Shown here piece after piece: positions 1-64,000 of a stretch of 64,000 bases of DNA. Source of the DNA: Agarophyton chilense (Eukaryota > Rhodophyta > Florideophyceae > Gracilariales > Gracilariaceae); the NCBI GenBank assembly GCA_030374765.1, contig JARGXX010000071.1, forward strand, positions 1,364,001-1,428,000. The letters run 5' to 3'. The stretch's first letter is position 1; each line of letters begins with the position of its first letter. Below the pieces are notes generated by a model. It saw nothing but the letters and a program-made list of their open reading frames with translations. It searched no databases and was not told the origin of the DNA. The translations under genes were made by a program, and so were the position numbers.

Positions 1-1266
1 CTTTTCACCCAAAAGACCTTCTTGCGCGGCCGAGCGCACAAGATGGAAGGCAAGGTAACCTTTCACAACCTTGCTTGCGTTGGAGTTGCCGTCCATGGCG
101 TGAAACAGTCGTGCAACAAGCTTGAGAAACGGCACGTTGTCCAAAATGATGGAGCCTCCAAGACGGTGCTCGCTGACGTTGAGCATGCGGAGGTAGTCCG
201 AAAACTTGAGCTCTTCGGGCAAGTCTGCGAGCAAAATTTTGTTGTACACGGCTTCCGGATCTCGCAACTGCTCTGGGGGCATGGAGTTGTTCGCCAGCAC
301 GGTTTCAAAGGCGAGTACGCGCTGCGCAAGCTGGTCGTTGCCATTGCGGGGAATGAGGCGCGCCTTGCCGGCAACATTGAGCATATTGACTATGAGGGTG
401 ACGTACTTTTCCCTCATGTCGCGCTCGCGATCGGTATTCAGCAGGTAGTCGTCTCGGTGCGGCAGACCCAAGCCGCCCTGGGAGACGTAGAGCGCGTAGC
501 GAGTGGTGTTCTTCTCGTCGATGCTGGTGGACACGTCAAAAAAGGGCGCGGAGGATTGTAGATGAAGTCGGGCCAAGAGACGGGCGAGCTGGGCGGAGGT
601 GCGCAAGGTGTTGAATTGATCGCGGAACGGGCGGAGGTAGAGGGTGTTGAGGGAGCCAACGCCCATCTGGTCGATGCACGAGGCATAAAAGACGCCCGGT
701 TTGGACGGGGGCTGGGCGTTTTGCAGATCAACGTCGAGGATCTCCTTGAGCATGAGCTGGATGAGGTCATAGACAACGCTGAAGGACTTGGAGTACTGGG
801 TCTTGTCGGTGGGGATGGAGGCAGTTCTGAGCCACGAACCGCAGGAGTACTCGTAAAAGTCGTCGCACGGGTCGGCGCTGCGATCCATGGCGGCCAGAAC
901 GGAGTCCGCGACGGACTGGCGGTCGCGGCCGGGCTGCAAGAAGTTGGACGGGTTAGAGACATCGATGAGGGCATCAATGGCAAGACAGGCGAGCGCGACG
1001 GCGAGCAACACAAGCACGAGCTTTCCATAGTGCACGATGCGCATAGGCACGTCGCGACGGTAATAGCCAGGCGGTGCGGGCGGGAAGTTGAGCGGATGCA
1101 ACTCAGACCGTGGGCAATGCACAGGCTGCTGCTCGCCGTGACGCTCAAAATTGTCATCGTCGGCATCGGCGCTGAGCTGCGCGTAGCCCTCGAGCTGGAG
1201 GGGTTCGTGCGGCGGCGATGAAGGTGCCTGCGCCGCGCGCGGTGAGTCGGACGCGAAATGAGTCAT
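1..1266 (-). CDS. M13-family (neprilysin/ECE-type) zinc metallopeptidase, N-terminal part, runs off left edge
   Basis: About 421 residues are visible, reading leftward from the ATG at 1266-1264. A Pro/Ser/acidic cytosolic tail leads to one hydrophobic segment (LVLVLLAVALACLAIDALI, about residues 90-110). The M13 hallmark DPCDDFYEYSCGSWL follows, then a helical region typical of the peptidase N-terminal lobe. This is the layout of a type II membrane ectopeptidase that cleaves small peptides outside the cell or in secretory compartments. The HExxH and ExxxD zinc site lies in the C-terminal half and is outside the window, so activity cannot be judged. The frame is open to base 1, so the gene is partial. 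A run of 20 C on the coding strand lies 14 bases before the ATG. Two long + strand frames over the same bases are shadows. Confidence 0.9.
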   Translation of the reverse strand, partial: MTHFASDSPRAAQAPSSPPHEPLQLEGYAQLSADADDDNFERHGEQQPVHCPRSELHPLNFPPAPPGYYRRDVPMRIVHYGKLVLVLLAVALACLAIDALIDVSNPSNFLQPGRDRQSVADSVLAAMDRSADPCDDFYEYSCGSWLRTASIPTDKTQYSKSFSVVYDLIQLMLKEILDVDLQNAQPPSKPGVFYASCIDQMGVGSLNTLYLRPFRDQFNTLRTSAQLARLLARLHLQSSAPFFDVSTSIDEKNTTRYALYVSQGGLGLPHRDDYLLNTDRERDMREKYVTLIVNMLNVAGKARLIPRNGNDQLAQRVLAFETVLANNSMPPEQLRDPEAVYNKILLADLPEELKFSDYLRMLNVSEHRLGGSIILDNVPFLKLVARLFHAMDGNSNASKVVKGYLAFHLVRSAAQEGLLGEK

Positions 1267-1279
1267 AGCGAGGGAGGAA

Positions 1280-1299
1280 GGGGGGGGGGGGGGGGGGGG
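1280..1299 (-). repeat. Homopolymer run, 20 C on the coding strand of the M13 gene
   Basis: Twenty consecutive G on the + strand. On the minus strand it is a pyrimidine leader 14 bases upstream of the M13 ATG. Similar pyrimidine-rich leaders precede other genes here. The length is probably variable between individuals and error-prone in sequencing. Confidence 0.9.
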
Positions 1300-1594
1300 A
1301 TCGGGAGCGCGTGCGGGTGGTGAGGAACAGGGAGAATTGTTGCTTGGGGGGGCCTGGGTGTGTTGCGGAGCGCGCGATGCGTGGCGACGAGCATCTACGA
1401 AGGGTATGACGGCATCTACACTACCACGCGGGAGGCGCACGTGCGCACGAACACACGCTGAATTGAAAGCGACACGCAGCTTACAGTGTGCAGGCAACGG
1501 CGGCGACATACGTGTATGTCGTGGCGGCGTGTGGGCGAGCTGCGAGTGTGTGCGAGCCACGTGGGCGCGCGGCGGTGTCGTTAGCGGGCCGCCG

Positions 1595-1612
1595 CATACT
1601 GACGTCAGTATG
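1595..1612. promoter_or_regulatory. 18-bp palindrome containing a CRE/bZIP core
   Basis: CATACTGACGTCAGTATG reads the same on both strands. The central TGACGTCA is the classic cyclic-AMP response element bound by CREB/ATF-type bZIP dimers. It lies about 330 bases upstream of the M13 peptidase start and 220 bases past the stop of the finger-protein gene, so it most likely belongs to the M13 promoter. The symmetry is seen; binding is inferred. Confidence 0.5.
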
Positions 1613-1832
1613 ACGGAAGTGTGCTTTCCGCGTAGCTGGTGTAAACAAGCAGTGGCTGTAGCCACGCGCAGGAGGTAGAGAGCACAAGCACACGCTTGGC
1701 GCACAAAAAGGCATAGAGAAAGACGAGAGATACATACACCACATGTGAAACGTTACACCGCGCGCATAGCGCCGCGACAGACAACAGTAAACAAAAAGGA
1801 AAGAAGAGAAAAAAAAACAAACTAACAGAGCG

Positions 1833-2565
1833 CTATGCCTGGTACCACGCGTTGGGCGCTTTGGACTTGGCCGAGCTGACTTGCCCGCCGGAGAAGGGCG
1901 AGAACGGTTGAATGGGCGACGGCGGCGTTGCCGACGCGCCGAAGATGGGGCTGGCCACGGGCAGCGGACTCAGCTCGGTATGCGGGCTGCCCAGCGCGGG
2001 CAGGCTGCTGCTGGGCTCGTCGTCGCCCAACACGCCCAGGTCTATGTGCGTGGGCGGGTTTTTGCACCCCACGTGCGCCAGCGGCGGCAGCAACGCGTTG
2101 GCGCCCGCCGTTAGGCCCGGCCCGCCGAGCGGCGGCCGCCCTGCGCGAGCACAGCCGCCTCCTACGCCCATGCCCACGCGCCGCGCCCGTGTGCCGCCGT
2201 TAACCGGCGGGTGAACGGGCGCCGGCGGTGGCGACGAAGACGCCACGCCAGGCGAAATGGGCAGAGGCGATAGCTCGGGCGCCGCGGCGGGCGCGCCTGC
2301 CGCCATGTGCGATGCGGGCGACGCTGAGCGCGCCATCATGCCGTGCGTGAGCGGCGGACCCCAGCTTGGCGGCGACGACGACGTGTAAAGCAATGGTGTT
2401 GCAAACGCGCCCGGTGAGCGCGGCAGAACGCTGGGCGACGGCAGCAACGTCGACGTGCACGGCAGCAGCGCCAACGGCGTGGGCGTCACGGGCTGCTGTT
2501 GCGTTTGCTGTTGATGTTGCTGCTGTTGCTGTTGCTGCTGCTGCTGCTGCTGTTGATGTTGATGT

Positions 2566-2618
<53 letters not shown>

Positions 2619-3959
2619 TTGTTGTTGCGGCGGCGGAGGCGGCGAGTGCGAATGCAGAAGCGATGGATGTGAGTGCGGCGCCATGGGCTGCATTTGCGGC
2701 TGCGGCTTGGGCGCGATGGGAGGTATTGGGCCGTGCATACGCTGTGGGAGATGCTTGTGGGGCATGGACTGCATGTGGGACTGCATGGCAGACTGCATGC
2801 TGGAGTGCATGGCAGACTGCATTGGCGGTTGCAGTGGCGGTTGCATGGCAGATTGCATCGTGGGCTGCATCGTGGGCAAAGGTTGCGACAGGGACATGGA
2901 TGTGTGCAGCGGCGATGCGGCGTAGGTGTTGGCGGCCGTGTAGGTGTGCAGTGGTTGGGGCTGATGCTGGGGTTGATGTTGGGGTTGATGTTGGGGTTGA
3001 TGTTGGGGTTGATGTTGGGGTTGATGTTGAGGCTGATGTTGAGGCTGATGTTGAGGCTGCTGCTGGGGCGGGGGTTGAATTTGGTGTTGGGGCTGATGTT
3101 GGGGTTGGGCTTGGGCTTGGTGCTCTGGATGGTGTTGCACGTGGTGCTGCAGGTTGTGGTGGGGATGATGTTGCGGATGATGCTGCGGATGATGTTGCGG
3201 ATGATGTTGCGGATGGTGCTGGGGATGATGTTGCGGATGATGTTGGAGATGTTGCTGGGGGTGTTGCTGGGGGTGTTGCTGGGGATGATGTTGCGGATGA
3301 TGTTGGAGATGTTGCTGGGGGTGTTGCTGGGGGTGTTGCTGGGTATGTTGCTGGGTATGTTGCTGCGGATAGTGCTGTGGATGGTGCTGGGGGTGCGGCG
3401 GTGGTTGTGGCTGCGGCGGAGCTCGCGGCAGAGAGGTGAGGGAGACGTGGTGAGGAGACGCGGCGGCAGTGGGCGCGGCGGAAGCAGCGGATTGCGGATG
3501 GTACTGCGCAGGGGGAGGAGGGCGGAGGGGTGGGGGCGGAAGCGAGTTGGGCGTAGCAAGCGAGCAAGACGAGGAGGAAGGAGACGTGAGCGGGGCGGAA
3601 CGAGCAGCAACGCTAGCAAGCGCGACGGCGGCGGCGGCAGCCGACCGCTTGGCCATGTGCGCGTTACGGCGATTGTGGCCAGTGTGATGACTGGTGAGCG
3701 AGCTCTTCCACATGAAACGGCGCGAGCAGCCGGGAAAGTTGCAAGCAAAAGGTTTGTCGCCCGTGTGCACGCGGAGGTGCGCCTTGAGGTTGAAGCGCTT
3801 GGAGAACTGCTTTGCGCATGGTGGGAAGGGACAGTTGTACAAGGGCTCGCCGTTGGGTTCGGATGGCTGTACGGCGCGCTGCGTGGCGTATTGGTACGCC
3901 GTCTCCAGCGTCCATGTGGACGACGGCGAGGGGGCGGCGATGCGCACCGGACCGTCCAT
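1833..3959 (-). CDS. C2H2 zinc-finger protein with poly-Q and PQH-repeat tail (putative transcription factor)
   Basis: 708 residues from the ATG at 3959. Two adjacent C2H2 fingers lie near the N-terminus: C43/C48/H61/H65 and C73/C78/H91/H95, each CX4CX12HX3H, joined by a TGDKPF-type linker. This resembles fingers of the YY1/TFIIIA style. The long remainder is low complexity: Ala/Ser/Pro stretches, dozens of H-P-Q and P-Q-H units (2959-3375), Met-Gln repeats (2754-2880) and poly-Gln blocks (2511-2630). It ends in Trp-Tyr-Gln-Ala. The fingers point to DNA binding. The Gln/Pro-rich tail looks like an activation or condensate-forming region, which is inference. It is transcribed divergently from the HMG-box gene across about 1.08 kb. 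Very long frames in the other phases are by-products of the repeats. Confidence 0.8.
2511..2630 (-). repeat. CAG/CAA repeat coding for poly-glutamine
   Basis: Near-continuous CTG/TTG on the + strand, that is CAG/CAA in the coding strand of the finger gene. It gives two Gln blocks interrupted by His. Mixed codons suggest it is less prone to slippage than a pure CAG run. Confidence 0.9.
2959..3375 (-). repeat. Coding minisatellite (PQH / HPQ units)
   Basis: About 400 bases of imperfect 9- to 12-base units on the + strand, such as TTGATGTTGGGG and GATGATGTTGCG. They translate on the minus strand to His-Pro-Gln and Pro-Gln-His repeats. A larger block is duplicated inside: 3239-3272 and 3299-3332 share the segment ATGATGTTGGAGATGTTGCT. 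Confidence 0.85.
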
Positions 3960-4310
3960 GGGGGGTTAAAGGGGGGCGCGAGGGTAAGAGGAGGGAGGAA
4001 GATGGGGCGAAGCGACAGGCGAATAGGTAAGCGAAGAAACAGCGATACGCGTAGACGGTGCGGAGGACGCGGGCGCGCTTGCAGTAAGACTGTCGGGCGG
4101 CGGCGGGCGCAGCAGCACACTTTATTGCTGCGCGCAGGCACACAGGCGCGCAGGCGCGCGCTCGCCCTGCCTTGTATGGCGAGCGCGCAAGGCACGCTGC
4201 ACGTGGCATTGTGGCGCGTCGACAGCCGTGCCTGTTTTTTTTGCGGGGTTTTAGGGTTGGGTGCGCTTGCTGCGTGTGATAGACATGCTGGCTGTAAGCA
4301 CGCGGGGTGT

Positions 4311-4400
4311 TGTGAGGGTGTGGTGGGCGTGTGGTGAGGGTGTGGTGAGGGTGTGGTGGGCGTGGGGTGAGGGTGGGCGTGGGGTGAGGGTGGGCGGGGG
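4311..4400. repeat. Minisatellite, GGGTGTGGTGA-type units
   Basis: Tandem imperfect units alternating GTGTGGTGAGG and GTGTGGGCGTG in the divergent spacer. No coding role is seen. Confidence 0.8.
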
Positions 4401-4739
4401 ACGTGCGCGTCGAACGACGCCTTCTGTTTGACGACGGCGGGCGAGTGTGGGGAGGCGCGGCCGCTTGTTGTAGCACTGGTTGTGGCGCTTGTGAGACGGC
4501 GCCGTTGCGAGCGGGCGCTGCGCGCCGTCGCGGCACCGTCGACGCGGCACGCGCGCAAGCGCGCTAATGACGCGGCGCAACGCACGTCATGGTGTAAATT
4601 GCTCGCACGCCTTTTATCTAATATCGTCTCTGTGCACCTCACCATCTCCGTCCACCGTCTCCGTCCACCGTCGCCGTCCACCGTCGCCGTCCACCATCTC
4701 CGCCACCTACCCAGCCAAGCGTCGCGCACACGCCGTCCA

Positions 4740-4812
4740 CACGCGCGCACACGCGCACACGCGCACACGCGCACACGCGCACACGCGCACACGCGCACAC
4801 GTGCACACGCGA
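4740..4812. repeat. Alternating purine-pyrimidine ACACGCGC repeat
   Basis: At least six copies of the 8-base unit CGCACACG in perfect alternation of purine and pyrimidine, a composition able to form Z-DNA. It lies between two divergent promoters. Confidence 0.85.
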
Positions 4813-4974
4813 ACACGTGCCTTTTGTGCCTATTTCTGTCTGACGCGCTGTTTCAATTCGTATTTGAACTTTTGAACTTTTGAATTTGAAAGGGCGCGCG
4901 CTGCTCCCGCGTTGAGCGCTGTTTAAGACAACGTCTCATCAACTTTAACGTCGTCAAGTGCTTCTTGGGTCAAC

Positions 4975-4976
<2 letters not shown>

Positions 4977-5008
<32 letters not shown>
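4977..5008. repeat. GT dinucleotide microsatellite, 16 units
   Basis: (GT)16 just 28 bases before the HMG-box ATG. It probably lies in the 5' UTR or core promoter. Confidence 0.95.
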
Positions 5009-5009
<1 letters not shown>

Positions 5010-5036
5010 GCCAACTCATTGCTCACTACGCTCGCC

Positions 5037-6488
5037 ATGCCGACCCGCACGCGCGCCCGCAAGCCGCTTGCCCACCTCGCCGCTAACCAGCCGCCGCCGC
5101 CGCCGCCGCCGCGCACTAAGCGCACCGCCGCCAAGCAACAAGCAAAGCAACGGACCACCGCCCGCGCCACCGCGCTTCAGAAATCGCCGTCCGCTCCTCC
5201 CAGTGCTGTCGTCGATTCGGCTGCCACGCAACAAACCAAAGTCGAGCAGTTGCCGCCAGTCGAGCGCGCCGTCATCACCGCCAATGCATCGCCCGAGCCG
5301 CGCGACATGAGCGATGAATCGCCCGCCGTAGACATTGCCCAAATCACCTCGCAGCTGGAGGGAGCTTCCATTTCCGCTGCCGCAGTCCCCGAGCCGTGCG
5401 CTGCACCGCCCGTGCGCAATCCCTTTGGTGGTGTGCTTCCGGCCCCGACGCTGCTGTCGCAGCCCAAGCGCCCGCTCACCGCGTACCAGCACTATTGCAA
5501 GTTGCAACGCGACGCCGTCGCTGCTGCCCATCCTGACGCTGACTTTGCCGCCATCAACTCCCTTCTAGGCGCCGCTTGGCGCGCCCTGTCCGCTGAGCAG
5601 CGCGCGCCTTTTGAGGCTGCCGTGGCTGATGATCGTGTGCGATATCACCAACAGTTGGCCGAGTACAAGCATCAGCAGCACGCCGCCGACAAGGAGCGTC
5701 ATGCTCTCCAGTTTTATCAGCACCAACTCAAGGTGCAAAAGGCACTCGAGCTCTACGACAGGCACCTCGCCGAGCGTAACATTGCCGAGCACAACCATGC
5801 CGAACATAACCATGCCGAGCACAAGCCCCCCGCACCCCCCAAGCAACCCCGAAATGCATACAACTTTTTCGTCGCCGCCCGCTCTAAGGACGCGGGTGCC
5901 GGCTCTGCCTTCGCCTTGACCGCCCACATTGCCGATCAGTGGCGGGCGCTGCAGGCCAGCAGGAAGAAGAAGGACAAGACCCTGGTAGCCAAATTCAACA
6001 AAATGGCCGCCGAAGACGAACTCCGCTTCCGCGCTGAGACAGAGCAGTACAACGCCGCCCTCGCCGAGCATGCGCTCCAGAAAGCACACCGCCAACAGCA
6101 GTTCAAAAAGGATGCCATGGACGCGTACGAGGCCAGCCTCAAGGATAAGCACGACGCCAACGCTTTCCGCAAGCTGCAGGCAGAGCGAAACACCGCCCAA
6201 AAAGAGCTCAACAAGAAGCTCCGAGAGGAGAAGAAGGCCGCAAAACAAGCCAAGGCTGCAGAACCGAAGCGCCCGAGAAATGCGTACGCCATCTTCTTCA
6301 GCAAGAATGCGGCGCAGGTTTCCGAGTACATCAAGATCAACAATGTGCAGCAATCCATGGCGAAAGAGATTGCCGCCCGTTGGAAGGCCCTTTCAGACAC
6401 GGACAGGGAGCCGTACGTGAGTGAAGCGGAACAGGACCGTGTGCGCTACACAAACGAGATCAACACCTTCAATGCTGCTCAACAGTAG
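5037..6488 (+). CDS. Protein with three HMG boxes (HMGB/UBF-like chromatin protein)
   Basis: 483 residues. The ATG at 5037 is chosen because the frame further upstream only adds a GT-repeat-encoded Val-Cys run and has no ATG. The basic Pro/Ala-rich N-terminus contains a run of Pro. Three HMG boxes follow: about residue 142 (PKRPLTAYQHYCK, with AAWRALS and APFEAAV), about 268 (PKQPRNAYNFF) and about 410 (PKRPRNAYAIFF, with AARWKALSDTDREPY). Charged linkers rich in Lys, Glu and Ala lie between them, and the His-rich linker before box 2 has a repeated AEHNH unit. Box 2 is the most diverged. HMG boxes bend DNA; several in tandem are typical of UBF or HMGB-type architectural proteins. Whether this acts in rDNA transcription or general chromatin cannot be told. 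Confidence 0.9.
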   Translation: MPTRTRARKPLAHLAANQPPPPPPPRTKRTAAKQQAKQRTTARATALQKSPSAPPSAVVDSAATQQTKVEQLPPVERAVITANASPEPRDMSDESPAVDIAQITSQLEGASISAAAVPEPCAAPPVRNPFGGVLPAPTLLSQPKRPLTAYQHYCKLQRDAVAAAHPDADFAAINSLLGAAWRALSAEQRAPFEAAVADDRVRYHQQLAEYKHQQHAADKERHALQFYQHQLKVQKALELYDRHLAERNIAEHNHAEHNHAEHKPPAPPKQPRNAYNFFVAARSKDAGAGSAFALTAHIADQWRALQASRKKKDKTLVAKFNKMAAEDELRFRAETEQYNAALAEHALQKAHRQQQFKKDAMDAYEASLKDKHDANAFRKLQAERNTAQKELNKKLREEKKAAKQAKAAEPKRPRNAYAIFFSKNAAQVSEYIKINNVQQSMAKEIAARWKALSDTDREPYVSEAEQDRVRYTNEINTFNAAQQ

Positions 6489-7278
6489 GCCTTCCTCCTG
6501 TATCCTTTCGTCAGGCGCAGCGCTTATCTTGAACGTGGCTTGTTGTGAGTCTGCGCCGCTAGTTTGGAACGCTGCGTCCTCACTCGAATGTGTCTTGTCT
6601 TCCATCAGCTTACTCCCCAAAGCGCAGTAGTACTGTACATCTTTTCTCCGATAGACGACAAGTGCTGCAATCGCCAGAGCCGAAAAATAGTAAAGCTGAC
6701 TTTCTTATTCTCAAGGCGAGCCGAGATCATCCATCTCGAATGCCCATGTCGCCGTTGTTTTCTGATAACACCGAGTTGGATTTGAGGACAAAAAGGTGTC
6801 CAATTGCACTTGACGCGCTTTCACCCAAATGATATAGGCACAAGTGCAAACCAACAAAAGCGATCGAGCGTCGATCGAGCGTCATACGTTTTCCTACCGA
6901 GGTAACTATCTACAAAGGCAGGATTGCTACCTTTCAATCTATCACGTCGTCATGACGGCATCTGGACGCTGAGTATTATTTCAGCTGGAAACCGCGACAC
7001 TGCTGGCAACAATGATCATCTCCAGAAGTATTTCATATGAACAGTGTTGCTGCAAACGATCATTATCGCCGACTCGATTACAGAAAACCCGTGTAGTTCG
7101 AAGGTGTCTCTGTAGGTAACCTTCATTATTTTGCGCGGAACACAACCGTTTTCGAGAGGTTGGTTGCAAGACACTGTATGTACACTAATGCAGATGTACT
7201 GTACACCTCATAACTTTCCCCTGCGCAGATCGAACGGAATCATCACGTGCTGTCATATGGTAAGCTTCCAACAGAGCG
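6489..7278. other. Intergenic, 790 bases
   Basis: The 3' region of the HMG-box gene and the promoter of the next gene. Composition turns AT-richer. A short direct repeat (CGATCGAGCG twice, near 6859-6879) is the only pattern noted. Nothing coding is supported. Confidence 0.5.
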
Positions 7279-8088
7279 ATGCTTTTAAACGACAAAGTTG
7301 CAGCCGATATACTAGATCATTGCGACAGGACAAGGTCGAAAGAAGCCCGTACGGCTCTTGAGAAATTGGTTTGGAAACCCCTGCGGAAAGATGGGCTTAT
7401 ACTTTCCAATCACTGTATATTTGCTTCTACAAAGGATATCTTGAGCGCCCAAGAAGCGAGAAAGAGTCAGCTAAATGACGGAACATGGAAATGCATGATT
7501 TGCCGAAAGGTATTCGAGAACGAGCATTTCCTTGACAAGCATTTTGCCAGGAAACACGCCGATGTAAGAGATAAAGCTACATCTGTTTGCCTTGCAGATC
7601 TGTGCGGTTCTAACATCCCATGTGTACCCCTCACTCGTCGGCCACTACCGCGTGTTATTTCTGCTAGTCTCAGGTTATCAGACGAAGGTCAAGATATTGA
7701 ATTTCATGAAATTAAGGACTACTGTGAAGAGAAAACGTTTCGCCAAAGACGTATTGCGGCATGTTCTGAGGTTGTCAAGGAGTGCTTGCGGGACGCTATT
7801 GGACAAGCCCCGGCCAAAACTCGTCGCAAGCACACTGAACGTCTTCGATGGGATATCTGTGATAAGGCAGTCATGGTCGATTGCATTCCAAGAGAAAGAA
7901 TTTGGGAAAAGCTTGGCGGCCCCAAAGACGTTCTAACAATTAGCTCACACGACGACTATTGGTTCACAATCGCTTGTGCAATCGCAATAGTCATGTCCGC
8001 CCTGTTCATCTTCTTGGCGAGCACGTCAAGGAGTGGACATCCGAATCGCGCAAGAACTTTGCGGCGAAAACAAGGAAAACGTGAATGA
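7279..8088 (+). CDS. C2H2-finger protein with C-terminal membrane anchor
   Basis: 269 residues from a true ATG. A single C2H2 finger (C72, C75, H88, H93; CX2CX12HX4H; KHFARKH at its end) sits after a helical N-terminal region. Near the C-terminus a hydrophobic span of about 22 residues (YWFTIACAIAIVMSALFIFL, about 227-248) is followed by a basic tail of 21 residues. This suggests a tail-anchored membrane protein with the finger in the cytosol or nucleoplasm. I do not recognise the family; plants have finger proteins of similar build, which is only a weak parallel. Downstream, a frame at about 8364-8493 on the same strand could be a separate or spliced coding piece. Confidence 0.7.
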   Translation: MLLNDKVAADILDHCDRTRSKEARTALEKLVWKPLRKDGLILSNHCIFASTKDILSAQEARKSQLNDGTWKCMICRKVFENEHFLDKHFARKHADVRDKATSVCLADLCGSNIPCVPLTRRPLPRVISASLRLSDEGQDIEFHEIKDYCEEKTFRQRRIAACSEVVKECLRDAIGQAPAKTRRKHTERLRWDICDKAVMVDCIPRERIWEKLGGPKDVLTISSHDDYWFTIACAIAIVMSALFIFLASTSRSGHPNRARTLRRKQGKRE

Positions 8089-8439
8089 GAATAAGCAGGA
8101 AAAAACTGATGCCCAAGATCTCCCTAGATGATCTCCTGAGTCTAGAATTCACCTGTACACCTTTGCAGTAGCGGTGGATTTGCTTGATACATCCATAATT
8201 TACAAGAACAAAGAAGACACTCTTATCGTCTCGCCCCGCTCTGGCGCCAGGAAACTATGTCAAGGAAAGGTACAAAAAACCTGGACGTGTCCGTTTGAGA
8301 CTCATTCACAAGGTTTCCAGAAAAGTTAAAACAGGAAAACTGAGCGTCAAAACGAAATTGAAATGTCTGCACCGCGGTGGGTGGCATCATTCAGCTCGTC
8401 AAGAAGAGTGGGTGCGGCGATGCTTGAAAAGAACAAGCA
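8089..8439. other. Short intergenic stretch between convergent genes
   Basis: Contains a + strand frame that starts around ATG 8364 and reads MSAPRWVASFSSSRRVGAA to a TGA at 8491. Its end overlaps the 3' end of the HMG-CoA lyase gene. It is too short to call. It might be a 3' exon of the finger gene or noise. Confidence 0.35.
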
Positions 8440-9498
8440 TCACAAGGATGCTGACGAACGAAAACTCGAGGAGCGTTTGACGGCCGTGCAATGAGGGGCC
8501 GTAGAATACTTTGAGCTAGGTTGGCGTTGGAGATACGAGCAAATTTGTCTTCCGACTGTTACAAGCTTGCCGAGATCTATGGGACCTACGTCAATATCCA
8601 TGCCTTTTAGCATGTAGACGAGATCTTCTGTAGCCAGATTTCCAGCTGCACCTGGAGCAAAGGGACAGCCTCCGAGTCCTGCTACACTGGAATCAATAAC
8701 GCTCACGCCAACACTCATAGCAGCCAACACGTTTGCGAGAGCCATACCTCTTGTGTCATGACAGTGAATTGCCAGTGCTGACGCCGGAATGCCTCTCCGC
8801 AATACTGCAAGAATGACTTGCACGATGGATTTGGGGTTTCCAACTCCAATTGTATCACCTAAAGAAATCTCGTAGCATCCCAGTTCTCTCAAAGCTACAG
8901 CGACATCGGCCACAGCTTCCGGATCAACAGCACCTTCATATGGGCAACCAACGACGCAAGAAATGTAGGCACGCACCTTGATGCGATGCAAACGTGCGAA
9001 ACTCGTGACTTCTCTGAATCGATCTAGTGATTGCTGTATGGAGCAATTTATGTTCTTTTGCGAGAATCGCTCAGTGGCGCTCGCAAAGACAGCGACTTCT
9101 TCGGCTCCCGCGGCCCGCGCAGCATGATAGCCCTTGAGATTCGGAACAAGAACTGGATAAGACACGCCCTTTTCGCGGGTTATAGCAGACATTACAGCCG
9201 TTGAATCAGCTAACTGGGGTATGCGTCGGGGACTTACGAAAGCTGTTACTTCAACTGTACTTAAACCAGCGTCAACAAGATCGTGAACAAGAGCAATTTT
9301 ACGAGAGGTCTCGACGATACGAGACTCGTTTTGAAGTCCATCGCGAGGACCGACTTCAACAATTCGTACGGATTTGGGGAGTCGCGTTGAAACGGGGCAA
9401 CGCGGAACCGATGTAGATCGATTATGACTTGATGAACAAAAAGGGTTGAGCGAACTGATAGAAGACGGGTGCTCGAGAAGACGTTCAGATGGTGACAT
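8440..9498 (-). CDS. Hydroxymethylglutaryl-CoA lyase
   Basis: 352 residues from the ATG at 9498. The frame two codons upstream opens only with TTG. Cleaves HMG-CoA to acetoacetate and acetyl-CoA, the last step of leucine breakdown. Signatures seen: EVGPRDGLQNE at the start of the barrel (catalytic Arg and metal-binding Asp), the metal-binding HCHDTRGMALAN, and the active-site loop GLGGCPFAPGAAGN with the catalytic Cys at about 278. The first 45 residues are Ser/Arg-rich without acidic clusters, consistent with a mitochondrial presequence (inference). The C-terminus ends in Ala-Ser-Leu, not a canonical peroxisomal signal, and is Ser-rich beyond the barrel. The length fits the family. Confidence 0.95.
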   Translation of the reverse strand: MSPSERLLEHPSSISSLNPFCSSSHNRSTSVPRCPVSTRLPKSVRIVEVGPRDGLQNESRIVETSRKIALVHDLVDAGLSTVEVTAFVSPRRIPQLADSTAVMSAITREKGVSYPVLVPNLKGYHAARAAGAEEVAVFASATERFSQKNINCSIQQSLDRFREVTSFARLHRIKVRAYISCVVGCPYEGAVDPEAVADVAVALRELGCYEISLGDTIGVGNPKSIVQVILAVLRRGIPASALAIHCHDTRGMALANVLAAMSVGVSVIDSSVAGLGGCPFAPGAAGNLATEDLVYMLKGMDIDVGPIDLGKLVTVGRQICSYLQRQPSSKYSTAPHCTAVKRSSSFRSSASL

Positions 9499-10467
9499 AG
9501 GCAAAACTGATGTTTTGATGGGTGCGTGGTCTTCAAAGCATGGGCGGTTGGTTCAAAAAAAGAAACGTAGAGCACGAGACCAAGATGTCACGCGTTCGTC
9601 GTAAGATATCCCTGAGGAATGCGGATGCGGAAAGAAGAAGAGGAGCAGGAGGGAGGGGCTGAACCAGAACACCGCAAAGGAGAGCCTCTGTGGGCGCGAA
9701 TTCCGCCGTTGCGCATGGAAGTGAGAGTTGGCGAATGGCGCTACAGAGTATTCCAAAGCGGTTTTTTTTACACGAATGCGATGCGCATGCGTACAATTGC
9801 AACGTGAAACGCTTCTGTTGCGGCAGGTGCTCGTCTCTGTTCTGGAATAGTCCTGCCCGACAAATGCCTGCTCGACATCATCGGAAAGGCGCGCGCCCGC
9901 TGATTCGTTGGTGCAGCTCGAGGCCGCGCGCTCCCTATGCCGCCTTGGACATGCCCACGCGTCACGCCGTCGCCCCCGCTTCGCTGTTGCCTTCGTGCCA
10001 TTTGCTTACAACGACTACGCCCAAAGAATCTCGCCATTGAGCATTCGCCATTAGATATGCGCTGATACACCTTTTCGGTCCTGTTCTATAAAGTAAGCAC
10101 GCAGGAAATCCCGCGCCACGAATTCGGAGGGATGCTGAAGAGAAGCATAATATTGTAACTAGACTAAGATTAACGCGCCATCGCTGCATATTCAACACAC
10201 GCGACCTTCACCAACAGAAAAGATCGAGCCGCCTGAAAACGATTAGACAACTCGTATCGAAGGCGCCAAGAAAGGTTCTATTCTTTGTGCGGAAAGAGTA
10301 TCTGTTGAGTTATGAAGTAGAACACAAAAGCCCGCAATGCATAAAAAGATCAACCACAAGTTATAGCGGGCCACTGACCTCGGTGACAGACGAAATAACA
10401 CTTGAAACCGCATTTGGCACACTCACTACTTGTGGCCTTCTTATCCGGACAGCCTACAGCGCATTGT
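9499..10467. other. Intergenic, about 970 bases, upstream of HMG-CoA lyase
   Basis: Promoter side of the lyase gene and 3' side of the Rrp7-like gene. Several overlapping frames exist on both strands (9553-10070) but none has a domain, a consistent start or protein-like composition. No RNA gene was seen. Confidence 0.5.
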
Positions 10468-11361
10468 TTACTCCGTTTTCAAACCACGTATGGCGGCTAT
10501 ACGCCTGCGATCATCCCTAAACTTCTTCTGCAAATCTGACACAGCATTATCTCTTCGCCGCTGCCATCTGTAGAACCCATCTTTTTCAATGCCCTTTCTG
10601 GCGTCGAGAAAGCTCCTGGCCCGCTTTGTCCCTCTATTCTTGAACCGGTTCTTCGCCGTCATTAAATTCTGTGCTTCCGCAGCCTTCATTTGCTTAGCAC
10701 CACTGGTAACTGTCACAAATCCCTCTTCGTCTGGCCCCCCATTTTTCTCGAGGCGTTCCTTTTCTTCTTTTCTTCGCTGTTCACGAAGCTCGTACGCTTT
10801 CATTGCGGCATTGCTCCACTCCAGAACCTTTTCCGAATCACGCGCCTCTTTGTAAGCAGCAAGGTATCTTGAAAGTGTTTGTTGTGAATCATCATTATGA
10901 AGCTCGCGCCAGTATTCCATGTACAAATTCTGTTCCGGCGACGAAAGCGTTTCTTCTATCTCTTCTTCACCTCCTTTCATACAAATTCTGGTGGCCAAAC
11001 GTCCGTTTCCAGTGCTGAAAATGTCACCAATTGATTCAGCTGCTGGAAACAACTTCCCAAGTATGGCTTTGAGCTTCTCTTGGGGCTCCGGGGCAATAAT
11101 TTCAGACGAAGAACTGACAAATGGAAACCAGGGAGGGATTGGCAGGTTTCCAACAAACAATTCGGTTGGTGAGTGCTTTCTCAAATAAAGCCACCCTAGA
11201 GCTGTATTCGCAGAATCTTCGGCAAGATTCAGTGCGACATAGCCGCACAACCTTTTCACTTGGACTTCGCACAGCGTCTGCTTGCTTTTCTGTTTGCTCT
11301 GCTTGGCAGATTTGCTCGATTTTCCTGGCTTGGTCAAATTCTTGGACTTGCTCGACACCAT
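10468..11361 (-). CDS. Rrp7-like ribosomal RNA processing protein
   Basis: 297 residues from the ATG at 11361. The C-terminal third carries the Rrp7 signature: PDEEGFVTVT, then Arg/Lys-rich helices, then DGFYRWQRRRDNAVSDLQKKF and a basic end. The N-terminal part begins with a Ser/Lys-rich tail and has a region around the GWLYLRKH motif in the place of the RRM-like domain. In yeast, Rrp7 acts in the small-subunit processome for 18S rRNA maturation in the nucleolus, in a complex with Utp22. That role is transferred by family, not shown here. The length matches human and yeast proteins. Confidence 0.85.
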   Translation of the reverse strand: MVSSKSKNLTKPGKSSKSAKQSKQKSKQTLCEVQVKRLCGYVALNLAEDSANTALGWLYLRKHSPTELFVGNLPIPPWFPFVSSSSEIIAPEPQEKLKAILGKLFPAAESIGDIFSTGNGRLATRICMKGGEEEIEETLSSPEQNLYMEYWRELHNDDSQQTLSRYLAAYKEARDSEKVLEWSNAAMKAYELREQRRKEEKERLEKNGGPDEEGFVTVTSGAKQMKAAEAQNLMTAKNRFKNRGTKRARSFLDARKGIEKDGFYRWQRRRDNAVSDLQKKFRDDRRRIAAIRGLKTE

Positions 11362-11968
11362 GCTAGTAGTGTTTGAAAGTCTAGCTGGGCAGATGGTGCG
11401 GGGAGAGACGAGGCAAATGCGAAGAACGAGTTATCTAATGTCGACGACGAGTTTCAGCGGGAGCGGTGGAACCGTATCGCCGAGAATTAAATATTTATGT
11501 GAAATCAATTAATGTCTCCGTTCTCGGTGCCACCCGTTTTTCAAGGTTTACCGAACGCATACAACAAGAGGATCTTGATTTCGGATAAGTCTTTGAAGTG
11601 ACGTCAATCTTCCCTGGCCGATGGGTACAAGAGTAATGGCACAGATGATGAAAATCCTTTGCCAGAGTGCCAAAACGCAATGAGAACAAGCTTAATAGGG
11701 ATACAACTGCAACACATTGTTTACAGGAAAATCATACAACATACTGTTCGTAGTTATCAATTTACCAAGTGCTGGCTTTTGTAAGGAATCTGGTTCCTTC
11801 TCTAGAGAGACGAAGGGATACAACTGTGACAAATAGCTGTAGTGAAATAACATGAACCCTGGTACTATGTCTACAACACCTTTGTCTTCCAACATTGAAG
11901 CGAGCGGGCGCACTACAGTTAAGCGGTTGGAAAGATTGTTTTGTTTTCCTCCATGAAAGTTATTTCTA
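11362..11968. other. Intergenic, about 600 bases
   Basis: AT-richer spacer holding the promoter of the Rrp7-like gene and the 3' end of the armadillo-like gene. Short frames at 11495-11689 and 11692-11913 look accidental. Confidence 0.5.
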
Positions 11969-13942
11969 CTATGACGGTAGCAAGTGCGACGCTTGCATAT
12001 TCACGGATTCGATGCCCGATAAAATAGCACAAGCCGATTCCGTGGATTGCATCCTATACTTGCCCTCTGCTGACTGTACAAGCTGTCGCAACACTGCACA
12101 AATCTTGTCCACGAGTTGAGCATCATTCCCAAATACTCTGAGAGCCTCCATCACCGTCTCCACGGCCCCAGCATCCACAGCCGCATCAACGAAGTCGTGA
12201 TTTTTCCATCCGTTCTTCACAGCAACATCCATCGCTCTATGTATCAACTCCATTAGAACTTTCTCTAGAGCAGGGTCGCGTTGGCTGCCTATCTTTGCTT
12301 CATTGACGATGAGATGAAGGGACCCGAAAAAGCAATCAACTTCAAGTTCAAGAGAAAACAGATCGTCTTTCATGTCATCAAGGTCGCAAAGTAAGGTCAA
12401 ACACTGCCACTGAATCTCTTTCGATTCATGATGCATTTTGAACGCCGTGGATATGGTCTGTGCGCAAAGATGAAGCAGATCCATTCTCATGTTGTGCCTG
12501 CCAGCCCTCGACAACAACGTTCTTAAGGCGTCCAGGCCGTACTCCTGGATATTCATGCGATGCTCATGGAGAGCCATTGATTTCAACACAAACTTGATTG
12601 TCCTGGAGGAAGAAGAAGACATGGAAGAAGCAATGAAACTTTCTGAGGTGTGCGCCGGATGATGCTTCAGCTCGGACAGTGCCTGCAGCGCATGCTTTGC
12701 TATGGTGGGACAGTTCTCATATCGCGATGAAGCAGCAGCTTTTCCCATCTTCTGAGGCCCGTCAAACATTTCGAACAATCTGATGTTTCGCGGAGAATCT
12801 TTCAGCAGACATGACACGGCGTAAACCACAGCGTTGACGATGCGCGCTCTGTCGTAAAACTTTGACAACGTGGGTTTGATGGAGAGACACTGAATAAGCG
12901 ACTGTACAGCGGAGTGTTGTCCAAATACATCGCGCGTTGCGCTGTCGTTCTCCGACAGTATACCGATGGCCATGGCAGCCTTCTCAATGATGATGGGATT
13001 GCCGTCACTGTCCCTTAGCAAATCGACAATGACTCGCAAACCACCGGCGCTGCCTCGCGCCTCCCTCTGTAGCGCATCGGTGTAGGCGTGATACAGCTTG
13101 CTCTGGCCTGCAGTAGGTGGCATGCTGGTTTGTTTAACGGGCAGATACGGACTGAGTTCAATCCTTCGAGCCTTGATATTGGGTGGAGAAGGGTGGCGTT
13201 TCGGCTTGAGTGATTGGGCCAAGTGGTGAGGGTGATAATTGTTCGATCTGATATCGATAAGAGCTGTCTCGTCCTGCGAATCTGAATCGTCGGCCACATC
13301 GTCGAGCGTGAAAGTGGACGGATCATTTGCAAAATTGGTATCGTTAGCGTGGTGGTGGTACTCATCTGGAAGTGCACGACTGCTGCGCACATCTATGGTG
13401 GTGCGCGGACGCACAGCAGCAGAAGGGGTTGCAGATGAGAGTAAGGCGTTCGAAGATCGAGAACGAGATGAGAAAGAGGCGGGCACGTGAAAGATGGAGT
13501 GCTCTTTGTTCTGAAGGAAGGAGCGTTTTGAGCGAGGCCCGGTGGCGTCGATTTCGGGCAGGTAAGCCGAGTCCGAACGCGACTGCTCGTGACGGACGAT
13601 AGGAATTCCGTAGGCGTCGCTGTCTTCCAAAGCGTCGGGTGAAACAGGGCCTTGTTGGTCAAACTGTTTGTGATACATGTCGTAAAGAACCGGCGCCGGG
13701 TGGGCGGGCGGGGGTGAACGCGGGGATTGACGGGAACGACTGCCGGGATGCAAAGAGTGGGCGGGAGAAGCAGAAGGAGCAGCAGCAGAGCGACCAAACG
13801 AACGCGCGTGAACAAGGGAGGGAAAGCGGAGATAACGGCGATGGGAACGAAGAGGAGGAGTAGGATGAGGGGGTTGCGACGAATGCGGAGGAGAAGAAGG
13901 CTCTTGCACATGGCCAAAAGCGCGCCGAATTAATCGTCTCAT
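11969..13942 (-). CDS. Armadillo/HEAT-like helical repeat protein, unknown function
   Basis: 657 residues from the ATG at 13942 (MRRLIRRAFG). An upstream GTG in the same frame is not a credible eukaryotic start. The first 270 residues are low-complexity Ser/Pro/His/Arg, likely disordered. From about 275 to the end the protein is alpha-helical, with ARM-like blocks such as GGLRVIVDLLRDSDGNP followed by KAAMAIGILSENDSA, and later DAALEALRVFGN-like helices ending in VCAVLRQL-type segments. I see no catalytic motif. Such repeats usually act as protein-binding scaffolds. No specific family is recognised. Confidence 0.75.
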   Translation of the reverse strand: MRRLIRRAFGHVQEPSSPPHSSQPPHPTPPLRSHRRYLRFPSLVHARSFGRSAAAPSASPAHSLHPGSRSRQSPRSPPPAHPAPVLYDMYHKQFDQQGPVSPDALEDSDAYGIPIVRHEQSRSDSAYLPEIDATGPRSKRSFLQNKEHSIFHVPASFSSRSRSSNALLSSATPSAAVRPRTTIDVRSSRALPDEYHHHANDTNFANDPSTFTLDDVADDSDSQDETALIDIRSNNYHPHHLAQSLKPKRHPSPPNIKARRIELSPYLPVKQTSMPPTAGQSKLYHAYTDALQREARGSAGGLRVIVDLLRDSDGNPIIIEKAAMAIGILSENDSATRDVFGQHSAVQSLIQCLSIKPTLSKFYDRARIVNAVVYAVSCLLKDSPRNIRLFEMFDGPQKMGKAAASSRYENCPTIAKHALQALSELKHHPAHTSESFIASSMSSSSSRTIKFVLKSMALHEHRMNIQEYGLDALRTLLSRAGRHNMRMDLLHLCAQTISTAFKMHHESKEIQWQCLTLLCDLDDMKDDLFSLELEVDCFFGSLHLIVNEAKIGSQRDPALEKVLMELIHRAMDVAVKNGWKNHDFVDAAVDAGAVETVMEALRVFGNDAQLVDKICAVLRQLVQSAEGKYRMQSTESACAILSGIESVNMQASHLLPS

Positions 13943-15264
13943 GATGTGGAGTGCGGGCACATTGGCACATTCGAGATGGACGCAGGTCTCGAGCGCGGCC
14001 AGAAAGGCCGACGGTTGGCGGCGCCCGCGGGGAAGGGTGGGGGGCGGGCGAAGACTAGTTTAGGGTGCATACGCCAAGTAGCGCGAGCGCGGGAAGGACG
14101 CGCGCACGCATTGATGGCAGCACGTCTCGCGAGTGTTCAGTGCGTGCCACGGCGTGTGTGTAGATTTTTTCCTGCGGCGTGCGTGTGTGCCGCACGTGTC
14201 GCACACGCGCTGGTTTTTTGTGTTTATGTGTTTGGATGCTCAACGTGCGCGGCCAAAAGGGTGCTGTGGCTCGGCGGCGACGACGATGACTCTTTTTAAC
14301 GAGCGCTTTGAGATATCTACAAGGGTAACTTTCAACCTACGCATTCGTCCTTCTGTCGCTTTAATTGTGTTTAATGTTACCGCCATGGTCGTTGTTGTTT
14401 CGCCATTATTGCCGCCTCGGGCATGAGTGCGCATTCCAAGTCCACCGGTGTGCACTACCGCCACTCAAAACGTCACTACACAACCTGTTCCAATTACACA
14501 GCCAGTGTGCAGACGCGCGCTCTGCTCTTGGTGCACCGTTGCACTGAACGCGCCAGCGCAATGACCACTTGTCTGTTTGGCGGCAGCATTTCACAAGTGC
14601 GTCCTTCGCACGCACACCATGTCTACGCCCTGCCCGGCGACGCTCATCGCCGTATCTATTTGCTGTCACAGCTCTCATTCTTAAATCAAAACGATACAGA
14701 TACAATAAACTTTTCGATTTCGCCATGTTGTGTGCAAGTTTCAAACAATTTCACCTTCTGCCGAACACCCCGCAAACCCTCAACAAAAATGCCGCCTCAT
14801 CTCGCCACCTATGCACGTTGAATAAACAAACTCATACTTCTTGACCTGTTTACATCAAAATAACGCTCATACACTATCATCTCCTCACAGTTGCGCTTGT
14901 ACTGCTTTTGCTTCTTTCCCGCGCAACTCAATTAACCTTTCTTCCAAGCCCCATTCTCATTTGCTTAGGGGTTGACTTTACTATCGACTAATGTTGCTTT
15001 CTACTGCTACGTGTTCCCTCCAGACCTCATGCCCATCACGTGAAGTGGTCCCCTTCACACCAACCGGGCGCAGCGTCTATCACAACCGCCCCCCTTCTAC
15101 AGATCCCCTACCACTTCAAAATCATCCCAATCCACACTACCCTCATGCCTCTCAACCATTACAGACTGTTCACAAATTCAATATTCATTTCTTCTTATGC
15201 TCCATCCATTCGCTCCATGTCTGTCACATACTACTGTACATCTCTATTGCACACAAAATTGAAC
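13943..15264. other. Intergenic, 1.3 kb
   Basis: Promoter side of the armadillo-like gene and 3' side of the large membrane-protein gene. GC-rich to about 14.3 kb with CGTGTG-type stretches, then AT-richer. A + strand frame of 132 codons (14423-14821) starts with ATG but shows no domain and is not called. Confidence 0.5.
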
Positions 15265-18051
15265 TTAATTCGCACTGCTTTCCCTCACGCGGTAAATCAC
15301 TTGCCCCACCCGCGGCCAGGTCATGGGGCCCTCATCATCCCCCAACTCTTGACACAGCTCTTCCAGCACTCTTCCACGATGTTGTTCTTCGTCAGCTGTG
15401 CCGGCGCCCCTTGCAAAAACCGTCTTGTCATAGTCTTGATTCATTCGCACCACCACGGGAAGCACTTCCTCGTTCGCTCTGTTCTCACGTCCAGTAATCT
15501 TTTTCCATATTTGAGTCATACGACTCAGAGGGCCGCGTCTAGAGTTAGAAGGCCCTTCAGCACAAACACGTTGCGTCTCCGATTCAAATCGACCACTGCC
15601 TGTTTCCTGCCACGTCGCTATGTGCTCTCTTCTAGAACCCCCAGTACTGCCTTCATTCCGATTACTACCGCTGCTTGACTCTTCCTCCCAGGATCCTTGT
15701 AGGAAACTCCATTCAGACTCAACATCGCTTGCTCTGGAATCGTCAGTCTTCAAACAACGGAAGTGTTGCAGTTTTCTACGAATAATGCCCCACACAGTGA
15801 TTGACATTGGAATCAAATCACAGTATATAGCGCAGAGAACCGCCAATGATATCGACACAAACCCAAGTATTACTGCTATGTAATCCATCTGTTCCGCTGT
15901 TTCGTAACTTCCCAAAGCGCCCATAAACTCAACAACTAGAACCATCAGGTCAATCAATCCCAAAACACCCACTATTCGTCCTTCGATTTTGTCAACATAC
16001 GGCGCAAAAGAACAAAACAGGATGAACAGAGTAGAATACACGGCAATCAGGATGCCAAGCACGACCACTTCATTCCAGATGATTGCAGTGCAAATTGAGT
16101 CAACAAGCACAACGAACATTTCCAGCCCGGCCAACCAGACACGAGGTCCTGCAAGAGAAGAGTAATAGCATTCAAACAAGGTGTGGAAAGTATCATTTTC
16201 AGTCCCAGTGTACTCCCCACGTATGGGCGAGTTTCTTACATTTGGATCCGGTATTTCAATGCGCGGAACCCATTTGATGTCCTGTCGCCAAAGCCTTCGC
16301 AATGCGAAGAATACCACAGATAGAACGAAGAGCGTGAATCCCATTCCAATAAGCAGCAATTGCAAAGCGGCAATGACATAAAAACCAGACCTCCCCCCTC
16401 CCCGCCCCATGTGAGACCTGAGATATTGTGCTGCATTAAGAACAGCAGCTGAGAACACATAAGACATAGCAATCGATGAAAGGTATATGAGCCAGGCTTG
16501 GGCCTTGATCTTCTCATCATTCGACTTTTTTCTGTAGAACAACCAAACTCCTGTGTGTAGGAGTACAAAAGCCGTAACTATTAAGCTCGTGTACAAAGCG
16601 CATCCAGCAAACACCGCATCGCTCACACTGACCTCGAAATCTACGTTCTCGTCCTCCCCTTCCGAATCCCCTTTTCCATTGGAAGAGCCTCCTTGAGACT
16701 TATCCCCTTTAAAGCCTGGAAACGGAAATTTTCCAACGAACGGCTTCATAGATTCCCCGAATTCCGACATCGCATCGGAATGAAAACCATGGATTTCGTT
16801 AATTCTTGCAAAGAATGAAGCCGTAGTTAGCATTCTGGAAATGCCTTGACCTGGCGGACTAACCGCTGAGGTGGTAGTTCCCACGGATACAGACATGCTT
16901 CCAACCGCTCCCCCAACGGATGATGAAACTGCAACCGTGGCGGCCCTGCTCGATGCGACTCCCAAGTCTCTCGCGTTTTCAATATGAGATATCAACGATC
17001 CGCGATATTGCCCCTGTTTTGCCCCGCTCCTCGATGAATCGTTGTAGATATCAGAAGCAAACGGGGTACCTATGTTAACCTCCTTAATATCTGGAAAACC
17101 ACGAAGTGTTATCCAGTATGAGCCCAAGGAAAAGCATTGCATCGGCCCATAGGAGGCAGCAGTAACAAGTCCTAAGACAAAGCCTATGGAGTGTGGATCT
17201 AGTTCCCTAACCCATTCGTCATGACTTTGAAAGACATCGATTTCAGCTGTGAAATAAGCCCCTACGAGTAAATCATTGGGAGGAGCTTCGCCGATTGGAC
17301 TAGGGTAGGATATGTTCTGATGCCATCGCACATTTCGGGTAGATAGTAGCGTTCGATTATCGTTAAATACTGAGAAAGTCCCTCCGGTGTACAGTCGGGA
17401 ATCCCCAGCTTGACCTAGAATATCCCATCTTCGTCTCCCATTAACTGTATTAATGTGGTCGAAACTTGAAAGCGATAAGTTCCGAAGCTCAACCTTAACC
17501 CCAGAGAAGCTTCTATCGGAAATATTTGCATAAAAGTGAGAGGGGTCGATATAGCCTCGTGAGATCTTCCCATTTCCGCCACTGGCACATGTGCCATTTC
17601 CAGTGCCATTTTCATTCCAATTAATATGCGTGTGAGCCAAGAAAGAAGATGAATTAGATTCTTCAATGAAAGGATCTCCAGCTGTAGAATACATCCAAGG
17701 GGCACTTGCACTTGACTGGCCGCTTGACTGACCGCTTGACTGACCGCTTGACTGATATGCAAATTCCATGTTCTGTAGAACAACAGTAATATTGTTGCGT
17801 TTTACATCGACAGGTACAGAGCTCACCTGTCGCGCAACATTGTCTATGTGCTCAGAGGCAAGGCGTTGGCCATGCATTGCAGGGTCTTCCATTTCTGATA
17901 CTTTGTATATGGAACCTGTCATGACCATGAAGCACAGGATGAAGAGAATCATGGCGGATGCAATAGACACCAAAAGTATGGATATTCGAGCCATTTTGAG
18001 AATCACGTCCAGCTGTATAATATGTCTCCTCAAAGAAGACGTTGATTTCAT
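15265..18051 (-). CDS. Large multi-pass membrane protein with extracellular domain (GPCR-like topology), unknown
   Basis: 928 residues from the ATG at 18051. A signal-anchor-like segment (about 23-48) is followed by a domain of about 420 residues. That domain has many N-glycosylation sequons (for example NIT, NGT, NIS, NLS, NRT) and a Ser-Gly-Gln repeat of four to five units (about 100-115). Then come about seven hydrophobic spans (near 480, 523, 557, 637, 658, 693 and 720) and a cytosolic tail of about 180 residues rich in Ser, Glu and Arg. The order of signal segment, long ectodomain, seven spans and tail resembles adhesion or glutamate-type receptors in topology only. No receptor signature was recognised. 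It could equally be a channel or a lineage-specific surface protein. The short gap between spans 4 and 5 makes the count uncertain. Confidence 0.7.
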   Translation of the reverse strand: MKSTSSLRRHIIQLDVILKMARISILLVSIASAMILFILCFMVMTGSIYKVSEMEDPAMHGQRLASEHIDNVARQVSSVPVDVKRNNITVVLQNMEFAYQSSGQSSGQSSGQSSASAPWMYSTAGDPFIEESNSSSFLAHTHINWNENGTGNGTCASGGNGKISRGYIDPSHFYANISDRSFSGVKVELRNLSLSSFDHINTVNGRRRWDILGQAGDSRLYTGGTFSVFNDNRTLLSTRNVRWHQNISYPSPIGEAPPNDLLVGAYFTAEIDVFQSHDEWVRELDPHSIGFVLGLVTAASYGPMQCFSLGSYWITLRGFPDIKEVNIGTPFASDIYNDSSRSGAKQGQYRGSLISHIENARDLGVASSRAATVAVSSSVGGAVGSMSVSVGTTTSAVSPPGQGISRMLTTASFFARINEIHGFHSDAMSEFGESMKPFVGKFPFPGFKGDKSQGGSSNGKGDSEGEDENVDFEVSVSDAVFAGCALYTSLIVTAFVLLHTGVWLFYRKKSNDEKIKAQAWLIYLSSIAMSYVFSAAVLNAAQYLRSHMGRGGGRSGFYVIAALQLLLIGMGFTLFVLSVVFFALRRLWRQDIKWVPRIEIPDPNVRNSPIRGEYTGTENDTFHTLFECYYSSLAGPRVWLAGLEMFVVLVDSICTAIIWNEVVVLGILIAVYSTLFILFCSFAPYVDKIEGRIVGVLGLIDLMVLVVEFMGALGSYETAEQMDYIAVILGFVSISLAVLCAIYCDLIPMSITVWGIIRRKLQHFRCLKTDDSRASDVESEWSFLQGSWEEESSSGSNRNEGSTGGSRREHIATWQETGSGRFESETQRVCAEGPSNSRRGPLSRMTQIWKKITGRENRANEEVLPVVVRMNQDYDKTVFARGAGTADEEQHRGRVLEELCQELGDDEGPMTWPRVGQVIYRVRESSAN
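17709..17758 (-). repeat. In-frame tandem repeat coding Ser-Ser-Gly-Gln
   Basis: A 12-base unit (TGACTGGCCGCT / TGACTGACCGCT on +) repeated about four times in the ectodomain of the large membrane protein. It adds SGQS units. Confidence 0.85.
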
Positions 18052-19278
18052 CGTTAGAGATGCTCACAGACGAAGAATGACAACAGAAAGCGCGTCCCTG
18101 TGCCTCGAGGAAAACAACTTCCCTTTTGTACTCGTCGAATGAGTCATCTGCCATTTGTCTAAAGTTCGATGCAGACCAAAAGCAACTGACAGACTTTTGC
18201 GATTCAACTTCGGTATGCAGCACTGAATGCAGCGACATTTTTATGGACTGACAAGAATGTTGGGGGACGTGGCTGAAAAGATGGTGGCTCACGTAGTACG
18301 GACATGAAATCTTGATCATGCATTAAAGAGTTGTACAATGTGTCGACAGCAGAACCTAAAACAAAAATTCCATGCCAACTGGAAAAGAATGCTACATTCG
18401 AACGACACACTTGGGTTGGCGACACAGTTTTGCATTTTTCTGCCCAGAAGCCCATATCTGAACCACACGACGGCTAAAGATGTTTCTATTCTTAATCTTT
18501 CAAGCATACTGACTTCCATCACAAGACAGTGGTCTGACTTTCCAGCTTGAGAGCCATCCTCGGTTTTTGTACCCAATTCAGAATAATGCGAACGACTTTC
18601 TCAAGAACTTTCCTTCGTCATTCAGCTCTCATTATTTGCTGCCAATTGAAACGAATAGAAATATTCATCCCGTCTGATAGCAACACAAATATGAACGCTC
18701 AGAGTGAGACGTCTTACCTACTTAGCTAAGAAGGGATATAGAGATGCTATCGTTAATTTTATCCAGAGATCCATAACACGCAGGTTTGGAATACAGGACG
18801 CCAGACTTGCAGCGAGATTTGTCCTGAACAAGGTACTGACATTCAAGAACAAAGTGGAGCCTCTGCGGCTGTGCTAGAGCTTCATGTCCGGAGGCGGCCT
18901 TGTTTCTCCAAGCGACTGGGAGTAAACAAGACTGGGAAAATTAAGAAAACCAGTTCTAATTGACAAAAACCATTAAGGAAATGTAACTACCAAAGAGCTG
19001 CTTTCGACTCTATGGGTGACGTATTCTTGAACTGAATGACCACAAAAAAACCTCCCACAGAATCGTGACCGTGAAGATATCGGAGAAGGCGAGGAAGTCA
19101 ACAATTGCTAAGCTGACCATGAGACTGTAAAAGATCGTCCATGCTTGCGATGTACGATGCCATAAAACATTTAACTATAAACACATAGCTTCCAAGCTTT
19201 GATCACTAACGGATTTGCGACAGGACTGGACTCAAATCTACAGCACGGGTCTGATTACGCATAAGACAAAAGACGTTC
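18052..19278. other. Intergenic, 1.2 kb
   Basis: Upstream of the large membrane protein. A minus-strand frame beginning at about 18151 (MADDSFDEYKREVVFLEAQG) overlaps the start of that gene in another phase and could be an upstream ORF or 5' exon; it is not called. The remainder shows no gene. Confidence 0.45.
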
Positions 19279-21342
19279 TCATTTCTTGTGCTGTCGAGCC
19301 CACATATCAGCGTACACCCCACCGTGTTCAACCAACGAACTATGCTTCCCAGACTCGACTATTCGCCCGTGATTCAAGACTATTATGTTGTCTAAGCCTG
19401 CCACAGTAGAAAGTCTGTGTGCAATAAAAATTGCGGTCCTCGCTATAGTCAAGTCATTTAAGGACAATAGTATTTGTTCTTCAGTTTTGCTGTCCAAACT
19501 GCTCGTCGTCTCGTCGAGGCACATCAAGACAGGGTCTTTCAGAAGAGTTCTGGCTATTGCAAGCCTTTGCTTTTCACCACCCGAAAGCTTCAGTCCCCGC
19601 TCTCCCACTTGGGTGTCATATCCATGCGGGAAGTGCATGATTGCGTCGTGCAACGATGCCTGCCTTGCGGCATCCATTATTTCTTCATTAGAAGCCCCTA
19701 GTCTTCCATACCCAATATTGTATCCAACAGTATTGTTGAACAGAACAGTATCCTGGGGAACGACACCAATATGCGATCTCACACTTTGTAGGTCCAGATC
19801 CCATATGTCTTGACCATCAATAAGAATTCTCCCAGACATAGGCCGATACAATCCGAACAACAAGCGCAAAACTGTAGATTTCCCACACCCACTTGGTCCT
19901 ACAATCGCCGCTGTACTTGCATTGGGTACTTCAAAAGAAATTGTGTCCAGTATCAGCCTCTCATCCGAATATCCAAATGACACATCGTCAAATGTCACAG
20001 AAACTCCCGAGTCACGTTGTTTCAGCACCAGCGGTGGAGCGTTCTTTTTAGGAGAATCCGGTGCAGAGGTCTTCTGAGCTAAAAGCGAAAACATCGCTTC
20101 CATGTCAATAAGGCTCTGCTGAACTTCTCTGTACACTGTTCCCAGAAAGTTTAAAGGGAGGGAAAGTTGGAACAACATCCCATTGACCATCACCAGATCC
20201 CCAATCGTCATAGAACCTTGCGCAATGTGGTGACTAGTCATTAGCATGATGGACGTCAACGCAGTCGAAAAAATTGCATTCTGACCAAAGTTCAAGAGGC
20301 TTAGTGAACCTTGGTTTTTAACATGTGCGTTTCCGTACTGTCTCAGGAAACGAGCATACTTTTCCGTCTCATGGTCCTCGTTCCCGAAGTACTTCACGGT
20401 CTCATAGTTAAGCAATGAATCAACTGCACGAGAGGACGCTGCAGTATCGGCTTGATTCATATCTTTTCTAAAACGTATTCTCCAATGTGTTGTTCCAAAC
20501 GTGAATAGAGTGTAGAGCCCCACTGTGATAGCTGCGACGCCAGCAAACTCTGGCCCGAAGCGACTAGCAAGTATTCCGCAGACCATACTAACCTCCACCA
20601 CAGTTGGAGCAACGTTGAAAACCATACTTCTTAACATGAAATCAATACCTTTCTGACCTCTATCGATCACACGTGCCAACGCTCCAGTCTCGCGTTGTAG
20701 ATGGAATGAAAGTGGTAAAGCGTGAAGATGTCTAAAAGTATTTACAGCGACATCAACAATCGCTTTTCTTGCAACTGCAGCAAATACAGCATTTCGAACT
20801 TCACCAGAAAGTGAAGCACCTGCTCTTGCCGCTCCATATCCAATCAGGGCAGCAGTCGGAATCAAAATGGAAGTAGGCGCTTGCGCCACCGATGTAGAAG
20901 TAGAAATGGCATCAACAGCATACTTGAAGAAAAATGGAACACTAACCGAAAGAATCTTGCTGGCTCCCAGGAGGCCTACGGCCAACATAACCCTTCTCTT
21001 AATGTACGAATCATCGGTTGGCCACAAATACCCAGAGAGATTGCGAAGAACGCGTAGAGATCCGGCCCGAGTTATTGATCCGGACGTGTGAGGCCCCCCC
21101 GCCCCAGAGGGCCCAACAGCTGAAAGGGAGCGAGATATGATGAATGCATTTGCAGGGAGATCGCTTTTCCAAAGCTGGCCTCTGGTGCCGTACGAATCAA
21201 GCAAAGCAAAAGATTTCTTGGATCGCTGATGAGTCTGTCCTTTACGCCTCTCCAGAACAGACCCGCGAAAATAGCGCTTCACTTGATAGGTTTGGAAGTC
21301 GGGACGAATACGCAATACAAAGGGCCTCAATCTGGTCTGCAT
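19279..21342 (-). CDS. Mitochondrial ABC half-transporter, Atm1/ABCB7 type
   Basis: 687 residues from the ATG at 21342. The Arg-rich N-terminus ([14 protein letters not shown]) fits a mitochondrial presequence. One six-helix membrane domain lies at about 110-410, with the Atm1-type stretches [13 protein letters not shown] and [23 protein letters not shown]. One nucleotide-binding domain follows: Walker [10 protein letters not shown] at about 482-490, signature LSGGEKQR near 586, Walker B VLMCLDE with the catalytic Glu near 611, and H-loop His near 642. Atm1/ABCB7 exports a glutathione-linked sulfur or iron-sulfur species from mitochondria for cytosolic Fe-S protein assembly. All ATPase residues are present and the length fits the family. 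Confidence 0.95.
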
Positions 21343-22277
21343 GGTTGGATGTCAGCTATATCTAGGGCTTCACGACATTTGGCATGGGGACCTGGAAAGC
21401 AATGCCGCATTGGATGACCACAAGCCGCCTACAAGAAACCACAGCCGAGCAAGCGTTAATTGTTCTGCCCATGCGTTCACGGATCGAGGGGCGAAGGATA
21501 TGTTGGGGGCGTGCAGATTGATAGTCGGATCCCAAGTGGGGTTTTCCCTGGCTCGTGAAGGGGCCGCAAACGGGATCGACCATTCCCGTGTTGCAGAGGG
21601 CCGAATAATTCACCAATTGGAAATGATTTCCTGAAAAAAATCTTTTTCAAAGATGCTCCAAACACTTTGCGGAGTTGCCAGGTGTGCTTGTACCGCAACA
21701 TGATGTTGTGGTGGCGCGTTTTTGGGCACTCGTGCAAGCAAAGCAAAACGCAGAGAAGGGCCCCGTGACGCGCCATCAAGCAACCCCAGTGGTCGGCAGC
21801 TTTTTGCAAATTGCACTCATTCGTCACGAAAGTCGACACCGGTAGAGACATTGCTGTCCCAGTTTTTCTTCATCCTGACCTCAACGACTAGTCTACCACC
21901 AAAGATTATTGATCGTGTCCTGTGATTCTCCATCGTTAATCATCGGCAACTGGCCAATAGCATCCTGGCCAATACAAACGCAAAGCGCTAAAAACGCACT
22001 GCAAGGTAAGGTTAGCCTATAACTGTTACTGTATCTGGGCTCCCTTACTTCGCGAGATCAACGCGTTTACACTGTGACTGTAGTTGACCAAGCGCCGTCG
22101 CACGTTTCCCGTCCCCTTCCAAAAATTTCGCCCGGTTCCGATATATGCGCACCACTTCACAAGCGAATGTCGTCCACAAGAAACTGTCAGCTGCAAATCC
22201 TGACCTTGTTTATGATGAATCAACTAATAAGATTTACATCTGTACAAAGCTAATGCAAGTCTATATGCTACGCGTGA
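21343..22277. other. Intergenic, about 930 bases
   Basis: Promoter side of the ABC transporter gene and 3' side of the LRR gene. A minus-strand frame of 124 codons with an ATG at 21851 shows no domain and is not called. Confidence 0.45.
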
Positions 22278-25200
22278 TCATATCACCGCCAAAGGCGATG
22301 ACGAGTTCTTGTTCAACTCTACCGTTCTGCGGATGTTCAACAAAGAAAGGTCGTCATCCATGAAGAGCAGGCTCTGAATCACAGCCTTACGCTCCTTGGG
22401 CCCCAGCTTGTAGAACTCCCGTCGAGTAATGCCTTCAGTCGGTCTGGAAGGTCGAATCATGTCCATGAGATGAGTCCAGATGTCCCCCAATTCGCTCACA
22501 GCCATACCATCCTGAAGCCACAATTGCTCTTTTTCCATATGTAATTGCCGCAGATCTGGGATAGTCCAGCGGCCATCCCGGTCAGCGTCGACGATAGTGA
22601 ACATATAGTCCACAGCTCCATTCGACGAAATATTATTCAACACTGACAACAGTATTGAAAACTCTGCAAGCGTCATTCTCTTCGGATCGCGACAGTGCGC
22701 GGACATGGCCAGTTTCACAGCTCCGGGCAGTAGAGTCTTCCGAGAAACACAAAACCTTTGCACATCTTCTACCCCAAGTGCACAATTCACCGTAACTCCC
22801 CCACTGCGTGAAATTTTGCCCGGGGCAACCTCTGTTGCAAAGCACCCCTTCACGGATCTAATTTGATCCATGGATAAACCGCTTGCAACGCCTTCAAAGA
22901 TGCCTACCTCAGCAGCAATCAAGGCAGCATTCAACTTTCCTTCTCTTACCTCCTTTGGGCAGACTGGTCGGGCTTCGCCACCAACTCGGCTCTTGCTCCT
23001 CGCTCGCAAGCCGTGAATGACTAGTGCTGACCCAATGGCCACTGCCTCAGGCATCTTGACAAGAGAGAATAGACCAAACCTCGAGCGCCGGCCTTCCATG
23101 AATGCCTTGATCAGCGACTCGATTCCAGAGTCACAGGGGCACGAAATATCTGTTGGCATGCATGACATGGAAACTGAACGTGGAAAATGGGCGTCGATGT
23201 TTCTGAGAGTCATATCGTTCATTCGCGGGAAGTCTGCGCTGGCGCTCGGAACGATGTGATTCAGCTGTGAAAAGCTTGATGACGGACTGGCGGCCCGACT
23301 TGATTTGCCCGACAGTGGGGCACCATATTGACTGTGGCCCATAGCTTCGTCTTCACTGTCGAGATTAGACCCAACGGTATCCTCCATCACGTTTGCAAGT
23401 CGTTCCTCTCCGTCATAAGCTCGCAGTCGTGCGCCCCAATAGGTCATAAACGACTCAGACGATATCCTGCGGTTCATTCCATCTACAGGATGGTTCGGCA
23501 CTCCAGCTTCCGGCGTGGTAGACTCGATCTCGTATGAAGAACCATATGCAGCTCGGAACAACAGTGGGCCGGCGCACTTTGGTAGTCCACACGCTCGAGC
23601 GATTCCAGCAAAGCTGTCCAGGGTCCCATAGCCACCGACATCCATAAATGCTGCCTCCACAGATGCCCGTTCGGTGCGTTCCTTGTTCTTCCCATGTGTC
23701 CTCATCTCCCCACCAGCCTGTGAACCGAAACTACGACCAGATCGTCCAGCTCGCTCGCGTAGTCTTCTAGACAAGTCCGAGAGAGAGGTGATTTGTTTTC
23801 GCTTGTCGGAAACGATTCCGTCCAGGTCCCCACTAGAAGACGAGCTCGTATTGTTAATGTTTTCGCCATCGTCGTCGATATGCTCCAACTCAAAGTCGAC
23901 GCTGTCGCAGTTCGCACCTACGTACTTAGGCCCTTGTGGGTTCGGGTTCTTGGTAGCGCACAGGGGGGTTGCGTTGTCAACTTTCTTCACAGAGTGACTC
24001 GGGGACAAAGAAGCCACGGCATGTTCTCTTCCCAATTGGTATACATGAGACGTATCATTCGCATTCAAAGGATCCTGGAAAATGGTGATTTGGTCAACAA
24101 GCGATGGCGCCTGAGCCTTCATGGTCGAGCGATATCTTCCCGAACCAATGATGACTTTGGCAGTTTGTGGGGAGAGCGAAACCATCTGGCTTAATATTTT
24201 TTCCGACGGAGCGTACATTATCACAAGGTCCGAGAAGTGAATTTTCTCAGGTTCATGCGTTACTACGCCAATATCCGCGGCGCTAATGACGACATTGCCA
24301 CACTTGTTGAGCCCATCTTCCACTGCATAGCGAGCAAGACGCCGGAAGCCAATTAAAAGTACTTTGACGATAACGTGCTCGGCAGGCTTTGGCGGAGTTT
24401 GAGGACGAGAGCGATGAATTTCTCTTGGAGAAACGCTTCTCTTCGTCGGTGCAACTGGTGGATTCACTTTCCGGCGTAGAGGTGTGGGTGATGACGACTT
24501 TGGCATGACAGGCGGCGTTGTACGACCGCGGACAACACGTGAAGGCTTCACGCCACGTTTGCCAGAGAAATTGATGTTGAGCACGATACGACGCAGCGCA
24601 GCGGACACCCTGGCTTGGGAGGGCTCACCGTCGGCCACGAGAGTGACCGAAGTGTCAATGTTGAAAACGGAAAGGACAGGACATTGAAGCAACGGGGTAA
24701 GATCAATTTTACCTGAGAGACGATTTCCACCAAGACGGAGAGAGCGCAAATTTTGAGTTGCTGTTAGTGGAGACAAATCAATCGGGTGCTCATGTATTGA
24801 ATTATCCTCGAGATACAGAGAACGCAGAGCTTTGCACTGGCGCAAGGGTGACAGGTCAATGGTTTGGAGGTTGTTGTCATGAAGCCATAATCTCTCCAGT
24901 TGCAGACATGAGGACAGTGGGGACAAATCGATTGACGAAATATGGTTGCTGTTGAGAGTGAGAACAGTGAGATTAGGGCAGTAGGCCAGGGGACCAAGGT
25001 CGATTGCAGGCAGCGCATTTGCTGAAAGAGATAAGTCTCGTAGTTGATGCTGGGTGTTAGCCAAGGCAGTGAGAGCGACGGTATGAAGCGAGAGACCAGA
25101 GAGAGAAATATTATCTGTTCGTTCGGTGAGGGGAACGGTGTGAGGGCGTGCATGAGTGTCGAGTGCACGAATAACCGGCCGAGGGCACGGTGGTGCGGGA

Positions 25201-25361
25201 GGGTTGGAGGGAGTATTGACGAAAGACACAAGCGACTGCACGGAATCACTTCTCGGCAGGGGACCGCATGGAGTTTGTGGGGGTGAGCTGTTGAGGAAGG
25301 AGGGGCAGACGGACAGGTCGGGGGTCGGGGAGGAAAGGGGGTCGGGGTGTGAGCTGTGCAT
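22278..25361 (-). CDS. Leucine-rich-repeat protein with PP2A B''-like EF-hand C-terminus
   Basis: 1027 residues from the first ATG at 25361; the frame extends upstream only through a TTG. After a Ser/Pro/His-rich N-terminus, about six LRRs (residues about 65-255) follow the pattern IDLSPLxxCxxLxxLxLxxNxL. Pro-rich linkers lead to a Rossmann-like stretch (VKVLLIGFRRLARYAVEDG, about 325-430) that recalls a receiver or dinucleotide fold without a clear phospho-Asp site. A long disordered middle follows. The last 150 residues match the core of PP2A B''/PR72 regulatory subunits in spacing: MTLAEFSILLSVL, then the EF-hand loop DADRDGRWTIPD, then WTHLMDMIRP and a final helix. This suggests calcium-responsive phosphatase targeting, but the match is by eye. 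The combination is unusual. A pyrimidine-rich leader precedes the ATG. Confidence 0.75.
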   Translation of the reverse strand: MHSSHPDPLSSPTPDLSVCPSFLNSSPPQTPCGPLPRSDSVQSLVSFVNTPSNPPAPPCPRPVIRALDTHARPHTVPLTERTDNISLSGLSLHTVALTALANTQHQLRDLSLSANALPAIDLGPLAYCPNLTVLTLNSNHISSIDLSPLSSCLQLERLWLHDNNLQTIDLSPLRQCKALRSLYLEDNSIHEHPIDLSPLTATQNLRSLRLGGNRLSGKIDLTPLLQCPVLSVFNIDTSVTLVADGEPSQARVSAALRRIVLNINFSGKRGVKPSRVVRGRTTPPVMPKSSSPTPLRRKVNPPVAPTKRSVSPREIHRSRPQTPPKPAEHVIVKVLLIGFRRLARYAVEDGLNKCGNVVISAADIGVVTHEPEKIHFSDLVIMYAPSEKILSQMVSLSPQTAKVIIGSGRYRSTMKAQAPSLVDQITIFQDPLNANDTSHVYQLGREHAVASLSPSHSVKKVDNATPLCATKNPNPQGPKYVGANCDSVDFELEHIDDDGENINNTSSSSSGDLDGIVSDKRKQITSLSDLSRRLRERAGRSGRSFGSQAGGEMRTHGKNKERTERASVEAAFMDVGGYGTLDSFAGIARACGLPKCAGPLLFRAAYGSSYEIESTTPEAGVPNHPVDGMNRRISSESFMTYWGARLRAYDGEERLANVMEDTVGSNLDSEDEAMGHSQYGAPLSGKSSRAASPSSSFSQLNHIVPSASADFPRMNDMTLRNIDAHFPRSVSMSCMPTDISCPCDSGIESLIKAFMEGRRSRFGLFSLVKMPEAVAIGSALVIHGLRARSKSRVGGEARPVCPKEVREGKLNAALIAAEVGIFEGVASGLSMDQIRSVKGCFATEVAPGKISRSGGVTVNCALGVEDVQRFCVSRKTLLPGAVKLAMSAHCRDPKRMTLAEFSILLSVLNNISSNGAVDYMFTIVDADRDGRWTIPDLRQLHMEKEQLWLQDGMAVSELGDIWTHLMDMIRPSRPTEGITRREFYKLGPKERKAVIQSLLFMDDDLSLLNIRRTVELNKNSSSPLAVI

Positions 25362-27372
25362 TGCGAGAAAGGTGTGGTGCAACGGGTGCTGAGGATGAGG
25401 GCTGCAGGGGGGAGGGAGCAACACAAACCGAAGACCCCGACGATGGAGAAGGGGTTAGGGGGGAGAGGACGGAGAAGACAAGGCAGGAGAAAAGGAACAA
25501 TGGAGGGGTGGGGGGGAGGGTGTCAAAGTAGGGCTGGGTGGTTGGAGGAGAGAAGTGCGAGAGACGCGCAGGCGGCGCGAGCGCGGCGAGTAAGTGCGCG
25601 CGTGCGCGCAGGGCGCGGCGCACGACCGGAGGCTCCCTCCCGCAGCTTTGAAAATATCGGCTATTCATGCGCGCGCGCCGTGTCACGTGTGGAATCTGTC
25701 CAAACGACTGTACAACACGGCTGCCATGAAATTGTCACGGGGGGGGGGGCGGCACGTTCCACTGCGAGCGCTGGCTTCCACTACTGGGCGCGTGCTGCGC
25801 GCGCGCGCAGCGGGAGCCGCTGCTGGAGCGGTCTCTCGCGAGGGCGTGTGCGCGGGGAGGGAGGTCAATGGGGTATGTGGCAGTGTGGCGAGCCAGTCTG
25901 TTGCCGTGGCCTTTTTTCCTTGTGCCTTCTTCATTGCGACTGGCGGCGTGAAGAAAGAGACTGTGCGTCTGCCGCTGTTGCAATTCAGCCGTCTCCCTCG
26001 ACCGACGGCGCCGTGGCTCGATGGCAGGCCACAATCATTTCAGCACCCACGTACTGTCGTGTGCCTCTGTAGGTAACCCTGTAGCTCCGTGGAAGAATGT
26101 GTGTACATTTTGTCTGCAATTTCGCGCCTCTCTCTATATCGCTGACCATTTGTCCATTTCACAGTATTCGCGAGTGCTGCATTCTGTCGCTCCTGACACT
26201 TGACTCATCAAATCGTTGCCATTCTGGCGCATTAAAGGCCAATCAGCGGCGCTGCTGCAGTGGGAGCAAACGCGGGGCGCGTCCGTCATTTGATAAGAAC
26301 CACGTAAACAACTCGGTGCTTGGTCGGCGTATACCACACGAGTCCGGAATGCGGTAACTCCTTTTTTAACTTTTGAGGTGTCGGTCTCGCAATCTTTTGC
26401 GGCATATATTTTGTCAACTGTTAGAACACAATGCAGTGTGTTGCCCATGCGCTCGCTTTTGAGATGATTGTCAAGTGAGGCAAGTCGCGCGGTGTGCGGC
26501 TGACTTCTAATCACCGTGAGCCTCCTCCGTCAGACGTGGCTGCTTTCTTGAGCTCGAGCTCTCTCGACAGCGAGAGCGCATTGCAACGAATGTCGAGCCA
26601 GCGCAGAAAATCGCATCGCCATTTCTCGACCACCGATTGAGGTCAAGCGCCAAATGAAATCCGTGAACGGGCGCTTTTTAAGGATGCGCCCAAGTGGTCA
26701 GCTTTTTCCTACACATTCAATTTCAACTAATGCCTTTTACCCAATTGCTGCAGTAATGTAGGTGCAGCTTTTTCGCACTTTGCTGCAATGCAATTGGCAC
26801 GTTGGTTTCCGAGTCTCCTTAGTGGTTGTGGGCACTTGCGCTAGGCGCAATGGTGGTGGTCAGGGAAGAACTGTGCGCACAAACCGGACCAAGTGTGTGT
26901 GAATTGAAGCGCGCTCTCATGACCATCTGGTGGCAAGACACAACGAGCTAGGGAAAAAAAGTAAGGTTTTGTTTGTTTGCTGAGCGCGCAGGTTGAGAAA
27001 GGGCATGTGCTTGTACGTATTCCATTCGTATGGCGTGACGCGTTTTCAGCACAAGTGCTGCGCTAGGGTGGGGCACTGGATGAAGCAAACAGTTGGTGGT
27101 AGAGCCAAATGTGCTTCAGAGCGCACGGCACATTGCGAGACACGACGACAGGTGCTGGCGTTCTGGAAGGTTGGGAACACAGCCATGTGGTAAAATTAGA
27201 AGGATAGCGAACGTAATGTGGAGCTTTAGCAATGGAGTCGTTGAGGCTGGTGTACGCGGGTAGAGCTTCCTGTGGGAGGAAATATCGATACGGAATGGGG
27301 TTAGCAATCTACTTGGATGGTCTGCTACGCTAACAGTGGTACAGAACATTGTACGCTACAATATGTATATCG

Positions 27373-27410
27373 CTAGAGCTCTTGGAGAAGCTCTAGTAGT
27401 CGGCTACTAG
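27373..27410. repeat. Two overlapping perfect hairpins
   Basis: CTAGAGCT (27373-27380) pairs with AGCTCTAG (27389-27396). CTAGTAG (27393-27399) pairs with CTACTAG (27404-27410). The two stems share CTAG, so they exclude each other. Function unknown. Confidence 0.6.
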
Positions 27411-28744
27411 TAGTAGGCAATGGTGGTACATATGTTAGTTCATTTGAGTGCCATTGATGTGCAGGAGCTGGTGTGAATGGGTGATTAAAGGGCGCATTTG
27501 CAAAAAGGTAATTGATATGATTGGTGGGATTTCACACGTAAACAGTTGTGGATTTCAAAAAGGAGAGCTACATTTGTGAATGGACGTGTGTGTGTAACTG
27601 CGATGCAGATATGTGCGTTGTCCGTTGAGATGGCGCTGCACAAACTTGCATGACGCTAGCTAGCTAGGGGGCATGCAGGGGTTGTGAAGGGTAGGCAGGA
27701 CGGACGACGACGATTCGCGAAAGGTACAGTTGCTGATGGCATGCAGCTTTGACTGCTTCCACTGCGTAACTGTACAAGGTGTAATGGTCGCTTTGTCTTG
27801 TCTGTCCGCGCGGGTAAAGACGGACGGGTACAGGGCTGTCGAAAGCTGCGTGGTGTGAAGAGGCAGAATTAGGAGTGGATTAGTGTACTCGTAGGAAAAG
27901 CGGTTTCCGCGGCGGCGAGACAAGAAGTGGCACTGATTGATTTGTCGTCGGGCGCGCACGGTTGGAGCGGAATTGTGCAAGTGAAGTTATGTACGACAGA
28001 GGGGAGAAGAAGGACGCAGTGAGGGGATGATTTTTTTTGGTGCGCGCTGGGTGGACGGACAAACGACGGGCAAGGAGTGACGGGCGGGAGACGCGAGACG
28101 GCGTGGCAGCCGCACAAAGCAAGTGAGCATTGAGACGTGGAGTAAAAGTATCTTAGATACGCGAGTATTTTGGGGAATACTTTGTGTGTATTTTTTATTT
28201 ATTTATTTATTTATTCACGTTGTGTGCGGGCGGCGCGCGCTGAGACAATCGTTCCACGGGTGTGATGATGACACAAGCGTGACAGCGTTCCACCAAACGC
28301 GAAACGGACGCGTCTGGAGAATACTGTTACACGTCGCCACAAAAACGCTGTCCATTGCTGGGCGCCGCACGTTGCTGTGCGCCGCGCGTTGCGCTCAGGC
28401 AATGGTGCTTAACCACTGTGTCGTTCGTGTCGATTGACAAAATATCGTCGCTGTTGCGCTCTCCGTTGCGCCACAATTTTGCCAAAAAAATAAAATAAAA
28501 TCACCCCGCGCCCGCGTCCACAGCGTCCAGCTGTGTCTGTCCGTTTCTGTTTGTTGCTCTGCCTCGTCGCTGTAATTCACACTGCGCCGTATCTCGCGCC
28601 GTGCTTGTGTAAGCTTCTTTCCAGTTTCATCCCGCCATGTGATAGATCACTTGTACTACTTGTGACAACTCTGTTGGGTATCTCTATCATACCTCCCCTT
28701 TCCCATCGCTTCCTCAACTGCCTACAATACAATGTCGCTCTCCC

Positions 28745-28773
28745 TCATCATCATCATCATCATCATCATCATG
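28745..28773. repeat. CAT triplet microsatellite
   Basis: About nine uninterrupted TCA units in non-coding DNA. Confidence 0.95.
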
Positions 28774-29600
28774 TGATGCACAGCACGGTAACAACACCAA
28801 CATTCAATCGTGACTTGTTTGTATATCTCCAGCAAAACGTGTCCCCAGTACTCACCGACGGTACGCACCGACAGTACGCACCATCACACAAGCGTCATGC
28901 CACAAAAATCCTACCTCTTTGGAAAACAATATCTTGATAAAAATCCGCGCTTGTTGCTGCTGCAGAACGCCAATACATGAGATCGCACATCGAATCCACA
29001 CAACCCTTCGTCAATAGACGCTGTTCTTCATCTCCATGCATTTTTTCCCCCATCTCTCACACCCCAGAATCCATGGCGAGACGTGTATCGCCAAACCTCA
29101 TCCGCGGAAAAGGAGCACAACCCTTTACAGTCACTACCTCACGAGTTCGTCACACCGCCAAATGCGCCCTGCAATGAGCCCTTTCACACATTCATTACAC
29201 ACCGATATACCACTCTTAAAGCTATACCCAAACTTTTCAGTTTTACCCACCCCTCACAAACATCACTCGTACAAAGTGACGCTTGTGGCAGTGGTAGCAA
29301 TCACAACGGCTCATTCTGGAACATCTTTGGTGAGCCAGCTTTTGGGCTTTGTGGTCACAACAAGGCCAGAAAAACATTGAAAAACACATCGCTACACGCA
29401 ACATCGCTTTATTTGAGACGCCCCAGTTTAAACAGCACCAGATACCCGACCCCCCGTAACAAAGTGTGCGAACCGCAACCAATGCTTCTGCGCCATTATT
29501 GGCGTCCTTCAAGCTAAGTTGCCCAATTCCTCGTGGACGTCTTGACCTGCAGCGGCCCATGAGCTCAGTCAAAAGAACCTTGTAGTTGTTTTTACTCACA

Positions 29601-32600
29601 AACACAAAATTCATACTCAAGCCTAAAGTCACAGCGTTTGTTTTGCTTCATCGCATCCTCAGCAGCTCAGTTTAAGCAAACATTCCGTTCTATACATTAC
29701 AAATTTCCCTTGACGTTTTATCGTTCTGTGTTCCCGTTTTGGGTCTTCTATTCAACGTCAAAGCAGAGGTTCCCTTTTCATTTTCTATGCATCTTCTTAT
29801 GACACGCACTCAAGCTTTCAGTAATGCACTATTTCACAGCACCCTGCTGGTAGTTTGGTGAGTCTGTTGTAAAATGCTCGCTGCTATAATCAGTGCTCTT
29901 GTATGATCACACACGGATACTATAACCTGTTTTACTTTGATATAAACAAAGGCATCACCAAATTGGATTTGTGGAAAGCGTCAAAAATTGTTGCAATAAC
30001 ATGTTCTCTTTGCTACATCAAAACACAGTGAAAATTCCTTTTCATCTCCATCTAATTTTTTTTCAAAAATCTGTAGTTTATTCGGCTGGAAACCACTCCT
30101 TGAAGCTCTTAATGGTTTTCAACAGAGTTATCACGAGATATCCTGCCATTACCAACTTCTTTTTTAAGATCACATTCTCATTTGTAAATTCTCCGCTACC
30201 AAGTAGTGCACCTCTTGCATCATGAGTTTTGAAATTAAACGATTATTTAATCAAGAGTCGTAACTTTTTATAAAATGTGATTTATTAAGCGGTAATGAAA
30301 TGGCATGAAATTTGGTTTTGGTGCAAATTTCGATCCATTAAAGACGTTTTTCGAGCGATGTCCATCAACATAAAGAAGCTATGCTATTTCGTGGGGTCTA
30401 AACTTGCGCCTTTACTCTACAAAAGGATGACTTAGCGTACAAAGAGATATTCAAACCATATAACCTTTTTCGGTGCATATGATAGTATTCCTTTTCATAA
30501 TGTAATTGTTCACGCACCTCCTGATGTGTCGGGGAAAACATAAGACGCTGTAAAAGAAACAGTCGGAATCATTTAGGCCCGAAATGCATTCTTTCCAGCT
30601 CCGGTTAGGAGTGGTGGTGCTTTTTTTCCTAGATGCCGACGCGATTATGACTGAAATATAAGATGATCTTTGTTGAATTTAACATTGTGGCACCTACAAG
30701 AGAAACTGGACTTCGAAAATTTTAAAATCTAGACAAGCTTTCTATGCCGTGCGTCGATTGCAGTTTTGTCTACATTCAAGATCTTTTCCAGGTCATCACA
30801 TATTGATGGATACATCAATTTCAAATCTTATAATGCACCTTTCAGAGTACCAACATTTTCATGTTCTTTTCAAAGTCTTTGTGAAACATATGGTCCGCAT
30901 TTAAAAAATATCAAATTACTCATTCGTGCCCGTAAAAAAGGCATGCTTTCATCGGTTAAAACATTTTTACGATACCCTGTGGTATAATATCATACAATAC
31001 CGGGAGCGTACAACCTGTCGGTTCTAAAAAACGCAAAATAAGGCTCAAACTAGGAGGTGGTGATTAAAGATACCTGTAAAATGTGGAAGCAAGAGCCATT
31101 AAAATGCTCAACATGAACGGCGGTCGTCCTGAGACAACGTTGGTAGACATTAATTCACAGCGCACGCGGATCCGAAAAACAAAAAAGACACTAGAATTAC
31201 CTTTATGGTCGACCATGAAAACGAAAAAAGGTGAAAGCAGTCTAATAGGTGCGAAACTTTTCCAAACGGACCGAGGTGGCCATGCTCGGTGAAAAAAATA
31301 TCTCACCAGCCACCAGATTTATGGTGGCGCTCCTCGCCACGTAGCCACGGAAGTTGTACTGGTTGTTCTTTTTCATATTTATTTAATTCTGTCTATCTAA
31401 TACTAAACTAGCAAAAAGCTAAACTAATTGCTATTGAAGCACTGTTCTGCACGGAGCATGCAGGCAACAATCCAGATCGAAGACGTTGCCTCATAATCGT
31501 CGGGATTTAACTCATTCTAGTTTACTTTGCTGCAAAACTTGCGCGTTTAATAATAGAACAATTCACAGACTGTGAAAAATTGGTCACTTTTTTTGCTTGT
31601 TAGAAGCTAATTCAATAATTTGTTTAGAGGTTTTGAATCGTTCGGATACGGGACAGATATTATTCTGAAAAATTCGTTTTATCAAAGTGGTAACATGGCC
31701 GAAGGAAAAAAATATTTAAGCGGAAAACATAACTTTTATCGTCTTAAAAAATGGAAGTCGTTACACTATAAATGAAATGGAAAGTAATTTTTCTTTACAA
31801 TTTTCTGAGTTAAAGGCTGACATTGATTTTTTGATGTCAAAATTTCATAACGACAAAACTGTGTTACAGATTAGAGAATATAAATATACATATATAACAG
31901 ACACTGGATGTTTTTTTAAAAATACGTCGATCAATAGAGGGTTTTTATAGATAAGGGATACAAAGCTTTTGGAAATGCTCTTGCAGTTCATCCGAAGAGA
32001 ACCCTGATGAGGGGAATATCAGTTCAGTAAGAATTTCATAATTATCAAAAGATATGTTCGGATAAGATTACTGCGGAAAATTATTTCGGCTGATTCACAT
32101 AGTTATGTAATTTTATAGGGTCAAAACACCGATGGAATGAGAAGTTTTATGACAAGCTATTTATGTTTTGGGTGGCCATGACAAACGCACATGTTGGGTG
32201 GCATCAACTTTGGGCTGAAGATGGTGCCCGTTGTAATCGGATTAAAAATCGATTATATGCAATCGGTGAGGAAGTTGGGAGAAAGTGAAAAATGGCACAA
32301 CAAAAGTATAGAGAGAAACGCCAGAGACATAGAATCCAAATATCATGAAATAGGTTCGGATGAAGATACTATTAATCCGAACAATATTTTATGATTAATG
32401 TAATAAGTTGATTTTTGTGCAAGAATATCTTTTTTGTGCAGTTTGGGATCAGTTGCTTTTCAGATATTATTGTAATGTGTTTGATTAAATTAGGTTATTG
32501 TTCTAGTTCTTTGCATATAGTCGACACTTCTACAAAAAGAGTGAAGTAATGTAGCAATTAAGGTTTAGTTTGGGAGATCTACTACTGTTCGGAACTTGCC

Positions 32601-33300
32601 GAAACCCACTAATGAAAAAATCTTTCACATGTGAGTTATAATCGCGAACTCGCGATAAATTATCCCTATCGGATTATCCGACCCAGTAGGATACTACAAA
32701 AATAGACAGGTCGTGAGGGAAGCTGGGAACTCATGACCTTGAGTTTGTGAGCTATCGAAGACTGAAATGTGTGGCTCTCAGGATAGGTACAGTTCGTCAC
32801 AATTTGAGCCGTTTCTCAATTTGAGCCTGTGTGATTGCTAATCCTTTAATATCATTCGTTTCCACTCACAAAATCGCCAGCGCCAGTCTTCTCGATCGGA
32901 TCCCAAGTCTTTACAACTTGTAAGCTGCATTCATATACAATTTGACACTTCAAAACACAGATTCGTTTGCCTTTAAATAGAGAGGAGCTACCCACTCACT
33001 ACTGCCGTGTTTTTTTACTGCTTTGAAGCATGGAACACACGCCTCCCACCGATTGTACAAAAGTGGTGCTCACACTCTAAACAATTCGAACATCGAACAG
33101 CACCAGTTGTGATTGATGGGTCGTGCTCAACTTGCGATGAACAAATTGCTGTCATGTGTTCGCATTTGCAAAAAGTGGCTATTTCCACCATTCACAACGC
33201 GTCGCAGCCACTCAAAATATCTCCATGTAATAAAAAAACGAATGAAACGCATGGTACGTGAAGTCTTTTTAACTGGCTGCTTCGCTTAGAAACGGAAGAA
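29601..33300. other. Gene-poor stretch, AT-rich core
   Basis: Clearly more AT-rich than everything to the left, with many A and T runs. Only short frames exist (67 codons at 32191, 84 at 33007), none with a domain. It may be an old degraded repeat region. I see no tRNA or rRNA. Confidence 0.5.
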
Positions 33301-34821
33301 AGAGTGTCGCATGCTTTATATTCAATACCGCAAATGGCTTGAAAAGGTTGGGATTGCCGAACGCCACTCCATCGTCAGCCACGTTACCAACAAAATGAAT
33401 TCATTTTTTTCTCACTAGACTCAGATAGAAATGAATAGTAGGTGTTTTTCCAAGCCTGTCTCAGTTGGCAATTCGAACAAGAGTTCATTTCGAAAACCCC
33501 AAGTACGAAGGGACATCAAAAACGAATTCCACCGTATCCAAACTCAAGGCCCCCGTTTGGTTGGAACTACAGCAGAAGTGTGACGCGCCATATCTCGATA
33601 GAATTTTCCGCTTCGCGTTATCAACCAGGCATTGTTCCCGACAAGAAATTAAGCGACTTGAATCTAAAATAGAACGCACGGGGGTGACTACGTTTTGTCA
33701 TTTCAAATGCGGACCACCGTAGACCACCTGCAGTTTTGCCGAGGTTGGCCTGACCCGCTCACAAAACAAAAAGACAAACGGCAGCAGTCTGATGGCTATG
33801 TTTGCTGTGGACTGCACTGTGACCTTTGTTAATTGTCGGGAACTGGGCTGTAGGCTGTATCCACGGAAGTAGTGTTTGCACAAGAGAGCGTGATTTGAGT
33901 TGTTTCGAATGGAAGAACGGCTCGTTCCCAAAGAGAACGACCGCAGAAACGGCTCAATTCACATTTGCTGTCCCTCTCGTAAAACAAATTGATTGGCGAC
34001 TACACAACTAAGCGCTCACAAGTTAAAAACTATCTACGCGTGTGAGAGGACGGCATGTTGCAAGATACAACGCCCTGAAAGACAGACGCCTTGGTCAAAG
34101 AAGCAGCAGGGCATATAGGCAGGACGAGGGTTTCTTAATGACAAGCCAGCCACACACGAAAAAGGGCAGCGCTGGCAGAAAAGGGTGGACAGGTGGAGCG
34201 AAGGCGAAGGGGAGGGTATCAGCAAAGTGCGCGGGTGTGGCTGATTCTTCTCTTCGAAGACAAAGTAAAGTTTAAAGTGCCAACAGACCAGGGGTGCTCC
34301 TGTTGAGTGCAAGTGTGAATTGTTGTTTGTGGGTGTACCAAGAAAGCAAGCTGACTGGACCTCAGGTGAAACAGCTCTGTAACATGACAACACAGGTGCA
34401 GCTGCACACAGGTTGCTTGGTTGGGACAGACAACAGCAACACTTTGATTGCAAAATTGCACTGTCAAGTACGACTCGTAGTGATCTACGACTCAAAGGGA
34501 ACATAGCCCAGGACCAAAACTAGGGCCATCACGGATGCGCAACACAAAGAGCACAGTAACTTTACTCGTACAGCTATCGTAGAACATGTATGTTTATGAC
34601 GCTTCGATACAAGGGCGGACTGGGGTGTAAAGCATTATTTGACAACGCGCAGCAAAATGAAGCGTGGAAGATGAAGCACACAAACACATATCTCAACGGC
34701 AACTGACATACTTTATAAAGTTAGCATAAAAGGTAGAAACGTACAAAAATGGCCAAAAATAAGGAGTAGCTGCACACGTAAAACTACAAAAAGTAGCAAG
34801 CACACTTAAGCATCTAGCGGA
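33301..34821. other. Gene-poor stretch, right part
   Basis: A + strand frame of 85 codons at 33465-33722 (KCDAPYLDRIFRFALSTRH region) looks more protein-like than its surroundings but has no recognisable domain or clear end structure. The rest holds nothing supportable up to the stop of the secreted-protein gene. Confidence 0.4.
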
Positions 34822-35235
34822 CTAGATAGCAAACGGGCGTTGGTTGTTCGGGAAGACCATCGGCGGCTCAGAGCGCTCGGCTTGAAGCGGCTCCTCGGAC
34901 GACATGGGCTCGTCCGTCTCCTGCACTTGACGCACGGCAGTCTCCAGCGCAAGCTCTGCGGATGGCTCCGGCTCCTCTGCATGCTCCTCCGCGGGCTCGG
35001 TGGAAAGCTCGGCGGCGGGAGAGGGCTCGGCGACGGGGCTGGGCTCCTCGGCAGCGGCATGAGGCGCGGTGTAGTTGAGGTGGCCGAACTCGCGCACGGC
35101 AAGCTGCGGCGACTGAGCCCGCTCGTCGGAGGGTGGCAGCAGTTCTCCGGCTTGCAGCGGCGGCAAGACGAACGGCGCGGCACAAACGGTACCAGAAAGC
35201 GCGGCAAGCGCGGCGAGAGCAACAAAGACCCTCAT
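34822..35235 (-). CDS. Small secreted acidic protein (signal peptide plus Glu/Pro/Ala-rich body)
   Basis: 137 residues from the ATG at 35235; three codons upstream in frame begin with TTG only. A clean signal peptide (MRVFVALAALAALSGTVCA, likely cut before APF) is followed by a low-complexity Glu-, Ala-, Pro- and Ser-rich body with repeated EPSP and AEE units and one NYT sequon. No cysteines lie in the mature part. It could be a cell-wall or extracellular-matrix protein. The family is not recognised. It is transcribed divergently from the tetraspanin-like gene across about 630 bases. Confidence 0.7.
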   Translation of the reverse strand: MRVFVALAALAALSGTVCAAPFVLPPLQAGELLPPSDERAQSPQLAVREFGHLNYTAPHAAAEEPSPVAEPSPAAELSTEPAEEHAEEPEPSAELALETAVRQVQETDEPMSSEEPLQAERSEPPMVFPNNQRPFAI

Positions 35236-35866
35236 AACAACCAACCCGCCAAAGACGACAAACGGCGACTCGCAGCTGCAGCCTCGACTGGCGGCGGCTG
35301 CGAAGCGTCGCGCTCAACTCGACGCCTTAAAGCGCAACGAAGTCGGCCGAGACGGCCCGTCTCCCGAGCGCATGCGCGCGAGCGCCTCGCGCGCGGGAGA
35401 CGAGCGCGTTGTCGCGGCCGTCTGCGTGGCGGCTGCGAGCACGAGCGCCATGTCTCTGCGATGGTGGCGCGAGACGTGTGTGTGTATGAAGCGTGGCATG
35501 CGTGGACACTTGGCAGCGTGATGCTGTGTGGCGCGCGACACAGCTTTTAACCTTCTTTGCGATTCGGCGGCCAATGAGCGGCCAGTGGTGCACTCAGCGC
35601 CGTGCCGACGCGCCCCTTGGCGATGGGCGCAGCTTGCCCAAAACCTGCTGCCGGTGCTTTGCTTAGCATCAGATACGCTCGCCCCGCTCTGCTTGCTCTT
35701 CGCCGCGTTCCGCCGCCAGCTTCTTCGCCAGCGGAACGTGCTCGTCACTGCCCCGCCCCGCTACCCGCACCATTCCCCCTCGTCCTTCCCCCTCCTAACT
35801 CCCCCTCCTAACTCCCCCCCCCCCCTTACCCTTACCCTCCCCCGTCGCCCCACAGCCTTGCCGCTC
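35236..35866. promoter_or_regulatory. Probable bidirectional promoter between secreted-protein and tetraspanin-like genes
   Basis: The two genes start 631 bases apart, head to head. The right 90 bases (35764-35854) are almost pure pyrimidine with a C12 run at 35814-35825, ending just before the tetraspanin ATG. The + frame that reads through here is open only by composition. Confidence 0.55.
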
Positions 35867-36658
35867 ATGGCGTGCTGCGCTGGCGGCCGTCCCGCTGGCT
35901 GTTTCTGTCCGCGCGCAGTTTCTTGTGGCTACTATTGCGATCGATACTGCCCGTGCATTTCTATGTACCCTGCATTATGCACCGTCTTTCTTTCTCTGGT
36001 TGTTGCCGCTGTCGTCACGGCCATCCTTGGCGCATACTCCTTCATTTCTATGCGCGTCAGTGTCTTTCAGTTTCACTGGACACCCGTCATGCTCGTTCTC
36101 ACTCACGTCTCGCTCCTCGCCCTCATCGCCGTCATGCCGCTCACTCTACTCGCTCTCCTTCTGTGGTGCGTCTGTCCCTCGTATCGCCGCGCAATTGTCT
36201 GCAAGAGCTTTTATATTATCGGCCTGCTCATCACCGCTCTTCTTCTGGCTGCTGCAATGGCCGCAGCCATCTTTGTTATCTACGGCGCCTCGCAACAGCA
36301 ATCCTACTTCGCCCAACAATTGCGCAAAGCCTGGATAAAGGAGCTTGCTCAGGATACCACCTTGCCCTGTCAAATCCAGTTTCAGCTGGGCTGTCACGGC
36401 TTCGAGACGGCCGACTGTCAGAAGGGCTCATCCACCCAGAACTTTGCTCGCTGTGGCACAAATTGTTTACCCGAGCACGAACAAGGCAAACCTCGCTTCA
36501 ATATCGAACAATATCCCGGCTGTAGAGGACGTATGTCGGATTTCTTCATTCGTTGGAACGCCATTTTGTTGGCTGGATCAACTACTGCGTGTATACTCTC
36601 GCTAATCGCTCTCTTCTTCACTTGTACTGCCGTATCATTTGAGAAAGATGACAAGTAG
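35867..36658 (+). CDS. Tetraspanin-like four-pass membrane protein
   Basis: 263 residues from the ATG at 35867 (MACCAGGRPAGCF). The Cys-rich N-terminus (about ten Cys in 35 residues) suggests palmitoylation. Four hydrophobic spans follow: about 40-65, 75-105, 120-148 and 235-258. The loop between spans 3 and 4 (about 85 residues) contains QLGCHGFETADCQ and three more Cys. This is the place and spacing of the tetraspanin CCG motif, but the second Cys is His here. A Cys-rich loop and short tails fit the family of membrane organisers. The altered motif leaves some doubt; another four-pass family remains possible. Confidence 0.7.
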   Translation: MACCAGGRPAGCFCPRAVSCGYYCDRYCPCISMYPALCTVFLSLVVAAVVTAILGAYSFISMRVSVFQFHWTPVMLVLTHVSLLALIAVMPLTLLALLLWCVCPSYRRAIVCKSFYIIGLLITALLLAAAMAAAIFVIYGASQQQSYFAQQLRKAWIKELAQDTTLPCQIQFQLGCHGFETADCQKGSSTQNFARCGTNCLPEHEQGKPRFNIEQYPGCRGRMSDFFIRWNAILLAGSTTACILSLIALFFTCTAVSFEKDDK

Positions 36659-37471
36659 TATGCTATCTGCTTTTTTTTCTTCCGAGTTTTTTCGTTCTTT
36701 GGGCACGTGTGCTTACACGTAGCCCTGCACCCCGTGCCGATAATACGCCTGGCCCTGTGTGCTCTTTCACGTTTGTGCAAGCTCTTCGTGTCCGCCGTCA
36801 CCTCAGCCTTACACATCGCTTTTATGTAACATTCTTAGCGCCGTTCAACGCGCGCATGTCACGTTCACTGCCTTTGGGCAGAGGCCACTGGGCCCTCCAC
36901 GGGATTTTCGCCATTCCCTCCAACCCTCGAACAGCACGCAAACGATTTGCGAGAACGCAGTTTTGAGTATAGATGCTCAGCGTAACATAACGAGCGCCGC
37001 ATCATCACCAGCTCACTACAATTTTTCTCATGCTTGCACTCTGTCTTCTCGTTTAACATATTTCATGCTTAATTTCCAGGCAGTTGCTTACCGGCGCTTC
37101 CCACATGTCATACCCGTGACTAACTCGTGCCTCGCTGGGGATGGCCGTGGTCGAAAACGTTTCGCGTTTGCAACAGCCACAGCAGCTCGTGATCGGATCG
37201 CGAAGGCCCGCCGTCACACGGCATCATGGAGACAACCAATGGCGGCGGCGGCATTGGCGTTCGCCGAATGCTTATAGCCAAGGCCAGACAAGAGTAAAGC
37301 AAAGTCAAATCCCTGCTTGTGGGTGTATGTGGGAAAAAAGGCATGTTTTGAATCTCATTCGCAACGATGCAGCATGACGCGAATGTCATCCACCAATTGC
37401 ATTCACAGCAAGACCCTCTCAGAATGTCTCGTAGTAGTTTAAAACTGTAGTTAATCTTCCCGGAGCACGAG
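36659..37471. other. Intergenic between convergent genes, about 810 bases
   Basis: Starts with a T-rich stretch after the tetraspanin stop. No gene, repeat or RNA is supported. Confidence 0.45.
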
Positions 37472-38620
37472 TCAATTTACGCGCTTCATGTTCACATACG
37501 TGTTCGAGACAGCCTTCGCCATTAACAAGTCCACAGAACACACGGCCTTCGATCCATATTCCCCAAGACCGATCGTAACCGTATTATGCACTTGCCGGAG
37601 CTCTGCGAAGCGTCCCCCGTTTCGTTTCAGGAATTGAACGCGGCGCATTAATGCTTCAGCTGTTTCGTTGCTCGCGCAGGGAAACTCTCTTCGAAGCCCA
37701 CAATTTCCGTTTTCTGACAGCACCCAGCCGCCGTCGAGTTGCTCTAGTTCTTCCTTCACCTTGTTCAAAGCTAATGGAGTGTTGTTTTCCATGTTTTTGG
37801 CAAGTGAATAAGCAATGGGCGTAATGTCGAATGGCTGCATATCCATAGTGCTTACGACGATGGTGGTTTTATCGCAGGCCGGAAGCAAACCCACTGCCTG
37901 CACCTGAGGTAACCTCTTCAGCTCTTCTGCGACCATGACTGGTTCACTGCCAGCTGCAATCGATACATCTGCGATGTTGCCCGGTCCTTTCCTCAGTGTG
38001 ACGCCTCTAACGCCTATGGCAAAAAGCGAGTCTGAAATCAACGACTTCGCGGCCACATCAGGCAAGAAGCCCGCGAGCTGGACCGGAATGGATTGTAGTC
38101 CGTTTCTAGATTTCTGGAGATCATCTTCATGGGTCAGTAGCACCACTTTTTTCGCAATGTGAGCTGCGTATCGAGCACCGCTAAGTTCGGATGAGTCCAG
38201 AGTTGCGTTGCACTCCTTATCTACTTGAACCACTGGAGCAATAAACAAATCCAGCTCACGCTTGAAATTCACTGACAAATCATTTGGAAGCTGTCTCTCC
38301 TCTATCAATGATCGAGTTGTTTCACAAGTTCCCAAAAATGCGACATCTATAACCCTTTCCACATTTACCATAGAATCGATTGCACTTAACAGTGGAACAA
38401 GGACTTCCTTTGCGCCATCTCCGATGCAAACGTTCATACCGGTCACAAGATGATCTTCAAGAGCTGCTTCAATTCCTTGTTCCAAGACATCAGCCCGAGC
38501 AACAGCTCTCGGAGCACTCCGCCTCCAGGCGGGACGATGTTGAGCACATTTTCTTACGAGGCAATTGCTACGGTATGCGTTTCTCCGCAGTTGGAAATGA
38601 TTTGAAACATATGCAACCAT
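37472..38620 (-). CDS. Fusion: ribose-5-phosphate-isomerase-like fold plus PCD/DCoH-like domain, probably plastid or mitochondrial
   Basis: 382 residues from the ATG at 38620. The first 45 residues are Arg/Ser/Ala-rich without acids, like a transit peptide. Residues about 46-270 follow RpiA in order: a glycine-turn strand GMNVCIGDGAKEVLVP, ETTRSLIEERQL, DLFIAPVVQVD, ARYAAHIAKKVVLLT, then PVQLAGFLPD and the terminal ferredoxin-like part. The RpiA catalytic ADE(I/V)D motif is replaced by PVVQVD, and the Lys and Glu of the active loop are missing, so isomerase activity is unlikely. Residues about 285-375 resemble pterin-4a-carbinolamine dehydratase (GWVLSENG, LRREFPC, VHNTVTIGLGEYGS, SVDLLMAKAVSNTY), again without the catalytic His residues. 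Function unknown. A scaffold or ligand-binding role is inference. Confidence 0.65.
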   Translation of the reverse strand: MVAYVSNHFQLRRNAYRSNCLVRKCAQHRPAWRRSAPRAVARADVLEQGIEAALEDHLVTGMNVCIGDGAKEVLVPLLSAIDSMVNVERVIDVAFLGTCETTRSLIEERQLPNDLSVNFKRELDLFIAPVVQVDKECNATLDSSELSGARYAAHIAKKVVLLTHEDDLQKSRNGLQSIPVQLAGFLPDVAAKSLISDSLFAIGVRGVTLRKGPGNIADVSIAAGSEPVMVAEELKRLPQVQAVGLLPACDKTTIVVSTMDMQPFDITPIAYSLAKNMENNTPLALNKVKEELEQLDGGWVLSENGNCGLRREFPCASNETAEALMRRVQFLKRNGGRFAELRQVHNTVTIGLGEYGSKAVCSVDLLMAKAVSNTYVNMKRVN

Positions 38621-40368
38621 ATTCCTAGGGATGAGGGCAAGGCGAACGAAAGGACAGTCCCTGGTCTTTTTTTTCCCACAGCGCTGATCGTGAACGACGA
38701 AATGTGAATGTCACACTCGAGACTACAGGTCATCAACTAGAGAATGATACATACGTCAATGGTGTAGAAGGTGAAGCAGTTCCACAAAAAGTGTACAACT
38801 CGAAGAGGAGCGGCGATGTGGATAAATGTAACGTGCACCTACTGAACCGTTTATCGGATAGCTACGAAGGTAATCATAGCGGTGACGTCGAGCTGGCCTT
38901 GAGCAAGATAGACCGGCGATCTGGTGCCGAAAATACGTGCAGTTTATAATGCAGGTTTCGCTCAGTATCACTGATCTCGCGCATAATCTGCTCAATACAG
39001 TGCGTTTCAAAAATACATCCCTTGACAAGAACTGCGCCAAGAAGACAATTCATGTACTGTCATGAATTTCTAATGGTACAGGATAGCCTCCTATAGCCGG
39101 AAGTGGACTTGAAGCAAGACAAAGGCAATTAGGCGGCAAAGCCTTCTGAAAGCAGTCACTGTAGACTGAAGCAACACGAACACATGAATTAGGCGGCAGA
39201 GCCTGTCAGTCATCCGCCATGATGGTTTTAGAGCGAAAGGGCGCAGACTAACGCACTACATAAGGCTAGACGTAGCCAGTAAACAGAAAAGAAAAGAAAA
39301 GCACCAACCTGAGCACAGCCTTGTGCTGAACTGATATTGCATTGTCTTATTAGCGCCCCAACTTCGTAGTCTACACCCCACGTAATAAATGTGGGCCAAC
39401 ATTTCTCAGATGGTCACAACTGTAGAGCACATTTCAAACCAAATAAAAACCATAAGTCAAATACGTTTCAAAAGTAAATCTTTTATACAATCATTGGCTC
39501 AATTATGGCTCTTGGTCCGCCTTTAATACGTTCTGAACAGAGGAAATCATAGAATTAGCAAATAAGGGTTTCATTTAAGAAGAAATAGCCTAAAAACTCA
39601 AGCGCAGGCCAAAAAAAAATCAGAAAAATCATAGAAAAAACGGCAAAATACAAAAAAGGATTTGAACCAGCCGACCTACGTCATTATCTTCTGCCAATAA
39701 GCGTGAAGTGAAGCGAGTATTGTTTCAGAACACGTCATCGTGCGAAAGAATTGTTAAAAAGCCTAAATTGGCCTCTATCAAGATCTTAACTCCCCGAAAA
39801 TCAAGTCGCAACAAGAGTTGTATATTTCTTCTCTACCGCTGCTTTCAGCCAATTATGAAGAAAACCTCGTACTCGAATAGCTCTTTTTCAATATGTCGGG
39901 ACTACTCAGTCAACAAACACTCACCAAAAATCAGTGTCCATTAACTCATGTCTCTTTGAAAAGCGCGCCAAAAACAACCACTAAATTGAAATGCACACAA
40001 ACAGAGTTTTAAATTTAATAACCACGTTACTGATCGTTTCTAACACATTCTTTCACAATGCGATATATAATCACATATATTTATGTCCAAGAGATGTTTT
40101 GGCTTCTAAAAGCACTCGTAAGGATGACCTTTACATTTTTGTCATAATTTAAAAAGGGACAAGTAGTGTCTCTACGCCACAAAATGATGTCTATAACAGA
40201 CATTTCATCTGACCTTAATCGAGCTCCTTCGACAGTTTCTATCTTTCTGGAACGCCATAACAACAACAAAGCAAACTACAACCCCCGAAATGCCCTCTCA
40301 TTTTGTTAAAAAGCAAGTACTTGCTAATTGAACTCGAATCTACCAGATACTATAGTTCTTATGGTCTC
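38621..40368. other. Intergenic, 1.7 kb, left flank of the mobile-element cluster
   Basis: Upstream of the RpiA-PCD-like gene. It contains a duplicated 18-base element AATTAGGCGGCARAGCCT (39130-39147 and 39187-39204) and a hairpin GGCTAGACGTAGCC (39263-39276). It then becomes AT-rich up to the LTR. No gene is supported. Confidence 0.5.
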
Positions 40369-41002
40369 TGTCGTATAGTTGGAGAAGGTCTGACCTTTGA
40401 AGATGTCAATATACTACACTTACCCTGTAGCTGATGGATGCGAGGGATCATCGGCCATGCAGCTCCGGGCGAGCTACAATCTAGGTGTTGTCAGCCACGT
40501 GTAGTGTTGATATGTACCTTCTGGTTGAGTAATTGTTTGTACTTGCAATTGTAATTATATTTATTTTAGTACAGTAGTTGAGAAGCCACATGGCACTGTA
40601 GCCAGTGCTGACCAGGTCTCTGACACTAGGTCAGAGACCGTGCCTTGCTGGCACCTCCCGGGTGATCTGGAGAGTGCAGTCCACTGCATATAAGGAACTG
40701 CACCTCCCCCATCCTAATCTGATAAAGATAGGCACCACTTGGGTCACGACTATACCTTTTGGTTTATTGTTTCTCAACTACCACACAGGCTTTCCCGCGC
40801 GTCGACGCCTACCATCGTTCACCTACACGGTATAGGCTAGTCGCCCCGCCGTTTGCCCCTGCGGGTTTTCACGGTGCCCTGTTACCATCGAGGTTTACTA
40901 CGTCTACCTTCTAAGGTTGAGCGTCACCACGCTCCCTACGGTTGAGCGTCACCACGCTCCCGAGACAAGACAGTAGCATACCCCAGACGTGACTGTACGA
41001 CA
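40369..41002 (+). repeat. 5' LTR of gypsy element 1
   Basis: 634 bases. It starts TGTCGT and ends ACGACA, a perfect 6-base terminal inverted repeat with the standard TG...CA. It contains a GGTCTCTGAC / GTCAGAGACC hairpin (40616-40640), a TATA-like CATATAAGG near 40687, and a near-identical 25-base duplication (about 40914-40963). Confidence 0.9.
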
Positions 41003-41005
41003 TTT

Positions 41006-41023
41006 TGGTCTCCCGACTTAGAA
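41006..41023 (+). other. Putative tRNA primer-binding site
   Basis: TGGTCTCCCGACTTAGAA begins three bases after the LTR end. TGG complements a tRNA CCA end. The tRNA species was not identified. Confidence 0.4.
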
Positions 41024-41305
41024 AGTATTTTTACATTTCGTCGTACCTTCACGGTTCACACGAGATTTCGAGAAGGATTGGACGCTCGTACACCTATTTG
41101 GTTTCAGTAAATCCCGCAAAGCAATACAGGATACCACTATTGGTCACAAATCGAACGACCTAAAAGGAATACGCGTGGTGCGAGCGCCCCGCCAAGCCAT
41201 AAAGGTCCTAAAGGAGCCCCATCGGCTCAACCAATTCTGGAAACCCCCGAGGAGCTGCTCCGGCACCCTCGGGACAAAACCGTAAATGTACATGGTCCGC
41301 CGCCT

Positions 41306-42801
41306 ATGGCAACGGAACCTCAAAGGGAATTACCAATTGAGGTTGTAGCGGAGGAGCTATGGCCTCAGCTCGAAGAGCGAGAGAAAGCGCTCGTCATCCT
41401 CGCAGTCGAGGATGCATTCACTGTAAAGGAGAAGTCGGATATCCGGTTGGTTCCGCCCTCAATGGACGTCGATGCATTTACCCGTATTGTGGTTGACCGA
41501 GCAGCTCAAGAGCTATCGGACAGGATACCTGAAATGGTGAAACAGTATCTCTTCACAGATGCTAGGGGGCATGTTTACCGCGCTGTGCAGGACCTTTGGG
41601 TTTCCGAGGGATTCGCAGAATCCCGACCGACACAGGTGAACATCGCAAAGCGCATACCACAAGGGTTCCAAATGGGTCATTCCACCCATTCCAAACACTT
41701 ACCTACTGATAGTGAGTACCTACAAGGTCCAAGGCAGAGTCAAGAGGTCCCGGGGAAGGTAGATCCTCAAGGCATACATCTGCCACCAATTACTAGTTTC
41801 CTTCAAAAGGATACCCATGGAAATGGTCCCAAGGACGATTCGTCCGACTCGTTGGATGAGCGACGAAGAAACCGAAAAGGGAAGAAGCGGAGGACGAAGA
41901 GGGGAAAGAATCGAGAAGATGATTCAGCCCCGACTCGTCAGGCTCCAGTTCCGATACGAGTTCATCGTCGGATGATGACCGTAAAGGTAAGAAGAAGAAG
42001 AAAACGAACAGGTCGACGAAGAAGTCGTCGAAAAAGAACCGAAAGGGTAAAAAGCGATACAATGAGTCGCCCGAATCTGATTCGGACACCGAAATGGACC
42101 TGGAGGTGCACCAACCGTTGAACGATATGTTCACCAAAGCGGTTGATTACAAGACTTATCGGTTGATCAACGAGTCTTCTGAATACACGCAAGAGGTTTC
42201 TCAGAAGATTACGAAGCACCACAAGAAGCTCAGCTTCCAAATAGTTGACACAACCTTCACAGGTACGGATCCTATCGCGGTGATTGAGTTTCTACAGAAA
42301 TTCAAGCTTGCATTTGACCAAAATGGTTTTTGCGAAGGTGCTGCTATGTGGCTATTTCAGTTTTACCTGAAAGGGAAAGCATACTACTTGCTGCAGGGTA
42401 GGCTCCGCGGCAATACCTTAGCAATGGATGAGGATGGCACAGAGATGTTGGAGTCATACCCGGAAGTGGTCAAATTCCTTTTGGAAACATACGCAACCGG
42501 TGAGGTTATCCAATAGTCTTATTCGGAAATCCTCGCCTACCATCAAAGGCCTGGGCAAACCGAATCGGAGTTTTCGCTCGCGCAGTGGAATCTGGCAACC
42601 CGCTGTGGTAATGTGTTCACTGCCTCTTGGTTAAAGTCGGTATTTGCCGACAATGTCGACAAAGCGATCCGTTCCCAGGTACGCAACTACCTGGCCACTA
42701 TCCGAAAAGTAGACTACAATGGGCTGTCTCGATACTCCCAGGGCCTTGGAGACCCTTCGGCTGGGAAAGAGACCAGCTGTGCCTCTAACCTCGAAGGATA
42801 A
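41306..42801 (+). pseudogene. gag-like region of gypsy element 1, broken
   Basis: It starts at an ATG 300 bases past the LTR. The first part (MATEPQRELPIEVVAEELW) leads to a Lys/Arg/Ser/Asp-rich charged segment. A frame change near 41.9 kb moves the coding phase to the one reading MDLEVHQPLNDMFTKAVDY. That part contains the gag-type helical region (FTGTDPIAVIEFLQKFKLAFD and LKGKAYYLLQGRL). A TAG at 42514-42516 interrupts it, then the same frame continues to about 42.75 kb, where a second frame change leads into the zinc-knuckle region. It cannot give a full Gag as read here. Confidence 0.75.
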
Positions 42802-44227
42802 ACCGAAAAGGTCGTTCTTGGAAATTGAAGATACCACAACCTCAGAGGGTATCTCGCACCTTGAAGTACCTACAGGGAGCACTATCCACTTGGTAGCGAC
42901 CCAGGGGCGGTTCTCGAAACCTTCGACAGTAGGAAATTGGTCGTCAACGCGTACACCAAACTCGGTACAATCGCCGCCAAGCGCGGGGAGCTCGCATAGG
43001 ATGCAGGGAGCGAGCTCCCATAACTCGCCACCCACATCCTACGCCACTGCTCCTACCAACCAGGTTTCGAGGCCCCCCTCAATGGTAACGCGAGACCCCC
43101 AAACTGGAGGCCTCGTTTGCTGGTTTTGTCTCGCGACAGACCATTTTGCAAACAAATGCGCTAACTTACCCCCAGGGATGAGAGACCAGTTGATTCAGGC
43201 TCGCATGCAGAATCACCAACGCCTCTATGGGTCTTCAATGCAAGCACCAAGTAGGTTTCAACTCCGTACACCGGTACAGGTCAATACCATCGAGGAAACA
43301 CCAAACTTAGACTCAACTCCCTCCCGTACAGGAGATAAACACCGAACGGTTGGCGTACTGGCTGAACCCAACCTGCAATCGGAAGGCCAATCGATACCGG
43401 GAACCTTGAAGGTGGAAGAGAACACGTCCCAACCAGGTCCAGATTGTCATATGAATTACAACAACTATAAAGTACGTGCTTCAATGTGTTTCTCTGATCG
43501 CCTTGCGGATCCGGTCCCCTGCGTGCTGGATACAGGGGCCGGCCCAAACGTGCTGAACTCCCGCGTCATACCTGAGGCGGTACTTCGGAACTTGAGCCGA
43601 CCTCCCGACAACAACCCGCTGGTAAATGCAAATGAGCGCCCATTAAACCTTCGAAGTATGCTCACCACCGTGGTTCAGCTTGGACACCTCAAGGTAAGAC
43701 TGCAATTCTTTGTTGTCGACCGTTTACCAACAGACTGTCTACTAGGTACGAACTTCATCGACAGACATGTCAAAACAATCCTTCCTGGTTCCCATACCGT
43801 CGCCCTACGTCAAGGGGGACGAATTGCCATTTTAGCTAAAACGGAATCCAAACGGGGATGGTTCGTCAAACCGAAGAAGAGGGTATCCACCGAAACGGTC
43901 TCCAACAAAGTGCGCATTACCAAACAGGTTTTTATCCCGCCAATGCACCAAATATTGGTACCGGTGTCGTGTGCGACCCCCGGGCTGGTCATACTACAAA
44001 ACCATCCGAGGTTAGCCCATCGACACCTCACCTTGATGGCCAACGGGATTGTCGACAACATCCTAAATCAACCCTTTAAGGTGTGTTTCGGTAACTTCAG
44101 CAGTCACGACGTGAAGTTGCCGAAAAATACCAATGTTGGCATCGCACTACCGGCACCAAAAGGGGTCTTCACCGTAGCTCGCACTCATCTCGGCGAGGTC
44201 GCCTTCGATAGGAAGGGAGGTGGGTAA
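42719..44227 (+). pseudogene. Zinc knuckle and aspartic protease of gypsy element 1
   Basis: A 502-codon open stretch. CWFCLATDHFANKC is a CX2CX4HX4C nucleocapsid knuckle. The protease has the active-site VPCVLDTGAGPNVLN and the later flap/second motif DCLLGTNFID. It probably begins within the gag frame; the ATG at 42719 is not a real start. It ends in TAA before the RT. Considered part of a decayed gag-pol. Confidence 0.8.
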
Positions 44228-47200
44228 ATGCGTCCACAACCACAAAGATATCGATAAATACCAACTTGGAAGCAAAGCTAACCGATAAGTAGTCGGTAGA
44301 CAAAGAAAAGGAACCTGACCCTGAGAGGCAATGGCAAGATACAGTCCAGATCGGTGAAGATAAAGGCGAACTGCGGGGCCGTATTATCGACCTTCTGGAG
44401 GAGTTCGAAACCATGTGGTCAGGCCATCTGGGACAAATTAAGGCCACACAGCATCGCATCGAGCTTCTCCCTGACTCGAAGCCGATTTATCAGCAACCAT
44501 ACCGTGCAGGTCCGAAGGGGAGAGAAGTAGAACTCAAAGAAGTGCAGCGAATAATCCAAGAAGGTGTAATTGAACCAGCCAACTCAGATTGGGCTAGTCC
44601 CGTGGTTCTGATTCAGAAGAAAGGGGATAACCGTATGAGGTTTTGTGTGGACTACAGAAGGCTCAATAGCGTGACCATCAGGGATTCGTACCCGATACCT
44701 CGAATGGATGAGTGCATCGACTCCTTGGGAGATGCGGCAGATATTTACCACGTTGGATGCCAATTGTGGTTATTGGCAGGTACCCGTAGGTGAGGAAGAT
44801 CGACACAAAACGACCTTCACGTGCCAAGAAGGTTTGTTTCGCTTCACGCAGATGCCTTTCGGGTTACTAAATGCTCCAGCCACCTTTCAAAAGGCGCTGG
44901 ACATCATCACTTCGAAGGTTAAATGGACAACCGCCTTGGTATACATCGATGATGTAATCATCTATTGCAGATCGGTAGAAGAGCATTTTGCACATGAACG
45001 CACCGTACTAACGCTCCTAGCTGAGGCGGGGGTGACGCTGAAGCTACGAAAATGCGTCTTCTTTACCAGAACGGTTGAATACCTGGGCCACATCGTAGGC
45101 CCTGGTACCCTAGAGGTTGCGCCGAGAATCATTAGAGCCGTACAGGAGGTGAAGTTGCCACGATCCCAGGCAGACGTACGATCCTTCATAGGTTTAGGTA
45201 ACGTCTATCGTTGCTTCGTGAAGGGATTCGCGAAAATAGCGGCTCCCTTCAACAAGAAGCTTCAGAAAGGTGAATCTGAATGGTTTGAGAATCTATCTAA
45301 CGACGAAATGGATACCATTGAGGAATTGAAACGAGCACTGTTGTCGCCGCCAATCTTAGCGTTACCGAAAACAGGTCTACTGTACACGCTGGATACAGAT
45401 GCATCCCATGCCCAAATTGGTTGTTGTCTCATGCAGGAGCAGCAAAATGGAGACAAACTACCTCTAGGGTACTGAAGCCGCGCTATAAATGAGGCGGAGC
45501 AGAACTACACGGTAACCGAGAAGAAATGTCTAGCAGAGTGTGGAGCATGTTGATGCTCCGTCCTTACCTGTATGGTGAGCGCTTTACGTTGCGCACGGAC
45601 CACGACTCCTTAAGGTGGATCCTCGGACTCGCAGATGCGTCTGGTAGACTTGCCCGTTGAAGGTTGAGACTGTCGGAGTTTGAATACGACGTACAGTACC
45701 GTCCAGGTATCAAGCACAACATAGCTGACGCTATGTCACTCTCAAACACCTCAGGGTTAGAGACCAAACCGTTAGAAGATGATATCCCTTGCTGTTTGGT
45801 GTCATCAAACCAAAACGGTACCGGCAAACACCTAGAAGGATGTTGGGACTTACTTGAAGAAGGTGCTTTGCGGAACACCGACATGGCAACGCAGATACTG
45901 ACCCTAGAGGAAACGAACGTCATGCCAGTAACCCGAGAGGAATTTCTACGAGAACAGGCCCAGGATGCGTACTGCAGAACCCTGGCTAACCAAATTGGTT
46001 TCAAAGGATCACAATTAGATGTGGACCACAATAGGTACATCGTGAGAAGGTCGACCTTGGATGGTAGCCTTCAAAAGGTGGTTCCGAAGCCACTGCGCCC
46101 GAGAGTCTTGTATCTCGAGCACTACCCGCGACTATTGGGACACCCCGGTACCACCAGGATGTATTACACCTTGAGGCAACATTTCTATTGGCCTCATATG
46201 GCCCATGATGTCTATACCTTTGTAGGTCAATGGGAATCTTGTGTTCGTACCCGCGGTGGTATTTGAAAGCATCGAAAGTACCTAAATATGTTTCCAGCAG
46301 CGGTTCCACTGGAGTTTATTGCGATAGACCTTCTAGGACCACTTCCCAAAGTCAAGAATGGGTATCAGCACATTCTAGTGATCACCGACAGGTTCTCAAA
46401 GCTCACGCGAGCGATACCTTTAAAGGAGACGAAGTCAACCACGCTGGCGATCGCGTTCCTCAACAATTGGGTCTACCCGTATGGCGCACCACTGTACCTA
46501 CTTACCGATAATGGTTCAAACTTGACATCGAAGTTCTTCGAAGCAGTATGTAACCTCTTGGGTATCAAGCACTATTTCACTACTGCCTACCACCCGCAGA
46601 AGAACGGACAGGTAGAGCGATTTAACCACAAATTGGTATCAAGGCTACGACACTATACCGAAGAGCACCAAAATGGGTGGGATGAGCTGGTGCAACCGCT
46701 CACCTACTCCTATAACCTTCAGGTACACCGGTCAACGCAGACCACTCCCTTTGATTTGGTTCTTTCGCGACACGCCCCAGGTATTGTACTGCAGGGAGAT
46801 CATACCACCAGCACTGCATCTGGCGCACTGACCCCTGCCCAGGTCAAGCGGAATACCCTGGTGAGGTTGAGGAGGGCTCTCAAACATGCAGAGAGCCGCC
46901 TCACTGCAGCCCAGAAGCGGTAGAAGGCCGACTTTGACCGTAGGGTAACCAAAGTGGTCTCTGTATCCTCGGCACAATATGTCTACATAGACAACCCACC
47001 TTCAGGTAAAAGACCACGACCGGGTGATAAAGCGAACGATGAAGCTATTGATAGATGTATCAATTCGAAGCTCCTACCCAAATCATTGGGACCTTATAAG
47101 GTACTGAACGCATCAGACCACACCGTTACGGTTGAACAGGACGGAATACCGAATACGATATCAATAGACCGTATTACGGTAGCACCTGAAACGGTTCAAC

Positions 47201-47646
47201 ATCACATGGAGGCAGGCACCTCAGCCCGAGAGCCCAGAGCGGTAGCTCTGCGCACTTGACCCTCGGAGGACCCCACCCCAATTGAGGTGAATGATGAATT
47301 ACAACGGGATGATCCAGATTACATCCCTCTAACAGGGACGGAAATGGAACCTCACACGGTAACAGCGGAAGCTCTTGACCCGGCTTCCACGCACGAAGCT
47401 CCCAACTCGGAACATATGAACCCTTGAGGTGGCGTTCCCCCGAAAGATCAGGACCAAACCTCAGAGAAATTTCCCGTTGACCGTCTTGTGAACCACACGC
47501 GAACCTATAATGTCCTGAAGTACACCGTCAGGTGGTACGTCTGGGGCCCAGAAGGTGACACCCTCGAACCCCCAGCCGCAATACCCCCACACTTCCGTAT
47601 CAGGTATTGGCGCCGTCGCAAGGAGCCGATGCCTGCAGACGGCTAA
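44228..47646 (+). pseudogene. RT, RNase H, integrase and chromodomain of gypsy element 1, broken
   Basis: RT: RFCVDYRRLNSVTIRDSYPIPR, then a frame change near 44.74 kb, then FRFTQMPFGLLNAPATF and the catalytic ALVYIDDVIIY. RNase H: LDTDASH, and after another shift near 45.54 kb LRTDHDSLRWILGL. Integrase: an HHCC-like start (GHPGTTRMYYTLRQHFYW, one Cys apparently lost), then the DDE triad in FIAIDLLGP, LLTDNGSN and HPQKNGQVERFN. A chromodomain-like end follows (LKYTVRWYVWGPEGDTLEPP and FRIRYWRRRKEP) before a TAA at 47644. In-frame stops: TGA 45473 and 45658 (both where Trp is expected), TGA 46264, TAG 46921, TGA 47257 and 47425. Confidence 0.85.
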
Positions 47647-47892
47647 TCTTAGACCTTCGTGGTACTCAGAACTAACGAAGGGGGAGAAAAGACGTCGTTT
47701 TCCGTAGAAGGTGGGCGCATATGCGTGTCAGATTACCTACGAGGGAGGGCAGGAAAAAAACAACCAAATGTAACAGTATAGGAGACAAGAAGAGACAACA
47801 ATTTACTTTAAGAAGGACCTGTCAGTTTAGGAGCAATGGAATCAGGAGGACCCGTGTTATTGACTACCCACGGAGGAAAACCTGCGGAAATG

Positions 47893-50256
47893 CTAGGAGC
47901 CATCGACCTCGGTAGCCCCGCCACTGGGGAGAGGAGTCGAAACCAAAAGACGATTAACGAAAGGAACCGCCGGAGCAGGTTGCAAAACTGCAGGGTTCAA
48001 GATAGCACCTAGAAGGGGATCTGTCAAAGGATCAGATGGCGCAGCAGCAGAGACACTTTCCAGATTGGCAACCTGACGGATGTCCAGTTGGTACATGTCC
48101 AACTGAAACTGATTCGGGAACTCTCCAAGTTGGTTCAGCGCTTTCATGTATTGCGCAGGGCGCGGCAGCAAACCTTAAAGGAGAGTTAATGCAGCAACCA
48201 CGGAGGTAGGCCCAGCCCTCTGAAAGTTGGTGACGCAAGACTGGCGAACTCGAGCCAGCAAACCGACCACGGCCGGAGAATCCATCATAGGTTGAGGCGG
48301 AGGACGAGCAATACCCGCCAACAGACGTCGAACCGGACCAGCAACCCGCGAGGAGCTCGTTTGAGTAGGAGTCACACCCGTAGGGATAGGTGACTGACGA
48401 CCTTGAGGTAACGGCTCGGACGGGAAGGGGCCAGCATAACGACCAACTGGTGTCTCCACAGTACCGTGATAAGGTTCGGGGCTCGCGGGAACTCCATAAA
48501 CAGGAGGCTCCCCGGGATAATATTGGGCGTGGCGAGGAACAATCTCCCAAGTTGCGGGATCGAAAGCCTCCCAACCTTGATGGGAATCCCAGTGGTAATT
48601 CTTGCTCTGCTCGAGATACGAGTCCAAATCCTTTACGGTATAATTGGTCCCCTCCACGATGTTCTCGTCACCAAATCGGGAGATATCCTGGGCAACCCTC
48701 GGAGGTATGAAGAAGATGCGACCTACAGGTTGAAAACCATCTCGGTATATGTCAGAGGCGGGATTGCGACAATCCCAATCTATACCGTAACGTGCAGCCT
48801 CCAGAGCCAGGATGGAAACCAATACGGTCCACTCCGAGAGGGCAATCGACCAAATGAGGTAATACCGCTCTAGGTTCCGGGAAATCTGACTCCGGAAGTA
48901 CGCCAAGACCGTCGGAGTGGGCACTCTCAGTGATAACGGAACCTCATAGGACTCTCACCACTCTGGGGGAAGCACGTACCAGTCGCTTCTGTTCTTCGTA
49001 GGTTGTGAGAAGTACTCGACGTTATGAAACATATGCATAACGCGAGTGTAAGAGTTGCGAGTGCGAACGCGACCCTCCGTCGCTGCATCCTCTCCCCACC
49101 TACTACGGTCAGCTCATTTGATAGTGGTGAAAGGCCGATTCAGGGAAACCAAGTCAGGTGAAACCGGAAGGTAAGTCTCCGGAATAGACGGGTACTGACA
49201 CACTTGAACCACCAATCGACGGTAATATTCCAGCTCCGGTTCGATGCGCACATACGGTAAGTCGCTCTGATATATCTGCCGGATGATATACCTCAAAGGT
49301 GTATGAAACTGCCGACTCTGGTAACATTCCAGTCGACCCTGACGAGGTTGAGACTCTTGGTCCCGTTTCTTCAAAAGCAATGGATCGGAGCGAAGGCGCT
49401 CGCAGTTCCAACGGGACAAACCCAAGTAAGTATCCGATTGTGGTCTGGTAAGAGCTGCCGGCAGTGACGAATTACCCACCGCCACAGGCCAATCAGGCTT
49501 CAACAGGTCATTGTTCGTCACCTGGTCGAAGGTAATACCAAAAGGTCCATACTGACTCGTCGTCCGGTTCGCCGCACCGAACGCGAGATTGTGAGCCCAA
49601 TTGGTTTGGGTCGTCGAAGAAATTCCACCACTGCGTTGGTACGGGTTAGCCGGAGTCCCATGGGAGACCTGAGTCGCAGGCACAGGCATGCTGCGAAACC
49701 CAATGTTGGTAGGCGTCCGCGAAGTCGAGCGAGTCACCCTCTTGGTAATACCACCGCGTCCACTGCAACGAGATGGGCCGCTACCTGACATGGTTGGGAA
49801 GGCCGTAGCTCGACCCGACGAACGAGGTGATGACTCGACCTCCACCGCCGCGGTGAACACCAGCGGGTATTCATCCTTCTGAAGTAGAGCCTCCTCGTTC
49901 CCTTCTGCGGAGACGACCAACGGATTCAACCTTTCCGGTAGTACCGATACTGACCTTTCGGGTACAACAGTGGCCAGCGTGCGGTCGCAAGCGGGTCCAG
50001 ACCTTTGAGGTATCGTGGAACGGCACCAATCCGACCTTAAAGGCATAACTGCAGGGGTTTCAATCTCCTCGGAATCTCCGACTTCTTCAACCTCAATGGT
50101 AACCGGCATCTCACGTCTCTCGAGCGCTGGTGCTGCTTGTGGGCACGACCCACCCCTTAGAGGTATCGGTGACGAATCCACGACGCGGCGCGATGTGCAC
50201 CGACGTGGTACCGAATGGGTTCGCATGCGTGCGCGGAGGTGGCGCGATACTGTCAT
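47893..50256 (-). pseudogene. Long antisense frame between pol and 3' LTR, interrupted by three stops
   Basis: On the minus strand a single phase runs for 788 codons from the ATG at 50256, broken only by TGA (49116-49114), TGA (48957-48955) and TAA (48177-48175). The sequence between the stops stays protein-like: FGITFDQVTNNDLLKPDWPV, YVRIEPELEYYRRLVVQVCQ, SQISRNLERYYLIWSIALSE, DGFQPVGRIFFIPPRV and a Pro-rich end. No known domain is recognised. Some plant gypsy elements (Tat lineage) carry antisense ORFs in this place, which is only a positional parallel. It may be an element-specific accessory protein, or a gene captured by the element. Confidence 0.6.
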
Positions 50257-50934
50257 TGCCTTGAGGGTAAACCGGAATGCAAAGACGGAAAAAGGTCGCG
50301 TAGTTACCGACGGGGCTGCTCAACACCAATAAGGTCCCAAAACCGGAAGCTTCCACCACGGACCCAGGCCAACACCTCAATGGTTGTATCGACGCAGGCT
50401 GAGACCCCACCGGCGCCACGAGTCAATCCTTACAAGTAGACGAAACCTGAAAGGTCGAGAAGCCAAGAAACCTTCAAGGAAAAGCCGGACAGCACGGTTA
50501 CGGTCGCAACGCCGCCAATTAAGGGCAGCACTACCTGAAGGGTTTTCGAGCCGTGGGAACGACCAGGCGGGACGGCGCGGCGCAGGGATCTAGGAGGGAA
50601 CTGAAGTTTGAGTAACTGGGAAAAGGTGAGACACCAACTTGGTTAGACAGAGGGGCTATGCGGAAGCAGAATCGCAAGCAAGCAGGGCCATTACCGAAAC
50701 GGTGTCGGCAAGCGCGCTAGTTACACTGCATCGCCCTTATGGCAGTCCCTACCTGAATGTTGGTCGCTCAATTCGTGCGCCGACGTCGCCGCGCGCCCTC
50801 CCCAACCGATTCTGGCGCCGAGTTCTGAACCTCAAGGGATCGCGCGCCGCGCGCAGATACCAATGCCCGCTCCGTTGTCGCTCGCTACAACTCTGTGGGT
50901 TGATGAAAAGAGACACAGGGCGTGCCTCACGGGT

Positions 50935-50944
50935 AGAAAGGGGG
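50935..50944 (+). other. Polypurine tract
   Basis: AGAAAGGGGG directly before the 3' LTR, the expected plus-strand priming site. Confidence 0.7.
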
Positions 50945-50946
50945 TC

Positions 50947-51533
50947 TGTCGTATAGTGGGAGAAGGTCTGACCTTTGAGGATGTCAATATACTACACTTA
51001 CCCTGTAGCTGATGGATGCGAGGGATCATCGGCCATGCAGCTCCGGGCAAGCTACAATCTAGGTGTTCTCAGCCACGTTTAGTGTTGACATGTACCTTCT
51101 GGTTGAATAATTGTTAGTACTTGCAATTGTAATTATATTTATTTTAGTACAGTAGTGGAGAAGCCACATGGCACTGTAGCCAGTGCTGACCAGGTCTCTG
51201 ACGCTAGGTCAGAGACCGTGCCTTGCTGTTACCTCCCGGGTGACCTGGAGAGTGCAGTCCACTGCATATAAGGAACTGCACCTCCCCCATCCTAATCTGA
51301 TAAAGATAGGCACCACTTGGGTCACGACTATACCTTTTGGTTCATTGTTTCTCAACTACCACACAGGATTTTCCGCGCGTCGACGCCTACGATCGTTCAC
51401 CTACACGGTATAGGCTAGTCGCCCCGCCGTTTGCCCCTGCGGGTTTTCACGGTGCCCTGTTACCATCGAGGTCTACTACGTCTACCTTCTAAGGTTGAGC
51501 GTCAGCACGTTCCCTACGGTTGAGCTTCACCAC
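50947..51533 (+). repeat. 3' LTR of gypsy element 1, truncated
   Basis: Matches the 5' LTR from TGTCGTATAG onward for 587 bases and then stops at a junction. The last 47 bases, including ACGACA, are missing. The LTR hairpin is conserved at 51193-51217, with a change only in the loop. Confidence 0.9.
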
Positions 51534-51893
51534 AGGACAGAGCCTAATCTTCAATATCGAAAGTTTTTGAGGGCTTCAAAAATGAATTCTGGACAAAAAG
51601 AAAAACGCCTTCGATGGGCGAAACCTAATATCAGAAATGGTGACAATCATTGGGTTCAAGTGGTTTTCTCTGACAAGAAGAAGTTCAACCACCAGAATAA
51701 TGCATCAGTTCACACCTCAAATGTTACGCGTGAATGGCTAGTACAGAAACATATATCTGTTCTACCGTGGCCAGCGAAATCTCTTGATCTAAATATCATG
51801 GAGAATGTTTGGTGGGATATGGCTCGTAAAATGTACGCAGGATATAAACAGTTCGAACCAGTGTAAGAGCTGAAGGCTACTATGATAAAAGTT
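51534..51893 (+). mobile_element. Tc1/mariner transposase fragment, internally deleted
   Basis: Reads KRLRWAKPNIRNGDN, then HWVQVVFSDKKKFN (first catalytic Asp), and then jumps directly to NASVHTSNVTREWL and LPWPAKSLDLNIMENVWWDMAR (the D/E region). The normal middle between the first and second Asp is largely absent, and the second Asp (usual QDNA) is Asn here. A TAA precedes the last helix (ELKATMIKVWA). No terminal inverted repeats are visible. It is a dead remnant that sits exactly at the truncation of the 3' LTR. Confidence 0.8.
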
Positions 51894-54800
51894 TGGGCAG
51901 GTGCTCTATCGGTTCGTCTGAATCCCATTCGGGGCCGTACCCGTACCAACGGACCAAGTATTGGATATACCCCTTTGGGTTGTAGGAGTGCTCCAAAATG
52001 CGTCCTACCACGAACTCTTGTCGGTACACTCCCCGGCCATCCCGTATGACGGTGTCGCTATCTCCGGGTGGTACCCGTCCTGGGCCAGGGGGTACCGCAG
52101 TGATCACGCTTTGGGCGGCTTCGCTCCGGTCGGACCGTGTAGCGCGCAAGGCAGTCCTCGGCTGAGTAGAATGTAGACCCGACTTCGGCGGTTCATCTTC
52201 CGCAAGTGCTTGGTTTGCTTCGGCGATTCGTACTCCGGTTGGAGGGCCCACACCGGCGGGTAACCCGGGTGGTCGTTCCGCTAATCGGCGTGGTGAAGCT
52301 CGCTTCGGCGATGAGATTCGCTGGGGCGGTGGCGCATTGTCGCACCTCTCTGTCCCACGGCGAGGTTCCGTGTAGTCACGTGGGGGTTCCAATGGCTGGG
52401 TGTTCGGCGTCGGCGCCGTGGATGTATCCGCCTCCCTGTGCGGGGTACTTGGCGGTGCGTCGTCCACTCGTACTGTATCAGGCTGCAGTGCGTCGAGCGC
52501 ATTTGCATTCCGTGTGGCACGTGTGGTGACACCTCGGCGAGTGTCGGTGGCGTTATCCGCAGCTGCGTTCTGAGGCTTGTAGAGCGACTGCTTCGAGTCG
52601 TGCAGGACGTCGGTATCAGGCACCCCTGATGGGCGAAGAATGACACGTGACGGTGCAACGTTTCCAGCGACGGTATCGACCGGATTACGACGGCTGTCGG
52701 GCGCCTCGCTCTCCATAGACGATTCACCAGGGTTGGTGTCCGTCGGGTGGACTGGGGAGGAGCGACGGATGCGCGACACGATTCTTTGCGGGTTGGGCGT
52801 CGCGGGTATCTGAAGGTCAGACAAACCCCGAGATGGGTGTGGTAATGCGTAGGGACGCGGGTGGACCTGGGGTAAGGGGGTCGATGAATCCGTTTCAACG
52901 GGAGCAGTCACACCAGTAGGTTGGGATGTCAACGGCGGAGGAGCCGATACCACGCGATCGCGGGAGATGCGTTCGTGATTAACAGCGAGGTCAACAACGA
53001 CAGTGTCGGAAGTCACCGAAATAACCCGAGAGGGGCCGTCGGCAACGGGTGACAGCTTGTGGCGTTTCTCCTTCCCTGGGTTCCAATACTCCTTGCGGAT
53101 GAATACATAACCGTCGGGGGCGAAACGTGGCGGCGAGCGAGGGGCTTTGATATCAATTCACGCTTGTAAGTGGCCTGGGCTCGGACCATTGAACGCCGTG
53201 CAGCGAAAACGAGCTTCGTGAGCCAAGTTTTCCACGCTTCGCGGTAAGCAGTCGGTGACGGAAAGGTATCCAGCGTGGGCTGTGGTTCCAGCGCCACGGG
53301 CGGTGGGGTACGGGAAAGTACCAGGTCGAAGGGCGTTAATCCAGTTGTCATGTGCACCTGCGTATTGTACGCAAAGGTGAGCGCATCAATGAACAAGTCC
53401 CAATCTTTGGGGTGGTCGGCAACGTATGAAGGGAGTGTCGCAAGTAATGTCCGGTTGAACCGTTCGGCCTGCTCATTAGTTTGGGGGAGGTAAGTGGTCG
53501 TGAACAGGTTCTTAATGTCCAAGATGCGACACACATCCTCGAAGAAACGAGAAGCGACCTGTCTCCCGTTATCGGAGAGGAGGTTGACCGGTGGGCCGTA
53601 GACGAAGACCCAGTGTAGGACTAAGGCTTGAGCCACGCTCATAGCGGAGGTCTTCCATAACGGTACGGTCCGGACCAGCTTTGAGAAGCGATCCGTAATT
53701 ACGAGTAAGAACTTATAATTCCGCATAGTGGTAAGGAAGGGACCGAGTATATCGATGGCCACAAACTCCAATGGAGCGCGAGATGGAAACAACTTCAACT
53801 TCGTCGCATGACGGCCGAGTTTGACACGGTTTCGAGCGCATTCAGTACAAAACCGCACCGTTGCGTAGCAGTCCACTGCCATGGCAGGCCAGTAGAAGTT
53901 ATGGCGTAGGGTGAGGTAAAGTTTCCGTCCCCCGAGGTGGCCACTCAGTTTGGAGGAGTGCGACAACCGCAAGACTCTCGACTGGAGGTTATGTGGTACC
54001 ACGATTTGTGGGTGCGATCCGACGGTCCGTACAAGGTATCCGCCATCATTCACCTGAAAGGGGAGAGTACTTCCTCCATTGAGTTGAGCGCGGACCTTGG
54101 CGCAGAACGGGTCAGCGAATTGCTCCGGTATCATCTCCTCTGGAGTAAAAGGCACGAAGTTCCCTGGTAAGGGTTTCTCGGAATCTTCCGAGAGAAGAAT
54201 GTCGTCCAATTCGGAACCGTAATATGAAGAGTCCGTTTCTCGTTCCTCGTCCTCGATGGTAGCGTCGTCGCCATTCACTGCAAAGCAGGGTATTTCATCG
54301 TCTTTGACGGGTAGTGCCTCGCCAGTAGTGACCAGGTAGGAGAGAGCATCGGCTTGGGTGTTGCACGATCCTTTTCGGTACTGCACGTCAAAGTCAAACT
54401 CCGCTAGACGGAGACGCCAACGCATCAAGCGGCCTGAAGGCTCCGAGATGGAGAGTAGCCATCGAAGTGATGCGTGGTCCGTAAAAACGGTGAAATGATT
54501 ACCCATGAGATAGGGGCGCAACGCTTGTAATGCCCACACTACTACAAGGCATTCCTTCTCCGAGACGGAGTAATTTTTCTCGTGGACGTTTAGCGATCGG
54601 GATCAGTACCCTACGGGGCGTCATTTCCCATTGGGTGCAGTTTGAAACAGTGCACAACCTACTTGGTAGTCGCTGTCGTCCGTCTCTACAGTGAAGGGCC
54701 TTCCAGGCTTGGGCAACGAGAGGATCGGGGCGGAAACGACAGAATCCTTAAGAGAGTTGAAAGATTTTGTTTGAACGAGGGTTAAGGGGTCCAGTTTTGG

Positions 54801-55179
54801 TGTTTGGCCTTTCCGCAAAAGCGCGTTTAACGGTGCAGCCTTGTCCGTAAAGTGCGGGATGAATCGTCGGCAGACGTTCGCGAGTCCCAGAAAGGAACGA
54901 AGCTCAGTTTGCGTCCGCGGTTCTTTAGCCTCTTTGAGTGACTTAACACGAGTCTCTTCCATTGTAACACGTCCTGGACGGATAAAATGGGCGAGACACT
55001 TCATGGTGTCCGTGAAGAAGTCACATTTCTTCAACTTAAGAGGGACACCTGCATCTCGAAGCGTGGTCATTATATCCCTCACATGAGTGAGATGTTTGTC
55101 CAGATTATCTGAAAAGAAAACTATGTCATCCAGGTAGACCAGGCAGGTACGCCACGTCAGTGTTCTCGGAATGCTAGTT
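51880..55179 (-). pseudogene. pol fragment of gypsy element 2: RT (partial), RNase H, integrase, chromodomain
   Basis: Reading leftward from 55179: RT TWRTCLVYLDDIVFFS, LPKPGRPFTVETDDSDYQVG (RNase H start), then two TGA stops (54623-54621 and 54605-54603, the second where Trp is expected), then FTVFTDHASLRWLLSISEPS. The integrase shows LSGHLGGRKLYLTLRHNFYW with CTECARNR, and FVAIDILGP, LLSDNGRQ and QTNEQAERFN (DDE intact). A frame change near 53.15 kb leads to the linker WNPGKEKRHKLSPVADGPSR and a long Pro/Arg/Thr-rich region. The chromodomain is FVVGRILEHSYNPKGYIQYL followed by VRWYGYGPEWDSDEPIEHLP. Chromodomains direct integration to particular histone marks in chromoviruses. Confidence 0.85.
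51894..55179 (-). mobile_element. Second Ty3/gypsy element with chromodomain, minus strand, 5' part missing
   Basis: Only the part from the RT catalytic box to the chromodomain is present. No LTR is found at either side. The left end meets the Tc1/mariner fragment near 51.89 kb. The right end stops just upstream of the RT YLDD box, where the DNA-transposon segment begins at about 55.18 kb. It is related to element 1 in layout but clearly diverged in sequence. Confidence 0.85.
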
Positions 55180-55278
55180 CAGTGGTCAAAAAAGGACGAA
55201 TTGAATTGACCGAAAAACCCGTGAATCTATCCAAATTTGGAGGTGTTAATTTCCGAAAAAATTTTCATTCGTTCATTA

Positions 55279-55350
55279 GTGCTAGTTTGTATGGGAAGGA
55301 AAACTAGCACATATCTGCAGTTTTTCTAGTTTTGATGGAGGTAAAACTAG
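55279..55350. repeat. Paired subterminal hairpins sharing CTAGTTT arms
   Basis: GTGCTAGTTT (55279-55288) pairs perfectly with AAACTAGCAC (55301-55310). CTAGTTTT (55326-55333) pairs with AAAACTAG (55343-55350). A further GCTAGTT lies at the junction itself (55173-55179). Repeated short motifs near the ends are transposase-binding sites in CACTA-type elements. Confidence 0.65.
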
Positions 55351-55669
55351 CGTGAATCTTTCTGTCGCCGCAGTTTAAAGGTAAAAGTAGAGAAGTGGTG
55401 CAGGAGCAGATTCAATCTTTGTGCGCTCTAGATTGACAGATTAGTACAAACAACCGGTCCCAAAATGGACCTCAAAATAGAAATTGAACATTTAGTACCA
55501 TCCATATCAATCGCAATAGAATCGCAGCCCGACCTGGCAGACCTCACGTGCCTTGAATTCTATATTATTCTCCACCGCCCACCCCTGTCACGTGCCCTGT
55601 GTGCGCCATACTCTCTCTCCTTCTACGCCCCCTACCAACTTCTTTCCCACCACCTCTCCTCCACCCACC

Positions 55670-58600
55670 ATGCCTTCCTGCTGCTTCAACAGTTGCTCCT
55701 TCTTCGCCCGAGAAATCCCCGCCCTCCAGCGGCACCAGAGAAGGTGCCCTCATCGCCTCTCCACCAACAAGCGCTTCCTCTCCCCTGGCGGAAATGAACC
55801 CAACTTCCCCCCCCGCACAAAACGCCACAAGTCCACCTCACAACTCCCCCCTCATCCTCCTCCCTCACATCGCCCTTCCGACAACGTCCCTCTCGCACAC
55901 CATGACTCCTACCTCCAAGACCAGCTCTCTCTCTCCCTCCACACCCAGGACGCCATCCACGTCGCCACTGCCCCTCTCGGTTCCCCCTCCTCTCTCGCTC
56001 TCTCCCCCCTCCCTCCTTCCACTCCCCCCCTCGACAACCCCCACCTGGAGAAAATGGTCCTCTACATCTCCTTCATCGCCTCCAAGCTTGGACAACGAAA
56101 GGCTGACGAACTCATCACTCTCCTTAATGATCCCCACTTCTCCGAATCAACATTCCAGAACTCAGTCTCCTCCGCAAAGCAATGCCTCGAGCTCCAGGCA
56201 TACCTCTTCCACCAGAGAATCAGGTCCATTGGTTCCGCCCCCTCCACCATCTTCGATCCCCACAAACGCTTCTCCGCAACCCTCTTCCAGAAAGACGCAA
56301 TCCATGTCCTCAAACAACAGCTCGCCCTTGCACACTTCAAGAACACCTTTTTCCACCCCATCTCCCAAACATCCGCCTCCGGCTCCCCCGCCTTCGCACA
56401 CCCCATGGCGGCCACCCTCGGCTCAAAAGTCGTCCCCGCACTCAAGACCGCCATCATGCAGTCCACAAAAGATAACATCGTCTGGCATCTCCCTCACTCC
56501 ACCGGTATCGACTCCTTCATCGGCCTCGTCCAAATCTACTCCAACAAGTCCTCTACCTCTCTTAAATCTTCTTCCATCACCTCCTACCCCCTCCACATCA
56601 CCCTTCTCAACTTCTCCGACTCCTTTCGCCGCAAATGCATCTCCGACAATCTCACACTCCTCGGCTATCTTCTCACCTCCTTCAACCCAATCACTCCTTC
56701 TCCAGATGCAGATATCATCACTCATTCCTCCTCCATCCCCCGCCAAACAAAAATGGAACTCATACAGCAGACCATCTCCTCCCTCCTTCAACCTCTCTTC
56801 TCTTCCGCCCTCCCCGGTTTCCACTTCCGCGACGCAGACAGCGTTCTTCGTCAATGCCACCCCATCATCGCCAGCTACTGCGCAGACATTCCCGAGGCAA
56901 AGGATATTCTCGCCATCTCCCACGGCACCCGCCCCCAGAACCCGCCCCCAGCACCCCTGCCACAGATGCTCTGTCACTCGCTCACAACTCCACCAACACT
57001 CTCACGCCCATCCCCCTCGATCTCTTCCCCTCACCCTTGCAGCCCGCAACAAACACTTCTCCCTCCTCAAGGACTCCGAAGTAGCTCTCCTCGCCTGCAA
57101 GCCAAGAGTCTCGCGCAACTTCAAGGAACAAGCTCTCCAAGCACTCCACTCCCTCTCCCTCGCAAAATACCCCTCCCTCTTCGAGTCTTACCCCCTTTTC
57201 AACACCACCCCCCTCCTCACCCCATACAACATCTTCCCCTTCGAACCCCTCCACAACTTCCACCTCGGCGTTTTCAAACTCATCAAGGTCGCCGCCATCG
57301 AACGTCTCAGATCAGAACACCTCTTCACCACCATCAGCTCCACAAACTCCCGCCGTTCCTTCCACTCCGTCCGCACCTCCATCCTCAAGCACTCCAACTT
57401 CATCCTCACCGCCATCGAAAACATTCCCCAGCTACCGGCCTCCACATCGACTTCTCTACTTCCGAAAGCGGGCAGTCCCTCAACGGCTTCTTCACAACTG
57501 ACGGCGTCCGCGGCATGCTAGAAGCAAAATACTACCGCGCCCTCGACATGGTCTTCCCATTCATCGGCGCCTTCTTCGACCGCTGCTGTGACGAAGCCAA
57601 TTCCACTCCCATCACAACCTTCTTCTCCAAGTACACAGACCTCCTCCTCACCTCCATGTGCTACAACTCCGTCCCCGAATGGACCACTTCTCTTCTTGCC
57701 AAACTCGCCTCCCAAATCCATTCCTTCAAGCACAGAGCTGTCGATGTTCTCGGTCCATACCATACCTCCAACCTTGGCACCCTCAAATTCCACCTCCTCG
57801 ACCACATCGTAGACGACATTCGACGCTTTGGGGGTCTCCACTTCAACGATGCAGGCATCTTCGAACAAGCCCATACCCTCTTCAAAGCACATTACTCCCG
57901 AACCTCCAAGCGCAGACCCACCGCGCACAACGAAACTATCCGTGCCATCGAACGCTCCGATGCCGTCAACAATTGGATTTCTCTCTCCGCTGATCCTTCC
58001 GTCACCTCATCCTCCCATGCCCCTCCTCCTCCCTTCCAAGCCCGCAAACCAGGTTTCGTCCGTGATGGCAAGCACACCTCCTTTTCCGATCTCATCACCG
58101 CTCACAAATTCTTTCGAGCAAACCCCCACTCAACAATCTCTTCCCTTCAGGACCTCTTCTCCCCAGACACTATCGCCATCATCTCACAGATTGGAACCCT
58201 CGCACTCCCCTCCTTCGTCACACTCACACTCGAAACACTAGCTCTCAACCAGGACTCCCCCACTCTCCGCCAAACCCGTCTCACATTCGTCAATTCAGCA
58301 TACGTCGTCGGCGGCTTCACCCCAACCCTAGACGACTACATCGCCGATCGAAACGAGCTCGCCGTCAAAGATCCCCCTCTCCCACTCATTCAACGTATCT
58401 TTGCTGCTCCCTCCTTCGGTCCCTCTAAAACCCCAAAGTTCTCCCACATCCTCGTTGCCGGTTCCAACTTCTCCAACCCCACTCCCACCGCCTGGGTCTG
58501 CAAGCTCAACTCTCTTCTTCGCTTCACCACCCCTTCTTCCCCTTCCACTCATAACGAGTTCGCCTTCGTTCAGTTCCTCGAACTCGTTCCACCTCAGGAT

Positions 58601-58831
58601 CAAGTCGATGTCTCTCTCAATTGCATCTGCCTCCGATGGGCAACAGACGACGAACAAAACCACACCGCCCACGCCCTTCCTATCTCAAACACTTCCAACT
58701 CCGACAACGTCTCCCCCTGGTTCGGCCTCATACCATCCTCTTCCATTCTCGGCTTCGTTCATGTACTTCGCCAAAACTACCCCGCACCCCCCTTCACCCC
58801 TCGATTGCACTGGCGCTTCCATCGTTTTTAA
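55670..58831 (+). pseudogene. Plavaka/CACTA-like transposase, frame-disrupted
   Basis: The ATG at 55670 opens with a single C2H2-like finger (CCFNSCSFFAREIPALQRHQ, then RRC). A Pro/Ser-rich stretch and a helical region follow. The core is split between phases. A tandem 13-base duplication (56927-56939 and 56940-56952) shifts the frame just before PCHRCSV. The next phase contains the D/ExLHNFHLGVFKLIK motif (57247-57291). Near 57.43 kb the coding phase returns to the first one: HIDFSTSESGQSLNGFFTTD, GVRGMLEAKYYRALDMVFPF and KFHLLDHIVDDIRRFGGLHF, then EQAHTLFKAHYSRTSKRR. These blocks match the order seen in fungal Plavaka/KDZ-type transposases. The first phase happens to stay open throughout, giving a misleading uninterrupted frame of 1053 codons from this ATG. 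An unspliced intron is a less likely explanation. Confidence 0.7.
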
Positions 58832-59032
58832 CTCAACAGATTCTACCGAGACCCAACTGCCAAGCCCTACTTCTCCAACACCACCACTGGTGGCACAACA
58901 CCACCACTGGGTGGCACCCATAATAATACCTCCCGAGGCCCATGATCCAATAAAATAGTCACCGCTGCTTTTCTTCCATAGCCGACCCCCATCTTGCTCC
59001 ACCTCCTTACCCCCTTATCCCCCCGTACCTTA
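58832..59032. other. Short spacer between convergent transposon frames
   Basis: 200 bases. Contains CCACCACTGGTGG and a near copy (58883-58917) that could form small hairpins, plus AATAAA at 58950, a possible poly(A) signal for the transposase transcript. Confidence 0.4.
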
Positions 59033-61687
59033 TCACTCTCCCACTCCTTGCCTAATCCCCAACGCTAAGCGCTTGAACCGTGGTTCTTCTGGTCCACATG
59101 GCGCTATATAGCAATCTAACACCGCTCCAAGTCTTCTCGTGAGATTCTCCATGAAAAACTCCTCCCTTATCGCCAGATAGATTTTCTCTCTCGACGGTAT
59201 CCATAGCCCAACCGTCGCGATTCTCTCCTTATTCCCACTCACATCTCTACGATTCCCTCCACAGAATCCATCATTCTCAAACTCCTCAGCATACTCATCC
59301 TTCACCATGTTCCAGGCAACCCTCAATATGTCCTCAACAGCCAATCGCAGAAACCTCCCAAACAGCGTCGAGAACAAAAGTTGCCTTTGGCCTCCCCGCC
59401 CAAAGTCTCTATCCATCGTGGTCACCACAAATCCAATCCATGCATCAAGTCGCGCAAGATGCATCACCGTACCATCCACATACTGCCTTTCTCCATTTCT
59501 GTGACTTTCTACCGCGTAGCCCATAAACTCCTCCAACACTTTCAACGACACCTGATTTCGAAAATACATATCTGCCTCACCAAAGTCCTCCAAGTTCTGA
59601 GACACCTTCGATCCAGAATAAGTAATATCTTCAATCGCACTCGTTCTCCACGCACACAGCTTACCTCTCCCATCCTCCCCCGACCCCATCAACTTCTTTT
59701 GCGCCTCCTCAATCTGCTTCTTCAACTCCGCCCAAAGCTCCGTCCCTTCAGTCACCTTAGCTCGTTTCGCGATCAAATCATATCCAAGCATGGAAAACAG
59801 CTTATCACGCGCTGCTCGCTTCCGCACCCCAACCACATCGCTCAATGTCTGCTTCATCCTCTGTCTCAAGCACCTATCCGCACTTACATTTTCCACGCAC
59901 TCCTCTCTCCTCCCCGCTTCCCTTATCGACTCTCATTTCTCTCCCATTAACTCAGTCTCTACCACGTGCTTCAACAACAAATGGCTCCCGCCCTCTGTCG
60001 ACGGCGTATACGGTCTCATCTCATATGCAACCTCAATTGGACATCTCGGAACCATTTCCTTCTCTCCCACCACAAACATACTTTCCTCCCTACTCTCCCC
60101 AACCGCCTCACTTCTATTCTTCCAGCTTCGACCCACATTCTCGGGGTCGAAGCAAAGTTCCGATGCCTCCAGTTTTGCTTAATGAATAATCCTATCATAC
60201 ACACGACGTGCAAATCCATAAAAGCATTCCTGCACTCCAATGTCATACTTTCGTCGCCGCGTCACGCCTCCCTCCCCCCTCCCTTCCCCAGCGATTCTAC
60301 CTTTCAACGCCTCCCTCAAACTCTCAATCCGCACATTCTGCTGCTTCATTTCCTCCCTCGCCCGATCCAGCTCCGTTTGGGTCATTTTCAAACTCACCAT
60401 CACACTGTAGCTGTCTTCCTTCATACGTCCCATTTGTCTCTTCAACACATTCATCTTCTCAATTAGCATCGACCGCGGCAACAAACCTATGTCATCATCA
60501 TTTGCTTCATCTTCCACTATACGGACGGCGTTCTCCACGACATTTAAATTCGCATTCTCCCCGTTATCAATATTCCTTGTGAATACAATGTTTCTCCTTA
60601 CTCGCATACCTTCCGGCGTCCTTCGCCTTGCGTACACCTCAAACCCTTCAACTCCCAAACCCACCCCTCTCCTCGGTGGCAAACGCTCGACATCTTCTCA
60701 CTGATGAGAAAGAACTGCTGCTCTTCCATCGCCTCCCTCCCCTAAACCACGTGTTCTCCCTCCAGCAAACCCCCTTCTCCCCCCCTCCCTCACATGCACT
60801 TCTTTGCTTTCCCTTTCGTCTATCGCTCTTCTTCCTGTAACTCGAACACTCCCCATTCTTTCCCTTGCACGCTCTCTCCTTTCTTCCAAGTAATCCAAGT
60901 TCGCCCCCTCCCATCTTTCCGCCTGTTCCCCCGCGGTAACTCCAACACTCTCTCCTTCTGTTCTCTCTCGAACGACTCTTGCGCCCGCGATTAGACCACT
61001 ACTGGGTCCACCTATTCTACCCTCCCCACCACGGCTACTCTCTATTCTCCCTTTCTGTATCTCATCATCACCGTCCTCTTCCCTCATACCCGTAAACGAT
61101 GCCCCTGCTTCTTCAACGCCTCTGAGGCGGGATCCACGTTCTCCGATCATTCTCTCTCCCTCCTTACGCCCCTTCGTCCTCTCATTCGGAATCTCTTCAC
61201 CTCCTTCAGGTGCAGAGCATGGATTTACCGGCTCCACATCAGCTGAAGACGTGAGTACAGCACTTAGAGTCCGCTCGGATGCATCCCCTCTCCTTGTCCT
61301 CCCTGGAGCTCTGCTCGCCCTCCCCCGCAATCCACTTCTAGGTACACGCGTGGGGTTGCTTCGCACGCCATCCCGTTTTCCATCGCCGCTCCGCACCATC
61401 TCTCCCGTACGCGACGTGATTTGCTCCGTACGCGACGTGATTTGCTCCGCACTCTCCTCCGTCACCGTCTCCTTTGCGCGAACAGCCTTTCCTTTGCCCC
61501 CACTCGCCTCTCCTTCCCCACCATCTTGCCTTGATCTACCTCTCAGGCGCACGCCTCCCTTCTCTCCACTCGCGCCCTGGAGCCTACGCCCCTTGTCCCT
61601 TCCGCCCTCCGCATCCCCTCCATGCCGCCGGGATTTTGTACCGCGCCCGCTAGTGTTCTCGCTTCTCGATTTGCGCTTCGGAGCCAT
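59033..61687 (-). pseudogene. Unrecognised basic/coiled-coil transposon protein; one phase of 885 codons with three in-frame stops
   Basis: From the ATG at 61687 a single phase runs to 59033, broken only by TGA (60700-60698), TAA (60181-60179) and TGA (59935-59933). The N-terminal 300 residues are Arg/Gly/Glu-rich and probably disordered (MAPKRKSRSENTSGRGTKSR). A coiled-coil follows (SMLIEKMNVLKRQMGRMKED to MKQQNVRIESLREALKG), then an acidic linker. The folded-looking C-terminal domain of about 290 residues includes RKRAARDKLFSMLGYD, FGEADMYFRNQVSLKVLEEF and LFSTLFGRFLRLAVEDILRV. I do not recognise it. Lack of frameshifts over 2.6 kb suggests recent loss, stop-codon suppression, or splicing around the stops. 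Confidence 0.55.
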
Positions 61688-61990
61688 GGTTGAAGAGAGA
61701 GAGAGCGATCGTGGTATGATCTTCCACGCGTTGCAATGCGATGGATGGGAGAGAAGCTTCGAAACATTCTGCTTCTTCGTGTTCTCAGAAAACCCCCAAA
61801 CTTTTCAGATATTTTAAAAATGCGCTCGAACGCACCAGATATTGGAAAAGTATTCTCCTTCGGTGTACATGACTTTCTTTTAGCATATGTAGTACGTCAC
61901 GCTTTGACATTATATGTAGCGACAAACATAGTAAAAGCCCATAATATCTGGTACACTACAATGAAGTAAAGTAACAAAAGCGATGCACTT
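61688..61990. other. Spacer between the two minus-strand transposon frames
   Basis: 300 bases, AT-richer than both neighbours. It presumably holds the promoter of the basic coiled-coil gene and the 3' UTR of the methyltransferase-SET gene. No other signal is seen. Confidence 0.45.
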
Positions 61991-64000
61991 TTAATCGATT
62001 ACTATGACTGGCGTGTTATTCATACTCCAGATATACTCTGTCCCATAATCCGCGAACAGCTCCTCTCCTTTTTCTATATCTCGAATTGCTTGCACAGAAA
62101 GCAATCTATAGTCTCTCAACTGAAATGGGGTCCGCCCCGTCCCCGGAGTTCTGATGACCCGAACATTTGCAGTTCGGCGTCTCATTAACCCGTCTTCAAC
62201 CGCATCCCTCTCCCTATCCCCTTCCACATACTTAGGGTCGTTAATTGTTCCCCCCAAGCAAAATGGAGCAGGGACAATCCACACCGGAATAAGAGACACC
62301 CCACTAGTTCTTCCTGGTAGCTTGTGAAACACTTCCCCTCGGACGCTTATCTCCATCGCGTACTGCCAAAAACGATCAGCAGTCGCTTTCAATAGCCCCC
62401 CTCCGTATGCCTTATGAACTTCCTTCCGCTTTGAAAGATCATGGTACACCAAAGTCCCGTAAAAGTAACAAACAGTCTCACCTTGTATCACCCGGCGTGT
62501 TGTGTACACACCAACTACAGCATTTGCAATCCGACAACCACATACTGTCGCCTCCACTGCCAGAATAGCATTCCAATCCAACAGTGACATCTTTCCTTGA
62601 AAACTTCTTGGCCACTCATACAGCGCCTGCCGTCGCCCAATCTCCGATATATTCTTATCCTGCCTCATGGAGGAGAGAAAATCCACGATATGGGGTGGAA
62701 ACATCTGATGCTCGGGAAATCCGGTAGGTGTTTTCCAGGACTTCGAACGCTTTATGACGACGTCCGGAAACAAGCATGTCACTCGAGTCACAGCGTTCCG
62801 AAAATCTTGCGTTATATGAATGTCCGTCTCGTTGTTCCGCATGCATGACGCAAATTTCACTGTAGCGGCGTGCTTCGCATGAGCAAAGCACTGCGGATCT
62901 GGCTCACACCCTAGAAACTGACGGTGCTTTTCCAGTTCCATGCATGCCATGGCGGTTGAAAATGTTCCGGCGAAGAGGTCCACCACTATGTCTCCCGGCT
63001 GAGAAAACCTGCTGATGAGCTCCTTCAGCAAAGCGCGTGACTTCTATTCCGCCTGCACTTTTTGATCCGTAACTGCTCCTTTGGCATTCTTCCTTCTCCA
63101 TAGAAGTGTTTCACCATTCGACATGGGAGGCACTTGGTCAATCACGCTATGGTAACCCGGATATCGCGATGGTACATAGCTGAAGTTCTCATAGTTCACC
63201 ATGCCATGTTGTTCGGCGTAGGACAACCCGCTGCGAACTCCATGAATGGCGTACTCTGTTCCGGGAAACAGGGAGCACGAACTACGTCCGGGAGTACGCA
63301 TCGGATTGTCTTGAGAGCAAATGAAGTGCAGCTGGACCTTGTCCACGACAAATGACCTGCTCTTCTGTCCATTCTCATCCTTTGCACCAATTCGACCCAA
63401 CACTTCTTTCCATTCGTTCACCTGCTCAATCGCGCAGAATATAACGAAATGCCATCCCGGACGCAGAAGTTTAGAGATGAGCTTCGCCATCTTCACCATG
63501 TCTTGCTGGTTAAGAACGTCGTACCAGCTGTTTTTCCTGTTCTTCTTCGCACGTATATTATACGGCGGGTCCGTGAGAACCAACTGCACTTTCCCTATCG
63601 GAGAGACCCCATTGCTGCGCAATGTCTCGTCAATCTCGACCAGGTTCTCGAAAGTACAATTGTACATTCCGACAGTGCTTATCCATCTCCGACTCGCACT
63701 TTTGGAGAGACATTATATCATCCAGAGAGGTAAGGTCGTGAGGCGGCAGAATATCCACCGACTCAGATTCGACCGACCTTGGTCCAGCTGTGGAAGAATG
63801 CTGACCAACACCCATGTTCTCTTCCTCATTCCCGGTCCCACCCTCCACTGCCTCTCCACCCTCCACCGCCGGAGCCTCCGAATCTTTCTCAGGGGGTACA
63901 ACTTCTATCTCGTCTTCTTCCATAACCATAGTAGGTTCCGCCTTTGTCGCAGCCACCACTTCCACCTCCACACTCCCTCGCAGCTTTAATGGCGATATGT
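61991..64000 (-). pseudogene. DNA N6/N4 methyltransferase (beta class) fused to a SET domain, 5' end outside window
   Basis: Read leftward. An acidic N-terminal region is open to the right edge (EVEVVAATKAEP through DDIMSLQKCESEMD). It meets the methyltransferase in a different phase near 63.65 kb. Motif IV VQLVLTDPPYN (about 63580) precedes motif I IVVDLFAGTFSTAMACMELE (about 62980), the beta-class order of N4-cytosine and N6-adenine methyltransferases. A TAG (63046-63044) stands directly before KSRALLKELISRFSQPGDI, and the phase is otherwise unbroken. The last 190 residues form a SET domain: VVGVYTTRRVIQGETVCYFY, GGTINDPKY with ANVRV (in place of the usual NHSC), and SVQAIRDIEKGEELFADYGT followed by EYIW. 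It ends in TAA... at 61991. DPPY implies DNA amino-methylation; SET implies protein lysine methylation. Activity is unproven. Confidence 0.75.

Follow-up and report, generated by a model that had tools for sequence, protein, structure and literature searches.

Near one edge of a 64,000-nucleotide stretch of the Agarophyton chilense genome (hereafter the window), sequence for a DNA amino-methyltransferase runs into sequence for a SET domain, with a stop codon inside the methyltransferase part and a transposase gene nearby. We asked whether this is a genuine fusion protein encoded by a mobile element or an accidental apposition of decaying genes, and what such a protein might do for its carrier.

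The fusion gene in the window

The recognizable stretch of the fusion lies at 61,991–63,667 of the window on the minus strand and leads from a beta-class DNA amino-methyltransferase into a SET domain. Its first open reading frame (63,044–63,667, minus strand) contains LTDPPYNIR, with the DPPY of motif IV, and terminates at an in-frame TAG, while the second (61,991–63,031, minus strand; 346 unbroken codons) continues in the same frame with motif I (VDLFAGTFSTA) and ends its SET domain with GEELFADYG. An N6_N4_Mtase domain with DPPY ahead of motif I is what characterizes the beta class. In Pfam, the second frame (61,994–63,031) matched both N6_N4_Mtase (6.4e-9) and SET (5.8e-6) above the curated cut-offs, and the DPPY frame matched N6_N4_Mtase at 4.4e-4, under the cut-off.

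An earlier note on this DNA had described a single minus-strand phase interrupted only by the TAG. The stop and the shared frame of the two open reading frames stand, but the TAG is not the sole lesion, because the gene upstream of ∼63.65 kb runs on in another frame: residues 369–484 of the fusion gene are encoded at 63,651–63,998 (minus strand) in a frame that differs from the remainder, with 94.8% identity to an intact copy over 116 residues. Judged by its reading frames, the window copy is thus broken at least twice, by the TAG and by a frameshift, and the window end removes the first 368 of its 1043 residues.

Intact copies in two repeat families

Two light-harvesting proteins encoded in the genome have chains of PDB entries 7y5e and 9kc5 as their best matches; 7y5e is a red-algal complex, in keeping with a red-algal host. 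A six-frame search of the genome (79.8 Mb, 135 contigs) with the 346-residue window piece as query returned at least 119 matching rows. At least 65 of them, at ≥ 90% identity, represent at least 64 copies of what we call family A (one copy is split over two rows); at least 32 long rows, 42–44% identical to the window piece, make up family B; and at least 22 further rows were weaker or partial. Stop-free frames were found in at least 12 family-A rows (1036 or 1043 codons) and in at least 21 of the ≥ 32 family-B rows (1130 to 1220 codons). An intact family-A fusion matched N6_N4_Mtase (2.3e-18) and SET (5.9e-5) in a single frame, as did a family-B fusion protein (2.2e-16 and 1.3e-5, respectively). 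The two Pfam families that the earlier note had named were therefore recovered from the window frame and from an intact copy alike, and the single-frame joining that it had read from DPPY, motif I, and GEELFADYG holds uninterrupted in intact homologues, which do not carry the domains as separate genes. On this predicted architecture, the methyltransferase–SET fusion is real and not an artefact of the window.

That two genes lie side by side by chance, or that a host gene has broken down, is hardly credible as an explanation: the window copy itself is broken, as either would have it, but intact copies in two families, within repeats, refute both. Chance neighbours and debris are ruled out by the one-frame copies, and a host gene by the terminal repeat of the surrounding element, which lies ≤ 9 kb downstream in 52 of 64 family-A copies, counted among the 100 sites listed for that repeat.

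Four intact full-length family-A fusion genes are 0–2 substitutions apart in 3.1 kb, one of them without seven codons, and because they differ by so little, the family-A element has spread recently. Between families A and B, 158 of 306 residues are identical in the methyltransferase region, 92 of 219 in the SET region, and 111 of 419 in the N-terminal region. Within family B, a comparison of the copy on contig C10 with two copies on C21 gave pN/pS values of 0.31 and 0.42 for the methyltransferase and 0.23 and 0.20 for the SET domain (8–15 changes per class), and these ratios indicate that both domains evolve under constraint. We make this claim for family B alone, because family-A copies differ too little for such a comparison; the pN/pS values that could be computed there were 0.7–1.8, on few changes.

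A further, decayed lineage, ∼35% identical to the window piece, was seen at C68:3647941, C105:1199221, C128:250810, C71:762440, and C79:654979, with C95:188375 alike; the same three TAG stops recur in every copy.

The family-A element

The window part of the family-A transposon spans 55,155–64,000 (minus strand), with a terminal repeat at 55,155, and continues to the right past the window end. Sequence common to the window copy and those on C10, C105, C117, and C86 stops at 55,155; the terminal-repeat pattern is placed at C71:1419154, which is window position 55,154, and its first base varies between copies. Blocks of > 5 kb common to the C10 copy and those on C105, C117, and C86 are 98.6–99.7% identical, and those common to the C10 and window copies 97.7–97.8%. 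Measured from its termini, the full element is 18.0–18.8 kb long (∼18.8 kb on C10, ∼18.0 kb on C105). These two copies, read at both ends, have the termini CGTCTGTGTTCTC..GAGAACACTGACG and a 2-bp target duplication in each case, TA on C10 and TG on C105. The terminal pattern occurs at 105 sites in the genome, compared with 0 for the reversed control.

On the strand opposite to the fusion, the element carries a gene for a Plavaka-type transposase (PF18759; 1.4e-22 in an intact copy, 1.1e-14 in a window open reading frame), which in the window lies in pieces at 55,520–58,939 (plus strand) as judged from Pfam and comparison with an intact copy. Between it and the fusion are two minus-strand frames, delimited from the intact copy and matching no family: one of 583 codons (59,036–60,784), coiled-coil-like by eye, and one of 396 codons (60,637–61,804), charged and of low complexity. 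An intact family-A element contains the transposase gene, these two frames, the fusion, and a divergent frame of 1247 codons upstream of the fusion. Two further frames were noticed in the element (locus L009, 705–1460 and 2473–3297); they have no Pfam family, and the second is membrane-protein-like by eye.

Inverted ends and a target duplication within 2–3 bp agree with Plavaka elements, and in Pfam the transposase matched only Plavaka, with no sign of the Harbinger transposase of HarbingerS elements. The termini given for PlavakaA and PlavakaB in the available part of PMC12730594 (TGT..ACA or CATCA..TGATG) differ from those of this element (CGTCTGTG..CACTGACG), and we therefore file it under neither. 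By these features, the sequence in the window belongs to a decayed copy of an 18–19 kb DNA transposon with genes for a Plavaka-type transposase and the fusion. The intact fusions that the earlier note had hoped to find beside the same transposase do occur, in an element with that transposase and inverted ends, and its alternative of a host gene unrelated to the transposase falls away.

A Ty3-like retroelement adjoins the element end at 51,880–55,153 of the window (integrase at 53,013–54,539, chromodomain at 51,880–53,016). Because the flank at 55,153 reads by eye like a reverse transcriptase YLDD stretch, the family-A transposon may have jumped into this retroelement.

The family-B unit

In family B, the fusion, whose N-terminal region is related to that of family A, adjoins a long RecQ-like helicase frame of 1796 codons (locus L018, 4167–9554; also L020–L023), in tandem or near contig ends. 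The helicase matched DEAD and Helicase_C in Pfam, and its best PDB matches were RecQ and BLM. An array of 773-bp tandem units lies upstream; a profile search gave no more than a hint of a C2H2 zinc finger, and a stretch that looks tyrosine-recombinase-like by eye matched nothing in Pfam. The family-B units are mostly subtelomeric: of the ≥ 32 rows, at least 18 lie ≤ 25 kb from a contig end (15 judged by their start coordinates and 3 by the known length of the contig), and some are interior to contigs; C10 has two tandem units 12.0 kb apart. A search of the genome for four-fold TTAGGG or TTTAGGG telomere repeats found none, and the Plavaka gene is absent from the family-B stretches compared.

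Telomere-linked RecQ helicase repeats are a known kind of repeat. Family B resembles them in repeating a RecQ-like helicase gene close to contig ends, but unlike them it adds the fusion and a partner gene.

A divergent partner gene and intergenic palindromes

The divergent frame upstream of the fusion has a counterpart in both families (1247 codons in A; 1315 codons in B, locus L150), with 495 of 1179 residues identical (42%). That of the window copy lies beyond the window, at C71:1429698–1433435, and has two stops. Among 37 family-A partner loci scored out of 338 first-look candidates, 34 are upstream of and divergent from the fusion, and so are 13 of 16 family-B loci (≥ 91% identity), at 7.6–13.3 kb from it; the exceptions are on C37, C97, and C16 in family A and on C9, C63, and C31 in family B. 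The tandem family-B units on C10 have no partner between them, and on C25 a decayed partner copy sits downstream of the fusion.

Long palindromes are found between the partner and fusion genes in both families. There are six on C10 (arms 37–60, gap 2–3), five on C103 (arms 57–64, gap 29; one per 773-bp tandem unit), at least five on C86, four on C25, and one each on C105 and C71; a search of the 64-kb window at the same settings found none. The palindromes of the two families differ in sequence, and no common short motif stood out in their intergenic regions. Palindrome number between the divergent genes varies by copy (L009, 7351–8154; L022, 5221–8457), and the family-B distance between these genes shifts in steps near the 773-bp unit.

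Searches of Pfam, NCBIfam, PHROGs, and PDB gave no credible match to the partner protein, including no TET/JBP match in Pfam, and two structure predictions, the partner among them, had mean pLDDT values of 28.8 and 32.5. By eye, the motifs HTDF, FHAG, and RYH are kept between families A and B, and a stretch reading VILIDGHHR or CLLVDGLHR is ParB-like, so that to the eye the partner looks like a 2-oxoglutarate dioxygenase with a ParB-type stretch.

Predicted activities of the two domains

Among solved structures, the methyltransferase is closest to adenine enzymes (DpnA and CcrM), and DPPY is given for N6A enzymes, as against SPPY for N4C enzymes, in the available part of PMC8885841. Together, these favour adenine over cytosine as the predicted target. 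The bacterial and phage adenine methyltransferases (DpnA, CcrM, phrog_67) share the beta-class motif order and are the nearest sequence matches of the fusion; the loci found are ∼20–30% identical over the domain and, unlike the fusion, have no visible SET part.

With the fusion as query, none of the best 80 of at least 139 viral loci or of 30 prokaryotic loci matched the SET part, all matches falling within query residues 565–865, the methyltransferase region; with the SET part as query against viral DNA, 0 of 12 stretches were relatives. That the fusion came whole from a virus or a prokaryote was rejected on this basis, although these negatives are weak because the search patterns were short.

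Most SET domains have NHSC, the NHS motif, at a position where the window copy reads NDP, as the earlier note had rightly seen; family B has NDA, and all six aligned members from both families have IND at the NHS position. Pfam SET matched all six, the scores given above for the window, family-A, and family-B frames being weak and just above the cut-off, and the best solved matches of the SET profile are histone enzymes (SETD8/KMT5A at 1.4e-4). Because IND stands where NHS is usual, enzymatic activity is less sure, and we assign the domain to the SET fold by profile and not by activity. The same replacement in both families, and scores barely over the cut-off, would suit a SET part that is no longer an enzyme and serves as a binding module placing the DNA methyltransferase on chromatin. 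We consider this quite unlikely, since DYG, the catalytic-tyrosine motif, is kept in six of six aligned members and GxG in five, the window copy alone having lost its glycine, and since pN/pS in the SET domain is as low as 0.20–0.23.

Possible roles of the fusion

As a whole explanation we lean, tentatively and a little short of calling it probable, towards a Plavaka-type transposon whose fused DNA and lysine methyltransferases would relax host silencing on its own copies. The methyltransferase would put N6-methyladenine on the DNA of the element, the SET domain would methylate a lysine of nearby chromatin, and the fusion would be brought to the palindromes by its N-terminal region together with the partner protein, which may be a matching eraser or a DNA binder; between them, marks and targeting would allow the element's genes to stay expressible in the face of host silencing. 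Relaxation of silencing seems the likeliest role because 6mA in eukaryotes is associated with permissive chromatin (PMC12695648, partial text) and TET/JBP enzymes borne by transposons have been interpreted as anti-silencing (PMC12730594, partial text).

This explanation draws on the one-frame fusion in two families, the transposase, inverted ends, 2-bp duplication, and terminal repeats, the near-identical intact copies, the constraint in family B, the adenine-enzyme relatives and the SETD8/KMT5A match, and the divergent partner with intergenic palindromes in both families, none occurring in the 64-kb window. Against it stand IND in place of NHS, family-A comparisons that show no constraint, palindromes that share no motif between families and of which C105 and C71 retain one each, partner domains without profile support, and the fact that the same parts equally fit self-silencing.

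Self-silencing would have the fusion put repressive marks on its own copies, keeping both their number and the damage they do in check. It would amount to a self-sufficient version of the loop between a DNA mark and H3K9 proposed for bdelloid rotifers, in which, according to the available part of PMC8885841, transposons bear 4mC and a variant of SETDB1 prefers DNA with 4mC. We regard self-silencing as unlikely: dozens of copies, several of them near-identical and intact, are unlike tight self-limitation, and DPPY points to 6mA, the mark that accompanies permissive chromatin in the part of PMC12695648 available. A role in transposition control also has a rather small chance in our view. The DNA mark would then time or target the transposase at the element ends, or shield element DNA, and the SET domain would modify the element's own proteins instead of histones, in keeping with its departure from the usual NHS motif and with one element coding for both methyltransferase and transposase; yet in family B, over the stretches compared, this fusion comes with no Plavaka gene, and the best solved matches of the SET profile are histone enzymes.

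Beyond the relaxation of silencing that we favour for family A, a broader and more doubtful possibility is a portable epigenetic cassette, in which the fusion would write DNA and lysine marks, the divergent partner would read or erase them, and the palindromes would be the landing site, so that the Plavaka-type transposon and the subtelomeric RecQ-helicase unit might each build a chromatin state of their own.

Relation to known systems and significance

Transposons with single chromatin modifiers (TET/JBP or SET) and a bdelloid methyltransferase with a chromodomain are in print; a DNA amino-methyltransferase–SET fusion borne by a transposon, or the two-gene cassette, was not found in the open-access literature searched. 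TET/JBP genes ride on fungal DNA transposons, Plavaka included (Kojima 2025; PMC12730594, partial text). These and family A are both of the Plavaka kind, with 2–3 bp duplications and an added chromatin-modifying enzyme, but the fungal cargo is a 5mC eraser between other termini, whereas family A has a DNA amino-methyltransferase fused to SET in a red-algal host, and its partner protein, unlike the fungal cargo as described in that partial text, has no TET/JBP match in Pfam. SET genes are also reported there on HarbingerS and MuDR transposons of Phytophthora, which resemble family A in carrying such a gene but have another transposase, and the available part of PMC12730594 mentions no DNA methyltransferase fusion in them. 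The bdelloid N4CMT (PMC8885841, partial text), like the fusion, is a eukaryotic protein in which a bacterial-type N6_N4_Mtase is linked to a chromatin domain; it comes from one host gene and has SPPY and a reading chromodomain, whereas the fusion has DPPY, SET, no chromodomain among its Pfam matches, and many mobile-element copies.

The enzymes that transposons are known to bring along each change a single chromatin mark. With the fusion, common to two kinds of repeat and constrained in one, an element would be able to write on both chromatin layers at a single site. The fusion would also be a natural tool for asking if adenine methylation of DNA and methylation of lysines guide one another in eukaryotes.
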